A stretch of DNA of 64,000 nucleotides, taken from positions 62,001-126,000 of the forward strand of contig JAQMWT010000524.1 of NCBI GenBank assembly GCA_029834535.1, in the 5' to 3' direction. This document shows, piece by piece, positions 1 to 64,000 of this stretch. Within the stretch, counting starts at the first letter, position 1. Every line of letters begins with the position of its first letter. The translations under genes and the position numbers were made by a program. This stretch comes from Chrysophaeum taylorii (lineage: Eukaryota; Sar; Pelagophyceae; Pelagomonadales; Pelagomonadaceae). Below the pieces are notes generated by a model. The model worked only from the letters and a program-made list of their open reading frames with translations, searched no databases and was not told the origin of the DNA.

Positions 1-1281
1 CAAGCCGAGAAAGGCGAGGAGTCGAATAAATTCGGTCGGGTCATCAACAAAATGCTCGAGGACGACGACGGCGGCGGATTTGGTCGGGGCGTCGAGGGGG
101 GCGAGCCAGGGGAGGAGTTGGTAGTAGTAGGCGGATTTGAGGACGTAGGCCTGGAAGAGGTTTGGTTCGAAGCGCTTTGGAGCGCAGCGCTGGGCGAGAG
201 TGGCGACGGTGCGGCGGTTTTTTTCGAGTCGAAGATCGTCGAGATTTGACGTCTCGTTTGCGGCGACGTCCCAACACCTAGCGTAATTCGTCGCGCGCTC
301 CATTCCAAAGGCAACAGCTTCGTCGAAAGATCTGGGGTCGTTATATCGCGGGACTCGCATGTGGGTCTTCATGATCCACTGACTGAGTGCCCTCCTGGCG
401 GGGTCTCGGAGCATGAACGCGAACTTCGCGTCCCCGCAGTCGACGCCGCCAATCGCGAGGGCGCCGCACACGCGACGCCTGACCGCGGGAAGCACGATAT
501 AGTGGGGGGTGTACTCGAGGACATACAAAGGTCCATCGTTTGCCTCGTCGAGGCGCCAGGGCGTCCCCGGGGCGGCGCGTCGCAGAAAATCCCTGCTCAT
601 AGGCGTCGTTCTCTTGAGAGCGCGCATCGCGCTCTCTCGGTCCGAACGAGGGTCGGTAAAGACGTGGGTCTCGCCGTGCGTGAACGGCTCGGAAAACATC
701 GCCACGACCCGCGGGTGCGCGACGAGGGCCTCGAAGAGCGTCGTCGTTCCGGCTTTGGAGACGCCGACGACGAAGAGATTTGGGAGACACGTCGCCAGAT
801 CGCATTCTCCGACGATCGGGGCGTCGTCGTCGTCGGCGTCTCGCCGCGTGCGGCGCCGCACGAGCGGCGCGCATCCCACGGGCAACGTGAACGTCGACAG
901 CAGCCTCCTGCGCATTCCTTTCGGACGGTTTTTTTTTTTTTTTTTTCGCGGTCCTTCTTCCACCCTCGCCCTTCGCCGCGCGTCGGGGAGCGTTTCGAAC
1001 GGCAACGGCTCCACATCGCTCGGGGGACCGCACACCCCGCCCAGCTCGGGCAGCCACTTTCGAGTTGCGTTCCGCGGCGGCCGCGGCGACCACGACAGCC
1101 GCCTCGACCACTTGGACGCTCGTCGGACACCCCCTTCGCCACCTTCACCCGGCACCCCCGGCGACCGCCACGCCACACTCACCGCATCCTCCTGCTTCTC
1201 AGGCTTGGCGCGCCGCACCAGGGCCAAGTGCAGACCGAGGCTCACAACGCACAACGCGACAACCATCGCGTTGAGTCGCAT
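1..1281 (-). CDS. sulfotransferase, type II membrane, C-terminus off the window
   Basis: The frame is open from an ATG at 1281 to the left edge (427 residues visible), so the C-terminus is missing. Residues 5-22 form a hydrophobic signal anchor, followed by a basic, low-complexity stem that includes a Lys run coded by an 18-base poly-A/T tract. The catalytic domain starts near residue 168. The 5'-phosphosulfate loop is SKAGTTTLFEAL (175-186) and the 3'-phosphate motif is FMLRDPARRALSQW (from 289). The last visible residues, LLAFLGL, resemble the usual end of the fold. The family transfers sulfate from PAPS to carbohydrate or protein acceptors in the Golgi lumen; the acceptor cannot be read from sequence. 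The poly-A run is a weak point for sequencing errors, but the frame stays consistent through it. Family call is strong; specificity unknown. Confidence 0.85.
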   Translation of the reverse strand, partial: MRLNAMVVALCVVSLGLHLALVRRAKPEKQEDAVSVAWRSPGVPGEGGEGGVRRASKWSRRLSWSPRPPRNATRKWLPELGGVCGPPSDVEPLPFETLPDARRRARVEEGPRKKKKKNRPKGMRRRLLSTFTLPVGCAPLVRRRTRRDADDDDAPIVGECDLATCLPNLFVVGVSKAGTTTLFEALVAHPRVVAMFSEPFTHGETHVFTDPRSDRESAMRALKRTTPMSRDFLRRAAPGTPWRLDEANDGPLYVLEYTPHYIVLPAVRRRVCGALAIGGVDCGDAKFAFMLRDPARRALSQWIMKTHMRVPRYNDPRSFDEAVAFGMERATNYARCWDVAANETSNLDDLRLEKNRRTVATLAQRCAPKRFEPNLFQAYVLKSAYYYQLLPWLAPLDAPTKSAAVVVLEHFVDDPTEFIRLLAFLGL

Positions 1282-3767
1282 TTTTCACCATACGTTTTTT
1301 TTTTTTTTTCGGTATTATAAGGTATAGGGGGTTTAGGAGTAAAGGAGACGCGGGGCGATCGATCCCTCCATCATGCATGCGCGGCGGCGCGACCTCGACT
1401 CGACGGGGGGCGAGACGACCATTTCACCGCAACGACGTCGACCGGGCTCGTCGGTCCCTAACGCACGGGCCCGCCGTCGACGCTAGTACCCCCCTTTCAG
1501 CTACGCTCTCGCCCCCGCCAATCTAAACTGCTTTTTTGATCGATCACAGCGCTCCGCCCTCCTAACCTTTGAGTAGTTTACTCCTAATAGGACCCCCCCC
1601 GCCATTATAAGCCGCTTCAATGCCCTTTAGCCTTTGAGTCTTAACTCCTAAAACCCTGTTCAAACGACCCCCCGAGGCTGCTGACCGCGTGCCCACCACC
1701 GTGCCACCGTGTTTGCCTCGTGCGTACTCCTCCACTGAGGCATTGTAGTATCCGATCAACAACGTTGGGTCGTCGGGGCGAGCCTTTGGCTGCTGCTTCG
1801 CGTCCAAGCAACCTCAGCCGGCGTGGCCAGATCGGCCTCGCGAGCGCCGAGGAGCTCTGCATGGACAAGTGCGCAGCGTTCTGTCCGGCGCTCGGTTTAG
1901 GGTCTCCTCGATCACCCTGATGTCCAGCATCCAAACTGCGCCAGACGGCACTCTTGTTCCGGCATACCCGTTGATGGCCTCGTTGTCTACGGCGTGCCCA
2001 CCCAGGAATGCCTTTGTCTCCCCTCCTTTCTTTGGAACACGAGGTTGACGATCAAATGAGCTTCATAAACACCATTCGCACTAAAATCGTCTTCCTACAC
2101 GTCTTTCGTTGGCCCGCCACTGCATCGACCCACGCGTGGGTTACCAACCTCGCACAGCGTTCCTATCCCGCCAATACCTCGAGCGCGCTCCCGCCTCGAC
2201 GACGCCATACTCAATTTCGTCGTCGTCAAGACACTCCGTGCCGAGCGGCTTCTGGCCTTTGAGACTGGCGACGTTGTCGTCATCCAACGCCTCCGCCGCC
2301 AACCGGGTTCCGTGCAGCATATGCCTCGGCGCGTATCAACCTCCCAGGTGCCATCCACCTGTGTCTCTGACCTATCCAGCCGCCGCACCCCCCCCCTTTA
2401 GTCGTCATCGACTTTTGATAACCCTGCCTCTCTGACCGCATATATCCACACTTCTTCGCTTGGCTAATACTCCCTTTACGTTGCCCATAAAAAAATAACG
2501 CTGACGGAAAGTTCGCTCTCGAGAGTCGGCGGGATATCGAGGACGCCTAGCCTCTCGAGACGGGTCTCGGGGTGTGTGGTTCGGCGCAGCGTGGTCGAAC
2601 CATACTCGCTTCGCTGATTGTGTTTTAAAATTTGTCGCCGAGAAGATACCACGGAAAACGTCGAGTGTCACTGACCGCGAACGTCAAGCGCCGAGGAGAT
2701 GACTACTGCACATGACCACCCCCCGATGCGCAAGGGGGAGCCAACATAACGCCCATCGCTTGTGCATTTATTTCCCAGAATCTGAAAGGAAGAATATGAG
2801 AAACAAACCGCGGTGATTGTCAGAGGAGGCCCCAAAAGTTGCCACAACATAACGTCTTTGTATCATCCGCGTGGCAAAGAAACTGCTGGGAAAGCAGGGA
2901 GTTTTACCTTCTATCGATTTCTTTTCTTTCTTACTTCCTTCCTTCCTTCCTTCAGTGTGAGGTCGGAATTCTGATTGGGTGGAAAAATGTCCCCGTTTTT
3001 TGAATAATCTGGATCTTTTTGGGGCAAAGGGTCACTCAGTCTTTTCAAAACAGAAACTCACGTTCCGAGGCGATAGTAACCGGGTTACACTATGTGAGTT
3101 TGCGCTATGCGCCTAGCGGCGTCGAGAGACGCGCTGCTTTTAAAGAGATGTGTCTTAAAGATTGATGTCTGGTGAAGAGATTTCTGTGCTGTCTGGTGAG
3201 AGGGGTAATTCTCGGGCTGATTGGCGCACTCAACTTCGGCGTGGAGACAAAGTCAACAACAAAACAGGTTCGTTCCGGCAGAAGAGCATGTGACGGCCTG
3301 AGGGACCACACAGCCATCGCGCGCACATTGTCGTTTGTCGTGGCCACACGGGTACTAGGATCTCGCAGTTCGATTTATAGGAAGTTAAGAGTACTAGGGC
3401 TGCAAGATGACAGAGAGGCTCTCTCTCTCTCTCTCTCTGAGAGAGAGAGAGAGAGAGTTCATGTCGGAAGGAGATTTGGAGAAACAAATAGGTTTCATAG
3501 GGAACTTGGGGGATCCACATTCAATACAAGTTTGCATCATACAGCGTTGGCGTATCACTGCCGCACCCGGCTGCTTTTTGGCACAGAACGAAACGTCCGC
3601 AACGTTTGGAGCGTTGGAGCGCGCGACACAACGAGAGGCATTGTCGGGGTTCTGGTCGCAGCACCGCCGCGTTACAGTGCAGCGATATGAGGGTCAAATG
3701 ATTCGCGAAACGACTCGCCGTCGACGCGGGGGGGAGACTGGAGCGGCGCCGGCCACAATAATTATTG
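1282..3767. other. intergenic, no supported gene
   Basis: I found no convincing gene. Short open frames on both strands at 1560-2400 are broken and match nothing I recognise. On the minus strand near 2180-2300 one stretch is acidic and coding-like, but it is closed by stops, so it may be an old transposon remnant. A (CT)n/(GA)n hairpin lies at 3418-3457. Confidence 0.5.
3418..3457. repeat. (CT)n-(GA)n inverted microsatellite
   Basis: About 20 bases of CT repeat are followed directly by about 19 bases of GA repeat. Together they form a near-perfect palindrome able to fold into a hairpin. Confidence 0.9.
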
Positions 3768-5170
3768 TTACAGAAAAGTGGCGGGCGTTAGCCAAGAGGC
3801 ACCGTTCGGCTGCGTGGTGGTAATCGGCGAGGCGGTGAAGTGATTTGGCGGATGGATTTGGTGTCTAATGGCGGGAGTATCGTCGTCGCGAGCGAGAACC
3901 TGGAGCTTCTCGGATACCTTCCCTCTCAGGGACAAAAGCGCCTCCGCGTCACTTCGTTCCGATTGCAAGATCAAGCGGCGCTTTGATGGCGGCGAGCAAA
4001 CCGGGGGGGCATTGCTCGAAGGAGAGACAAAGAGCTCGTGGTGCTGCGGACTTTGCGCCAAATGATGAAACGAGAAGTTCTCGATGACCGGCGATCGACG
4101 ATTTGGCGGTGGGACGACGAGCTGGCGGTCGGCGAGGTGATGTTGGTGGAAGAAGTCCGCGTGCACGATCTGCGTGCGGGCGACGACCTGCTGATGATGC
4201 TGGTGGAAGCAAGGTGCTTGGCGTACGCGAAATATCTTCGAGGGTTGCCGAAGCAAGCGCTGCTGCTGCACGATATGGTTTCTGTCCAGGGCATTGGCCG
4301 CGTAGGTCGTCTCGTCGTGTCGTTGGCGCGCGGCCATCCACGGCTGGTGGTCGTAGATCTGGGGAGCTTCCTTTTGTTGCAGAAGAGGCGCGGAGAGGCG
4401 GTGGTCGGGTAGGCGTGCGAAGTCGAGCGCGCGAGGGCGCGACATCGACTTTTCTCTTTTGCGCTCGCGCGGCCGGAGCATGAGCAGGCCCTTAATGGTC
4501 GTGACCTTCCTACCCTCGGCCCTGGCATAAACGATGATAGTCGAATCCCAATCGTCGACTTTGGTAAACCCAAACTGTGGCGAGAGTGGTGATAACGTCA
4601 ACGCGAGACGCACGTTGTTGAGCTGTCGCAGGAAGGATCTATAGTTCCCGTGGCGGAAGTAAAGCGGGAGCTTGTGCTGCGCGGAGGTCGATGAGGAAGT
4701 GGCAACCGCACCTCGAGCGTTCTTGTGTCGTAGACTACGACGGCGCCTGCGGTGACGCGTGATTTGACGCGACGTCGAGCGCACCTTCTCGCCATTGGAT
4801 CAATTCCGGCCAGTCCTGAGCGTATGTTGCTGATAGAAGTTGAGCTTCCTACCGTGAACATCCGGACGAGACGTTCGAGAAACGGAACGGGAACCGTGCA
4901 CTGCGTGCACGTGCGCCTCTCCAGTCGTTGCCGCGGCGCGGTAGGGATTGGTGCGCCATCCAGAGGGTGTAAGCGTAGGGGACGCTCCTCTTTCGCAACA
5001 GAGCACTGCTGGGAGAGGGTTTGACACGCCGGGAGCGCGACGGCCACCTCCGCGCGGCGACGGTCACGATACATGCGTCTCCAAACAACCAATTCTACTG
5101 TTCTGTGTCGAAAATGAATATCGTCACAATTTATTTCCAACCGCGAGTCAAAACTCAAAATTTGACCCAT
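3768..5170 (-). CDS. heat shock factor (HSF)-type transcription factor, five exons
   Basis: A heat-shock-factor DNA-binding domain appears only after removing four tiny introns: 4816-4852 (37 nt), 4747-4784 (38), 4677-4711 (35) and 4575-4613 (39). All are GT-AG, and three of the four begin GTGCG. Exons 4853-5170, 4785-4815, 4712-4746, 4614-4676 and 3768-4574 then join in frame to 417 aa. Successive exons supply FLERLVRMFT, WPELIQWREG, AVVVYDTRTLE, the recognition-helix block LPLYFRHGNYRSFLRQLNN, and FGFTKVDDW. This is the full HSF domain order (winged helix binding nGAAn repeats). The C-terminal 250 residues are Gln/His-rich and low in complexity, as in activation regions. The ATG at 5170 is the first in frame; a Met 32 codons later is possible. 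HSF families are strongly expanded in stramenopile algae (family knowledge). Confidence 0.75.
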
Positions 5171-5215
5171 TCAATATTTGCCGCATTTTTTTTAATTTTA
5201 TCCTCGCTATATTAT

Positions 5216-5838
5216 TATAACTGACCTCTTCGCCTTAACGTTTTCGCAGTAGGACGGAACGTTACTTTAGGGACGAGCCCGCAGAAATCAAGCATCGACT
5301 TCGTGAAGTCATCGCCAAGATCGCCGAGGAAGAAACCGGCAATCTCGTTCTCGGTCAGGTTCTCGTCGGCGGGGGCGGACTCGGCAGGCTCGTCTTGAGC
5401 TGGCGCTGGCGTCGGAGGTAGAAGCGGGGGCTTGTCGGCTTGGGAGCGGGCTCTTTCGATTCGACGATGGCATTCTCCTCGTTGTTCTCGGCCCCCTCGC
5501 CGGTGCGGCCATGGACGAAGGCCTGTACCTGGCCAGGAGCTTTAACGGTGTCCCGACAGCGGCAAAAAAAAAAAGGCCCGCTCGGCGACGCTGCTGCTTC
5601 TGCTCCTTCGCCGTGACCGCGGCCTTGCTCTCACCCTTGGCGGCGGCCTCCTCCAGCAAGGAAATCTCGAGTACGTCGGTGATGCGCACGTCAAATTTGT
5701 TCCCTTACCTGCGCTCGACGGGGAGCGCTCGACAACCGTCGCCGTCAGCAGCGCTCTCTCCGCCGCCTTGATTTCTTCCTCCATATTTCGGGCGGTGGTG
5801 TTGTAGAGCCGACCTCGACCTCGAACATCTCGCCGCAA
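5216..5838 (-). pseudogene. hypothetical protein remnant, frameshifted
   Basis: Minus-strand sequence here looks coding in pieces but in different frames. An upstream piece contains ARNMEEEIKAAERALL, a middle piece is rich in Ala, Lys and Gln (EEAAAKGESKAAVTAKEQKQ), and the last piece reads NEIAGFFLGDLGDDFTKSML and ends at a TAA near 5216. A good donor (GTAAGG, on the minus strand near 5706) could mark an intron, but I could not find a splice that joins the frames. I do not recognise the family. It is either a decayed gene or one with introns I could not resolve. Confidence 0.35.
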
Positions 5839-6320
5839 CAGATACCTGCGAGACCACGCGACGGTCCATTGCCACGCCTTGTCGTTCGGTGCCGCCGAGG
5901 TCGGCGCCGGGCGCTGGCTGGCCGTCGCAACCAGTATTGCGTTGTCGAGTCAACACCAGGACGGCTCGAGAGCTGCTCGCGCGCACGAGCAGCGGTTGAG
6001 GGTGTAGACGCTGCACGCAACCCCTCCGCGCGCGCGGCCGTCATGGTCAAGGAAATTTCGCGCTGAGGAAGCATCTCAATTCGCGGCAAGCGGAAGTCGA
6101 TGCTGTGCGGCGCATCAAGAGCGTCAAATGCTTGGGCGCTACGCGGGAGGGCGACAAGTGCGGCCGAGCTATCGCCGCCGCCGCCGTCGCTAAAGCGAAA
6201 AGAGACTGTGCTTGGAAGGACTCTCTCTCCGATTACTGGCAAAAGTATCTTTATGTTCCGTTCCGGCACCAAAATGAAAATCCTTCATGCCCCCCGAAAC
6301 TTTCAACCCCACCCTCGTAC

Positions 6321-6634
6321 CTAACTAACTAACTAACTAACTAACTAACTTCAGACCTCTCCCGAGCATGGGAGCCAGGCCGGACCGACAGGAGCCAGTC
6401 CGGAATCACGGGCCTGTAGACGAGGGGCGCCGAAAGGTGGGTCGGCGGAGAGTGATCATCAAGCTTGTCGCCATGCGACGAGGAGACCGCGATGTGACTG
6501 ACAACCAACTCGTCGATAACCTTCCGTCTGCGCCCCCCGGCCATACCCCGTCCCACTGCGAACGTTCCGGCTGCCAACCGGCCCGCCCGAGAGGCGAATA
6601 GGTGCCAACCTGCGCCGGGAGGGCGGATGCCCTC
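6321..6634 (-). mobile_element. SINE-like element, copy A (minus)
   Basis: This roughly 315-bp unit is the reverse complement of the one at 12968-13282, with about nine substitutions and one 6-bp gap between the copies by eye. Its 5' end begins GAGGGCATCCGCCCTC, a small hairpin, and its 3' end is a (TTAG)n tail, seen here as (CTAA)n at 6321-6350. An open frame runs through both copies but only follows the shared DNA and is probably not a gene. No clear target duplication is visible around this copy. The about 300 bp between it and the LTR element (6635-6936) contain nothing I recognise. Confidence 0.75.
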
Positions 6635-6936
6635 GCAAGGCTCAGGATTCATGAGGCACCGTTCTCCCTCGTAGCAGTCGACCTTTAATAAATAACCCCA
6701 ACGCACCCACCACCCTTAGCAGGCGACCATTAAAACCCCCGACGCTGGATGGAGGAGTTGACGTTTAAAAGCCCTAGTCTGCGGGCTTATTAGTAGTTTG
6801 AAGGGGGCTTCTGGCCGTCTCAGCCGATGTCTGCGCAGCCGTCTGCGCCACAGCCATCTGTTGCTGGCCCTCGGTAGGCTCCAACGCGAATGGAATCGGG
6901 TTCCGATTACTTTCCGACTCACCACACCCGGTCCGA

Positions 6937-6941
6937 CCGAG
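6937..6941. repeat. target site duplication, left (CCGAG)
   Basis: CCGAG abuts the 5' LTR and is repeated exactly at 17466-17470 after the 3' LTR. Five bases is the usual duplication length for Ty1/copia integrases. Confidence 0.85.
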
Positions 6942-7142
6942 TAGAGATAGAAAATCTGAATTAGGGTTAGTTAGTACCCCTTATTCTAGGGCTAGTTCTC
7001 TTAACTTTGCCACCTTTCATTTAAGAAAACGCTGTTTTATTCACACCGGCTGTCCTCGATTATAAGAGACAGATTCGAGGACAGACCACCACTGTTCTCA
7101 CGCTCTGCTGAAGGGTAACACAGTTGTGATTATTGTTCTCTA
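6942..7142 (+). repeat. 5' LTR
   Basis: A 201-bp repeat matching both parts of the split 3' LTR. Shared landmarks are TAGAGATAGAAAATCTGAAT at the start, a GTCCTCGA...TCGAGGAC inverted pair in the middle, and GGGTAACACAGTTGTGAT near the end. The boundaries are set by the short inverted ends TAGAGA/TCTCTA and the flanking CCGAG, not by the usual TG...CA. Confidence 0.88.
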
Positions 7143-7147
7143 GGTAT

Positions 7148-7163
7148 TGGGCACCAGTCCCGG
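7148..7163 (+). other. candidate primer binding site
   Basis: TGGGCACCAGTCCCGG begins five bases inside the 5' LTR end. TGG would pair with a tRNA CCA terminus. The matching tRNA was not identified, so this rests on position and the TGG start only. Confidence 0.35.
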
Positions 7164-7227
7164 TATCAGCAGAGCCCCAGGATTCCCAGACAAGCCCCGC
7201 TCACTGACGTTCCTGAACCCAAGCAAA

Positions 7228-8451
7228 ATGCCAACCAATCAAGAACTCCAAAAGGAGATAAGAGAACAAGATGCTCGGCATAAACAAGAAGCTCAAGCGT
7301 ACGAAGCTCGGCATAAACAAGAGATGCAAGACCAAGAAACTCGCTTGATGGCACAATTCACTGCTCAATTAAGCGCGTTGGCCACCCAAGTGCAAGCAAC
7401 GCAAGCACCACCACCTGCCGTCGCTGCTGCGGCTCCGCCTCCCACTCCGGCTCAACAAGATCCCAAGTCTAAGGTTAACACCTTTAGTGACCCACCTAGC
7501 GCCGTCCTCAAGTCGATGGACAACGCTCAAGTCACACCCCAGATGCTTTCATTTCGCGTCATGCAATTGTTCGTCGAACATCTGATGCCTGAAACAGGCA
7601 TAACTCAGTACTTCCTACAGGGCTTCTACACGTGGGAATCCGTCCTGCGCGGATCTAACGATCTCGCCGACGCTCTCCTAAGCCACTGTATCGACGAATA
7701 CGACAAGGACCCCGACAACCACTCTACTGCCGGGAACACGCCAGATTTCCAAGGCCGTTACGTCTACTGCAAGGGTGTCTACCGCAAGTTCGGCAAGCAC
7801 TTCCTGGACAACGTCTACGAGCCAAAGCTCCAAGAACTCAAAGCCAAAGACAAGGACCCGACCGATATGACAAAAGGCAAGTTATATCCAATCACCCAAC
7901 CCCACCTCCAAGGAAAAGAAGCCGACTTCATCGTATATCTCCGCGAGACCGTACACCCCCTATTTCGCCGTTTTCTACATGCCGGTAGCGACTCCGTCAA
8001 GCACCCAGCATACGACGAAATCGATGCACTCGGATCCTCCTACCCGATAGGACTCGAATTTGTGCTTCAAGTTCGCCGAGCACTCGACAAGCACACGGGC
8101 CAGAACCACATCCATCATGCGCATTATGTCTATAATGCCTTTCTGGACACGCCGTTCAACCTCGAAATACATGAGCCTGCTCACTACATCGACTACATGC
8201 GTCATGTCCAGCAGCAACTGCGCCAGATAACCACCGACGCTTCTCTCCAACTTCCCGACGACAAGATTCTCGAAGAAATTCTTCGCTTCAAGTACCCCCC
8301 AAGCTTGCTTGACTCCCGCGCCCCAACACACATCAAGGGCTTTGCACGTCTTGCTAACTGTCTGCGCAATCCCAACGACTCGCTGTTACTCGACGAAGAC
8401 AAGGAAGCCATCCACCACCTTCCTAAGCTCATAGCTCGCATCACCGTATGA
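7228..8451 (+). CDS. retrotransposon Gag-like protein
   Basis: A 407-aa intact frame, the first gene of the LTR element. The ATG at 7228 is the first in frame after the LTR. Residues about 5-60 form a charged heptad-like stretch (EIREQDARHKQEAQAYEARH), then an Ala/Pro-rich linker, then about 300 residues of alpha-helical-looking sequence with Trp, Tyr and His in the style of copia capsid domains. No CCHC knuckle is visible in this frame. It would form the particle that packages the element RNA. The frame ends at TGA 8449-8451, and coding-like sequence continues in another frame, so Gag was probably longer before a frameshift. Confidence 0.7.
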   Translation: MPTNQELQKEIREQDARHKQEAQAYEARHKQEMQDQETRLMAQFTAQLSALATQVQATQAPPPAVAAAAPPPTPAQQDPKSKVNTFSDPPSAVLKSMDNAQVTPQMLSFRVMQLFVEHLMPETGITQYFLQGFYTWESVLRGSNDLADALLSHCIDEYDKDPDNHSTAGNTPDFQGRYVYCKGVYRKFGKHFLDNVYEPKLQELKAKDKDPTDMTKGKLYPITQPHLQGKEADFIVYLRETVHPLFRRFLHAGSDSVKHPAYDEIDALGSSYPIGLEFVLQVRRALDKHTGQNHIHHAHYVYNAFLDTPFNLEIHEPAHYIDYMRHVQQQLRQITTDASLQLPDDKILEEILRFKYPPSLLDSRAPTHIKGFARLANCLRNPNDSLLLDEDKEAIHHLPKLIARITV

Positions 8452-9243
8452 CACCTCTCCCTCTGAAGACGACACCCCACCGGACCCCGTTGAAGACACC
8501 GACCCCGTCGCTGTTTTTCTCACGGAGGCCAACCTTGATCAAGAGGAAGACAATGACCTCAATCACCAGCTCCACGCCTACCGCAAGAAACAAATTTCGC
8601 GGCACCTCAAGAAGCCCCCTCCAAGCAAAAAGCCTCCTATTCCTCGCTCCCCGTCTTACTACGACACCAATGACAGTCCTAAGCCCAAGGGCACCCCTGT
8701 CACCCCACCGAAGAACAAGCACCGTCCCCGCGCTCCTCCTGTCACCCCTGACAAACGCGAGCAATCTTCGCAAGGTCACTTTCCCCACACATCCTCATTC
8801 ACCCAAACCATCTACTCCTGACCTGCGCTGCAAAGTCCCCCTTCGTGAAGTCCGTCGCAAGCTCCAAACCATACGGAATCTTAGCCAAGCCGGTCGCCAA
8901 CATACGTCCAGCTCCGAGCACATGAACAAGCTAATCAACCTCATCACCACAATCTCCGATGAGATACTTCTCTCCGAAGCCGAAAACGACGCCGCCGAAT
9001 TCCTCCAGATGTTAACGTCCGATCCCCAGGACGATCCACCTGATGAGGGCGAAGCCGAAACCGATGAACAAGACGACAAAGGACGCCTCGGTTTCTATGA
9101 CGACCACGGTCAGCTAGACCTCTACGACGGCACCATTCCCGAAACCACTCCCGAAACCAATGATGAAGATGACTCCGCCGAAGACTACGCAAAACGTCAC
9201 AGTGACTACATGCGTGCTCTCCACCAGAGTCGGCTTTTTCGCT
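8452..9243 (+). pseudogene. Gag C-terminal tail / linker, frameshifted
   Basis: Directly after the Gag stop, another frame continues with acidic and then basic low-complexity sequence (SEDDTPPDPVEDTDPVAVFL, then Lys/Pro-rich) to a stop near 8821. A third frame then carries an acidic stretch including EAENDAAEFLQMLTSD and DEGEAETDEQDDKG to 9243. These look like pieces of one protein tail broken by two frameshifts. The basic Lys/Pro section could replace a zinc-knuckle RNA-binding region (inference). No catalytic motif is present. Confidence 0.5.
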
Positions 9244-9429
9244 GATGGTTGCCGACGACGCCTGTGCCGCCAACCACATCTTACTCCATCAGGCACCAAA
9301 CCTCAAGATGACGAATTTCCCGACCTCATCAACTATCTCACCCAGAGTCGCAGATTTTCTTTGTGCAACTTACACTCCAGGAAGACCTCAAAGAAGACTA
9401 ACTCGCTGCACGGATGCAATGGACCCGGC

Positions 9430-9720
9430 ACCGAAACCTCATTGATTGACGGTGGCGCATCTTTTGCTTTACGCGCACAATTCAAAACTTTGTTCCTGAG
9501 ACCATACGCCGAATTCCCGAACACACCATTCATATGGGACGAGGCACCCTCACCAGCCACTTCATCGGTGTTAAACCGTTGTATCTGCAGGCTGCAGGTC
9601 TCTCTTCAAAGGATACAAAAGACACAACCGGTTACGCTTTATATCTCGTATTTATGGTCGTCCCGCAATTCAGGCAAGGTCTTCAAGTTATCGCAACATC
9701 TCAGCTCAAAGCTCTGCATG
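9430..9720 (+). pseudogene. retrotransposon aspartic protease, frameshifted
   Basis: The active-site loop appears as SLIDGGASFAL (Asp codon 9448-9450) where D-S/T-G is usual; Gly in the second position is atypical. The second half is in a different frame after about 9530, with GRGTLTSHFIG and FMVVPQFRQGLQVIATSQL. The latter matches the copia-type stretch with pattern VLYVP..R.NLISV.QL that follows the protease. The enzyme would cut the polyprotein. One frameshift separates the halves, so this copy is inactive. Confidence 0.6.
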
Positions 9721-11321
9721 TACAAGCAACAGACCCGCCACTGCCCCACGAGCCCTACCTTTATGAGCTTCTAAAGTCCTCAACCTCCGACCCCCACGAT
9801 TATGCAACACTTCTAGGAAAGACCGCCGTCGTACTCGCCACTCGCAAACCAAACGGCCTGTTGTCCCTGCCATCCCATCCAAAGCAAACATTCGCCACTG
9901 TGCTCAGTTTCCACACAAGAAAACGAATGTCACTCAAGGATGAGATTGCACACATCACACAGCATGTCGCAAAGACACGCTCACAATCGCACATGCTTGA
10001 TTTCGCTAAGTTACAGAACCATTCTCTGTATCTCAACGAACTGCTCAACCTCCAACATCCTGTCGTCCACTACGCCTTCAATGGCTCAGCAGACCTCTCT
10101 GTGCAAACACCAACCCCTCTGCTCAAAACAGCCATTATTGCAGGTGGACTTCACCAGGAAGGTTTCGACACTTTTCGCAAACGATTCGACAAACGCCTTA
10201 CTGTCGTGGTCACCTGCGAAATCAACGATATCCTGCGCACCCGTGCGCAACAACTCTCCCCGCACGCCCAGCACTATGCGGACCTAAGAAAACTCAATGC
10301 CGCACTCCAAACCGGCAAAATACGACTCCCTACATTCGACCTGGCAGTTTTTACATTGCCCTGCCAACATCTGAGTGTAATGAAAGAATACGACGGCTAT
10401 GCCACTCCGGTCACCGCCGACCTTTTCGTCAAAGAACAAATCCGCTTCGTTCGTTGCACGCTCCCGACCTATGCCATTGTCGAGAACGTACCTCCCAACC
10501 CCCGAACTCACCACGAGTATGCTCAACTCGCCAAAGGCTATCAGCGCTTAGGCTACTTCCGCCACTCCGGCGTCTACAATGCCTCTGCTTTTGGTGATGT
10601 CATCAGCAAGACACGCTATCTCGCTGTGTATGCCCGGCACCCGCTCACCGGCTACAACCTCGAGAAACCCGCCTCTACTTGGTTAACCTCGCCTCCGAGC
10701 ATGGTTCCTCTCCTGGACCCCAGTCACACCATCCCTGACGATCTCTGGATCGCCAAACCCGCCGTTCGTGGTACAGTGCCCCGCTCCACATTGGACTACT
10801 ACCAGCACAAGGCCACCTACCCCTACAAGCCCGCCAACGCCTCGAAACTCTCGATTTCCGAGAATGCCCGCATCTGCCAAATGCTCGCACGTCTCACCAA
10901 GCCCTTCACGGATCTCGGTCTAGATGCCGACGGCACCCCCTACGCCGCAATGGCGTCCATTTCCCACCTCCTGGTTTTCACACTCCTGCACAACCATTTG
11001 TCGCAACACCCCACTCTCACCGCTTGGAACAACATCCGCTGTTTTCACGCATCAGAGTCTCAGTGTGCTTACCATTTGGATGGAGCCATCACCGGCACCG
11101 CCGCTACTGCCGTCGCATGTGGCTACTTCTCGCGCGCCTCCCTCACACTACATTCCAGGCCCCCTCAGATTTTGGACTGTTCCCATCAACCCGCAGTCTT
11201 CTCCCCAACGCACTCTCTTTCCCTGGATGTTACCAAGGGCACCGTCTTTCTGGTCGTCGCTTACACCACCTCCTTGGCCGCCGCTCACAGCTGTTCGCTC
11301 GCGTCCAGGTCCACTATATGA
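9534..11321 (+). CDS. C5-cytosine DNA methyltransferase (motifs I-VIII) with internal 2OG-Fe(II)-like domain
   Basis: A 595-codon frame in the middle of the retrotransposon polyprotein; the ATG is only the first in frame, since the protease C-terminal half precedes it here. Motif I is IIAGGLHQEGFDTF (near 199-212). Motif IV is FTLPCQHLS with the catalytic Cys at 277. Motif VI is ENV at 317-319, and motif VIII is KTRYLAVYAR. The family transfers methyl from S-adenosylmethionine to cytosine C5. Residues about 460-580 are not a normal target-recognition domain. They read WNNIRCFHASESQC, then HLD (His514, Asp516), a CGYFSRASLTLHS strand, and a second His at 560 followed by KGTVFLVVAYTT. This is the HxD...H layout of 2OG-Fe(II) dioxygenases of the TET/JBP-like type. 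The Arg that usually binds 2OG is not at its expected place (Lys568 is nearby). Motifs IX-X follow in another frame. Confidence 0.8.
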   Translation: MGRGTLTSHFIGVKPLYLQAAGLSSKDTKDTTGYALYLVFMVVPQFRQGLQVIATSQLKALHVQATDPPLPHEPYLYELLKSSTSDPHDYATLLGKTAVVLATRKPNGLLSLPSHPKQTFATVLSFHTRKRMSLKDEIAHITQHVAKTRSQSHMLDFAKLQNHSLYLNELLNLQHPVVHYAFNGSADLSVQTPTPLLKTAIIAGGLHQEGFDTFRKRFDKRLTVVVTCEINDILRTRAQQLSPHAQHYADLRKLNAALQTGKIRLPTFDLAVFTLPCQHLSVMKEYDGYATPVTADLFVKEQIRFVRCTLPTYAIVENVPPNPRTHHEYAQLAKGYQRLGYFRHSGVYNASAFGDVISKTRYLAVYARHPLTGYNLEKPASTWLTSPPSMVPLLDPSHTIPDDLWIAKPAVRGTVPRSTLDYYQHKATYPYKPANASKLSISENARICQMLARLTKPFTDLGLDADGTPYAAMASISHLLVFTLLHNHLSQHPTLTAWNNIRCFHASESQCAYHLDGAITGTAATAVACGYFSRASLTLHSRPPQILDCSHQPAVFSPTHSLSLDVTKGTVFLVVAYTTSLAAAHSCSLASRSTI

Positions 11322-11950
11322 ATCGTTCGCATCCTGGCTTTGCCGTGATCGACTCACAAGGGCGAATTGCTCTCGATGACCCTAAGGGACTCATTATGTC
11401 CAAAGCACGTCCCACTTACGCGGACTATGTCGGCCACATCGGAGACACGCTTCAGAAGAGCACCAAGTGCTACTCGGTCACTGGCTCGTACCCCACCAAC
11501 ACGAGCTACTCCAGCGCCTTGCTGCTGATCTCTCCAGACCACATCCGCTACGCGACCCTCAACGAAATCGCAAAGTTTGGACACCACTCGGACCCGGAAC
11601 TGCTCCGACTGTTCAAACAGCACCCGCCGTACTTCGCGTTCAAGGCACTGGCCAACGCCGTCCCGCACCACATGCTGCAGGCAAAGTACAGCGCTGTCCT
11701 CGCATTCCACGAATCGCACCACCACGTGAACTTTCACATAGAATGGGCAACAATACGCAATGGCATCCCCAGCCCAGGAGACATCACCCAGGTTGCAGAC
11801 TTCTTCATGAGCATCTCCAGCCGTCTCTTAGCAGAGGAAGACCTGAACCTCACCTCCCTCTTCAATGCCGTTGCAGATGCTCACCATGATGCGATCCGCA
11901 AACCAAGCAAATCAACAAGCCTCGAGACGCTTCTTGCCGAGGCAACCGTT
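11290..11950 (+). pseudogene. methyltransferase C-terminal part (motifs IX-X), frameshifted
   Basis: After a frameshift near 11280-11320 the second coding frame carries IRYATLNEIAKFG (about 11543-11580; motif IX pattern R..T..E) and FKALANAVPHHML (about 11638-11676; motif X pattern GNAV). These complete the methyltransferase fold begun in the preceding frame. About 90 helix-rich residues follow before the integrase. The frame itself stays open through the integrase start to a TAA at 12434-12436. No classical slippery heptamer is visible at the break, so a mutation is more likely than programmed shifting. Confidence 0.7.
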
Positions 11951-12009
11951 GCTAAAATCCGAGTCGACAAGCGACCCAGCCCCCCCAGCGCTTCGACTGC
12001 CGCTCTGCC

Positions 12010-12967
12010 TCCCTTGCTCCAGCCCGGCACCACTCAGCACGCCAAAAGAATGCTTTTGGTCACTCGCAGGCACCGCATACACCACCAGCAACCAGAGATT
12101 CTTCGCCGCACGATTGCCGCTAATGCAACGAATCTCCGCCCAGGTGATGATCGGTATCTGCAAGACTGCAGTGAATGTAAGCGCTGCCAATCGCATATAA
12201 GCTTCAGTCACAAAAACAATTCCTGGTCACAGGATGAACTGGCCTATGCTCCTGGCCAACACCTCCACATGGATGTGTCATACCCGAGCATCCGCAAGTA
12301 CTACGGCGGATTTCGCTATATCATGCACTTCGTGTGTATTATCTCAGCACACAAATGGGTCTATTTCCTATGGAAATTAGACGCACAGGATGTTCTGGCC
12401 GGCATCCTCTATGTGGTCAATGTGATTAAAGTCTAATTCGATGTCCATGTGAAGATCATATCATCTGACGCATTCTCAACATTTCGCTCTGAAGCGTTCC
12501 ACCCTCTCAAGGTGCAGCTTGGTCTCCAATTCCAAATCCTTGGTCGCCACACACATCCACCAGCGAAACTTTGCTGAAAACATTATCAAGGAAAACACCC
12601 GAGACACCGTAGTACGTCTCCTCAACCTTCGCAGTGTACGCATCGAAGGAAAGTCTATTGCCGCTGAGAATTATCACCCATTTGCTCTCCTGCATAAGAT
12701 TCAAGCCGACAGCCAGCGCTCTCATGGACTGCCCTCGCGCACAAACATGACATGCACCGTTCCCCGGCGTATCACGTCACCCATGGCACCGCTCTTGAAG
12801 CTTCTCCCCTTTGGCGAACCTGTCACTTTTGTCTACCCTCAATTTAGGCTCAAAGTCACAAGCTGGAACTCCAGCGTCTCCGCCTCTTACTTTCATAGGA
12901 ACAACTATCTCCGGAACCTCCCCGGAACGGACCGATTTATTCAAGATGTTCACAGCTCTATCTTGCG
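12010..12967 (+). pseudogene. copia integrase, broken
   Basis: The N-terminal zinc region is visible as RRHRIHHQ...CSECKRCQSH (HHCC type). The catalytic core follows: PGQHLHMDVSYP (first Asp near 12272) with GGFRYIMHFVCIISAHKWVYF, then after an in-frame TAA at 12434-12436 KIISSDAFSTF (second Asp near 12466), then after a frameshift near 12545 HQRNFAENIIKE (catalytic Glu). A later piece, FGEPVTFVYP, matches the copia C-terminal domain. The SINE-like copy B interrupts the frame at 12968. The enzyme would insert element cDNA; this copy cannot. Confidence 0.8.
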
Positions 12968-13282
12968 AGGGCATCCGCCCTCCCGGCGTAGGTTGGCACC
13001 TATTCGCCTCCCGGGCGGGCCGGTTGGCAGCCGGAACGTTCGCAGTGGGACGGGGTATGGCCGGGGGGCGAAGACGGAAGGTTATCGGCGAGTTCGTTGT
13101 CAGTCACATCGCGGTCTCCTCGTCGCATTGCGACAAGCTTGATGGTCACTCTCCGCCGACCGACCTTTCGGCGCTCCTCGTCTACAGGCCCGTGATTCCG
13201 GACTGGCTCCTGTCGGTCCGGCCTGGCTCCCATGCTCCATGCTCGGGAGAGGTCTGAAGTTAGTTAGTTAGTTAGTTAGTTA
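12968..13282 (+). mobile_element. SINE-like element, copy B, nested in integrase
   Basis: This unit is flanked by an exact 9-bp target duplication, CTATCTTGC, at 12959-12967 and 13283-13291. The coding sequence of the retrotransposon reads on across the duplication if the unit is removed. It starts with the GAGGGCATCCGCCCTC hairpin and ends in a (TTAG)n tail (about 13258-13282), as expected of target-primed retroposition by a non-LTR partner. It has no gene of its own, and no clear RNA polymerase III A/B boxes were found, so it may be a SINE or a 5'-truncated LINE tail. Confidence 0.8.
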
Positions 13283-13291
13283 CTATCTTGC

Positions 13292-13930
13292 TTGTACATC
13301 AAGGGCGGTATGGAAAAATCGCCACCTCTAACGACTTTCATGTTGACGCAGACATGCCAGTCAACCGTAACAAGGAGATCGAACGGATCAAAGCAAGCAC
13401 TCGCACAGATCCCAACAGAGGCTCGACAAGAGGACCCGCTACCAGCTATAAGCGAACAGCAAATGCCGGAAGTTAGACAGGAATCGAAAAATGAGGGCGA
13501 GACTCACGAAGACGAGCACGATGATAAACCTAGCGATGACGACGAACACAAAGAACCGGATCCAACTCCCGCTGCTGATTCAAGTCCCGTCAGCGACGCG
13601 ACACCTGAACAGGATTTTTCGTTCCTCAATCGGCCACCTCCGCCGGATGGTAGCATTCCGATGCCCAAACGAAAAGATCGCCTAGAGGTTGTTCTCGACG
13701 ATTCAGGTTTTACTCCAGTTCTCGTGCATCGCAACCAGAGCGATAAGCTCAAAGCAGATCTCAATGACGAACGTGGATTTCGCATCCCTAAGGATCAACT
13801 CTATATCGTGAAACGTGTTGACGATGGAAACTCTTCACCAGACGCATTATCGCCTCAGAGTATGGTCGCAACTGGAAATACCAGCAGGAGCAATCCACGG
13901 CTCACGCCACAGCCAACATGTCCAGCACGT
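13292..13930 (+). pseudogene. integrase-RT linker, acidic
   Basis: Immediately after copy B the polyprotein continues as a hydrophilic linker. A short frame has GKIATSNDFHVDADMPVNRN (end of the copia integrase C-terminal region). The overlapping 13292 frame has an acidic stretch (EDEHDDKPSDDDEHKEPDPT), then basic KRKDRLEVVLDDSGFTPVLV, and stops at 13931. Such linkers between integrase and RT are normal in copia elements. No catalytic motif. Confidence 0.5.
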
Positions 13931-15498
13931 TGATGTTCCTCATCAGTGTCAGCGCTCTGCACCAGGGCCACGCCGCCAGCATCGCCTCTGCTCTCAACAT
14001 TCGAAGAGATGCTAAGCCGCCTAATGATGTCCCGAAAGGATGTCTCCTAGCAAGTACCACACAAGACTATGGTATCATGGGCGGCACCGCACTGGATTTG
14101 CAGAGAGAAACCGACGCAGAACTCTTGTATGTTGACTTCCCCAGGAAGCCATACCACTCATCTGTGTTGGTTGACCACCTTGATAACGGCAATTCTGTTC
14201 TCGAGAACTATGTGTGCCATGACGAACTGTCACCGGCAGAGTACTATGCGCGTCAATGGAACCAAGAATTCTGTTGTATGGGTTCCTCTCTTTTGTGGGA
14301 CATCTCCGCGCATCAACACTACCATCTAGCTTCTCGTCACAGGCATGCCTTCATGCATGATTCTGGCGAACTCGGACACCTCTTCCTAAGTCAAAGTGAT
14401 CCGAATCAAGATATTCTACATGAAGTCATGGACTATGATTTGCAGCACATCGATCACGTCGTGTTACAGCTCGTGACCGCCGAAGATATTGTCTATGAGC
14501 CCGAAAAGATTGTCGAACTCAAAGGACTCAGCGAAGAAGATAAGTTAAAGCATATCGCTTCGATTCGCAAAGAAATTGAAGGATTGTGCTCCAATGGTGT
14601 CTTCAAGCTTGAACCTTTACCGCCCGACCGTACGTCTATCTCGACGAAACTCGTGCTGAAGGTCAAATAATTTGCTGACGGCACTCCGGACCGCTATAAA
14701 GCTCGTCTAGTCCCCCGAGGTTTCTTGGCACGTGTAGGCATTGACTTTTATGCCACCTCCTCCCCTACCGCAATGCTTGCCACCAACAGGCTACTGCTCG
14801 CCATCGCTGTGAAGCACAAGCCCCCGGTCGCGCACGCGGACATTCCTCACGCATTCATCCAATCGGCACTCGATCGCCCAGTATGGATCGACTTTCCTCG
14901 AGGAATACATGTCTCGCCAAATCTTATCCAGCAGATACAGAAGAACCATCCAGAGTCGAAGCTCGCTCTCCGACTCGTCAAGGCTCTCTATGGCCTCAAA
15001 CAGTCAGCTTTGTTGTGGAACATCAAACTCGACTCGTTTCTTCGACAACATGAGTTCGAACGCTCACAAGTCGACACTTGCCTCTATATCAATTGGGATC
15101 GATCTATCAACAAATGGGTATTACTATCCGTTTCAGTCGATGACCTATTGATCACTGGTACCAACACTGCCAAAATTACATCTCTTCGCACCGCTCTGGA
15201 GACGGAATATGGCAAAGGTACGTGGCATGACAACATCAGATCCTTTCTTGGCATCGATGTTCACTACAATGTCTCCGCTGGTCATCTCACTATGAATGTA
15301 GCAGCGAAGATCACCAAGATGCTTACTGAGCATAAGCTCAACCTACATAGTCTGGACGTCCCCTATTCGGACATCCTCACCCAAAAACCTTGTACTAAAT
15401 TTCTCTCAGACTTGGCTGCTACCTTAGACGTATTACCCCAAAACTTCCCCTTTCTACTGTGGCACCCGCATTTACTTGTCAGTCACATGTCGGCCTGA
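13918..15498 (+). pseudogene. copia reverse transcriptase (RVT_2) with one in-frame stop
   Basis: Two consecutive blocks in one frame are separated by TAA at 14668-14670. Upstream, about 250 residues end in RTSISTKLVLKVK, the usual entry to the copia RT. Downstream are DRYKARLVPRGF, HADIPHAFIQSAL (first catalytic Asp), LRLVKALYGLKQSALLW and LLSVSVDDLLITG (the Asp pair, near 15138). These are the landmark motifs of the RVT_2 family, which copies element RNA into cDNA. Frame integrity is lost after about 15450. Apart from the single stop, the polymerase core is well preserved. Confidence 0.9.
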
Positions 15499-16253
15499 CA
15501 TCACCACCTTGTGCAACAAATGCTGCAACGGGATGCACAACCCCGAACAAACACACCTTCTGCACTGATATGTTTTACTTCGCTTCTTAAAGGGCACTCC
15601 GAACGACTCACTCGACTATTCATCCGACAGCCCCTCTATTACACCTTTTATTCAGCATCTGATCACCCGCTATCCTGAACTGCATCACCTTCGTTCACCT
15701 ATTATCTGTTTTACTGATGCAAGCTTTGCTGATCGTTCTGACCCTCGCTTACGATCCAATTCTGGTGCATGTATCTTCCTTCGTCTTTGGCAATCTCGTA
15801 TTTTGGTCTAGCAAACGACAAACCCTTACTGCCAAAAGCACCATGGAAGCTGAACTCATCGCCACCAGCGCAGGCGCTGATGAATGTCACTGGTTCTACA
15901 AGCTTTTCTCATCTCACCCCTATCTGTTTTCATGTGACCAAGCTCACGCTATCCCATTGCTTCTTGATAACGCTAGCGCACTACATGTCGCTAATCACCC
16001 TAAAGTCAGTGCTCCTTCTCGTCATATCAATTTACGAGAATTTCGCATTCGTGACTACCAAGCTAATTCGATCGTTACTCCTCTCTGGTGTCCTACTCTC
16101 TTCCAGGTCGCTGATCATTTTTCGAAGCTCCTTCCACGCAACTTGTTTCACAAGTTCAAAAACGCCTACGGCGTCCACTCCACTTCATCCTCAACACCAT
16201 CACATCAAGTTACTCTTTCGGCTACTCGCGTAGAGATAGAAAATCTGAATTAG
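15499..16253 (+). pseudogene. copia RNase H domain, frameshifted
   Basis: The first part (ITDASFADRSDP... type, ICFTDASFADRSD near 15706) is in one frame. After a shift near 15770 the rest reads WSSKRQTLTAKSTMEAELIA, then LLLDNASALHVANHP and VADHFSKLL. Together these give the Asp, Glu, Asp and Asp set of the RNase H that removes RNA from the cDNA hybrid. The last frame runs 22 bases into the 3' LTR before its stop at 16251-16253. No purine-rich tract is obvious just before the LTR. Confidence 0.85.
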
Positions 16254-16322
16254 GGTTAGTACCCCCTATTCTAGGGTTAGCTCTCTTAACTTTGCCACCT
16301 TTCCTAACTACTAATCGACAGA

Positions 16323-16325
<3 letters not shown>

Positions 16326-16361
<36 letters not shown>

Positions 16362-16370
16362 TTGTTTGTC
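16326..16370. repeat. (TCTG)n/(TTTG)n microsatellite
   Basis: A simple tetranucleotide run at the left side of the insertion in the 3' LTR. Confidence 0.95.
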
Positions 16371-16454
16371 CCTCGATTTAGGGTAAGGATCATGTAGGCG
16401 CGAGAGTAAGGATCAGGTAGGCGCGAGAGCCAGACAGTGATCCTCCAAGCCGTC

Positions 16455-17012
16455 TACGGCGACCTCGCAGACTATTTCCACGACCCGCGGCGGCTCTTTA
16501 GCCAGCGCGCCATTCTCGCCCCGTCGAAACGATGTTGTCGATGCTGACAACGCGCGCATGACCGCGGCCTTTTTTCCCGGAGACGAGGCGTCGGAGTTTT
16601 TCGGCCGACTAGGTTGTCGGAAGCCGACGCCTCGCTCTTTACAGTCGAGTTTTGAACTCATGGACAACCAACGGCATGCTGACTTTGATCGCGAGCTTAA
16701 AGTCTTCGCAACCTCGACCCGTCGCACGGCCACTGCAACGGTACCAGATACATGATCGATCGTGTCGTTTCACTGAGGCTCCTCCAGCCTGTATCCCTTA
16801 AGGCCCGCCGACGCCAAACGATCACCAAGAGCCAGGGCCAGACGCCCCGCGAGGTCGGCGTCCTCTTGGCGAAGCCCGTCTTCTGCCACGTCCAGCTCTC
16901 GTGGCTCTCTGTCGATCGGCAACCCCGAGTATGGCTCCTGAGTCGACGACTCACCCTACCCAACGTGCTGCGCAATACCGATAAGCCCTCCCCGCGTCTC
17001 CACGCGCAGTGA
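16455..17012 (+). mobile_element. Helitron/PIF1-type helicase remnant
   Basis: Inside the 3' LTR insertion, the plus strand carries C-terminal helicase motifs of Helitron Rep/Hel proteins in shifting frames: DPRRLFSQRAILAPSK, then DVVDADNARMTAAFFPGDEA, then LRNLDPSHGHCNGTR, and then ITKSQGQTPREVGVLLAKPV. The order and spacing match the PIF1-like helicase of Helitrons, which move by rolling-circle replication. Frameshifts and stops show it is dead. Only the helicase tail is present. I could not identify clean 5'-TC and CTRR-3' Helitron ends. Confidence 0.75.
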
Positions 17013-17049
17013 AAACCTACGGACCGCAACTCGCCGTTTTATCAGATCA

Positions 17050-17335
17050 GGTGAACTAGTGACCGGTGAACTTACTGAGACCAAGTGAACTTACAGGTGT
17101 TAGAGTGAACGCAAAGGCGAGCGGCGTGTACGGATCAAAGCAGCTTAGATTGGCGGAGGTGAGAGCGACGAGCTCGAAGGAGAGTGGGGGGAGTGGATGT
17201 GAGCACGAGTGGGCTTACACCGAACTTACTGGGGTTAGAGATTGGGACTAGGTGAACTTACTGGGGCCAGGTGAACTTACTGGGGTAAGAGATTGGGACC
17301 AGGTGAACTTACTGGCGAACTTACTGGCCTGCACT
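17050..17335. repeat. degenerate tandem repeat around GTGAACTTACTGGGG
   Basis: At least seven imperfect copies of a short unit around GGTGAACTTACTGGGG, with GAGATTGGGACCAG spacers, fill the right part of the insertion in the 3' LTR. They might be the subterminal region of the inserted element. Confidence 0.75.
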
Positions 17336-17465
17336 TGTTTTGATTTAAGAAAGAAAACGCTGTGTTGTTCACACCAGCTGTCCTCGATAAGAGATTCGAG
17401 GACAGACTACCACTGTTCTCACGGTCTGTGCTGAAGGGTAACACAGTTGTGATTACTGGTCTCTA

Positions 17466-17470
17466 CCGAG
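17466..17470. repeat. target site duplication, right (CCGAG)
   Basis: Exact copy of 6937-6941, immediately after the 3' LTR end TCTCTA. Confidence 0.85.
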
Positions 17471-17625
17471 TCTATCGCAACGAGGGAAAGAACACAACCA
17501 CCACCGTCAGGGAGGAGGAGCACAAAAAGAGAGCCGCCAACGCAACAAACAAAGAAAGAAAGAGCAACTGTCGGTTGCAAAGAGATGCGCGAGCGAGTGA
17601 GTACGTCGTTGGCGGAGATAGATGA

Positions 17626-19221
17626 TTAGTGAAGGTAGTAGTTCAGGGAGCAGTTAAAGGGCCCGACGAAATTGGCGGAACGTTGGAATACCGGGGCGAG
17701 GGCGGAGAGGGGCTCTTCCCCAAAATGGAGGAGGGGTTTGTAGGAGTTGCGGCGGTTCTCGTCCATCGCCAATCGGAGCACGGCGTCGACGAGAGGCGCG
17801 TATTCGGGGTTGGTCGCGAGGTTATCGCGCTCTAAGGGATCGGTCGTGAGATTAAAAAGCCACGTCGGACGAAGAAGAAGAGGAGGTGCGCTGCCGATGC
17901 AGGACTGTTCGCCGGAATAATTAATATCCGGGTCGTAATAGTCCGAGTTGTTGTAGACGCCGTGGAGGAGCTTGATGCCGTCGTCTCTGATCGCGACCGC
18001 GTACGTGTCCCCCAAACCCACGTAGAGGAGGGCGCGGCGGTTGATATTTAAAATTTCGTTTTGAAGGAATGGCCAATGATTGACAGAGGAAGTCTCATCA
18101 TCATCATCGAGGGTGCCGCCCGCGACCGCGAGGAGCGTGGCCAGCCAGTCGACGTGGTGTGCGAGGTTAGGGTACTCTGTCCCCCGGGCGGACGCGGGAA
18201 GCGCCGAGCCGGCGACGATCGCCGGAACGCGAATGCCGCCCTGAAAGTAATTGAACTTGCAGCCGCGGAGAGGGTAACTTGTACCAGCGAGATTCACGCC
18301 GCACGGGTAGGCGCCGTTGTCGCTGTGAACGACCACCAAGTAGTCGCCTCGACGACGAACTTTTTTTTTCTTTACCGCGTCGACGACGGCGCCGACGCGG
18401 GCGTCGGTCAAGCGGACGCCTTCTTCGAAGGCGTCGCGCGGAGACATTTTGATAAAGCCCTCGTTATCGTGGGGGCACTGGAAGGCGACCCACAAAAACA
18501 GCGGTCTGACGGCCTCTTCAATCACCGAGAGTGCCCTTTCCTCGAATATCTCGTCGCTAAACCTTAAATCCGTCACTCTTTCGAACAAAGATTCGGTAGC
18601 CGCGAACAAGTCAACGTGCCCGTCTTTCGTGAGGTGCGTGACGTAGTTGATGCCGCCGCTAAAGTACCCAACAAAGCTGTCGAAGCCCCGCGCCATGGGT
18701 AAATACGCGTCGTTGCAGTGACCGATATTCCATTTGCCCGCGCCGTGCGTTTCGTAGCCTTGGTCTCGAAAGTATTCCGGCAAAAGCTTGACTCCGATCG
18801 GTATCGAGTAGTTCGAGGACGGATGAATCTCGATATCGGAAGGCAAGATCCGCGAAAACCCGATCCGATGCGCGAACAACCCGCTCATCAGCGATGCCCG
18901 AGCCGCCGAGCATACCGGTTGTCCGTAGTACCTCGACAGAACCACGCCCTCCAGCGAAAGATTTTTGAGCGTCGGCGTCTTCGCGTCGTCCAGCCCGACG
19001 TCATCCAGCGTGATTAGGATAATGTCCGGACGACCACTTCTTTTTTCGAGCTCTGTGGTGGTGGTGGTGGTGGTGGTGGTGCTGCCGCGAACAACAACAA
19101 AGTCGAGCCCCCGGCTCCCCACGAACACCCCAGATGCCGCGATCGCTGCTGCGACCGCGCGCCCAAGTCGACGACGACGACGACGACGGTTCGCACCCAC
19201 CAGCAGCGGGGCACCCTCCAT
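17626..19221 (-). CDS. arylsulfatase-like sulfatase, membrane-anchored
   Basis: 531 aa from the first in-frame ATG (19221). An Arg run precedes a hydrophobic segment (about 20-37), probably a signal anchor. A poly-Thr stretch coded by a GGT/ACC repeat follows. The sulfatase fold begins at PDIILITLDDVG (metal-binding Asp73-Asp74). The formylglycine signature is CSAAR at 104-108; Cys104 is present, and Ala replaces the usual Pro. DNG and PLRGCK...QGGIRVP are also present. The lysine-histidine motif GKWHLG reads GKWNIG, so the catalytic His is Asn165. The length and C-terminal region fit type I sulfatases of the arylsulfatase B group, which hydrolyse sulfate esters on glycans. It starts about 280 bp from the divergent histidine-kinase gene. 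Activity is uncertain because of the His-to-Asn change. Confidence 0.88.
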   Translation of the reverse strand: MEGAPLLVGANRRRRRRRLGRAVAAAIAASGVFVGSRGLDFVVVRGSTTTTTTTTTELEKRSGRPDIILITLDDVGLDDAKTPTLKNLSLEGVVLSRYYGQPVCSAARASLMSGLFAHRIGFSRILPSDIEIHPSSNYSIPIGVKLLPEYFRDQGYETHGAGKWNIGHCNDAYLPMARGFDSFVGYFSGGINYVTHLTKDGHVDLFAATESLFERVTDLRFSDEIFEERALSVIEEAVRPLFLWVAFQCPHDNEGFIKMSPRDAFEEGVRLTDARVGAVVDAVKKKKVRRRGDYLVVVHSDNGAYPCGVNLAGTSYPLRGCKFNYFQGGIRVPAIVAGSALPASARGTEYPNLAHHVDWLATLLAVAGGTLDDDDETSSVNHWPFLQNEILNINRRALLYVGLGDTYAVAIRDDGIKLLHGVYNNSDYYDPDINYSGEQSCIGSAPPLLLRPTWLFNLTTDPLERDNLATNPEYAPLVDAVLRLAMDENRRNSYKPLLHFGEEPLSALAPVFQRSANFVGPFNCSLNYYLH

Positions 19222-19499
19222 CTCCAAAAAAGTGCTACATCGGTCTCCTTCTTCTTCTTCGGAAATTGTTTTTTCGGACTCTTTAACGGACGACGCCAAA
19301 CGGATCGCGCCAGTTCGTGCTCTTTTTTCCGGTGGTGGGTGTAGTAGCCGATCGATCGAGAAGCGACTTTTTAATAACCAACCCTCCTTATGATGATGGC
19401 CGTTTTTGCAGGAATCGCTTTTCTTCTGCGTTTCTTCAAATTCTCTTCGAGAGTCAGCAGAGGAGGGGTTTTCCTTATTAGAAAGGAAAGGAGGCGGCT

Positions 19500-21521
19500 A
19501 TGAAGCGAAAGGTTGAGGAGGAGGCCCCCGGTGGTGGTGGTGGTGGTGGTGGCGTGAAGCAGAAGATATGGCAGCGGTCCGAGCTCGGGGCGCTGAACTT
19601 GGCGGTCGAGGCCGTGTGGATCTTCGACTTTGAGAACGGGTGAGAAGAGGACTAGACCCGAAAAAACCAACCATTGTTAGGTTTATCTGGTGGGCGAACG
19701 AGACGAGTGTCCGGCTGTTCCAGGCCGAGAGTGTCGAGGAGCTGAGGAAGCGGGACTTTGGAAGCGCACGGAATGACAGCGTCGTCGTGAAGTGGTCGGT
19801 CGCGGATTTTAGAGAAAAGCAGATCGTCGCAGGCGGCGAGCGCGGCGTCGAAGCAGCGCGTACGCGCGACGGCGGAGCGGATGAAGGCAGGGGAAGCCGT
19901 GCACGAGGACTGGACGTTTTACCCCAAGGGCGAAGCCGTGGTGACGGTGCGGCTGACGAACACGGCTATTTACATCGAGGACGGGCGGCTGGCCATGCTC
20001 TGCCAGGGTCCCGCGATGCCCAAGTCCGAGATCGACAACGCGATGTTGCGGGGCATGGAGTTGTTCCGGCATCTTCCGATCTGCGTCGAGCAGCTGAGCC
20101 GGGAGGGGGCTATCATGCAGCAAAATCCCGCGGCCGAGGAGACGTTCGGCGCGGTCGGCGGGGCGCTGGCAGAGAGGTTTGTGGACGTCGGGGCGGGGCA
20201 GGCGTTCTGGACCGAGCTGCGCGAATCGGACCGGGGGTCTTGTTGCACGGCCGAGGCCCAGCTTCGCACGAAATCCGGCGATGTGAGATGGTTCTTGATC
20301 GACGGTCGCGCGAAGGTCGACCCTTGTTCGGGCGACGTCGTGCTTCTGACGTCGACGAGCGACGTCACGGCGAGGAAAATGGCGGAACTCGAACTGAAAA
20401 ACGCCAAGGAAGCCGCCGAGCTCGCGACCCGGAAGCGGTCCGAGTTCTTCGCCGTAATATCCCACGAGTTCCGGACGCCTTTGAATGGCGTGATCGGGTT
20501 TGCCGAACTTCTGAGAGAGGACGGAGCCGAGCTCTCGGCCGCGCACCGCGACTACCTCGCGACCATATGGGCCTCGGCCAAGGCGATGATGATCTTGGTG
20601 AACGACTTCCTGGATTTGGCCAAGCTCGAGGCGGGGAAAATGACCTTCGAGCGCGCGGCCTTGGACGCTTCCGCGGCCGTGCGCTCGGCCGTCGAGGTGA
20701 TTCGGCCGGCCGCCGACGCCAAGGGTCTCACGATCCGCGCGTACAACCATGTTGACGACAACATCCTCGGCGACCCAAACAGGGTGCGCCAGATCCTCCT
20801 CAACTTTCTCTCGAACGCGGTCAAGTTCACGCCGGAAGGTGGCTCGATCACGGTCGTCGCCGCGAGACGCGAAGAGAACGTCAGATTCGAGTGCCGGGAT
20901 ACCGGAATCGGCATCGCCAAGGAGGACCAGCCCAAGCTCTTCGCCAACTTCGCGCAGGTCGACGTGTCGGTCGCTCGAAAGTATGGCGGCACCGGCCTCG
21001 GCCTCGCCGTGTGTCGCGAAATCGCTAAAGCCCTCGGCGGCTCGGTCGGCGTCGAGAGCGACGAGAGTCGGGGCTCTACCTTCTGGTTCGACCTCCCGTT
21101 TCGCAAGTTCGAGGGGAGTCTCCACGAAGTTGACAGCAAACCCCTACTCTCTCCGCAAAAAAGGCTTCGCGTTTTGGTCGCCGAGGACAACGCGACCAAT
21201 CAGAAACTCGTCGCCGCGATCCTATCCAAGCTCGGCCACGAACCGGTTGTCGTTGCGAACGGAAGCCTCGCCGTCGAAGCTCTCCAAGCCTCGACCTTTG
21301 ATTTCGCCTTCTTAGACCGCCAGATGCCGGTGCTCGGGGGCGAGGACGCCGCGCGCGCTATAAGGCAACTCGGTTTTACTCTGCCTATAATAGGCCTCAC
21401 CGCCGACTACGCTCACGACGCCAAACAACACTTCATAAACTGCGGCATGAACGACTGCTTTGCCAAACCATTCCGCATCGCCCAAATCCGCGACGCGATC
21501 GCGAAATACGGACCTTCTTGA
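19500..21521 (+). CDS. hybrid sensor histidine kinase with PAS-like input and receiver
   Basis: The 5' part is split by two tiny introns, 19640-19680 (41 nt, GTGAGA...TTAG) and 19787-19832 (46 nt, GTGAAG...CGCAG). Joining exons 19500-19639, 19681-19786 and 19833-21521 gives 644 aa in one frame. The N-terminus reads VWIFDFENG then FIWWANETSVRLFQAESVEE, then HEDWTFYPKG, a PAS-like sensor; a second PAS-like region with LSREGAIMQQNPAAEETFG follows. The dimerisation helix has SHEFRTPLNG with phospho-acceptor His293. N, G1 and G2 boxes are visible (NFLSNAVKFTPEG, DTGIGI, GGTGLGLAV). The receiver ends the protein with phospho-acceptor Asp577 (FLDRQMP), GLTA and AKPF. No transmembrane segment, so probably cytosolic. 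The second splice junction is inferred from the frame and domain continuity; the signal is unknown. Confidence 0.88.
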
Positions 21522-21572
21522 ATTTTACTTCATGTTTACGACGATTACGATTATTATATTTCGGTTATTAAT

Positions 21573-22223
21573 TTATTTCTTCTTCTCCTTCGTATACACA
21601 GCTGTTCTTCGTGGGTGGGAGAGCGCCGCCAACCGGGCCCGCGCCCGTCTGGCCCGGCGCCGATTTATCGCGCGGTCGCGTTCTGCGAAGATATCTTTAA
21701 ACGGCTGGGCTCGGAGCTCGAATATGTCCTCCTTTTTTTCCGGACGGAGCAGCAGCTTGGACCGGGGCACGTCCATAACGTAGTGGAAAATCCCCCCGAG
21801 TTGGACGTAAACAAGGTCGCAAAACTCCGCAAAGCTCACCGTCCCGGAGCCATCCTTGTCGACGCGCCGGAAAACATCCTCGACGTCCTCGCGTATACCC
21901 CCGAGATCTTCGAACATCGCTTTCAGCTCCTCCAAATCCACCGTCCCCGAGTTGTCGGTGTCGTAGCTGCGGAACAGCCTCCGAAACTTCTTGACCTCCT
22001 CGGGCGTCCACTCCCCGTCGTTCTCCAGATGCAAGTCATACAACGTCCGTCGGCGCCGCCTACACTCCTTCACCTTCAACACCTTGGCCCGTCGCCAACA
22101 CAAGGCGTGGCGGACGATCACGGTGTCCCCGACCTCTGGAAACAACGACCGCGCATCCGTCTCCCGAGACCGTCGAGCGAGAGCACCATAGTACTTGTGG
22201 CTCTCGATCTGAGAACCAAACAT
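21573..22223 (-). CDS. EF-hand calcium-binding protein
   Basis: 216 aa. Two canonical EF-hand loops lie in the middle: DTDNSGTVDLEE (about 89-100) and DKDGSGTVSFAE (about 124-135), each with acidic residues at positions 1, 3, 5 and 12. The N-terminal 60 residues include VGDTVIVRHALCWRRAKVLK, which may form a small Tudor or SH3-like barrel. The C-terminus is basic (RRRARRARARL). It looks like a two-EF-hand calcium sensor; the partner is unknown. The start codon lies 90 bp from that of the divergent kinesin gene, so the two probably share a promoter. Confidence 0.82.
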   Translation of the reverse strand: MFGSQIESHKYYGALARRSRETDARSLFPEVGDTVIVRHALCWRRAKVLKVKECRRRRRTLYDLHLENDGEWTPEEVKKFRRLFRSYDTDNSGTVDLEELKAMFEDLGGIREDVEDVFRRVDKDGSGTVSFAEFCDLVYVQLGGIFHYVMDVPRSKLLLRPEKKEDIFELRAQPFKDIFAERDRAINRRRARRARARLAALSHPRRTAVYTKEKKK

Positions 22224-22313
22224 AATAATAACAAGAAGCTGCTTCTTTTTTTGGATACGTAGGAGGAAGGATACGTCGCGACGATGGAGGAGGTCTAGAG
22301 ACCACCATCATAT

Positions 22314-25085
22314 ATGTCGTCGTCGTCGTCGTCGACCAACGTCGCCGTGGCCGTGCGATGCCGGCCCATCAGCTCCAAGGAGACGGGTCTCGGGAGCAAG
22401 TGCGCCGTCTTGGTCGACGACAAGGCGCAGTCGATCACGGTGGTGGGCGGCGGCGGCGGCGGCGCGGAAGAGAAGACCTTCACCTTCGACCTCGTGTACC
22501 CGGGCGAGACCCCGCAGCCGCCCATCTACGAGGACATCGGCGCGCCGCTGATCACCAAGGCGCTCGAAGGATTCAACGGAACCGTGTTCGCCTACGGCCA
22601 AACCGGATCGGGCAAGACCCACACGATGATGGGCGTGCTCGGCGACAAAGAGCTCGAGGGCATCGTGCCTCGGCTCACCGAGGACTTGTTTTGCCGCGTC
22701 ATGCGGACCATCGAGGAAAAGGGAGGGGCCTTGGGCGACGCCGAGTACGAGTACGAGGAGGAGGAGGAGAAGAAGGAGGCCGTGCGGTTTATGATCACCG
22801 TTTCTTTCTTGGAGATCTACAACGAGGTCATCCACGACCTGCTCAACCCGCAGTCCAACAAAGTCCTCAAGATCCGCGAGCACCCCGACATGGGCATCTA
22901 CGTCGAGTCCTTGTGCGAGCTGGCCGTCAAGACGCCCGGCGACATCTTCCGGCTGATAGACCAGGGAAACAGGGTGAGGCGCGTCGCGAGCACCGCGATG
23001 AACGAGCGGTCTTCGCGGTCGCATTCGGTCTTCACGCTCAACATCCAACAAAAAGCGACCAAGGAAATCGAGGCCGGCGTCGAGCGCGAGACGGCGTTAT
23101 CGTCCAAGCTGAATTTGGTGGACCTGGCCGGATCGGAGAGAGCCGACAAAACGGGGGCCGAGGGATCGACGCTGCGCGAGGGCGCTGCCATAAACCAGTC
23201 GCTCATGGCGCTCGGGGGGGTCATCAACGCCCTCTCCGAAAACGCGGCCTTCGTGCCGTACCGCAACTCGAAGCTCACGCGCCTGCTCCAGGAATCGCTG
23301 GGCGGCAACGCGAGGACGGTGATGGTCGCGAACGTATCGCCCGCCGACTACAACCTCGAGGAAACGCTCGGGACCTTGCGATATGCGAGTCGCGCAAAAA
23401 AAATCCAAAACAAGGTCGTGCGCAACGAGGACGTCCACGAGCGCGTGATCCGCGAGCTCCAGGAAGAAATCGACCGGCTGAGAACCGAGCTCGCCGCCGC
23501 GACGCGGGAGACGGTCGGCGTCGAGCAAGAGGCCGAGCTCGAGGCGCGCGTCGCGCAAGCCCGGGCGGCCGAGGCAGCACTCCAGGAACGCATCGCGAAC
23601 ATGGAGTACGCCAAGGAGGAGGAGTGGGCCGAGCGCGAAAGGCTCACGGCCGAGCTCGAAGAGGAGCGCAAAAACAACCTCAACCGCGCCGTGCGGGACG
23701 TCGTGTCGTCGGTCAAGCAGGAGAAGCTCGCGCTCATCACCAGAGTCCGGGAGCTCCAGGACAAGCGAGCCGCCAAACAAAAGGAGCTCGGGGACCTCAA
23801 GGATACCTACAAATCGTCCAAAAAGGATCTCGAGAGCGCGATGATTTCGTACGAGCAGAAGCAGATCGCGCACGACAAGCTCGACCGGTCGGCGCCGACG
23901 TTCGACGCGTCGGCCGACGAGCTGCTGCGATTGCTCACCGACCTCGAGGCGCGTCGGGCGCGGGTCGTCGAGATACGAGCCCAGGTTGGCGTCTCGAAGA
24001 CGGCCGTCAACGACCTCGAGAAAGAGATCACGGCGACCCGCGCCGAGCTCGCCGCGGCGGCGTCGACGATCGCCGAAAACGACCGCCTCCGCGCCGCGAT
24101 CCAAGAGGAGGAACGCCTCGCCTTCCAGTCGCAACGGGACGCCTACCTCAACGAGCAGCTCGCGGCCGAAAAAACGAAACTCGAGAAGCGCCGCCGCGAG
24201 CTCTCGCGCCGCGAGTCCACCATGAACGAAGCGGCCGAGGCCTCCGCCGTCGCCCTCGCGGACGCCGCGAAGCGTGCCGACCTCTTGACCCAGGAGCTCG
24301 ACATGTACAAGAGCGAGCGCGACCACCTCAAGCAGCAGCTCGAGCTCCTCCACTCGGACCTCGACCACGCGCGCGGCGATTGCCACAAGCTCGAGGAGGA
24401 ACTCCGCGAGACGGCAGACCGTCTCGCCAAAGCCGAGTTCGAGGTCGAGAACGAACGCGGCAAGACAGAGAATCTCAAACAGGAGCTCTGGGAGCGCCAG
24501 GAACACGGCGACGAACTCGTCGACCAGCTCGCCGCCAAAGACAAGGAGCTCCGCGCGATGGAGCGCGTCGCCCTCGACCACAAGGAGCACGTCAGGCGCG
24601 ACCGCGTCGACAAGGCCAACGAGGCCAAGAAGCAACGCAGAGCCCTCGCCCCTCCCGATCATCATCATCATCATCATCCGTTGCCGGGCGTCGCCGAGGC
24701 CAAGGTATCATCATCGGGGAATGACGACCACTTCTTGACCGATTCGAGGCGCGGCGTCACAGCCCGCGACGGCGACGACGACGACGACGACGACTACTCT
24801 GTGCTCGTCTCAAAAAATGACGCCGCCGACCTCGAGCACACCGTCGCTAGACTCCGCGCGGAGAACCGTCAGCTCGAGCGCGACGCCAAGGAGGACGCCT
24901 TCAGCGTCTTCAAGGGCCTCATGGACGTGACCACCAAAGACCGCCTCGCCCTAACCGCCCAGCGCGACGAACTACAGCACCTCCTCAAGCAGAGCGTCCA
25001 GGACATTATCCACCTCCAGCGCCTCAACGACGAGTACAAGCGCGAGCTCGACCTCAGAAGAAGCCTCGACTGCGACCACTTGTGA
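22314..25085 (+). CDS. kinesin motor protein, N-terminal motor, kinesin-2-like
   Basis: 923 aa, no introns. The motor domain (about 9-370) has the P-loop GQTGSGKT at 95-102, switch I NERSSRSHSVF, switch II LVDLAGSERADKTGAEG, and YRNSKLTRLLQESLGG. An acidic insert (EYEYEEEEEKKE) sits in an internal loop. The neck NKVVRNEDVHERVIRELQEE resembles the kinesin-2 neck. About 370-740 is a long coiled coil; a His run and an Asp run precede a last coiled coil (about 835-920). Plus-end-directed transport, possibly intraflagellar, is the family role; subfamily assignment is tentative. Starts 90 bp from the divergent EF-hand gene. Confidence 0.93.
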   Translation: MSSSSSSTNVAVAVRCRPISSKETGLGSKCAVLVDDKAQSITVVGGGGGGAEEKTFTFDLVYPGETPQPPIYEDIGAPLITKALEGFNGTVFAYGQTGSGKTHTMMGVLGDKELEGIVPRLTEDLFCRVMRTIEEKGGALGDAEYEYEEEEEKKEAVRFMITVSFLEIYNEVIHDLLNPQSNKVLKIREHPDMGIYVESLCELAVKTPGDIFRLIDQGNRVRRVASTAMNERSSRSHSVFTLNIQQKATKEIEAGVERETALSSKLNLVDLAGSERADKTGAEGSTLREGAAINQSLMALGGVINALSENAAFVPYRNSKLTRLLQESLGGNARTVMVANVSPADYNLEETLGTLRYASRAKKIQNKVVRNEDVHERVIRELQEEIDRLRTELAAATRETVGVEQEAELEARVAQARAAEAALQERIANMEYAKEEEWAERERLTAELEEERKNNLNRAVRDVVSSVKQEKLALITRVRELQDKRAAKQKELGDLKDTYKSSKKDLESAMISYEQKQIAHDKLDRSAPTFDASADELLRLLTDLEARRARVVEIRAQVGVSKTAVNDLEKEITATRAELAAAASTIAENDRLRAAIQEEERLAFQSQRDAYLNEQLAAEKTKLEKRRRELSRRESTMNEAAEASAVALADAAKRADLLTQELDMYKSERDHLKQQLELLHSDLDHARGDCHKLEEELRETADRLAKAEFEVENERGKTENLKQELWERQEHGDELVDQLAAKDKELRAMERVALDHKEHVRRDRVDKANEAKKQRRALAPPDHHHHHHPLPGVAEAKVSSSGNDDHFLTDSRRGVTARDGDDDDDDDYSVLVSKNDAADLEHTVARLRAENRQLERDAKEDAFSVFKGLMDVTTKDRLALTAQRDELQHLLKQSVQDIIHLQRLNDEYKRELDLRRSLDCDHL

Positions 25086-25963
25086 TCACTCTTGTTGCAA
25101 TCCTAGGAGCGCCGACTAACGTCCATTGGTGGTGGACCATAATAATAATAATTCTCCTCCGTTTTGCTTTGGAACGACCTAGCTACCGAATATATATGTG
25201 ACAAGGTTCATCCGCAAAATCACTCTATATCACGCGGCCCGAGTTACGAAACACTGCTGGGTGGTGGTGCTTGGTCACCACGAATACAGCAACTGGTGAC
25301 AAAGGGGCGGCCGCCAGCTTGTCAATCACCGTCGTCGTCCGTCGCGCCGCTGAGCACTGCGTCTCTTTGGCTATACCACGATGCTCGTTATGATTTCCCC
25401 CCGACCTCCGAGGCAATAATTGATTGTAAAGACAGGACGTGGCCTTTGACTCGCCGCCGCCGCCGCCGCCTTGGAGGCCGCCGAGGGGCCGTTGTTCTCG
25501 AACTCCGGCATTGACGACCGACAACGTACTTGACACCGAGTCAATGACGCGAGCGAGGATGGCCTAGACCGGAACAGCCGTTGCGGTACTGAGGAGCAAA
25601 CCTCTTGGCAAACTAATAACCAAAATGTTCGCCGACGAGGAGATATCGAAAACGTGACCCCAGGTCTTTTCCGGCCGCTCGTCGCACCACGAACCGGCCC
25701 ATCACGAAATTAATTATTCTTAGCGTTTCACGCACTTTTTTGGTAGATCCGCCGCATCGCGGGAGCGTCGATGAGATGATCGCCATATATATTCATGCGC
25801 AACGTCTGCGGCTCAACCGAGCCAAAGCGCCTGCTGCGGTTTTAATAAATTTTCAGAAAATCGAAGCCTCTAGACAATAATAATAGATTTATTGTTTAAA
25901 AGAATTCAAAATTCTTAGATCTGTCGTGTAACCGTCATCAACGAACCGCATGCGCGTGACGAC
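25086..25963. other. intergenic, no supported gene
   Basis: AT-richer spacer of 878 bp between the kinesin and the Cys-rich membrane protein. Short frames exist but none resembles a gene. Several TATA-like stretches (25186-25200, 25787-25793, 25877-25890) might serve promoters. Confidence 0.5.
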
Positions 25964-28093
25964 ATGAAAGTGCTGATCATCTTGTGGTGGGTCAAGGCCA
26001 CGGGGAGCAGCTCCGACGACGACTGCGTCGCCATCGTCGACGGCAGCAGGTCGAACGACAGGGCCGACGAATCCTGTGCGCACGCGCCGCTTCCCGACAC
26101 GGATCCACCTATCCTGTACGTCCACCGCGAGCTTGACGTGGCAGGCGTACGCTGTTGTGACGACCACGGATGGGCCGAGAGCGTCTGCGAGTCGCGGTGC
26201 GAGGCCGTCAACTTTACCGTGGCCGAAGCGCGGTGCAGCGATCTCGGCGCGTGGCTCTGCTCGCTCGACAACATCTGGGACGGCTCGGGTATTGGGACGG
26301 GCTGCGGCTACGACTTCATGCATGTCTGGACCAGCACTTTGGGGTCGTGTCCCGAGCCGCCAACGCAGCGTCCGATGCAAAAGCCGATACCGAGGCCGAC
26401 GGCTAAGCCGTCGGAACCTGTTCCGAGTCAAAAGCCCACGCAAAAGCCGATACCGAGGCCGACGGCTAAGCCGTCGGAACCTGTTCCGAGTCAAAAGCCC
26501 ACGCAAAATCCGACGACGAGGCCGACGGCTAAGCCGTCGGCCGGCCCGAGTCCAAAGCCCACGTACGAGCCGAGTTACGAGCCGAGCTACCAGCCGACGA
26601 GACACCCAACCAGGGCACCGACTCGTCGGCCCACCGAAAGACCGACGAGGCAGCCGACGGCCGATCCGTCGGGACATTCCGCGTTAGAAAGAAACGATCC
26701 GACGCGCAGACCTACTACTACGAGCTCGCCGACGTTGGACTGCGTTGCTATCGTGGACGGGAAGCCCGAGGAGGCCCCGAGTCGGGAAGATGTCTGCGTT
26801 CTTCTGTCGGACGTCGGCAAACCCGATGTCCTCTACGCCCGCGCGGTCGACGGCGTCGCCGGCGTGCGCTGCTGCAGCACCGACAACGTTTCCGCGCGAG
26901 TAGCGAAGAGCTTCTGCGACTCGGCTTGCGAGCTCGTCCCTTTTGCGACCGCCGTAGTTCGATGCCAAGCCAACGGAATGCGACTCTGCTCCCAGGCAGA
27001 GGTCCTCGACGGCGTCACCGTCAACACGGGCTGCTCGTACGATTTTACGTACGTTTGGACCAGCACGGCGGTCGCGTGCCCCGCAGAGACGACAACCTCC
27101 GCACCCACCACCATGCCGTCGTCGTCGAGAAAAAACCTGGCTCTCGGCGAACCCACCACCTTTACGCCTTCTTCTCAGGCAACTGTCCGCCACCTCTTCG
27201 CGTCGCCGAGCGCCGCCGCCGCGCGCGATTCGCGGTCGCCGACGTCCGAGCAAACGGCAACCACATCGTTTGGCGCGTCGAGCGCTTTCGCTTTGACAGG
27301 CGTCAGCGCTGCGGGGGTTCAGGAGGACGAGATTCGAGTGCTTGGGCACGCTATCCTCGAGGCGGTGCCGCTGGTCGTTGCGATCGAGGCCGCTGAGGCC
27401 GCGGACGCCGCGAACGCGACGCGCGTGGACTTCGCGTGCAGAGTGGTCGCGAACGCTGCGGCGGCCGCACTGATTGAGGCTCTTGCCGCGGCCATCGAGA
27501 GCGGCGACTTGCAATCGCTACTCGTCGGCCGCGGAACGCGCCTCGACAACGCGTCGCTCGACGTCGAACGCTCGTTATTTTTGGTGAGGACGGAGACGCG
27601 ACTCGGAGTCTCGACGTACGCGCCGTCAGCAGCCGGGACCCAGGACAGAAGAGACGGCTCATCAAACAGAAGATTCATCCAGAGCGCGAGACGCGTCGCC
27701 GCGATTGTCGTAGTGACGGTGGTTGCAGCGGCGCTGATGACGTGCGCGCGTGCTGCGCGCGGACGGCGTCGATCGCACTGCCGGAGACCGAGCGTCGTGA
27801 ACGCAGTCCCTCTCGCGAGAGCCGAGGTTCTCTGCTCCACAAACGACGATGAACGGAAGGAGGATGGTTTTGCGCCGCCATCGTCGGCACCAACAAACGA
27901 CTGTGACTCGCTCTTCGCCATAGCACCTCACGAGGACTTCGCCTACCACGATCTCGTCGTCCGCTTGTTCCGCGAAGCTTCGAGTATCCTCCTCACCACC
28001 GACGACGACGACGAGTCGGAGAAACCGCTACCATCCTCCTCCTCCTCAGAGAAGAAGGAGAACTCTCCTCCGACCGCAGTCGAGATCGAGTAG
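25964..28093 (+). CDS. single-pass membrane protein with two Cys-rich domains and Pro-Thr linker
   Basis: 709 aa. A short hydrophobic leader (about 1-14) is followed by a Cys-rich domain (about 20-125) and a 110-residue PTxxP-rich linker with an almost perfect internal repeat (KPIPRPTAKPSEPVPSQKPT twice). A second copy of the Cys-rich domain (about 258-370) follows. Both copies share CVAIVDG, GVRCC, C...C, an RC...G.(R/W)LCS step, GC.YDF and VWTST, with about eight conserved Cys, which suggests disulfide-bonded extracellular modules. After an Ala-rich region, a transmembrane helix (about 580-598, VAAIVVVTVVAAALM) and a basic stop-transfer lead to an acidic cytosolic tail. Looks like a surface or cell-covering protein. 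I do not know the named family. Confidence 0.75.
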   Translation: MKVLIILWWVKATGSSSDDDCVAIVDGSRSNDRADESCAHAPLPDTDPPILYVHRELDVAGVRCCDDHGWAESVCESRCEAVNFTVAEARCSDLGAWLCSLDNIWDGSGIGTGCGYDFMHVWTSTLGSCPEPPTQRPMQKPIPRPTAKPSEPVPSQKPTQKPIPRPTAKPSEPVPSQKPTQNPTTRPTAKPSAGPSPKPTYEPSYEPSYQPTRHPTRAPTRRPTERPTRQPTADPSGHSALERNDPTRRPTTTSSPTLDCVAIVDGKPEEAPSREDVCVLLSDVGKPDVLYARAVDGVAGVRCCSTDNVSARVAKSFCDSACELVPFATAVVRCQANGMRLCSQAEVLDGVTVNTGCSYDFTYVWTSTAVACPAETTTSAPTTMPSSSRKNLALGEPTTFTPSSQATVRHLFASPSAAAARDSRSPTSEQTATTSFGASSAFALTGVSAAGVQEDEIRVLGHAILEAVPLVVAIEAAEAADAANATRVDFACRVVANAAAAALIEALAAAIESGDLQSLLVGRGTRLDNASLDVERSLFLVRTETRLGVSTYAPSAAGTQDRRDGSSNRRFIQSARRVAAIVVVTVVAAALMTCARAARGRRRSHCRRPSVVNAVPLARAEVLCSTNDDERKEDGFAPPSSAPTNDCDSLFAIAPHEDFAYHDLVVRLFREASSILLTTDDDDESEKPLPSSSSSEKKENSPPTAVEIE

Positions 28094-28194
28094 ATGCACA
28101 GCATATTATAGGTAGGCGAGACCTATGATGTCCGTCCAGGGTGCGCGTGGATGATGATGAATCGCACGAGCACCAAAAAAAATCGATCCATCCA

Positions 28195-29325
28195 TCACGA
28201 GATGGAGGGGAGTTTGCTGGGGTCTTTTTCCCCTCGCGTTGGTGACGTAAGCGGCGTGGAGGCGTGGCGAGGCCGGGTTTCTTCTCGTATAGGAGATGAT
28301 GCCGCCGCGGGTAGCGGCATGGAAGCTTGTCGAGGCCGGGTTTCTTCTCGTATAGGAGATGATGCCGCCGCGGGTAGCGGCATGGAAGCTTGTCGAGGCC
28401 GGGTTTCGGTGGCTAAAGCAGGGGTTGCTGGCAAGGAGGCGTACCTCGCGCGGGTGTTATTGAAGTCGATCCCTTCCTCGTCTCCGAGAAAGTGTCGCTC
28501 GCGCCCGATTTCTTCTTCGATGATGTCGTCATTTCCCGGCGTAAAAAAGACGCCCTCGGCATCGCGGATGCGGACGGTGGCTCTCGCACCGACCGTCGCC
28601 TTCTTGAGTCGGTCCTTAGCTCTCTTTTGCTGCCAGCGGCGGATACCCTCCTCGACGATCGGAACGGCGTCGAGGTGGCCGCGGACTCTGGCGACCTCGA
28701 CGCAGGTCGTCCTCCGGCTTACACCTCTTGGGCCCTCGATGGTCCAGTCGACAACCCCAGGGACGTGGGCATCGAGAAGCCACTGCAATACGTGGACGTG
28801 TCCTCCGTGGCAAGCGCACCATAAGCCAGAGCGACCGTCGGCGGCCGTGACGTTGGGATCCGCGCCGCAGCCCATCAGAGCCTGGACGATGCCGAGGTGC
28901 CCGCCTAAACGTGTCTCTCTCTCACACAACGGAAAAGACCGTCTCGTACCTCTGCACGCGACCAAGAACGGCGTCTCGCCGCCGTCGCTCCGGAGATCGA
29001 CGGCGATAGGCTTTGGGTGCGGCCATCGCAACAGCAGATCGACCACGCCCTGCTGGCCGTTGTTGCACGCGATAAATAACGGAGATTGCCCGTAGTACAG
29101 CATGTTGATGTCGATGTTCGCGTTGTGCAACACAATGCTCAGCTCGTCGTCCTGGTCGATTGAGCCTTCGCCGGCTGCAACCACCGCTGAGATCAACGCG
29201 ACTTGCGCGGGGTCCAACGCCTCAACGACCGGCAGCGTCCACCGCACCCCGTCCTTGTCGAACCGCTCCTTATCGTCTTCGTCGGCGAGAAGCCGCTCGA
29301 GGGCGCCGCCGCCCATACTCATCAT
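28195..29325 (-). CDS. ankyrin-repeat protein with C-terminal tandem repeat
   Basis: 376 aa from the first ATG of the MMSMGGG start; upstream in-frame codons run through a microsatellite and are unlikely to be translated. Ankyrin repeats fill about 65-230: GQSPLFIACNNGQQGVVDLL, GGETPFLVACRG, GHLGIVQALMGCGADPNVTA, GRSGLWCACHGGHVHVLQWL. They form a protein-binding surface; the partner is unknown. The C-terminal 70 residues contain a 21-residue unit (ETRPRQASMPLPAAASSPIR), two copies of which are identical in DNA as well (63 bp, about 28270-28396), plus partial copies. This points to recent tandem duplication. The RQAS units could be kinase sites (inference). Confidence 0.82.
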   Translation of the reverse strand: MMSMGGGALERLLADEDDKERFDKDGVRWTLPVVEALDPAQVALISAVVAAGEGSIDQDDELSIVLHNANIDINMLYYGQSPLFIACNNGQQGVVDLLLRWPHPKPIAVDLRSDGGETPFLVACRGTRRSFPLCERETRLGGHLGIVQALMGCGADPNVTAADGRSGLWCACHGGHVHVLQWLLDAHVPGVVDWTIEGPRGVSRRTTCVEVARVRGHLDAVPIVEEGIRRWQQKRAKDRLKKATVGARATVRIRDAEGVFFTPGNDDIIEEEIGRERHFLGDEEGIDFNNTRARYASLPATPALATETRPRQASMPLPAAASSPIREETRPRQASMPLPAAASSPIREETRPRHASTPLTSPTRGEKDPSKLPSIS

Positions 29326-29342
29326 TACGTATCTAGTGTTGC

Positions 29343-29381
29343 GAATGAATGAATGAACGAATGAATGAATGAATGAATGAA
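29343..29381. repeat. (AATG)n microsatellite
   Basis: About nine units of GAATG/AATG with one substitution, just upstream of the ankyrin gene start in the 167-bp divergent spacer. Confidence 0.95.
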
Positions 29382-29492
29382 TCCTTGGATCCGTTGAACG
29401 AGCAGAATGCGGCCCACATTTTCTCAGACATAATATAATACCACCGGAACGAACTTGTTGTTGGAACCACATCCGTCCGTTCGTTTTTGATC

Positions 29493-29517
29493 ATGTATCC
29501 TGCGCCCTGGAAGCGGC

Positions 29518-29565
<48 letters not shown>

Positions 29566-32500
29566 CTGATGGGTGTGAACGAGGTCCGCCTTTCTCCGGT
29601 CCCCCGAAGAAGAAGGAGCGGCAGAATCGGTTCGTGATTCCACGCCCTGGGAGCCCTTCACCACCACCGCCATTGACATGGTGGTCGAAGAAGAACCACT
29701 TGTTGTTGGCGGCCAAGGCGTCGGGCAAAGGGTCGTTGGCCCGGTTCTTGCCCCCCCCAACGCACAAAAAAAGGAAAGAGAGCGATCCCGTCGCGTCGCT
29801 TGCCGCCAACCAACGGATTGACAAACGCTCCGAGCTCGATTGGACAGAAGAACTCGTTCCTAAGGGACTCGATCGAACGATACAGGTCTGGCCCGAGCCG
29901 CCGCGACCGTCGACCAAACGCGTCGAAGCGCCAGGAGTGATCGTGCCCAAAATCGACGGGCTTTCTGCACTCGCGGATGACGACGGCTCGAAGAAGAGCA
30001 GCAGCAGCAAATCGCGACGGTTGTTGGAACCTTTTCCGTTGACGCGCGACCTGGACGGCCTCGACGCTCTTTCCTCCTCCTCCGACGGCGGGGACTCGTC
30101 AGATATGGAAGACAATGCGCGCATGGCATACTTCAAGCGGCTGCGGCTGGTGGCTGCGCAGCGCGAGGCGTACCGTCTGACTGGCAACAAGGAGATCGAG
30201 GACGACCCTAGCGTCGCGACGCCGCGACGGGAATTTCTGCGCGCCGTTCTGGCGGAGCGCGAGCGGACGGGCTCGGGGACGCTGCCGATACCCGTGCTGC
30301 TGCGGCAAAAGAAAACGAAGCCAAACGCCCTCGACTTGGCGGGCGCCGGGGTGGGCGACGCCATCGTCATCGCTTTGACGCGCGTCATCATGTCGCTGCC
30401 CGGCCTCGACACGCTGTTGCTAAAGGACAATCGGTTGACGGACGCGTCGCTCACCCCGATCTGCAATATAGCGTGCAGCCTCCCTGCGCTCACGGCGCTC
30501 GACCTGAGCGGGAACGACATGGACGAGTCGGCACGCGCCCTAAGAACGTACCTCGCGCAGCCGAAATGCCAGCTGCGGCAGTTGTGGTTGACGCACGCCG
30601 ACATCGACGACCACGAGTGCGCGGACTTCATGAGCGCCGTGCGCAACAACCGGTCTTTGACGTTGTTGTCGCTCTCGAATAACCTCATCGGCGACGCCGA
30701 GATCCGAAATACGGTCAACCCCGACGTCGTCACGGGCGGCGAGGCGATCGGCGCCATGCTGCGGGACAACTACAAGCTGACGGACCTCGACTTGTCCTGG
30801 AACAAAATTCGCAAGGACTCGGCCATCGAGCTCGGGACGGCGCTCGGCGTCAACGGGAGCTTGACGCGCTTGAATCTCGCCTACAACGGGTTTGCCGACG
30901 AGCCGACGCAACACCTCGGGCTCTCGCTCGGCGAGAACGTCGTGCTGCGCGAGCTCGACCTCTCGTTCAACGCGATCAAGCCGACGGCGGCGATGGTTTT
31001 AGCGTGCGCCTTCCACTCGAACCACACGTTGACTATGTTGAACTTGGCGGGGAATCCCGTCGGCAAGCGAGGTGGCGAGGCACTCGTGACGGCCGTGCGG
31101 CGATTCCAGCTGCCCGACCGCGCGCTCATGATCAACCTTGCCAACGCGGAGCTCGACGCAGACATCGTCGACAAGGGCGGCCGGCGGCTGTTCAACCCGA
31201 CGGCGCCGAGTGGCGACTACGTGCTGGACATGGCGACGCCCTACGGCCAGATGGTCGCGAGCGAGCTCTACCGGTTAGCGACGACCAATCTCGCGTGCAC
31301 CTTCAAGAAAATTATCCACTTCAAGAATAACAATAACGTGCACCAAGCCGCCGCCGCCGCCGCCGACTCGTCGCAGGATGCTGGCGCCACCTTCTCCAAG
31401 GGCGAGACGATCGAACTCAAGCGGAAGCGCGAGAAGCGAGAGGCCCAAGTGAGCCAGGTTGCGAACGCGGGAAGCGCCGAGAACGCGCCGTGGTACCCCG
31501 CGGCCTCTGCTTTGGAGGAGAGCCTGCTGTCCTTTGAAAACCAAAGGCGCGAAAGCATGGAGGATTGTTCCGTCGTCGTCGCCGCGGAGAACGTCCTCGT
31601 CCGCGAAAAGCTCGTCGATTTGCTCCAAGCGCTCCAAGCGCGCCCGAGCGAGGAGTGCGCGAGCGGCGTGTTGACGCACTTCAAGCTGACGCACGTCGCG
31701 ACCGGCAAGGGCCTCGAGGGCATGTTGTTCTCGATCTTCATGGCGCTGTTTGATTTCATCGACTTCAACCACTCGGGCGCAATCGACGTCAAGGAGATGT
31801 GTCGGGGGTTGACCATGCTGGGATTGGAGGACGCGTCCATCGAGCTCGCGACGAGAATAGTAAACGCGTACGACATCGACGGGACGAACCAGATCGAACG
31901 GAACGAGTTCGTCCACTGGGCCATGGGGGCCTTCCTCTCGCAAAAGCTCGACAAGCTCGATCAACTCCTCGACGCGAGAACGAACGCGCGGTGGGTCCCC
32001 CCGACGGACGGCACGTTGTGCGTCGCGTTCCGAGCCGAGCCGCGCCTGCCCGGCACGGACCTGCACTCGACCGACATCGGGAACGACGGGCTCGTCCGCA
32101 ACATCCAGGCCGCCGCGAGCGACATCGACCGCGGCCGGCTGTTCGAGAAGGCCGTCACGAACACCGACATCTTCTTCACCGCTTCCCAAGCCCAGACGCT
32201 GCTCGACGAGTGCAACGTCGGGATGAACCAGATCGAGATGCTGTTCAAGCTGCTGCCCGTGATGACGTCCACGGAGGACGCGTGCTTATTGATCGAAAAT
32301 AACCTGTGCCTCGAGGACCGCGTCAGGTTGCGCGAGAAGATCGGTCCGCTCTTCGACGCGTGCACCGGCAACCCCGCGGGCTTCTACGTGCTCGACCTGC
32401 GGGACGAGTGCGACCGCAAGGCCGCGTACAAGCTCGCAGAAGTGAACAGCGACCAGATCGCGGTTGCGCGCCGCAGCGAACGGCGCGACACCTCCCAAAA

Positions 32501-33321
32501 AGGCAATTTCCAGAACTTTCGCAACGAGTTCCACGACGACGAGCCGTTGCAGCTCACGAGCGCGTGGTTTGCCAACATGCCGTCGCGCGGCCGCCTGCGG
32601 TTCGACTTCGTTTCCACGCGACGACCGAGCAAGGCGGCCTGCGCCCTGAGCGTGCGGAGATTCCTCCAGCTCTGCCAGCTGCTCCACCTTCACGACTTGA
32701 AGCTCGTGCGGGCGTTCTACGCGAATCTCGCGCCCGCTGCTCGGAAGAAGAATTCCTTCTTCGCGCCGACGACGCCCGCGTCGAGGGAGGCACCCAAGCT
32801 CCACGGCGACATCGCCTTCCAGGCAGCTGTCGCGCTGGCCGCGATGACCAAGAAAGCCGAGGAGGACGACGCGTCGATGTCCTCGAGCGAGGAATCCTCC
32901 GAGATCACCGATTCCGATTCCGAAGACGCAAAGGATTCTACTACTACTACTACTCCGGCTGCTGCTGCTGCTGCTGCTGCTGGTGCGTCGAGGGGTATGC
33001 AGGTGTCGGCGCACCACTCGCGCGCACACAAGTGCATCGGTGCCTGCCTTGGGGTAGAGCTTCCCACGTGCATCTTGCGGCGCGACGTCGTGCACCGATG
33101 GCGATGCCAGAACCTCTCGTCGCACCTCAAGTCGGATTGGTTGGGCCTCGAGAAGGCCCGCGACACTGCGAAGATGCTTGGGATCGACGACCAGAACACG
33201 CTGACAAACACCGCGAGCGGCAAGGAGCCGCCCACCTCGAAAAAAAAAAAGACCACCAAGACGACGGCGACGAAGACGACTACGGAAGAGAGAGAGGAGG
33301 AGCCAACCGCGTCATCACCCT

Positions 33322-33356
<35 letters not shown>

Positions 33357-34151
33357 GGGGGTGTAAAATCGCGCGCGGCGCGGCGGACCGCGATATTGGG
33401 GCAGGATGGCAATCAGGACCTCTTCGACGCGCCGCTCGAGGCACCGGACGCCAATACTGGAGGCGACGACGACGACGAGGATCACTCGGCGGAGTTCGCG
33501 CCGTACGAGTTCGTGCCGTCGCAGGGCACCAAGGCTGACAGCAAGGCGGTCCCGTGCAAGGCCTATAGCATCGTCTACCACAAGATGGCTTTATTAAGAG
33601 TGGTGACCATGACGCTGTGGCTCACCGTCGAACAGGTGGTTTTCGTCGTCAGGCAGTTCCCCGTGGACGACTTCGCGCGTGTTTTTGCGGCGGTGCTGTT
33701 GCATGCTCGAACCTATGACATCGACAATTTTCACACTATCTTTGCGCACCTGGAACCGCCCGAACAGATCGAGCTCGCGCACCGGCTGGGGTGGCTCAAC
33801 ACCCTCAACCCGACGCAACCCGACCGGATCTACGTCTTGGACCTGCGATGGTGGGACCACCGCGAGCTGTGCAAGGTCCTCGTGAGACTCGCGATCGAGG
33901 AACCTGGCACCAATTGGATGCACGAGGCCTATCGGTGGTCCATTTTTGACGTCACGGTCCCGGGCTGGGAGCTGCCCTACTCCTGGAGCCTCGACGACGC
34001 CGAGTTGAACGGCGAGGGCGGGCCCAGGAGATTTGGGAGACTCAGACTGCGCTACACCTCCGACCCGGCCCTTGGGTGCGACCCCAACTGGGCCGCAAGG
34101 GCTGACCTCAAGTCGAGGTTCCTCTGCGGCCAGACTGTCGACTTTTTCTAA
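29493..34151 (+). CDS. 1552-aa LRR and EF-hand protein with poly-Gln start
   Basis: A single uninterrupted frame. After MYPAPWKRR comes a run of about 15 Gln coded by CAG repeats. Residues about 270-530 are RNI-type leucine-rich repeats (LPALTALDLSGNDMD, LTLLSLSNNLIGD, LTDLDLSWNKI, LTRLNLAYNGFAD, LRELDLSFNAIKP, LTMLNLAGNPVG). Around 750-815 there are two EF-hands: DFNHSGAIDVKE is canonical, and DIDGTNQIERNE is usable. The C-terminal 600 residues contain a domain found twice (FYVLDLRDECDRKAAYKLAE and IYVLDLRWWDHRELCKVLVR), separated by Ser/Thr/Ala- and Lys-rich low complexity. LRR plus EF-hand proteins of this size are known from protist genomes, but I recognise no characterised member. Probably a cytosolic scaffold with calcium control (inference). 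Confidence 0.82.
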
Positions 34152-35030
34152 TAATCCTAAATTCATTTTACGATTGAAAGGAAAGTTGTGTCGGGCTTGG
34201 GCCCTCGTTTGAGTTTTCCTTGGAGCTGAGCGGAGATGCTTTCGCGCGTGGTGGGGTTGCGTATCCTGTGCGTTCATTTCATTTCATTTCATTTCATTTC
34301 ATTTGCGCGAAACCACATCCAGCACGGACCAACCTTGAATCTTGTTGCGACGCGCTAGCTAGTAATTGATGGATTGATTGATTGATTGCCCCGAATTTGA
34401 GAACCTCGAGGTGCCGGCCACGAGATACGTCGTCGTCTAGCCCCGTTCGCACCCGATGCCACGCGCCAATAACTTGAACCAGAAACTCAAATTTCAACGA
34501 TTATGTTGGTGTGTTGGCGGCCCCGCTCGCCACCTCAACGAAGGCTCGCTCCGAGGCAGCCTGAAGTAGTTTCCTGATGAATGCTGCCACTCTTTTCCTG
34601 CATCATACCTTCGCATAGAAAGCAGCAACGATGTCACTCAGAAGTCACGGAAGAAGGAATTCTTTTTTTCCGACGCGAGCGCTCGCGTGGTACAGTTCAG
34701 CGTCGGTGGGGAGAGCCGAGTGCCAAGCTGGGGGGAAGTGGCTTCGGAAGTGTGCGCCGGACTCGGGAGAGAAGAAGTCCCTTGTTGGGGTACTCAACAG
34801 AGAGTGTTGAGATCCATGGGGTTTGATCTATTCCATGTCGGCAACTCTTGGTCGATGAGGTCGCCACAGTCCGCCATCTTCGCCGAAGGTAGTGAATTTG
34901 TCCGTCTTTATGGGCGTGAACGTTGGCGCAGCAATGGCGTCGCGTGGATGTCGCAAAGGAAGCTTCTCGCCAAGCGTTGACGATAACGAGATCGACGTCG
35001 TGCCCTTCGTAGAAAGACCGGGTCGCTCAC
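34152..35030. other. intergenic with short repeats, no supported gene
   Basis: Holds an (ATTTC)n run at 34274-34304 and a short (GATT)n run near 34370-34388. An open frame at about 34690-34980 (97 codons, plus) has no recognisable motif and is probably not a gene. Confidence 0.5.
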
Positions 35031-35085
35031 GGGAGCATGGTTCACGTATCCATGGAGCATAAATATTGGGTGCCTCTATGGCAGC
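35031..35085 (+). repeat. left terminal inverted repeat of MULE element
   Basis: GGGAGCATGGTTCACGTATC... continues through AATATTGGGTGCCTCTATGG. Its reverse complement is found at 38086-38140 with only a few mismatches. Confidence 0.88.
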
Positions 35086-35291
35086 ATAAAAAGTCCGATG
35101 TTGGGAGCAAGTGTTTAACGGTGCTACGTGGCTGCAACGCTGCTTGAAACCGCTTTAAAAAGAGGGACGCGCACAGAGGTGGCGGTACGTAGGGTGCTCG
35201 TAAGTTTTGGTGTGGTGTGTGATTGCGCACACAGAGGTGGTATGGGGTGGGGTGGGGTGGGGTGGCAGCCGAGCCTGGAGTGGCAGCGCAC

Positions 35292-37671
35292 TTAGTTGCG
35301 GCCGCGATGTCGAGCAGGCTTCGCGCTCAACGCCTCTCCGCCGTGCGCTTTTGCACCGCGACCACGGACGCGCTTGCGGAAGGGCAGGATAATCGTGTCT
35401 TCCGGGACTTGAGCGTGCTTGAGGCGGATGGCGAGAGCGAGAGCGTGCTTGCACTTGTAATAGTGCTAGAACTTGGGGCAGCTGCACGTGTAGAACGTGG
35501 GCGATTGATGTCCGGGTCCAGCATGACGTGGGCCGCCCCGACGACGATGCTCAGAGCCTCGTCCAGGGACTTCCCGTCCAGGGTGCGAGACAAGCCGCCG
35601 TTTTCTGCGACGTCGACAAAGTCGCAGAGAAATCGAATGGTCTGCTCGCGCTTGGTCGCCTTGACAGAAATGCCCTTGACTGCTTCGTGTCCGGACGACG
35701 AGAGTAAGACGAAGGTGTCGGACTTGACTTTCTTGAGGAAGTCGCCATCGAGCTTGCCGGAGTGAATGTACTCCTGCGTCTCCTTCCAATCCCTGCCGTT
35801 GATCTGCGGGTGCTGAGCAAAATAGTCATCGTTTTGGCTCCGAGTCTCGAGGTACCGGACGATGCTTCTCCAGGCTGGAACTACGCCAACGACCTCGCGG
35901 GCAGTGCCATGCTCCTCGATGAGGTTGTTGCAGGATTCGTTGCCGTTGTTGTCGCGGCGTACCGGGAGCACCCGTTCGAGCCCGGATCCAGCCGGCCTTT
36001 TTCTCATACTTCGCCAGACCGTACTCCGGCCACCAGACTTCGATGAACGCGTGACACTTCTCGGTCCACTCGTCCGTGAAAGGACGCAGGAGTACCTTGT
36101 CGAGACCGCCGCCGATCGTGACGACGCTAATTTGATCAAGCTGGGCCTTCATGTCGCTGAACCTGCAGAATTCATGAAGGACATGGCACCCCAATTCGTA
36201 CCTATGCCTGGGCTTGGTCTTGGCGAAGAGGCCCCGTTTCTTGTTGTTGGCCCTGGTCATGTGGACATAGCAGTTGAGCAAGTCGACGGCGCCAAGGCCG
36301 AAGTGGTTGACGACGCCATTCTGGATCTCGTCAGCGTTGTCGGCCATTACAAAGTCGGGAGCAGTGGGTGCTGGGGAAGTTATGAGGCCTGCGGCCATAC
36401 TTACCGCAACACCCGCCTCCCAGGTGACACCCAGCACGATGCCGTAAATGTCCATGTTCTAAGGCGAGGGTGAAGGTCAGTATGTGTTAGGTCTGGTCGA
36501 TGTCGACAGTCCCGGTATTGATGATGGGGTAGCCCTCGGCATTGATTCGACGAGTGCCGTCGGTGCACATGAGGTTGCCGATAGAGAGGTTATGGCGGCG
36601 CCCGACATTCAAGAGGAGATTCTTGGTGCTGACAACGACGACGATGCGGGTATCAGAGTCGCCGATCTCCATGGTGCGATGCAAAAGAATTGAGTCATGG
36701 TCGCCGATCATGTCGAGCATGCTCACGAGGGCGCCGAGGTCACGACCGTCAACCATCGTGTCCGTGTACGCGACCATGTCTCCCACTGACAGGCTACTTA
36801 GCAGCTTGATGCGCATACGGCGGACGAAGCGCATCAGCTGCCTCCGATTTCTGTTGCCCTTGTGCAACTTGAACTGGTCCTTATGAATAAGGCCGGTGTC
36901 CACGAGCCACTGTCGGATGGGTATGGCGCGGGGTTTGGGGTCGGCGGCGAAGCGCGCTAGGATAGGGCCCTTGAGCAGTCGCGGGAGACCTCGACATTGT
37001 CGGGTGTCGCTGAGGTCGCTGGCGTGGTTCTGGTGCTCGCCGCTGAAGTGGAGCTCAACCTGACCGGCAGCGATGTGGTAAATGGGCTTCGCCTTGGCCG
37101 GGCCGCACGGCTTGTTCTTGCGGAACTCGCAGGCCAGGTATAGCGTCACCTTGCTATGATCTGCGCTGAGACCGACGGGCCGCGCGACTCCCCAACTCGA
37201 ATGGTTCAGAGAACGCACCTCGAGTTCGTTCTTAATGGGCGCGGGTCGCTCGCCTGTCTCGTGCTTTCCGGTGTGATTCTTGGTAGCGCTGATCTTGTAA
37301 TCACCTGCGGCGGCGACTACTGCGAGCTCATACTTACCGCTTGATACTGTGCACCACGGCATGCGGAGCGTGCCGTCCTTGTTGAGGGTGACCTTGGTGG
37401 AGGTTTCGGACAGGGGCTCGATCTCGTCGTCCTCGTCGTCCTCATCGTCCTCGTCGTCCTCATCGTCCTAGTCGTCCTCATCACCGTCCTCCTCGTCCTC
37501 GTCATCCTCGACCTCCTCGTTTTCGACCTCCTCGTTGTCGTCCACGACCTCCCAACCTGCTTCCATGGGCTCGGTGCCCATGGCCATGAGCTCGTCGTCC
37601 TCCTCCTCCTCCTCCACCTCCTCCTCCTCGCCAAAGCGGAGCCGCCGCGCAGAGTGCGTCATCTCGACCAC
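35292..37671 (-). pseudogene. MULE transposase with SWIM zinc finger, broken
   Basis: Pieces in order along the minus strand: an acidic N-terminus (37671 to about 37400) with a TAG inside the Asp/Glu run; a DNA-binding-like region; the start of the MULE core NLMCTDGTRRINAEGYPIIN (about 36550); TAA after DIDQT; then MDIYGIVLGV and, in the same frame, PDFVMADNADEIQNGVVNHF with LNCYVHMTRA; then PQINGRDWKE and NNGNESCNNLIEEHGT in a third frame; and lastly a SWIM finger CSCPKF (TAG) HYYKCKH ending at 35292. A GTAAGT...CAG intron of 33 nt (37305-37337) is likely; a second GTAAGTATGG...CCAG stretch (36371-36404) looks like one but shifts the frame. The enzyme would cut and paste the element. This copy is dead. 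Confidence 0.8.
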
Positions 37672-38085
37672 GCTCTCGTCACTTGCATCGAGTGTCTCAC
37701 CGCGGCGGCTGCGCTGCTGCGGCCGGGGGTTTGGAGTCGTTTGCTTGGATGGTTCACGCGCGCGCTTTGCTCCTTGCGGTGCACCTCAACTCCGATGATG
37801 ATGATAGATCCCAGCCGCTTCGCAATACCTGCAAGGCCACCGTTCCTCATCTCCTTGCTGAAATAAATCCCAACCGAAAGCGTCGCACGCCTCGCGCGCT
37901 ATCTCGAGCACACAGGACGTTCCGTCGCACTCTTTCCCAGTCAGCATCTTCAAAGCAGCGGCAAACACCTCATTGAGTGGTCGCAGCGGTCGCTCCGCGC
38001 CATGCTGACCGCTGATTCTTCTAGTCGTTTTTTTTCGTGTCGCGTCATGCCACGAGGAGCGACGTCACGACTTCAAGACTTCTTT

Positions 38086-38140
38086 GCTCCCATAGAGGTC
38101 CCCAATATTTATGCTCCCTGGGTACGTAAACCATGCTCCC
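38086..38140 (-). repeat. right terminal inverted repeat of MULE element
   Basis: Inverted partner of 35031-35085, including ATAGAGG...CCCAATATTTATGCTCC and ending CCATGCTCCC. Confidence 0.88.
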
Positions 38141-39011
38141 CCAATGGATTTTTCCCGAATCTTGACCGCACTTTCATTCAGCGAGGCAAGAACGAGACGG
38201 GACTATTAGTATTCAGATCCGCGCAAAGAAGAAAGTCTTATGCCACGGGAGTGCGAGACCGCGAGCAACGCGACAGCAAGCTACGGATTCGACCCAACCC
38301 CGAAATGTGTGAGCATCTGGTGTTGAAATTCGCCACCATCCGCAAAATTGTGACGCAGGTCGTCTTCGTCGATGCCGCGTTCTCTTGAACTGCTGGCGGA
38401 GCCTCAAGCCACCGCACAATTGCAGTGACGACGAGGGCTGTCGCGCGTCACGATTCAGAACAATGCCCTCACCGCGCTTTGCGCGAAGATCAGGACTCAA
38501 CAAAAACAACAATATATATACTTTCCTGCTGCCAGGAACGGAAGCATCAACTTCAAGATAGTGTTTCGCGCCGAGGGCCCACCTCTTTGCTGCGTAGTAG
38601 TATCCATCCCTTGAGCATACGGGCGGGTAGTCAATGAATTGGCAGTACAGCCGTGACGGAGTAGTTCAATCGAGGAAAGGGGCAGCAGACAGATATTTGG
38701 AGTGCCACGAGCTGGCTGGCGGCCACGCGGATAATGTCGATTCTATGTCGATTGACTATTATGGACATACAGAGAGACCCAGAGTCACCTTACTTATCCC
38801 GATTGATTCGAGGAGACAGATACATAAGCATCGATCAGGGTAAGATTCACGTTGTCACTACTTCGTCTCGTTGTCTCCCTGGAGTAGTGAAGTGTTGGAT
38901 CCCCACCCTGGCTGGCTTGCTATCGGTGTCGCAAGCAGACGACATCCTCGAAACAAAAAACGAAACGAAACGAATGGTGTGACCACCCACCCCCCCCTAT
39001 CATCATCATCA
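38141..39011. other. intergenic, no supported gene
   Basis: Only short frames, none with recognisable content. A (CAT)n run at about 38999-39015 precedes the end of the TMEM16-like gene. Confidence 0.5.
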
Positions 39012-42000
39012 TCATCTCGCTGTCGTGTTAAATGAAATAAAAGAAGGGTAGTAAAGTATCAAAGTTTGCGCGAAGAAAGAGGTGCCGGCGTGGAGCTTGC
39101 GGGCGTCAGGAAGGTGGTCCGGGTCTTCTTGGCGCGTGGAAAGGTAGAAGGAAGCTTCCCGCTGGCGGCGGTAGTTCTGATAACCCGGGAGATCGAGGTA
39201 GACTTGGTCGTTGTCGTGGTCGTAAATCGTAAGATCGGCGCCGGCGTCGAGCTTCTCGTCGTCGAAGATTTCGATCACTGGGTCCGGAAGGCCAATAATT
39301 AACTTTTCTTCGATGAATTTTTGCCTGCTGATTTGTATCTGGACGTCGTGGGGCGTGTCGTCGATGAGCATCGCGATGAGAAACTTGACGAAGAAGAGGG
39401 CGTGGCAGTAGGCGACGAAGACGGCGAAGCGGTCGACGTTGGAGTGGTTGACCAAAAAGTCGCCGGTGTAGGTGATGAGGAGGGCGTTGATGAGGACGGC
39501 GAGATATGTCATGAGTTCGATGATGGCGTTCCAGGTGCCGATGTCCTCGGCTCCGGTGGGCCAGGGTCGACGAGAGCGCTGAGCGATGTTCCAGCCGTCG
39601 ACCCTGATCTCGACGTAGGAGTTGACCAAGGCCATGAGGGGTGCTAGGGGAAAGGCGGCGACGAAGAGGACCGCGTAGCCGAAGATTGTGACGAGCTCGG
39701 CGTAGTCCTGGAAGGGTCCGAGCATGATGTGGTATTCGTCGAGCCGGACTTGCTCTTCGGCCGGAGTGATCGCGCGCTCCGAACCGGCGTTCCTTCCGCC
39801 GTCTTCGTCGTTTTCCACATCCTCGTCGCCAACAACTCCGCCGTGCTGTTGCCTGTAGGTTTCGGCCATTTGGGATTCCCGCTTCTTGCGGCGCGCTCTC
39901 GACCAGAAATAGTAGGGCACGACCACCGACGTGAGGTTGGAGATGAGGACGCGCGAGATGAAGATCGACGAGAGCTGCGTTTGGAGGTCGGACATGCAGT
40001 TCTCGTCGACGCAGTCGAAGAGGCGGGGGTTGCGGCTCGAGAGGGCTGCCCCGGGGACCTGGGCTTGGATGCGCTTGATGAAGGCCGTGTAGACGAAGGA
40101 TGCGTAGGCGTTGACGAACGTGAAGATGAAGGTCTTGCCGATCAACGCGTCTTCGTATTGCGTTTCCGAGCGGTGACCCTCGCGGTCGTTCAGATATTCA
40201 GCAACCGAGCTGTAGAAGTACTCCATGACCATGATCTGCGCCGTGTTGGCGACGCCGATGATCGTGCCGCGGAGCTGGACGGAGGGTATCTTTGAATTTA
40301 TGAAGTGCGACGGATCGAGCTTGTCGTCGATGCGCCGGAGCGTCACGTTGAGGAGGAATATCGAGTAGACCACCGCACAGACCGCAAGAATGCACGTGGA
40401 TATGGTGACGGTAGACTGGAGCTGGCGGCGCGCGGCGACGTCGGGCGGAAAGTACGCGTACTCCTCGCCGTGAACGGGCGAGTGGATCACGACGGTCGCC
40501 TCGTCTTCGGCGAATTCGGGTCGGTCCGTCTCCTCCTCTTCGAATCCGACCATCCCCCAGAGCATCGCGTACCGCGCCTCCTTGCGCTTCCAGAATTCTA
40601 AAAAGAATGTCGCCCAGAAGCTCATAAACACGCAGAACGCGGGCACGATCTCGGCGTTCTCCTGGCGCGCCGACGTCAGCGTTCGAGCGTAGACGACGAT
40701 CCCCACGATCGACGAATACATCAAGAAGGTTGTGTAGTGGCTCAGGAACAAAAAGTAGAAGCCGATTTTTTCGCCAAAGTAGTCCTTGATCTTGTCGACG
40801 GGCTGGTCCCAGGGCCACTGCCAATACACGAGCCATCGCCTCTCGAGCGTCCTGAGCTCCGAGTAGTCGTGGAGGGGAAACGCGGCTTTCAGGACGCCGC
40901 GAGACAACAGCTTTTCCAACGGCAATCCGGCTCCGTTGTCGTTGGTCGGCCACGCCAGAATCGACATGATGAGCTTGATGCGATCCACGCCGCGAAAAAT
41001 CGACGACCCCGCGTACTTGTGGTACAGCGGTTCGAGTTCGGCCGATTGGTCGAACTTTCCGTACGCGTGCTCGTAATACTGGTACGGACACTGCTCCTCG
41101 GTGTCCTGAATTGCCGTGCGCTGGTTCACCCCCCGGTACGTCCAGTCGTTCCGCCGGGGATAAACAACGTACTCCCCGGGCTCGTGTGGATCTTCGACAC
41201 CCTCCTGAATCCGACGCCGCACCTCCGACTCGCTCAGCTTGAGTTTCATGTCGATCGCGTCCGCGTGCTCCTTGAGCCTCGCGGCGCTCGCCCGGATCTT
41301 TACGACGATCCGGTCGAATTTTCGGGACTTGTACTGCACCGTCTCGACCCGCGCCTGTCTGATCGACGACACGATTTTCAAGAGCGAATTCTTGCGCGAG
41401 AACTCCTCCTTCTCGTCCTTGAACACCGCCGCCGATGCTTCCCCGATCAGCTCGGTCTCGTCCTTCACGTCCATCATCAGCACAAAGTCCCAGCTCCACA
41501 GCTGCCCGAGCTCGCGCGACGTGAACGCCTCGTCCAGCTTTAACTTGTAGCTCTTCTCGTGCTCCATGTCCTCCCTCGCCATCACCAGGAGGAGGTGGAG
41601 GATGTACCCCATCGCCACCACGACGATCATCTGGACCACCAGCTCGGTCAAAGCCTGGAAGAGCGACACGCGGTACGGTCCCTGAGACGGCGCGGCGGTG
41701 GGCGCCGGGGCGGGCGCGGCGGTGGGCGCCGGGGCGGGCGCGCCGGTGGGCGCCGGGGCGGGCGCGCCGGTGGGCGCCGGGGCGGGCGCGCCGGTGGGCG
41801 CCGGGGCGGGCGCGCCGGTGGGCGCCGGGGCGGGCGCGCCGGTGGGCGCCGGGGCGGGCGCGGCCGTTGACGACGGCGAGGTGGTGGTGATGCCGTCCAG
41901 CGCATCATCCAGTCGTCGCACGTGGTCACCCCCCCAAAAAATCGGCGCGCCGCCGACGACCACCTCGACGGCCGCCATCACGGCGACGGCGCCCACCAGC

Positions 42001-42056
42001 GCGACCACCGCACTCTCCACAAGGCGCTGGCGGCGGTAGTACCGCCGCTGCCTCAT
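39012..42056 (-). CDS. anoctamin/TMEM16-like membrane protein
   Basis: 1014 aa from ATG 42056. A hydrophobic segment (about 15-35) and an Ala-Pro-Thr repeat (GAPAPAPT, about eight copies, 65-125) precede another membrane helix. A cytosolic region follows, and then about eight to ten helices of the anoctamin fold. Landmarks are FYFLFLSHYTTFLMYSSIVG, FLEFWKRKEARYAMLWGM (a TMEM16 hallmark), NAYASFVYTAFIKR, and FQDYAELVTIFGYAVLF with PLAPLMALVNSYVEIR. Glu, Asn and Asp residues suited to Ca2+ binding lie in the last helices. The family comprises Ca2+-activated chloride channels and lipid scramblases; which one cannot be told. The N-terminal membrane segment plus APT repeat is an addition not typical of animal TMEM16. 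Confidence 0.85.
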   Translation of the reverse strand: MRQRRYYRRQRLVESAVVALVGAVAVMAAVEVVVGGAPIFWGGDHVRRLDDALDGITTTSPSSTAAPAPAPTGAPAPAPTGAPAPAPTGAPAPAPTGAPAPAPTGAPAPAPTAAPAPAPTAAPSQGPYRVSLFQALTELVVQMIVVVAMGYILHLLLVMAREDMEHEKSYKLKLDEAFTSRELGQLWSWDFVLMMDVKDETELIGEASAAVFKDEKEEFSRKNSLLKIVSSIRQARVETVQYKSRKFDRIVVKIRASAARLKEHADAIDMKLKLSESEVRRRIQEGVEDPHEPGEYVVYPRRNDWTYRGVNQRTAIQDTEEQCPYQYYEHAYGKFDQSAELEPLYHKYAGSSIFRGVDRIKLIMSILAWPTNDNGAGLPLEKLLSRGVLKAAFPLHDYSELRTLERRWLVYWQWPWDQPVDKIKDYFGEKIGFYFLFLSHYTTFLMYSSIVGIVVYARTLTSARQENAEIVPAFCVFMSFWATFFLEFWKRKEARYAMLWGMVGFEEEETDRPEFAEDEATVVIHSPVHGEEYAYFPPDVAARRQLQSTVTISTCILAVCAVVYSIFLLNVTLRRIDDKLDPSHFINSKIPSVQLRGTIIGVANTAQIMVMEYFYSSVAEYLNDREGHRSETQYEDALIGKTFIFTFVNAYASFVYTAFIKRIQAQVPGAALSSRNPRLFDCVDENCMSDLQTQLSSIFISRVLISNLTSVVVPYYFWSRARRKKRESQMAETYRQQHGGVVGDEDVENDEDGGRNAGSERAITPAEEQVRLDEYHIMLGPFQDYAELVTIFGYAVLFVAAFPLAPLMALVNSYVEIRVDGWNIAQRSRRPWPTGAEDIGTWNAIIELMTYLAVLINALLITYTGDFLVNHSNVDRFAVFVAYCHALFFVKFLIAMLIDDTPHDVQIQISRQKFIEEKLIIGLPDPVIEIFDDEKLDAGADLTIYDHDNDQVYLDLPGYQNYRRQREASFYLSTRQEDPDHLPDARKLHAGTSFFAQTLILYYPSFISFNTTAR
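41690..41865. repeat. coding minisatellite, GAPAPAPT units
   Basis: 24-bp GC-only units (GGCGCGCCGGTGGGCGCCGGGGCG type) repeated about seven times, most of them identical. They code the GAPAPAPT repeat of the TMEM16-like protein. Confidence 0.95.
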
Positions 42057-42171
42057 GGTGGTAGTTAGTTGTTGTGTAAAAAAGGAAAGCAAATAAATAT
42101 TCTGCTTCGAGGGGGTTTTTATTTTATAGGGGGGGTTGATACGAAGGGGGGCTTTCAATCTTTTCTTTCAA

Positions 42172-42178
42172 GTCTTTT

Positions 42179-42230
<52 letters not shown>

Positions 42231-42256
42231 TCATTCTTTCTTTCTTTCTTTCTTTG
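42172..42256. repeat. (TTTC)n microsatellite
   Basis: About 20 tetranucleotide units with one interruption, in the 3' flank of the CRAL-TRIO gene and the 5' flank of the TMEM16-like gene. Confidence 0.97.
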
Positions 42257-42260
42257 GGGC

Positions 42261-43607
42261 TCACGATAAGAGGGAGGCGAAAGCGAGGGCGTCGTCGGGG
42301 GACTCGAGCTCGAGGGTAACGGTCCTGTCGTCCGTCCCGACGACGGCAAAGTTCGACGGCAGCCGCGCGGCCTTGTCCCGGATCTCGGCCTCCCGTCGTG
42401 ACGACGGCGGCGGCGGCGCCAGGGTCTTGTCATCATCATTATCATCATCATCATCATCATCGAAGACGACGGTTCTTCTTCTTCTGCTTGTTCTTCTTCC
42501 TTCCGACGAGGACGTCGTGGTAGATGAGCCCTGGGCGACAAAAATATCCTCCGAGGAACCGAGGCGCCGCCGCCGCTGAGGAAGTCTCCCGAAGAAGCGA
42601 CGCGCAGACAGAGAAACCATCCCGTCGCCGCAGGTGAGGTACCGGAGCGACCGGCCGCGGCGGCCGTGCTCGTAGACCACGATCTTCCCGCCGGCGTCCA
42701 GGTGCTCTAACAAGACCTGGCCCTTGGGGGACAGCACGGCGGTCGTGTCCGAGGCAGGACTCAAAAGCGCCTCGTCTTCGTCGTCTCGATTCGGGTCGTC
42801 CAGGTCGTCGCAGACGGCGTCGCCGCCCAGGGCCCTCGGGAGGTGGTCCTTCTGCACGAAGGTTTCCAAAGACACGGGCGCCGCGTGGATGTGGACCTTG
42901 GTCTGCGTGTGGGTTGGAAGGAGGGGTTTGACGTAGCCCCAAAAATTTCGGAACCAGGGCGAGGCGTTGATGAGATGGGTCGTGTCCTGGAGCCAGGGGT
43001 AGTACTTTTGGACGAGGGGAACGAGGCGCTTGACCATCCCGAAGCCGCACGGCAGCAAGGCGTGGGACCAGGTGAGGCCGGCGAGGTCGAATACGGTACA
43101 GAGTCTCGCGATTTCACCCCAGCCTCTGACCCCTCGCCACTTTTCGCGCTCCTTCGAGAGGCTGATGTTTTCGAGCTGCATCGACTTCCACTCGAGGCAG
43201 TGGAGTTGCCACCTCAAGTAGCGATCCGGCGCGAGGTCGCGCAGGCTGTCGGCTGGATAAACTCCGTACCTTTCGACGCACAGCGCGTTGCCCTTCACGT
43301 CGAAGAGCGAGGGCGAGCACGGCAGCACCCGCACTCTTTCGAGCAGAATGTCGCCATAAGGCCACTCGCGGGGTTCTCGGGTCTCCACGACTTGCCGAAT
43401 CGCGTCGATCTCGTTCTCCCTGCGCCAGGCGACGTACTTCCGGATGCTCGCCAGCGCCTTGTCGGCGCTCTTGTGGTGCCGAAAGAATCGCAACAGCCGT
43501 CGGTCCCCGTAGGCGTCGGGGAACCTCGGGGATATTCCGCCTGGGACCTCCGCCCTCGCGACCTCGAGAAAGGCGGTTTCCTCGGCGCACCATCGTTCTT
43601 TTTTCAT
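42261..43607 (-). CDS. CRAL-TRIO (Sec14-like) lipid-binding protein
   Basis: 448 aa from the ATG at 43607. The N-terminal helical part has DRRLLRFFRHHKSADKAL and YVAWRRENEID, the CRAL-TRIO-N pattern. The lipid pocket region (about 115-265) includes CTVFDLAGLTWSHAL, YYPWLQDTTHLINASPWFRN and FWGYVKPLLPTHTQTKVHI, close to the Sec14 hallmark YPE...NAP..F...W..VKP.L...T..KI. The C-terminal 180 residues are low-complexity and basic/acidic (Asp run coded by a CAT repeat), ending in a hydrophilic domain. Sec14-type proteins move phosphatidylinositol or other hydrophobic ligands between membranes. The ligand is unknown. It is divergent to the AGC kinase gene, about 100 bp from its likely start. Confidence 0.85.
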   Translation of the reverse strand: MKKERWCAEETAFLEVARAEVPGGISPRFPDAYGDRRLLRFFRHHKSADKALASIRKYVAWRRENEIDAIRQVVETREPREWPYGDILLERVRVLPCSPSLFDVKGNALCVERYGVYPADSLRDLAPDRYLRWQLHCLEWKSMQLENISLSKEREKWRGVRGWGEIARLCTVFDLAGLTWSHALLPCGFGMVKRLVPLVQKYYPWLQDTTHLINASPWFRNFWGYVKPLLPTHTQTKVHIHAAPVSLETFVQKDHLPRALGGDAVCDDLDDPNRDDEDEALLSPASDTTAVLSPKGQVLLEHLDAGGKIVVYEHGRRGRSLRYLTCGDGMVSLSARRFFGRLPQRRRRLGSSEDIFVAQGSSTTTSSSEGRRTSRRRRTVVFDDDDDDDNDDDKTLAPPPPSSRREAEIRDKAARLPSNFAVVGTDDRTVTLELESPDDALAFASLLS

Positions 43608-43707
43608 TCTAATATCCGTTGGAATTAATAAATGAAACCGCCGACCGTTAGGAGTGATGAAAAGAGTACCCAATTTTTTCATCAACACTAATAAAAAAAA
43701 CATATTG

Positions 43708-44970
43708 ATGACTGCCGCTTCTGAAGAAGAATGTCTCGCACGCGTTCCGCGCCCCCAGCGCATCCCGCGGCAGCCGCGGGCGATGAGCGAGCAGAAGACC
43801 CGCCCTCGCGACTTCGAGCCCGTGCGGATGCTGGGAAAGGGGGCTTTCGGGGCCGTCCTCCTGGTTCGAAAAAAGAATAGCGCCAAGCTCTACGCGCTCA
43901 AGGTCATGAAGAAACGGTCCCTCGTGGACCGGAACTGCGTCAACGTCGCGAGGGTCGAAAGGGAAGTCCTGGCTGTGGTTCGCCATCCATTTCTGGTGTC
44001 GCTGTATTACGCTTTCCAGTCGAAATCTCGCCTCTATCTGGTCACGGAATTTTGCCGAGGCGGAGCTCTAGACGCCGCAACCCTCGAGAAAACCAGAATC
44101 CCGACCTGTGCGGCGCAACTCGCGCTCGCCATCGAGCACCTGCACGCCCGGGGCGTGATCCACAGGGACATAAAGGCAGCAAACGTTTTGTTCGACGCTC
44201 GAGGAGACGCTCGCTTAGCGGACTTTGGCCTCGCTGCCTACTGCGACGACGCGAGCGCCCGCAAGTCCTTCACGGGCACCCTCGAATACATGGCACCCGA
44301 AATTTTCCGCAAGGACACGCACTACACGGCCGCGGTCGACTGGTGGTCTCTCGGTTGCTTGCTCTACGAGATGTTGTCGGGCGGCCGCACCCCTTTCCGC
44401 GCGGCGCGCCCCCGGGACCTCTTCCACAACATCCTCTTCGCGACGCCTGCGTACGAGGGCTTGAAGGAAGAGGAGGTCTCCTGCGTTTCGGCCCTCTTGC
44501 AAAAGGAGCCCTCTCTCCGCGCCAACGCCCGCGCCCTCCGGGCCTCGGTCTATCTCGGAGACGAGATCGCCCGACTCGAACGGGACCTCGTCCTCTGGCA
44601 CCCGCCCACCCCACCCGTCGACGACTGCAACGCCACGCCCACCGACGGCTGCGAGTCCTACCTCGACTCGGAGCGCGACAGCAACCCCTGCGTCAGGCCC
44701 GACGCCTTCAAGGGCTTTGCCTATTGCATCGACGACGACGACGACGAATACGAAAACCACCACGACCACCACCACCACCACCGATTTTCGTCTTCACACC
44801 ACAAAGACCGCCACCACCACACTGCCCGCGTCACGCCCAAGAACGCGAGGCGCAGGAGCTCGTTGGGCGGCCGTCGCCGCCGCGTCTCCATCAATTTCCC
44901 CTTCTTCCGCACCTCTTCCACCGCAAACTTTGCCTCCTCCAACTCGGGGGACGACAGCTCATCACCGTAG
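43708..44970 (+). CDS. AGC-type serine/threonine protein kinase
   Basis: 420 aa from the ATG at 43708; a Met at 43654 and one at 43783 (just before TRPRDFEPVRML) are alternatives. The kinase domain covers about 35-300: GKGAFGAVLLV glycine loop, ALKVMKK lysine, VIHRDIKAANVLF catalytic loop, ADFGLAAY magnesium loop, TGTLEYMAPE activation-segment end (Leu where AGC kinases have Pro), and DWWSLGCLLYEM. After the domain, DAFKGFAYCIDD resembles an AGC C-tail hydrophobic motif. Poly-Asp, His-rich and basic stretches end the protein. AGC kinases are usually activated by PDK1-type phosphorylation of the activation loop and hydrophobic motif. Substrate unknown. Confidence 0.88.
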   Translation: MTAASEEECLARVPRPQRIPRQPRAMSEQKTRPRDFEPVRMLGKGAFGAVLLVRKKNSAKLYALKVMKKRSLVDRNCVNVARVEREVLAVVRHPFLVSLYYAFQSKSRLYLVTEFCRGGALDAATLEKTRIPTCAAQLALAIEHLHARGVIHRDIKAANVLFDARGDARLADFGLAAYCDDASARKSFTGTLEYMAPEIFRKDTHYTAAVDWWSLGCLLYEMLSGGRTPFRAARPRDLFHNILFATPAYEGLKEEEVSCVSALLQKEPSLRANARALRASVYLGDEIARLERDLVLWHPPTPPVDDCNATPTDGCESYLDSERDSNPCVRPDAFKGFAYCIDDDDDEYENHHDHHHHHRFSSSHHKDRHHHTARVTPKNARRRSSLGGRRRRVSINFPFFRTSSTANFASSNSGDDSSSP

Positions 44971-45003
44971 TGCGGAGTGCACCGCAGTTTTTGTTGTCAC
45001 TTT

Positions 45004-47118
45004 TTAATACCACAGCCCCCGCTCAAAAACCCGGTCGTAGGTCGCGGAGTCGTAGTCCTTCACCGCGATGGAGCATAGCCGACTCTTTCGGCGGCTTGGT
45101 TCTTGAAGCAAAGCCGGTGCCGCGTCGGGTCGTCTATTCTCCCGATTCGTGGCGTTGTCGCCGGGAGGCCCAACAATTTCGCCATCCACGCGCAGCCTCA
45201 CCCGTCTCCCGCCGACGCGCAGCTCTCGCTTCTTCTTCTTCTTCTTCTTCTTATTCTTGACGTCAATGTCTTTGAAGACGACCGGCTCACCGACGTCCGC
45301 GAGCGCCCTCCGAACCTCGGATTGCGCCGAATCCTCAAGAGTGGTGTCCTGTCGAGCGGGGGGCATCGATTCGATGCACTTCAGAGAAGCTTCCTCGACG
45401 ACGACGGGTTGCGGCGGCGCGTCCTCCCCGGGTTGTGGCTCATCATCCTCGTTCATTCTTGTCAGCGATGGCAGCATGCCCTCACCGGGTTGTGGCTCAT
45501 CATCCTCGTTCATTCTCGTTGTTGGTTGTGGCTCAGCATCCTCGTTCATTCTTGTCAGTGATGGCAGCACGTCCTCAACGGGTTGTGGCCCATCATCCTC
45601 GTTCATTCTCGTCGGTGATGGCAGCACGTCCTCAACGGGTTGTGGCCCATCATCGTTGTTCATTCTTGTCAGTGATGGCAGCACGTCCCCTCCAGGTTGT
45701 GGCCCATCATCGTTGTTGATTCTCGCAAGAATCGACGGTTCCCCAAGCTGTGGCCCATCATCATTGTTAATTCTCGCAAGAGGTGACGGTTCCCCAAGTT
45801 GTGGCTCATCATCATCATCGTTGATTCTCGTGAGCGGTGACGGTTCCCCGGGTTGTGGCTCATCATCACTGTTGATTCTCATCAGTGGCCGCGGCACGTC
45901 CTCACCAAATTGTGGCTCATCATCATCGTTCATTCTCGCAAGAGGTGGCGGTTCTCCGGGTTGTGGCTCATCATCATTGTTGATTCTCGTCAGTGGTGGC
46001 AGCACGTCCTCAACAAGTTGTGGCTCATCATCATTGATTCTCATCAGTGGGGAGTCCTCTGCCACATTTCTGATCGGCGCGGGCTCGTAATCATCGTAGA
46101 CGCTCGCAGCGTCGGCGATGGAGACCCCCGGCGGCTCATCGATTCTCGTCTTATCGTCGTCGTCGATTCTCGTCTTATCGTCGTCGTCGAACTCAAATTG
46201 ATTCTTCGCGGCTTCCCGCGTCGCGTCGTCGCGAACAACAGCACCAAAGTCCCGCGAATCGGCGAGAATCTCCTGTTCTAAGCTGTCGGCGCGAGTCGCG
46301 ATGTCGTCGTCTCTGCTCGCCGAAGGGTCGGCTTGGGTCTCGACATCGTCGTCGTCCGCGTCTTGGGCAGCGGCGACTGCCGCCGCGAGCTGCTCGAGGC
46401 GCAAGAAACGACAAGAGCAGTCGTCTCCGACGCACTTCCAGAGCGGACAGTTGCCCGAGAGGAAGAGGGTTACCGTTCCGAAAGTGTTGCCAAGGAGGAC
46501 GCGCGCCCCGACGAAGGAGAGGCGGTCGCCCGACGCGGGCTTGGCGGTGTTTGTGGCCGCGTCGCGCCGGAACTTGACGCTTACGACGATCGGCGCGCGT
46601 CTCTCCTCGACCACTTCCCAGCCGTCGGCCTCCCAGTCGACCGCCGTCGTCGCGCCCGCGGCCGGGCAGGCCGAGACGCGGCTCGTGCTCCAGAGTGCGG
46701 CGAGGGGCGTCGTGGCCTCGCGCAGCGCGGCGCCCGCGTCGGCGACGTCCGAGGACTCGGAGACCCGGCGCTCCTTCTTTGGAGCTTCGTCGTCGTCGTC
46801 GGGGACCGGTCGACGCGGGCACTTGTCCTCCTCGTGGCGGCGCAAGGCTCGCGAGTCGCCGTAGGCAGCGCCGCAGCCCCAGACGCAGCTGGTCGCGCGC
46901 CGGTCGCAGGCGCCGCAAACCCAGACTCGACGCGACCCCTTGAGGCGCTGGCGCTTGGTCTGCGCGTTGAGCGCGGGCCGCATCCCCGCCTTGCACTTGC
47001 TACACGCCGGACCGTCTCCCTTTTCCTTTTTTTGCGGGGGCATCTCCTCCTCGTCGCTCCCGAGGAGTCGCTCGGACAAAAAGTCGACGTCGTCGGGAAA
47101 GTGGTTGTCGAGCAACAT
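45004..47118 (-). CDS. Cys-rich N-terminus protein with acidic 15-20-residue repeats
   Basis: 704 aa from ATG 47118. The N-terminal 120 residues have paired cysteines (CSKC, CGAC, CVWGCG, then H...C), suggesting one or two zinc fingers. A middle region (about 190-260) contains SVKFRRD, LLGNTFGTVTLFLSG and KCVGDDCSCRF. The following 300 residues are a run of about 13 imperfect units of the pattern L-x-R-I/M-N-x-D-D-x-P-Q-x-G-E (for example LTRINNDDEPQPGE), which at DNA level is a minisatellite. A Lys run and a basic C-terminus end the protein. The domain order suggests a nuclear or nucleic-acid-linked protein, but I recognise no family. Divergent to the metallophosphatase gene with 56 bp between ATGs. 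Confidence 0.72.
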   Translation of the reverse strand: MLLDNHFPDDVDFLSERLLGSDEEEMPPQKKEKGDGPACSKCKAGMRPALNAQTKRQRLKGSRRVWVCGACDRRATSCVWGCGAAYGDSRALRRHEEDKCPRRPVPDDDDEAPKKERRVSESSDVADAGAALREATTPLAALWSTSRVSACPAAGATTAVDWEADGWEVVEERRAPIVVSVKFRRDAATNTAKPASGDRLSFVGARVLLGNTFGTVTLFLSGNCPLWKCVGDDCSCRFLRLEQLAAAVAAAQDADDDDVETQADPSASRDDDIATRADSLEQEILADSRDFGAVVRDDATREAAKNQFEFDDDDKTRIDDDDKTRIDEPPGVSIADAASVYDDYEPAPIRNVAEDSPLMRINDDEPQLVEDVLPPLTRINNDDEPQPGEPPPLARMNDDDEPQFGEDVPRPLMRINSDDEPQPGEPSPLTRINDDDDEPQLGEPSPLARINNDDGPQLGEPSILARINNDDGPQPGGDVLPSLTRMNNDDGPQPVEDVLPSPTRMNEDDGPQPVEDVLPSLTRMNEDAEPQPTTRMNEDDEPQPGEGMLPSLTRMNEDDEPQPGEDAPPQPVVVEEASLKCIESMPPARQDTTLEDSAQSEVRRALADVGEPVVFKDIDVKNKKKKKKKKRELRVGGRRVRLRVDGEIVGPPGDNATNRENRRPDAAPALLQEPSRRKSRLCSIAVKDYDSATYDRVFERGLWY
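45420..46060. repeat. coding minisatellite in the acidic-repeat protein
   Basis: About 13 imperfect units of 42-63 bp, each containing a GGTTGTGGCTCATCATC-like core on the plus strand. Several units are nearly identical, so copy number is probably unstable. Confidence 0.92.
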
Positions 47119-47174
47119 ACACACACGAGTCCGTAGAAGAAGAAGAAGGAGAAGGGTTTAGTAGTAGCGAGCGG

Positions 47175-48092
47175 ATGATGCGCGTAATAGTGCTTCTCGC
47201 GCAGCACGTCGGCGGCGTGCGCGTGGGGTCCGTCGCGCGGTTTTCGAGAATCGTCGCCGTCGGGGACGTCCACGGTGACCTCCGGGCACTCCGCGCTTGC
47301 CTCCGAGTCGCGGGGGTCGTCGATCGCGATGGGGGCTGGGCGACGGACCACGCCCTCGTCGTGAGCACGGGGGACGTCCTCGACGGCGGCGGCGAGGACT
47401 GGAAGTGCCTCAAGTACCTGCGTTCCCTCCAGGAAACCGCGCGGCGTCAGGGCGGGGATGTCGTCTTGACGCTCGGAAACCACGAGTGCCTCAACTTGCA
47501 GGGAAACTTGGCATCGGTCGCGCCGCAAGGGTTTCTAGACGTCGAATCCGACGTCGGCTCGCGCCGCGCCGCCTTTCTGCCCGGCGGCCCCGGGGCCCTC
47601 TTGCTCAACGACCTCTGTGCGGGCTCCCCGGTGGCTCGCATCGTCGGGGATACGCTTTTCTGCCACGGCGGCGTCCACGTCGATTTCCTCGACAGACATC
47701 GACCAGAAGCTGCTTCCTATCGCGAGGTCCTGAGTTCTGTCAACGCCAAAGCCTGCGACTGGCTCGTCGGCCGCCGCGTCGATACTCTTGCCGACGGCAC
47801 CCCCCGAATCCTCGACTTTCGTTCCCCCGCCTGGCTCCGCCTCTACTCGAACCCCCCCAACGCCGAGCCCTCGAAACGCCACTGCGACGCCGCGCGCCAC
47901 GCTCTCCGAGCCCTCGGCTGCAATCGCATGGTCGTCGGACACACCCCCCAATTTTCCGCGGATTCGTGCTGCGGAGACCGCGTCTACCGTATCGACACGG
48001 GGGCGCACTACGGCGGTCCCAAAGAAGCCCTCGAGCTTCGGAAAGGGCTCGAGCCCCGCGTCCGCTCGGCGGCAATCCGCTCCAACCTCTGA
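47175..48092 (+). CDS. metallophosphoesterase, Shewanella-like phosphatase type
   Basis: 305 aa. The N-terminal 20 residues are mildly hydrophobic and could be a signal or targeting peptide. Metal and catalytic motifs: GDVHGD (about 34-39), GDVLDGGGED (GDxxDRG with Arg replaced by Gly), GNHEC, FCHGGV and VVGHTPQ. The metal ligands Asp, His, Asp, Asn, His, His are all present. The spacing and the split between motifs 3 and 4 fit the bacterial-like SLP phosphatases found in plants, algae and apicomplexans, which dephosphorylate proteins. The Arg of GDxxDRG normally helps bind phosphate, so its absence is notable. Divergent with the acidic-repeat gene (56 bp). Confidence 0.87.
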   Translation: MMRVIVLLAQHVGGVRVGSVARFSRIVAVGDVHGDLRALRACLRVAGVVDRDGGWATDHALVVSTGDVLDGGGEDWKCLKYLRSLQETARRQGGDVVLTLGNHECLNLQGNLASVAPQGFLDVESDVGSRRAAFLPGGPGALLLNDLCAGSPVARIVGDTLFCHGGVHVDFLDRHRPEAASYREVLSSVNAKACDWLVGRRVDTLADGTPRILDFRSPAWLRLYSNPPNAEPSKRHCDAARHALRALGCNRMVVGHTPQFSADSCCGDRVYRIDTGAHYGGPKEALELRKGLEPRVRSAAIRSNL

Positions 48093-49146
48093 CCTTTTTT
48101 TTTTTTACAACAACCATGTCGCCCGACCAAATGAAATGAATGGGGTCGTCGTCGCCTCGAGCCGGAGTGCCCTGTAGGAAACAATCGGTCGTACCTGTGG
48201 ACTGCGGGGTGGAGGCGCGCACTGGAGGGGGAGGAGGAAAGCAGCACCGCACCTTGTCGGAAGAAGAAGAAGAAGAAGAAGAAGAAGAAGAAGCACTGAA
48301 TCTAGCAGCGAAAAAAGGCCACCGTTCTTCTTTTTCTTCTTCGCTGAAATGCCAACAAAAAAAGCCGATATATCCCATTTCTTCGGTTGTTGTTTCTCGG
48401 ACGACGACGACGACGACCAGGAAGGAAACACTCATTCATGCTGGAGATCTCGAATGTGTTTGCCCTGACAACCAGCGAGCGTCTGCGGCTATATCTCCGC
48501 GCATACCAACAGACACTGACTAGGCGCAGCACGACGCGGATGTCGTCATCCGACGGTACAACAACTCCAAGGTCGCAGCATCCCGACGTGGCCAATATCC
48601 CGCGTCAAAAAAGTAATAAGAAAGACGTCGATGTTGTTTTGGTCGAAGTCCCCACGGATTAAAAATGTCGGCATTCATCACTCTCCTGAGATTCCAGAGC
48701 ACCATCATCCCCGCCTTTCGCGTCTGCCTTGGCGACCTGCCCTTGAACGGGTGGGGGGGGGGGGGGGTTAACCCGCTCCTATTTTAAAGACGGCCGTAAT
48801 CGCAGTTAGACAACAACAAAAACTTGTTGTGCCCACTACTACCGACAGTGTCGCCCTTCACACACGACGACGACGTACGACGTACGGTAGTATATAGCAA
48901 ATCTGCCTGCTTTATGTAGTGTAGTGCTGCGTCGCCCTTGAAAACCACTCTTCTTCTTATTATTATTACGCCGGCACACAAGAGCCCGCCGCCGCCGACT
49001 AGCAAATAAATATCCAACCAATCTTCTCATCATCATCATCAGAAGGGCAGTTATTTTCCGAATATCTTTGGTGTGACGTCACCCAGTGCGAGATCCCCCC
49101 CATAGGTGCTGGTACTCGGTGGCGGCGAAATATTACGTGGTCGTCC
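48093..49146. other. intergenic with simple repeats, no supported gene
   Basis: Contains a (GAA)n run at about 48260-48294, a G-run of about 15-16 bases near 48752-48767, and CAT/TGA-rich stretches. The open frames seen here are short and unsupported. Confidence 0.5.
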
Positions 49147-50334
49147 ATGCTTCTGGTGGTGGTGGTCGCCGTTGCCAGCGCCGTGAATCCGTTGGGGTTC
49201 CAGCAGCCCGCGTTGCGCGGGGTCGCGGTGCGGCGCGTGAGCAGCCGACGACAAGTCGCGGCGGCGGCCCAGCCCGTCGCCGCTGCAGCCGCCGCCACCG
49301 CCGTCGTTGAGGAAAAGCCTGAGAAGGCAAAGGTGGCCAAGCTGCTGGTGTTTTTGAGCCTGTGGTACGCGTTCAACGGCGCGTTCAACGTGCAGAACAA
49401 GATTATCCTCAACGAGTTTCCGTTTCCGTGGGCCGTATCTTGGGTCCAGCTCGCGTCGGGCTTGCTGTTCGTCTTGCCCGCGTGGCTGACCAAGGTGCGA
49501 ACGCCGCCGAGCGTCGACGCGGGGCTCCTGCTGCGTTTCGCGCCGATCGCCGCCCTACACTGCATCGGCCACGGCCTCCAGGTGTCTTCGATGGGCGCGG
49601 GGAGCGTCTTTTTCACTCACGTCATCAAGGCGACCGAGCCGCTGATCGGGATGGTGGTCGTCTTCCTGTTTACTGGGACGATCGCGCCGTGGTGGGTGAA
49701 CATATGTCTCGCGCCCATCATCGGGGGGGTCGCGTTTGCGGCCCTCAAGCCGGGCCTCGACTTGAGCGATTTGTGGTGTTTCGCGTCGCTCGCGGCGTTC
49801 GCTTCGACCGTCGCGTTCGCGATCGCCAAGCTGCTCGCCAAGCAGCTCATGTCCAAGCCGATGAAGAAGGCCCACAATCTCGACGCGGCCAACAACTACG
49901 GCGTGCTGACGTGCTGCTCGAGCGCGCTCTTGTTTCTTCCTTCGATGCTCGGGGAGGGGCCCGGCGCCTTGAAGGCGCTCTCGGAAATGGACGACCCGTC
50001 CGCGCTCGGCCGCCACCTCTTCTTCTGCGGCCTCCTCTACTACGGCTACAACGAGATGGGTTTCCGCTGCCTCGATCTCTTGTCCCCGGTCTCCGCGGCG
50101 GTTGCCAACTCCCTCAAGCGCGTCGTCGTCTTGCTAGCTGCCGTCGCCTTTCTCGGCGAGACCGTCAGCTCCAACAAAATCCTGGGCTCCTCCGTCGCGA
50201 TGTTCGGGGTCTTCCTCTACTCTGTCGCCAAGGCCCGTGCCTCCAGGCTCCGTATTCTCGGAGAGAAAGTCCCCGAAGCCGTGCCACACCGCAACTACAA
50301 CGCCACCAGCCCCGCCGGCACCTGGCAACCGTGA
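49147..50334 (+). CDS. plastid triose-phosphate/phosphate translocator family
   Basis: 395 aa. The leader MLLVVVVAVASA resembles an ER signal peptide, followed by an Arg/Ala-rich transit-like stretch, the bipartite presequence of secondary plastids (though the usual Phe after the cleavage site is not obvious). The mature part (from about 60) has about ten membrane helices. Family landmarks are WYAFNGAFNVQNKIILNEFP, GHGLQVSSMGAGSVFFTHVIK, IKATEPLIGMVV, and YYGYNEMGFRCLDLL with ANSLKRVVVLLA and the conserved Lys-Arg pair. These transporters exchange triose phosphate, PEP or related sugars for phosphate across plastid membranes. Substrate (TPT, PPT, GPT or XPT) cannot be settled by eye. Confidence 0.92.
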   Translation: MLLVVVVAVASAVNPLGFQQPALRGVAVRRVSSRRQVAAAAQPVAAAAAATAVVEEKPEKAKVAKLLVFLSLWYAFNGAFNVQNKIILNEFPFPWAVSWVQLASGLLFVLPAWLTKVRTPPSVDAGLLLRFAPIAALHCIGHGLQVSSMGAGSVFFTHVIKATEPLIGMVVVFLFTGTIAPWWVNICLAPIIGGVAFAALKPGLDLSDLWCFASLAAFASTVAFAIAKLLAKQLMSKPMKKAHNLDAANNYGVLTCCSSALLFLPSMLGEGPGALKALSEMDDPSALGRHLFFCGLLYYGYNEMGFRCLDLLSPVSAAVANSLKRVVVLLAAVAFLGETVSSNKILGSSVAMFGVFLYSVAKARASRLRILGEKVPEAVPHRNYNATSPAGTWQP

Positions 50335-50659
50335 TCTTCTTTTCAAAATAACCTAATTATTATTATCTTCTTTTCAAAATAACTCTCGCAGCACCGCGTT
50401 TGTCTTCCGCTGAGTGCTCTCCGAACCGACCTCTCTATCTTCCTTCCGACCACTTCGAGTCGAAAACCTCCTGCCTCCTTCTTCTACTAAAAAGAAAGCA
50501 CTACCGACCCGGACGACGACGACGACGACGACGACGACCAGCCTCTACTAACATCTTGTTATTTCCACCCCGTCGTGCGTGCGTGCGTGCGTGCAACCAC
50601 CTCTCGTCTACAGACAGACCCTCCTCCTCCGCAATAGTAGCAAAATTAAATAATAATCC
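50335..50659. other. short intergenic between convergent genes
   Basis: Contains a (GAC)n run at about 50513-50540 and a (GTGC)n run at about 50576-50594. No gene seen. Confidence 0.6.
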
Positions 50660-53077
50660 TCAGGCAGCAGCAGCAGCGGCAGCAGCCTCGAGGTCGTCGT
50701 CGTCGTCGTCGTCGTCGAGGCCCACGTGATCCAGCGGCAGCTTGGTCCCGGATGATGACGCGGGAGTCCACGAGCTGGAGGAGCCGCCGCCTCGGCGCGC
50801 AGATAGGAAGCGGGCGCCTCGTCCTCCAAAGAAGGAGGACATCCGCCGCCGCCGAGATGAGGAGGAGGGGGGATCTTGCGAGGGGCGCCAGGCGTCGAAG
50901 GTCGCGTCCCAGACGTGAGGCAGGTTGAGGTGGAGCCACCAGGCCTGGGCGTAGACGACGTAGCCAGGGGCGAAGACGACGTAGAGAGGGAGTATCTCGC
51001 GACGGTGCCACAGCACCAGCAGCGTCCCGCAGACAGCGATCGGCCCAAAGGCTGCGAGGAAAATTTTTGAAAAGACGGGCTTAACGGTCGCGGCTACGAG
51101 CGTCGCGGAAGCCCAGAATCCTAGGAAACACAGGAAGGCGACGAGGACGTCGGAGCCCGTTGCCCACACGAGCGCAAAAAGAAACAAGAGCAACGGCGGC
51201 GCCGACCAAAAGCCCCAGAGCTTGAAGAGCAGGCAGGCCGACTGATAGCCCGAGAGGGTCGCGAACTGAATCGCGAGAACCACCGCGAAGGCGGCCGCGA
51301 AGACGGCAAGCGGGACCGCGACGACGCCGGCGGACGCGTCTTGGAAAAAAAACGAGGCGTCAGCGAGGTACGCGGCAACCCAGCCCGGCCATGCGACGAG
51401 GAGCGCCAAGCACGCGGCGCACGCGACGCGCTGGACGGGCAAAATAGGACGGACGATGCGGTACCTTATGAACTTGGGGCCTACGGCGTCGGCGACCTCG
51501 CCGGAATCGAAGCGGAGCGCGTAGGACCCGTTGCTGTTGCGACGGAGCACGATGGCCGGGTACCAGGTGGGATAGTGCGCGTAGGATTCGACCTCGTCCC
51601 CGGGCTCGTAACCCTCGCCGGGCCGGAGCGCGGGGCGCGCCGGTTCTGGTCGAAATTTTTTCGCGCTCGAGGCGAAGGTCCAGTCGAAGTACAGGAGCTT
51701 TTTTGACGACGAAGATGATGTCATCATCATCCGGGGGTGCCTGAACTTGGATTTGATGAGACGCGCCGCGTTCCGCAGCCTACGTACGAACGTCTCGTCG
51801 TCTCTGGCTTTTTTCTCGAACATTTCGCGGACGAACGCCTCGGTCGTCGTCGGCTCCTCCTCCTTCTTCTCCTCGTGATGATGATGATGATGATGATGAG
51901 GAGGATCCATCATCATGAGCCGGCGCTGTTTTTCGCGTTGTTTCTGGAGGCGGCGCTCGCGGCGCTCTCGGGAGACGCGCTCTAGCGCGGCGACGCGCTG
52001 CTCGTTGAGGATAGCGACGGCTCTCGCGGCGTCGCCGGTTGGCGCGTGAAAGTAGCGCTTGTTCGAAGGACGAACGCGGTAGTCGATGGGAGTGCCGCAG
52101 CACGCGCACCGCGGACGGTAGGGATCGATCTTGAAGGACGCGCAGACCCGATTGTTGCTTCGAAGCTGATGGACGACTGTCTCGACCGAGTCGCGGCTCG
52201 AGAGCGGTTGCTTTTGGTTCCTACCGCACGCGACGCACTTCCACTCGAGCATCCTCACTCCTCCATGATGATGGTCTTTCCACGCGTTCACCGCCGCCAC
52301 GACCACCTTGCTGCGGCGGCTCGTCCGTCGCCTGTTTTTTCGGAGGAGGAGAAACGAGAACGACGACCGTCTCCGGCGAGGCGGTTTGTTCTCCTCCGCG
52401 AGATTCTGTCGTCGTAGTCGTTTTCGCTGCAGCGAAGACCGGAGCTTGGCGGCCGCCATGACGGCGCCGCCAAACCGGAGATGATCCCCGTTTTGGACGA
52501 CGACGTCTTCTCGTCGCGGCGCGACTCTCGTCGCCCGCGTAGGCGGGAGGGCCTTGAGGGCCAGAACGAAGAAGAGTCCCCAGGCTTTGCGGTGGTCGCG
52601 GCGTTTACGGAGCGACCTGAAAGCCAGCATGCGAAACGCGAGAGCTCCTGCGATCGGTGGCACCGTCGAGAGAGACGCGACGACCAACGGCGGCCAAAGG
52701 ACGGCGCGCGGAGCGACTCCGAAAAAAACGCCGAGGCTCGCCAGATACACTTTGTCCCAAACCCTCGTTGCTGCCACTCTCAAGCACGCTCTGAACAACA
52801 CCGCCGCCGCCGCCGCCGGGGACGAGGTGTTGTTGTTGGGAGGATGGGGTTGTTGTTGTTGCTGCTGCTCCTCAATATCCAACATCTCGAACTGACGCTT
52901 CCTTTCCATTCTCCTCGATGGCTCGTGGAGATGTCGCGTATTATCGTCGGAGGGATCATCCGCGTACCGCGACCAGTCGTCGGGCCGGTTGTGGTCGTAG
53001 GGAAGGTGCTGATTGCTGTGAAGCGGAGCCGCCGCCGCCGCCGCCGCCGGCGGCGCTTCGTTTGTCATATCATACAT
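50660..53077 (-). CDS. multi-pass membrane protein with Cys-rich and Tudor-like domains
   Basis: 805 aa from ATG 53077. The N-terminal 100 residues are Ala/His/Gln-rich. Two hydrophobic helices lie near 115-160, followed by a basic region. A Cys-rich module (ECKCVACGRN-type, reading WKCVACGRN... then CACCGTPIDYR) may bind zinc. After a charged coiled-coil and His-rich stretch, about 515-560 reads GYEPGDEVESYAHY with WYPAIVLRRNSNGSYALRFD, a Tudor/agenet-like barrel. At least six membrane helices follow (about 580-735), and the C-terminus is low complexity. The mix is unusual and I recognise no family. Its ATG is only 29 bp from that of the divergent PheRS gene. Confidence 0.72.
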   Translation of the reverse strand: MYDMTNEAPPAAAAAAAPLHSNQHLPYDHNRPDDWSRYADDPSDDNTRHLHEPSRRMERKRQFEMLDIEEQQQQQQPHPPNNNTSSPAAAAAVLFRACLRVAATRVWDKVYLASLGVFFGVAPRAVLWPPLVVASLSTVPPIAGALAFRMLAFRSLRKRRDHRKAWGLFFVLALKALPPTRATRVAPRREDVVVQNGDHLRFGGAVMAAAKLRSSLQRKRLRRQNLAEENKPPRRRRSSFSFLLLRKNRRRTSRRSKVVVAAVNAWKDHHHGGVRMLEWKCVACGRNQKQPLSSRDSVETVVHQLRSNNRVCASFKIDPYRPRCACCGTPIDYRVRPSNKRYFHAPTGDAARAVAILNEQRVAALERVSRERRERRLQKQREKQRRLMMMDPPHHHHHHHHEEKKEEEPTTTEAFVREMFEKKARDDETFVRRLRNAARLIKSKFRHPRMMMTSSSSSKKLLYFDWTFASSAKKFRPEPARPALRPGEGYEPGDEVESYAHYPTWYPAIVLRRNSNGSYALRFDSGEVADAVGPKFIRYRIVRPILPVQRVACAACLALLVAWPGWVAAYLADASFFFQDASAGVVAVPLAVFAAAFAVVLAIQFATLSGYQSACLLFKLWGFWSAPPLLLFLFALVWATGSDVLVAFLCFLGFWASATLVAATVKPVFSKIFLAAFGPIAVCGTLLVLWHRREILPLYVVFAPGYVVYAQAWWLHLNLPHVWDATFDAWRPSQDPPSSSSRRRRMSSFFGGRGARFLSARRGGGSSSSWTPASSSGTKLPLDHVGLDDDDDDDDLEAAAAAAAA

Positions 53078-53106
53078 ATCCCAACGGATCAATCAATCAA
53101 TCGTCG
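53078..53106. promoter_or_regulatory. 29-bp divergent start region
   Basis: Only 29 bases separate the two divergent ATGs. The 5' untranslated regions must be tiny, or the two transcripts overlap and each promoter lies within the neighbour's coding region. Confidence 0.5.
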
Positions 53107-54279
53107 ATGAGGTGGTGGTTGCTGATGGTCGTGGCACGGGCGCTTCGCCCGATCAGCACCAGGCTCCGCGCGTCGCGGTATATCGTTGACGACCCGGAGA
53201 ACAACGTCACTCCCTACATCGCGAACTTGGTTGGAAAAAACCTGCACCAAACCGAGAACCACCCGCTCTACATAATACGGAAGCGCATCGAATCCTATTT
53301 TGGCAGCGACTTTGAGATTTTTGACAACGAAGATCCGATCGTGACGACGACCCAATGCTTCGACGACCTCCTGATACCCCCCGATCACCCGGGCCGCCAG
53401 AAGAGCGACACCTATTACGTCACGAAGGACTCGGTCCTTCGAACGCACACATCGGCGCACCAGTCGCAGCATCTGAGGGCAGGGCATCAGAAATTTTTGT
53501 GCACGGGCGACGTGTACCGCCGCGACGAAATCGACAGCTCCCACTTCCCCGCGTTCCACCAAATGGAAGGGGTGAAGTTGTTGGTCGACGGGTCTTGGAC
53601 GTCGCGAGACGAATGGCTGCAGAGCTCCGACTGCGAAATTGTGGCAAAAGACCTCAAAACTACCCTCGAGGGCATGGTCGACCACGTCTTCCAACAGGGG
53701 TCGTCGTTGGAAAAGCGATGGCGCGACGACTACTTTCCTTTCACCGAACCGTCGTTCGAGCTCGACATCCTCTGGCAGGGCGAATGGATGGAGGTTCTTG
53801 GATGTGGCGTTATCCACACGGGCGTCTTGGAACGTTGTGACGTTTCCCAGAAGCGCGGCTGGGCCTTTGGCCTCGGCCTCGAGCGCCTCGCGATGGTGCT
53901 CTTCGGGATCCCCGACATCCGCCTCTTCTGGACCCAAGATCCTCGCTTTCACTCCCAATTCACTTCCGGCGACATCGTACAATTCAAGCCCTACTCCAAG
54001 TACCCCCCCGTTTACAAGGACATCGCCTTCTGGCTCCCCGAGAATAATAATTTCGAGGAAAACGACTTTTTTGAACTCGCGAGGGAACTCGCTGGTGACC
54101 TCGTCGAGCAGATTGCCCTCATCGACAAATTCAAACACCCAAAGACCGAACGCACCTCCTGCTGCTACCGCGTCACCTACCGTTCCATGGACCGTTCCCT
54201 CACCGACGTCGAGATCAACCAAATCCAAGACTCCCTCCGCGAAAAAGCCGCCCTCGCCCTCCACGTCCAACTGCGCTAA
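53107..54279 (+). CDS. FARS2: phenylalanyl-tRNA synthetase, organellar monomeric type
   Basis: 390 aa. The first 20 residues (MRWWLLMVVARALRPISTRL) are basic and hydrophobic, suitable for an organelle import signal. The class II catalytic core follows: HPLYIIRKRIESYF, TSAHQSQHLRAG, the motif-2 region FLCTGDVYRRDEIDSSHFPA with FHQMEG, FPFTEPSFELDI, and motif 3 GWAFGLGLERLAMVLFGIPD. The C-terminal 90 residues (KYPPVYKDIAFWLPE to the end) form the FDX-ACB anticodon-binding domain. This single-chain layout is typical of mitochondrial PheRS and of dual-targeted enzymes in algae. It charges tRNA-Phe with phenylalanine. Length matches the family; no breaks. Confidence 0.95.
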   Translation: MRWWLLMVVARALRPISTRLRASRYIVDDPENNVTPYIANLVGKNLHQTENHPLYIIRKRIESYFGSDFEIFDNEDPIVTTTQCFDDLLIPPDHPGRQKSDTYYVTKDSVLRTHTSAHQSQHLRAGHQKFLCTGDVYRRDEIDSSHFPAFHQMEGVKLLVDGSWTSRDEWLQSSDCEIVAKDLKTTLEGMVDHVFQQGSSLEKRWRDDYFPFTEPSFELDILWQGEWMEVLGCGVIHTGVLERCDVSQKRGWAFGLGLERLAMVLFGIPDIRLFWTQDPRFHSQFTSGDIVQFKPYSKYPPVYKDIAFWLPENNNFEENDFFELARELAGDLVEQIALIDKFKHPKTERTSCCYRVTYRSMDRSLTDVEINQIQDSLREKAALALHVQLR

Positions 54280-54346
54280 AAATTAATTAAAAAACACAAG
54301 GGTTAGTTCGTTTAGTTTATTGTTGTTACTTTAACAACCAAAAAAA

Positions 54347-54583
54347 ATGAGCGACTCCCAGTACCCCAAGCTCATCGCCTTCAAGAACGTCTTCGAGATC
54401 GTCGACGATGCGTGGTTGGAGGACAGCCTCTCGGACGACGACATCGACCTTCCGCAGGGCGAAGATCTCGCGACGGACGAGGGGGAACTCGAGACCGGGG
54501 ACGTCCTCGAAGCGTCGAGGGAAGACGACCGCTGGACCGACCTCGCCCTCGAGGAAGTCACGGGCCCCGCGCCCTTGAGATGA
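54347..54583 (+). CDS. ANAPC13: anaphase-promoting complex subunit 13
   Basis: 78 aa. FEIVDDAWLEDSLSDDDIDL, an acidic middle and DRWTDLALEEV match the two conserved ends of APC13 (DDAW.ED.LP..DI..P and W.DLAL). APC13 is a small, largely unstructured subunit that stabilises the TPR lobe of the APC/C ubiquitin ligase, which drives cell-cycle exit. The first 14 residues are an N-terminal extension. Easily missed because of its size. The call rests on the motif ends only, but both are present at the right spacing. Confidence 0.8.
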   Translation: MSDSQYPKLIAFKNVFEIVDDAWLEDSLSDDDIDLPQGEDLATDEGELETGDVLEASREDDRWTDLALEEVTGPAPLR

Positions 54584-54719
54584 TGATAGGTGAGCGAGCG
54601 AGCTCTGTGATGCTTTTCTTTATTTGCTACTCTCGACACCACGAGTGACGACACCTCATCATCACCAAGATCGCTGAGAGCGAGCCAGCCCCTAACGTTC
54701 GTTAATCGCAGGTCCCTCT

Positions 54720-54751
<32 letters not shown>

Positions 54752-54752
54752 T
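54720..54752. repeat. (GCC)n microsatellite
   Basis: About ten CGC/CCG triplets between APC13 and the next gene. Confidence 0.95.
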
Positions 54753-54780
54753 AGGTTGTCCTTAGTGTATATATAGTTGT

Positions 54781-55845
54781 TTACTGGGCGACGACGACGA
54801 GGGGCTCCATGTGGGTCATGTCGAAAGTGAGGTCTGCGAGTTCCTTGAGGGCGACGTCCGCCGGGAGCTGGGAGATGACGACGGTGCAAAAGCCGTCTCG
54901 AACAATACACTCGCCGTACTCCCGTTCGTCGTCCCGGAACATTTTTTTGAGGGCCATTTTGTTCCTTGCGAGGCTCTGCCCTGCCTCGACAAACACCTCC
55001 TTTCGAAGGCCGTCCGATTTGCACCACTGGGACGCGAGGGGGATTTTTGACCCTTCGGCCTCGCCCAGGTCCACCGCCAGCGTAACGCCCCGTTTCATCG
55101 CTTCGACAGCCTTCTTTCTGGCCTCCTCGAGCCACACCTTGGGCTTTGGTCTCAGCTTGTCGCGCAAAGGGAGCGCCAGCATCGTCCCATCCACGAGGAC
55201 CCCCTTGAACTTATAAAAGGTCGCGACGTTCCGAGCCTCGGACGCGTCCAGCAACAACGGCGTCTTTGCGGCAGCGACGACGCGCGCGACCTCCTCGGGC
55301 ACCTCGCTCAACCGAATTTCCGGGAGCCCGCTTCTTTCGGTCTTCTTTACTTCTATCACCTCCTCGACCGGCCGAGTCGACCGAAGCTCCCGAGTCAGCG
55401 AGTGGACGTAGAGATAGCACCCAGCGCTCCCGAGAAATTTGAGCCATTTCCCGAGCGCTTCGATTTCTTCGCGGTGCTCCCCAAAGTCCACCAATAAAAT
55501 TTCGGCTTCCGCCTCGCCTCGAAGCAAACTGGCTGCCTCCTTTTCTTCTTTGCTGTCTTTCTTCGAGCCCGAAAACGACTTTGAATAGTCTCCCTCCGAC
55601 CTCTGCTTGAGGGCCTCCTTGTCGCGCTCGATGGCCTCGGCGAGCGCCACCTTTGCCTCCTCCTCGCGCTCCTCATCGCTCATCGCCTTGATCCGCGCCA
55701 CCTCGAACTCGACCCTCGTAACGCACAGCCGCCCCTCGCGGTCCCTCGCCGCAGCCTCCCACGCCGCCTGGTCCCATTTCTTCCCCGCGACCTCCTTGGC
55801 GACCGCTTCCTCCACTTCCAAAGGCAGCGACACGCCGGAGCCCAT
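54781..55845 (-). CDS. hypothetical protein, predicted N-myristoylated
   Basis: 354 aa from the ATG at 55845. The start MGSGVSLPL fits the N-myristoylation consensus (Gly2, Ser6), which favours it over an upstream in-frame codon. Residues 20-120 are charged and helical (EEREEEAKVALAEAIERDKE), followed by a region with alternating hydrophobic strands: ILLVDFGEHREEIEALGKWL, KTPLLLDASE, FKGVLVDGTMLALPLRDK, and GVTLAVDLGEAEGSKIPLAS. The end reads FCTVVISQLPADVALKELAD. The layout suggests an alpha/beta fold, and the C-terminal half might be nucleotide-related, but no Walker motif is visible. I do not recognise the family. Probably membrane-associated through its lipid anchor (inference). Confidence 0.75.
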   Translation of the reverse strand: MGSGVSLPLEVEEAVAKEVAGKKWDQAAWEAAARDREGRLCVTRVEFEVARIKAMSDEEREEEAKVALAEAIERDKEALKQRSEGDYSKSFSGSKKDSKEEKEAASLLRGEAEAEILLVDFGEHREEIEALGKWLKFLGSAGCYLYVHSLTRELRSTRPVEEVIEVKKTERSGLPEIRLSEVPEEVARVVAAAKTPLLLDASEARNVATFYKFKGVLVDGTMLALPLRDKLRPKPKVWLEEARKKAVEAMKRGVTLAVDLGEAEGSKIPLASQWCKSDGLRKEVFVEAGQSLARNKMALKKMFRDDEREYGECIVRDGFCTVVISQLPADVALKELADLTFDMTHMEPLVVVAQ

Positions 55846-56900
55846 CACAGTTCTCGGCCTTTCCGCCACCAGCAACGCGCTAGGTAGCTCTTTGTTCGGG
55901 CGATAGAAAACCAAAACCAAAACTTACGACGACGTCAACATGTGACGTCATAAGTAAGCATCATCCTTAAATCAATCCTTATAAAGACATCATCCCCTCA
56001 TACCCCACAAACCCACCCACATCCTTCATGCTCCCCACACACACCCCCCTCTTAGAAGTCGACAATTTAAAGACATCATGCCCCACACACACCCCCCTCT
56101 TCGCAGTCGACATTTAAAGACAACGGGAGACTGACTGACTACTGATGACGCTTTCAGGGTTGTGCATTCACCCAAAACTTTTTTTTGAGTTACAACAAAG
56201 TAACTAGAAACATTACATTACGCGCGGAGCCCTTGGTAATGAAAAAGTTTGACTTTACGATCGCATTTGTGGCACGACAGTAAAGTAAAGATAAAGTAAT
56301 GTAACACAGGTAAAGTAAAGAAATCAGGTAAATGTTTTTTACTAACACTTAAGAAAATGCACAACTTTGAAAAAAAGCGAGCGTGCGAGCGATGTGCTCG
56401 ACCATTCGACCCGCAAACAAGCTCAAAACAACGACACTCATGATACCCTTTCGAAGTCCTGAGAAAAGCTGGGGCCGAACGGCGTGGACGGTCATCCGAG
56501 TAATCGGGCACGAAAATCATCACTCGGACGGTGATTTTCTGGGATTTGCGCGGGTTTCTGAAGGAAAGTTGCGAGCGTACTCCTACGAGTCCCCACGGAC
56601 GCCCCGACACCGGAACTTCTGGTGAGCTCGGCTATGCTTCCGGATGGTCCGTCTGGGCGCCCAAATAAGTTAGAAGCGAAGGTTGGAGGAGTGTGTGAGA
56701 GCCCGAAAGCGACTCAGAGACTTGAGGTGGTGTTGGAAGCTTGAATGGGGAAAAGCGGCGCCCGATAGGCTTTCGAGGCGCGTTTGGACTTGGCTATGCG
56801 CTCCTAGTCCTTGGCTTTGAGTTGGAAGGTGTCTATGTCGTCGTCGGGCTTCTTTTTTTTTCTTGGGCGGCGCCTCGCACGCGTTCTCGCTGCCGGGGGG
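55846..56900. other. intergenic with a local direct repeat
   Basis: A roughly 45-bp unit (CCCCACACACACCCCCCTCTT... to TTTAAAGACA) occurs twice, at about 56033-56075 and 56081-56120, with a weaker copy of the TAAAGACATCAT part near 55981. Further on are GTAAAGTAAAG runs (56277-56320). No supported gene. Confidence 0.6.
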
Positions 56901-56908
56901 AAACTTTG

Positions 56909-57897
56909 CACGAAGGCTCTAAAGGAACCAGGAGAGGCGGATTTTCATGCCGAACAGGGCTTCGAGGTGTCGAAGGAGGGCGATCTTGCCGGCGCCCTGG
57001 GTGGTGCAGGCTCCGAGGTTGTGCTTGCCAAGCTGCTCCTTGATGGCCTTTACCGAGTAGCCCTCGACAGCCAAGACACCTCGCTCGAGGTAAGAGAGCC
57101 GGAGTTTGTCCGCGGAGTTGGCGGCGCCAGGACAGCTTTGGAGGTCAGCAGATGTCAGGCGAGCGCCGCCGGCGTTGGGAGCTTCGGATTCTGGGTCAGC
57201 ATCCGGGGTGGCGGCGGTGGCGCGTTTCCGAGAAGGCGGGAACAGCGTCGGCGCAGACGTGTTCAGAACCGTGGAGAGTTCGCCCGCCGGCGCCGCGCGG
57301 GCGGCGTCCTGCTGCTGCTCCTGGTAGAGCTGGATTCAATAGGGGGCCTGGTTGGAGGGGGAGAAGCCGGACTTGGACCAGGCCTCACGGTTGACCTCGG
57401 GCTGGAGCGCAGCCAGCCACGCCTGGCTTAAGCACTCGAGCGTCTCTAGGAGATTCAAGGCGACGCGGCGTAGATCCTCACCGAGTTCTCCGATCACTTC
57501 GCGTCCTCGCCATAAAGCGCGCTGCAACTGTCCATGATCTTCTTGAGGCCGCGAGACTAACCGTCAGCCAAGACGCCCGCCCAGTCCGCGCTCGCCTTTT
57601 TGATCCAGAGCTCCCGGCGCTAAAACCTCGAGTGGCAGCTCCGTCGTCGTCGGCGGCGGGGGCGGTGGCGGCGGCACATTTTTTTTGATGATCGCCGCAA
57701 GCCCGGCCTTCTTTATCGTCGCAACGCGATCTGCGACCGCCCTGTAGCTGACGCTCGCCCAGGCCGCAGTCTCCCTCGGCCTGCGCCGTCTTCAAAGAGC
57801 TCGCGACAGGCCCCTCGATGGCCACGACACGCATCGCCGCCTCACGGACGAGCTTGGCCTTGTCGCGGCAGGCCATAGGCACTGCCTGCGACTCCAT
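56909..57897 (-). pseudogene. hypothetical protein remnant, frameshifted
   Basis: Minus-strand coding-like pieces appear in order: MESQAVPMACRDKAKLVREA and VASSLKTAQAEGDCGLGE, then after a frame change LGEDLRRVALNLLETLECLS with a TGA at about 57338, and then in the same frame LSYLERGVLAVEGYSVKAIK and LRHLEALFGMKIRLSWFL to a stop near 56909. The last piece is helical and could be a small DNA-binding (SAP-like) region, but that is weak. It looks like one decayed gene. No known family recognised. Confidence 0.4.
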
Positions 57898-58513
57898 GCC
57901 GTCGAAGGTACCTTTCCCTTCAGAAACCTAAAGAGCCTCCATTTCTCTAACTTAATAATTCTCGGAGCCCTACTCCTGAGCTATTGTGACCGTTGAATTT
58001 CTTATTAGCGCGGGAATTATCCGCACGTCGCGTTGAACAACGGGCGGTCTCCGCAGACAGAAGCAGAGTGGTGTCACCGTCCCTTGCCGCCCCTCTGGCC
58101 AGAGAAGATTGAAGGGCGATCTCGAAAGGACGACGATCCATCGAGTCCGTCGCGTTTGGCGCAAAACACTGTGATGGGCAGGTTTTCCCGCCCGTCTGCA
58201 GGTGCCCCCCCCACGTTCCACCGCGGGCAATGTCTTGCTGGGCGGGGGTTCTAGCGGCTCCGCAGTCTGCAAATCCATGCGACGGCCCCGCGCATGGCAC
58301 CGCAGCCGGTGGGTTAACGGAAATTTCCACAATAGGAGCAGTACGCTATCCCTGCACCTTTCCTGCACGTGATCCCCGCACTAAGGCAACGGGCCGTGTT
58401 GTGGTCGCTTCTCGTAATTCAAACTTTACTTCCTTCAGTTTCGGAAGAAGTAAGTAAGTAACCCTTCTTTCTCGCATTCGGCGCTTGACTCGAACCCTCG
58501 GTTGGTGACACGG
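57898..58513. other. intergenic, no supported gene
   Basis: No gene-like frame. Near 58448-58462 a short (GTAA)n run adjoins a GGTTCGAGTC-like stretch on the minus strand (58490s), which resembles a SINE tail and B box but is too incomplete to call. Confidence 0.4.
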
Positions 58514-58975
58514 CTAACTAACTCTTGCCGCTTCTTGACCCCGCGCCGCACTTATACTGTCCTCGCCTACTCCGCGGTCCCGCCGTGCTAGCAGTCCTCT
58601 ACCCCTTATCGGCTTTAGAGATTCCTTGGTCCAACAAACGCTCTCGGCTACGACCTCTGCCACGGCGGCCATGTTGTCTTTGTATTGCGACGCTCGAATG
58701 AGTTCCGCATGTTTCGCAAAGAATGTCCCCTCCAATGCATGCTTGCCCTGCGTCGCTCTCCGCACACGGACTTGATCGCGTCTCCAGCTCAGGTCCAGCA
58801 CCGCCGCTCTCAAGAAGAACACACCGTTCTCTGTCATAATCGCCGCGCTCTGAACCGCGAGGTCTTCGACGATATCGTCCTCCCGTATCTTCCTGCGCGG
58901 ACAGAAAGTGGCGGTTTCCGCTCTCGCACAACGCCGCTTTCGTGGTATGACGGCCCCAGCCCTCCTGACGGTCAC
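58514..58975 (-). CDS. hypothetical protein, possibly transposon-derived
   Basis: A 153-codon frame whose middle looks coding: REDDIVEDLAVQSAAIMTEN, VFFLRAAVLDLSWRRDQV, FFAKHAELIRASQYKDNMAA. It is helical and charged and lies in a region with no other genes. The ends (basic, low complexity) are less convincing. No motif recognised; it may be part of an old mobile element. Confidence 0.35.
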   Translation of the reverse strand: MTVRRAGAVIPRKRRCARAETATFCPRRKIREDDIVEDLAVQSAAIMTENGVFFLRAAVLDLSWRRDQVRVRRATQGKHALEGTFFAKHAELIRASQYKDNMAAVAEVVAESVCWTKESLKPIRGRGLLARRDRGVGEDSISAARGQEAARVS

Positions 58976-61001
58976 CCCTGGTTATCTACCCCGCTCTTCG
59001 TTTCCAAACGGGGACTAAGATGCACCGCTGGCACAACTACGTCTCCGACTGCCGCCATGCAAGGCTCTTCTCGGCGATGCGTGGACCGGCGCCGTACTCC
59101 GGAGTAACGATGCCCGCCCCCGGCGACGCTGGCGACCCCGCCGGCGCCCAGATTTTTGACAGCCACGAGGTCGTCTCCGCGTGCCTCCTCGTCGAACCAG
59201 CCGCTCCAACCCTCGTGCTTGTGCGGCTACGCTCCTGCGTGCCTCACCACCCGCCGAGCTTTAGCGGCAGGTGGTGGTCTCGCTCTTGATCTACGATGCA
59301 CGTCTGGTCGCAGCGTCCTCGTGGGAGCGCTTTACGCCAACAACGTCATCGGCTTGGGGCCCGTGCCCAACCGCCGCTTGGCGGAGACGTGTACTCGATA
59401 AATCCATCCCCATCGTGCGAAGACCTCGTCGCTACTACCCACAACCTGTGGCTCTGGACTCCACCACGGTCGCCGCCTCCTCACTCCCAACAAACGCGAA
59501 TTTGTGCTGCGGTCGTTGAGCTCGACGAAACGCTCCCCGCGCCGTTACCGCGCTGGCATCCCCAGTTTTTCGGCATCTTTTCCCCCGAAGTGGTCGATAT
59601 TGCCGTCAGCTCGCAGCTCTATGGCAGGCAACCGCGGTAACCTCGCCCAGCGCCTCAGCCTCGTCGTACTCGGGTGTGAGTACCTCTGCGATCCTTGCCG
59701 CCTCGTGGACGAAGCACGGTTCTCCAGGCCAGAAACTTTCTTTCTCTGGCGCGCGCGCTTCGGAGGTCAACGGTGACTAAGTTGCTCATCGACAAGGTCC
59801 TCGGACTAAATTTCCCGTCGACAAGGTCCTCGGACTGTGGAGGCGCAGTCTCTCGTGGAGCCTGTCGAACAGTGCTTGCGCACGCGTGGCTCCATCGGTG
59901 GCCTTGCCTTGGTCGCCTTCGGTGAAGCCAGCGAGGTGCCAAACGCTCGCGCGTAACTGCGTGTGAGGCCAAGCCGACGTGATTTGATTGCTGCTACGCC
60001 GACGTCGCTGAGCCACTGCGGCCCAGCTACGCCGCGTTTTTTATACCGCCAGTTGGACCATGCAACTGCCCTGGTTCGAGCCCGCTCCGCTCTTTCGCTC
60101 TCGTCTCTCCACGTTGCTGCCTAGAGCAGCCCGACAGAGTTGCCCGCGGCCCGTGAAGGACGGGGCGTCCAGCTCCGTTGCACGTATTTTTTTCCGGCTT
60201 AAGGATGCGAATGCCGGACTTACCGACCCTCTCCTCTCGTCGCCTTCCCCCACCTCGGCGGCGACTCCGCCTCCGAGCTCTCTCAGGGTTCAGCCTCTGA
60301 CGCTCTTTACCCTCGCGCCAATCCATGCTGTCTGCCCCGAATACGGCCTGCTTCCCCGCTTAGCGCTGCGCCAAACCTGCCACATTTTAAGCAGCCGGCT
60401 TTTGAACAAAAACCCTCGAAGAAGAGGCGACCACGAGGTCGTGTCACATTGAGGTGAAGAAGTCCTGGTGCGTGCGTCGGAGGTGCGTGCCAGAACTTTG
60501 GTCCAACGAAATATATGTAATTGGCGATGGCAGACAACTGAGTAGCAGCAGCAGCAGCAGCAGCAGCAAGTAGGCGGCCAGGGATTTTGCAAGTAATCTG
60601 GGAGACCTAAACGCTCAAGAACCCCCAGGGGCAGCAAGAAGTCTCCGACCCCGAATCTCGCGAATCCAATGAAATGAAGCCCGGCAAAAACCTGTACGTA
60701 TAGCAAAAGGCCTAGGTCGACGACGTCAAGATGGCTGGACGATCTACTATGTTGTAGCAAGCAAAATAAACAGTAATGGATGAAGGCGCCTCCATTTGTG
60801 ATTAGTAGACGGTTAGTTGCAGATCGAGTTTCCACGGTTGGCACATCGATCGGACAGTTGTTGTATGGCGTGCGGGTCTGGGGCCGCTCGTTCAAAGAGA
60901 GAGGTGCGCTTTCTCGCCGCCGCCGCCGCCGCCGCCGCCGAAAAAGATGAACGAATGAAAAGCCAGAAGAGAGAGACCTTGGGGGAGGTGAAGATCTTGT
61001 T
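58976..61001. other. intergenic, degenerate sequence with simple repeats
   Basis: No supported gene. A 17-bp phrase GACAAGGTCCTCGGACT is repeated at about 59791 and 59820. (AGC)n lies at 60543-60568 and (GCC)n at about 60916-60940. An isolated GGTTCGAGCCC at about 60071 resembles a tRNA B box, but no cloverleaf could be built around it. Confidence 0.5.
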
Positions 61002-61781
61002 CTAGCAGCAGAGGGTATCGTACGCGTCGTACGCGGTCTCTCGGTCAAACTCGATGATTTTGCCACAGACCACCCAAATCTCCCTGCCATATTCGTCGTA
61101 AGAGACAGGGTGCGTGAGGTGTCCGTCGACGACGTAGTCGTAGTGCCCGTCGTGTAGAACTAGGGGATACTCAAACTCCGGGTAGCCGGCGTGCGTTCGC
61201 GACGCCGTCGCGTAGCCGCCGCCGCCGGTGCCCGCGTGGATGTCGCAGAGGAGGTTTCCCGACATGCAGCAGCATCGGCCGCGAAAGACGACGTACCCGA
61301 GCGACGTCGCGCCCTGCAAGGAGAGAATATTGACGGGGATGCGGTCGCAGTTGCGCGGGCGATCGCGGTAGTGGCTCGGAAGCACCGAACTGGAGTTCCG
61401 CGAGGTTCTGACTCGTGCGTCCACATCGTCTACTGTGCCGCGGAAGTACGAGACCGCGAGCGATGCGGCGGCGTCGTACGGGGAGGCGCCCGGTGGTAAC
61501 AGATCTGACCCGTACTCGAAGTGCGCGAGCACCTGTCGCGCTACCGCGAAGCCGTTGCTCGTCATCCTCAGCAAAAGGGTGAGGCGACTCTGAAGCAGGT
61601 CATCGTCGTCGACGAGGTGATGCCGCACTCTCTTGAACCGCTGGTTCTGCCAATTCGTCAAGCTCCGCAAGTGGCACTGCTTCTCGGCCGAGCTCGAAAG
61701 CTCCCACTCGTCCCCGAGCCACCACATCATGACAGCGTCGACGACCCCAAAATCGGGGCTGCCGCGCCGCGGGCGCCGCAT
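61002..61781 (-). CDS. hypothetical protein ending in Cys-Cys
   Basis: 259 aa from the first in-frame ATG (61781). A pyrimidine-rich stretch ending CGCAG on the minus strand just upstream (about 61830) looks like an intron acceptor, so a further 5' exon is possible. The N-terminal half is helical (SLTNWQNQRFKRVRHHLVDD, FAVARQVLAHFEYGSDLLPP). The C-terminal half is strand-rich with Tyr, His and Gly (LVLHDGHYDYVVDGHLTHPV) and four cysteines (GRCCCMSGNLLC). The last residues, LCC, could be lipid-modified. No family recognised; codon use and composition look like a real gene. Confidence 0.55.
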   Translation of the reverse strand: MRRPRRGSPDFGVVDAVMMWWLGDEWELSSSAEKQCHLRSLTNWQNQRFKRVRHHLVDDDDLLQSRLTLLLRMTSNGFAVARQVLAHFEYGSDLLPPGASPYDAAASLAVSYFRGTVDDVDARVRTSRNSSSVLPSHYRDRPRNCDRIPVNILSLQGATSLGYVVFRGRCCCMSGNLLCDIHAGTGGGGYATASRTHAGYPEFEYPLVLHDGHYDYVVDGHLTHPVSYDEYGREIWVVCGKIIEFDRETAYDAYDTLCC

Positions 61782-64000
61782 CCTGTTCGTCACGACTAAG
61801 TACAAGAACAACGCCTCCAGCGCGCCCTGCGAGAAGAACTGTTAGGCTCTACGGAAGCAACTCTTTCCGCCAGAAACAGAAACACCCAATACTAACAAAC
61901 TAATAAGCCAGACGAATTCTTGCGACGATTGATTCACGCGGCGATCAACCTCCTTGCGTCGCGCCTCGACCGTTGTCCTCGCTCCCTTGGGCATATCTAA
62001 TCTCCACCTTGACGCTCCAGTCTAAGACAGTGACTGTATTTCATGCTAATTCACCTTTCACCACAACTTCTATCAAGAATAGAATGTCAGGTCTAATTTG
62101 TTCCGCTCGACCAAATGGGGCATGACGTTTACAACATCCACCGGATCGATCCGTCGAGGGCGGGGTACGGAGTCTAGTGGACGTTCGCAGAGTCCACCCA
62201 TTCCGACACCAGATAGATTCCCGAACCCTGTCTTTCGCGGAGACCGGCCGCTGGTGCGCTCAGTCGTTGGTCGCCACCTGCATGCATGCATGCATGCATG
62301 CATCAGAGGGTGCCGCGATTCTGGAGCAGGTACGAGACTAGAGAGAACCACGTTCATTTTTGACTCTCGCCTGTGCGTCCACTTTTATTGCGGACGAAAA
62401 AAGCTTTCGCTGATCCGACTTCTAATCATGACCGGCGCGTCCCCAAGCCACGACCGTCTCGACAACCATGATTATATAGATTCGGCTATGTCGCGCGTCG
62501 TCGCTTTTTGTTGGCCTCGTATTATTTATTTCTGGGCGCGAAACTCAAACTTAACATACAGCTCTCCAGTGCGACCTGCAAGAAGATCGGGTCCAAATAC
62601 ACCACCCAAAGCGAGAAGCAAGCGAGGGTAGAACAAACAAAAGACGGACAAACTTCGCGCCGTCGGCACACCTCATTGTGATGCTTTTCCAATTTCTGCC
62701 ATCCCGTGGGCATGACTAATTAATCCCTTCCTTCGCGGCCCCTTTTGTTGCGCGGTTAAGTGCCTTATCTTGCAAATTAGAATCCCCTCGAGCTCAAGAG
62801 AGCGTTGGGCCCAATTCGTCGCACGATCCGATCCTGAGGAAATCTGCGGCTGTTGAGTCTCTGGGTCTGCCGTCGTTCCGGTCGTGTCTAGCAGTTTTCG
62901 GATTGGTCTTCCGCGCGCGCTTGATCCGCCCCTTCGTTTTCTAGCGTCGTTGAGGTTTCTGGGAATGTGACAATGGGGAGGACATAATTATAACGCTCGT
63001 CAAAGCATGACTTTGGTTTGGTTTGAGTTTCCCTCCGGTTTACACAACACGCGCGACGTCCAGCGTTAGTACTGCGACGGGCTGGGATTGCCCGATTCTT
63101 TGTGGGTGGTAGCGGCAGCGGTTGTTGCTGCCCTGCCTCCGAACCAAGTCCCAACACTCGCTCTCTCCATCGTCCTTCTGCTACTCGCGATCTGCGCGCT
63201 TCGTGCGCTGACCTTCTTTTCTTCTCCTGCCTCTCCCGGTTCTTTTCTGCTCTTTTCCTGCTTCATTCTTTGTTGTCCTCACCCTTTTTTTCTATTCTTC
63301 TTTCTTGCGTCTACCGTCCCCTTTTAGCATATACTAAATTCCTTTCTTCTTCGCGGCCCACTGCGGTCCTTTCCTCTTTCTTTCACTGTACTCCTCCATT
63401 TGGCACTTATTACCATAATCGCTCCTTCGACTCCCCTCCGCGTTTCCTTCTCCTGGCTCTCGAGCCTCGCAGATGCTCTTTCATTCTCTCCTTCTGCGAT
63501 AATCCATTCTGGCTCTTTGTGCCAGGGGGATATAGCGTACCATACAGAATTATGTGGCAACTCTCCTGCTTCACGAAGCCACTTGTACTCGCGAGCACGA
63601 CGATGTGGGGCTGCTTGAGCCCCCGTCTCTCTGCTCCCCCAGACTCCCCTTGCTCTTGACTTATAGACGCGAAGAAGTTTGTCTGTTCCCCCACTTGCAT
63701 ATGGTACCGCGACGTTGCTTATAGCTTCGTGCGCGGTCGATTGCCGGCGGAACTTATAGACATCCTTGTTCCTTGTGCCGTTGATGCTGATGGCATGTGG
63801 CTACCATGCTATTGGGGCCTGTTTGGGACATCTGGCATCTTGCTGCGAGCGTCTCTTAGCGTCGTCGTCATCCCATGTCTTTCTCCATCCATATCAGCGG
63901 CTTCTGCTCACGTTCTATCTGCCTCTTTCTTCTCTCCTCCTCCGCCTTTCTGTTCATTCAATCACTTCTTCTTAAATCGCCCCGTCATGTACCTTCCTTG
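61782..64000. other. right-end region, no supported gene
   Basis: Mixed-composition sequence with a (GCAT)n run at about 62278-62303 and long CT-rich stretches from 63170 onwards. Several frames of 60-185 codons exist in the CT-rich part, but their Phe/Leu/Ser composition follows base bias only. I see nothing recognisable. Confidence 0.5.

Follow-up and report, generated by a model that had tools for sequence, protein, structure and literature searches.

Background

Few retroelements carrying a cytosine methyltransferase have, to our knowledge, been described. DNA methyltransferases (DNMTs) in LINE, DIRS and Gypsy elements were published in 2018, and in the excerpts of that paper considered here the copia elements of Symbiodinium are without any DNMT (PMC5890265). 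A preliminary description of the present locus, made from the sequence by itself, had referred to captures of such enzymes by retrotransposons in other algal and protist lineages; as a kind this precedent stands, although the carriers in the same excerpts are LINE, DIRS and Gypsy elements and not copia.

The system of the Gypsy type is KnitGypsy-Dnmt3 of Klebsormidium nitens, which likewise has a C5-cytosine methyltransferase (C5-MTase) within the pol of an LTR element, in several copies and under purifying selection. According to the excerpted text it combines a Gypsy element with an MTase of the Dnmt3 family (PMC5890265), whereas the element presented here is a copia element and DNMT3 chains are absent from the PDB matches of its MTase. 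The systems of Symbiodinium, SymbioDIRS-Dnmt3 and SymbioLINE-Dnmt, are likewise element-borne C5-MTases of an alga, present in many copies and long kept, and the MTase of SymbioLINE-Dnmt is also an orphan, as here; they are, however, DIRS and LINE elements with a tyrosine recombinase or an endonuclease, in the same excerpts (PMC5890265).

A 2025 paper states in one sentence, citing the 2018 paper, that DNMT3s occur in 'LTR Copia and DIRS' elements (PMC12344493). This sentence names copia as a carrier, but it refers to DNMT3 in streptophytes and dinoflagellates, and its source, as excerpted, says Gypsy. With the exception of that sentence, no paper describing a copia element with a C5-MTase was found in the open-access literature, preprints excluded. 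Fungal DNA transposons carrying TET/JBP are likewise mobile carriers of a gene whose product acts on 5-methylcytosine; these are DNA transposons with an oxygenase, and the excerpted source found no such retrotransposon there (PMC12730594). An element-borne DNMT is a known kind of arrangement; new in the present case are the copia setting, an MTase that does not look like DNMT3, the spread over four clades and the altered sister forms.

Structure of the element

The window, that is, the whole stretch of 64,000 nucleotides of Chrysophaeum taylorii that was analysed, contains a copia LTR element on the plus strand at positions 6942-17465, flanked by a 5-bp target duplication (CCGAG). The order of its parts is 5' LTR, gag-like region, protease region, MTase, a conserved stretch of ~95 aa, integrase, reverse transcriptase (RVT_2), RNase H-like end and 3' LTR. 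The features, in window positions, are the following:

6937-6941: target-site duplication CCGAG, 5' side, read from the sequence (3' side at 17466-17470)
6942-7142, plus strand: 5' LTR (TAGAGA...TCTCTA), 201 bp
7143-7159, plus strand: putative primer-binding site, a 17-mer repeated across the genome
7144-9245, plus strand: gag-like region, overlapping frames 7144-8451 and 8427-9245, named by position
9361-9744, plus strand: protease region, motif IDGGAS where expected, assigned by motif and without a profile match
10116-11003, plus strand: C5-cytosine methyltransferase domain, Pfam match over the first part, through motif VIII
11016-11288, plus strand: conserved domain of ~95 aa
12077-12961, plus strand: integrase region, first part, from alignment to the L010 copy
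12962-13282: inserted 321-bp repeat
14671-15495, plus strand: reverse transcriptase (RVT_2), Pfam E 2.7e-37
15663-16253, plus strand: putative RNase H-like end of pol, assigned by motif only
16231-17465, plus strand: 3' LTR in two parts (16231-16303 and 17351-17465), split by an insertion at 16304-17350

The RVT_2 domain, an integrase placed before the reverse transcriptase (RT) and an LTR pair with target-site duplication, the features of Ty1/copia membership, are all present. The position of the integrase ahead of the RT in the window element comes from the alignment to the L010 copy, where rve was matched with an E-value of 0.0061, below the cut-off. The 17-mer directly 3' of the 5' LTR was identified at 84 exact sites in the genome and the control at 0. 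In Pfam searches the gag-like region gave no family above its own cut-off and the RNase H-like end gave no match. The usual protease motif is D-S/T-G; the motif IDGGAS, at window positions ~9440-9470, is found with few exceptions among the aligned copies.

The window copy is an old, broken element, as indicated by the divergence of its LTRs (90% and 87% identity over pieces of 81 and 122 aligned places), by frame changes at several places of pol and by the insertions of 321 and 1047 bp. In two other copies the LTR pair is identical at 192 of 199 (L021) and 185 of 196 (L024) compared places. The 321-bp repeat of the integrase region has a second, inverted copy adjoining the element at 6326-6639 and was also identified in L012, L015, L017 and L023. 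For the 1047-bp insertion in the 3' LTR, partial matches were obtained in L011 and L022. On the other side the element is adjoined by a 623-aa frame on the minus strand (17626-19497), sulfatase-like by eye.

The methyltransferase domain

The preliminary description had placed a C5-MTase between the protease and the integrase of a copia element and had proposed a profile search as a check. The placement is confirmed by a PF00145 match in the 623-aa frame at 9450-11321, with an E-value of 4.7e-8 (33.3 bits, cut-off 22), and by the order of the domains, which is as described. The match spans profile positions 45-156 of 324, that is, through motif VIII. The dcm superfamily of NCBIfam was also matched (E 3.7e-7), below its cut-off.

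The positions of the motifs were taken from the alignment to the L010 copy: the GG of motif I from 10143; the Cys of motif IV (PCQ) at 10362-10364, which is residue 277 counted from 9534 and agrees with the Cys277 named beforehand; the Glu of motif VI (ENV) at 10482-10484; and the Arg of motif VIII (SKTRYLAV) at 10614-10616. The canonical order claimed for the motifs stands for I, IV, VI and VIII. Motifs IX (KLSISENARICQM) and X lie beyond the PF00145 match; inspection by eye and an alignment with other copia clades make them plausible. In the window's clade the predicted catalytic signature is intact, with the Cys of PCQ, the Glu of ENV and the Arg of motif VIII. AlphaFold2, run on the MTase stretch of the window as a single sequence, gave a mean pLDDT of 30 and was uninformative.

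Copy number and place in the element family

The genome searched comprises 70,800,356 bases in 697 contigs, with 57 matches of PF00145. Two of these are separate host genes (C634 and C621); of the remaining 55, 54 overlap a match of the element's MTase and the last one, on contig C216, adjoins the element's next domain. The element MTase as a query gave 139 matches among the matches listed (131 of 633 candidates scored). Merging pieces less than 1500 bases apart, the genome search with the window MTase resolves into 129 element MTase loci among the matches listed, a slightly high count since contigs C10/C297 and C25/C521 share hits at near-equal coordinates and a few loci are counted twice. 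PF00145 was over the cut-off in the 11 copies scanned, without exception.

A set of 59 near-complete RT copies was selected from 152 RT matches (start at residue 1, reach of at least 235, identity of at least 62%). A listed MTase lies on the same strand within 9.5 kb upstream in 47 of them, at a median distance of 3276 bases, and three more (C216, C322 and C490) contain the element's next domain at the right place, so 50 of the 59 present the MTase or its neighbouring domain where expected. Three of the other nine were examined, and because the missing part extends past the MTase, to pol residues 1066, 1258 and 1323, these copies are truncated or deleted rather than an MTase-less form. The case in which other family members lack the domain, considered in the preliminary description, is not the one found: the C5-MTase is a regular part of the copia element family and not a single-copy insertion.

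Conservation and selection

Conservation was counted in an alignment of 22 full or partial copies of the window's own clade (clade A). The Cys and the Gln of motif IV were each identified in 21 of the 22, and the Glu and Asn of motif VI and the Arg of motif VIII in all of them. For MTase motifs I-VIII the median pairwise dN/dS was 0.28 at dS <0.1 (12 pairs), then 0.22, followed by 0.18 (dS 0.2-0.4), 0.14 (0.4-0.7) and 0.12 (>0.7, 98 pairs); here and below the pairs overlap, so they are not independent. The MTase resembles the protease, where the median fell from 0.31 to 0.12 with rising dS. The corresponding values were 0.50 (3 pairs) to 0.09 in the integrase, 0.31 to 0.06 (9 pairs) in the RT and 0.51 to 0.18 in the ~95-aa domain. 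The clade A MTase is kept under purifying selection.

Diverged forms in clades B, C and D

Beyond the clade A family the nearest RTs are only 42-44% identical. In clade B (C560 and C214) the same place in pol holds a stretch matching the clade A MTase profile, with hhalign E-values of 1.3e-8 (C560, from motif I to VIII) and 2.8e-4 (C214). Its active site presents AECT in place of PCQ and EEM in place of ENV. Used as a query, the clade B stretch recovers the window's family (22-27% identity, E down to 1.8e-14) and also other copia loci (E 7.5e-8 and weaker), and those read belong to clade C (C338, C483 and others) and clade D (C42 and C118). In these two clades motif IV is SPCT or PPCT and motif VI is MEM or AEM; motif VIII is canonical-looking (YQARERW, YQSRERW). 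The MTase stretch is still open in many copies of clades B-D, and the clade D MTase as a query of the genome gave at least 150 matches, the best 150 of 958 candidates being scored.

One clade D protein reached 20.5 bits against PF00145, below the cut-off of 22; the profile search found no PF00145 in three other clade C/D proteins covering the MTase stretch, nor in either of the two clade B proteins. A clade D protein alone found no MTase in the PDB, and the clade A profile gave no significant match to single clade C or D proteins. The alignment of eight sequences from the four clades has 10 invariant columns, which include the Cys of motif IV, the Glu of motif VI and the Arg of motif VIII. The joint four-clade profile gave 22 matches in the PDB: the first 19 are C5-MTases, 14 of them with E <0.001, and the last three are antibody chains with E >1. 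The best match was 3qv2 (1.1e-7), and the others include HhaI (from 2.2e-6), HaeIII and DNMT2; no DNMT3 chain was identified among the 22. From these sequence comparisons the element MTase is called an orphan type that does not look like DNMT3.

A diverged form of the C5-MTase, as judged by profile and motif, is present at the same pol position in three more copia clades, and for this reason the MTase in copia looks old rather than freshly captured.

Host methyltransferases and relatives

The two host genes differ in arrangement: C634 contains PF00145 over its length and is Dnmt2-like by eye, and C621 contains PF00145 together with SNF2, the DNMT5 arrangement. Neither was retained as a donor, the single-sequence hhalign comparisons giving E-values of 0.006 (C621) and 0.092 (C634) and no close similarity. 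No relatives were identified in viral contigs with the window MTase, alignment A1, a clade D MTase and the RT of clade A as queries, nor in prokaryotic genome contigs with the clade D MTase; these are virus and prokaryote collections, so the result says little. The genome assembly also contains a plastid contig with psaA and psaB. The PDB chains closest to this psaB are presumably photosystems of the red lineage, and the host is on that account taken to be an alga with a red plastid.

Origin and function

The proposed origin is that a C5-cytosine methyltransferase became part of the pol polyprotein of a copia lineage, placed between the protease and the integrase, and that this would have occurred once, in the common ancestor, before the four copia clades of the genome separated. 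As a part of pol the MTase would sit within the particle near both cDNA and RNA, and it would most likely methylate cytosines of the element's own nucleic acid, the cDNA first, before or at integration. DNA is the first guess for the substrate because DIRS-type element DNMTs methylated CG in yeast, according to the excerpted source (PMC5890265). Taken together, one acquisition before clades A-D split, retention under purifying selection and a likely methylation of the element's own nucleic acid form the reading that we favour and hold to be reasonably probable.

A bolder form of it is offered tentatively, as a possibility on which we would not yet rely. An orphan C5-MTase would have entered copia pol once, before RT identity fell to ~35%, and would have become a permanent enzyme of the particle; the canonical site would be kept by one clade and the others, with PCT/EMT, may have turned to another substrate (perhaps the element RNA or the tRNA primer), and the MTase and the ~95-aa domain would be a module as old as the lineage.

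The preliminary description had gone on to suggest self-methylation of the element's DNA as a possible means of evading or setting host silencing. Support for this was sought in CpG-specific decay, and none was found in the element copies: transitions per C site were 0.0685 at YpG, 0.042 at YpA, 0.0466 at YpC and 0.0754 at YpT, those at YpG being no commoner than those at YpT. The observed/expected CpG ratio of clade A (the window and nine copies) was 1.01-1.09, lower than in the window flanks (1.26 and 1.29) and not below 1. It was 1.06 and 1.08 in clade B, 0.81-0.92 in clade C (three), 0.89-0.95 in clade D (three), 1.42 and 1.33 in two host-gene loci and 1.22 in L029, which contains a copia element that looks MTase-less by eye. 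The difference between elements and flanks is not taken as methylation decay, since GC content differs and YpG transitions are not in excess.

Given that clades B-D suggest a fold kept with an altered site, a different substrate and a structural role both have to be taken seriously as rivals. The MTase fold could have been retained in the polyprotein for a purpose other than methylation, for instance to bind nucleic acid or for the folding of pol; this would accord with the absence of a CpG signature and with the altered PCQ and ENV of clades B, C and D, where the stretch is nevertheless open in many copies. We consider it unlikely, however, as all eight sequences aligned from the four clades keep the Cys and the Glu of motif VI, and PCQ and ENV hardly vary within clade A.

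Two or more independent acquisitions, each by another copia clade but at one and the same spot of pol, are suggested by the MTase identity of just 15-20% between clade A and clades C/D, whose direct comparison is without significance. Against them, the pol position is the same, clade B connects clade A to C and D, and RT similarity orders the clades in the same way as MTase similarity does: RT identities are 42-44% between A and B, 60-63% between C and D and 34-37% between A and C/D, with 22-28% over a part for the RT of L029. The stretch following the MTase is also loosely similar in A and C/D, a weak resemblance. Separate captures are accordingly given a small likelihood, and the single acquisition is preferred.

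Dnmt2 methylates tRNA, and the element MTase could similarly act on RNA, for example the element RNA or the tRNA primer. The best match of the joint profile, 3qv2, is presumably an Entamoeba Dnmt2, and DNMT2 chains are among the weaker ones; HhaI, a DNA enzyme, is however nearly as good a match. RNA is discussed as a substrate of the LINE-type enzyme in the excerpts of the 2018 paper (PMC5890265), but a tRNA for the putative primer-binding site was sought here and none was identified, and an RNA substrate appears improbable. A chance insertion of an MTase gene into the window copy alone is refuted by the 129 loci among the matches listed, the selection and the fixed place, and retains practically no probability.

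With the single acquisition as the preferred reading, the copia MTase is a long-kept one, present at 129 listed loci in clade A and in at least 150 matches for the clade D query. The host alga also has DNMT5-like and Dnmt2-like genes, and a methylome study of this alga would need to allow for an element-borne enzyme besides those of the host. As a natural series in which the active site is canonical or altered while its place in pol stays the same, the four clades can be used to test the benefit of the MTase to a retrotransposon.

The domain after the methyltransferase

The conserved stretch of ~95 aa at 11016-11288 follows the MTase directly, and a Pfam search gave no family match for it. A TET/JBP oxygenase, proposed from a resemblance, is not supported: besides the Pfam result, no oxygenase was identified in the PDB search and the host Tet_JBP-like gene shows no significant match to the domain. 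As for the ligands H-x-D, H and R, the first H is represented by 17 H and 4 Q, and the expected R by 17 A, 2 V and 1 L. The gene at L025 1033-2562 (contig C548) encodes 509 aa, with Tet_JBP at 0.0015, below the cut-off, and ILEI just above its cut-off.
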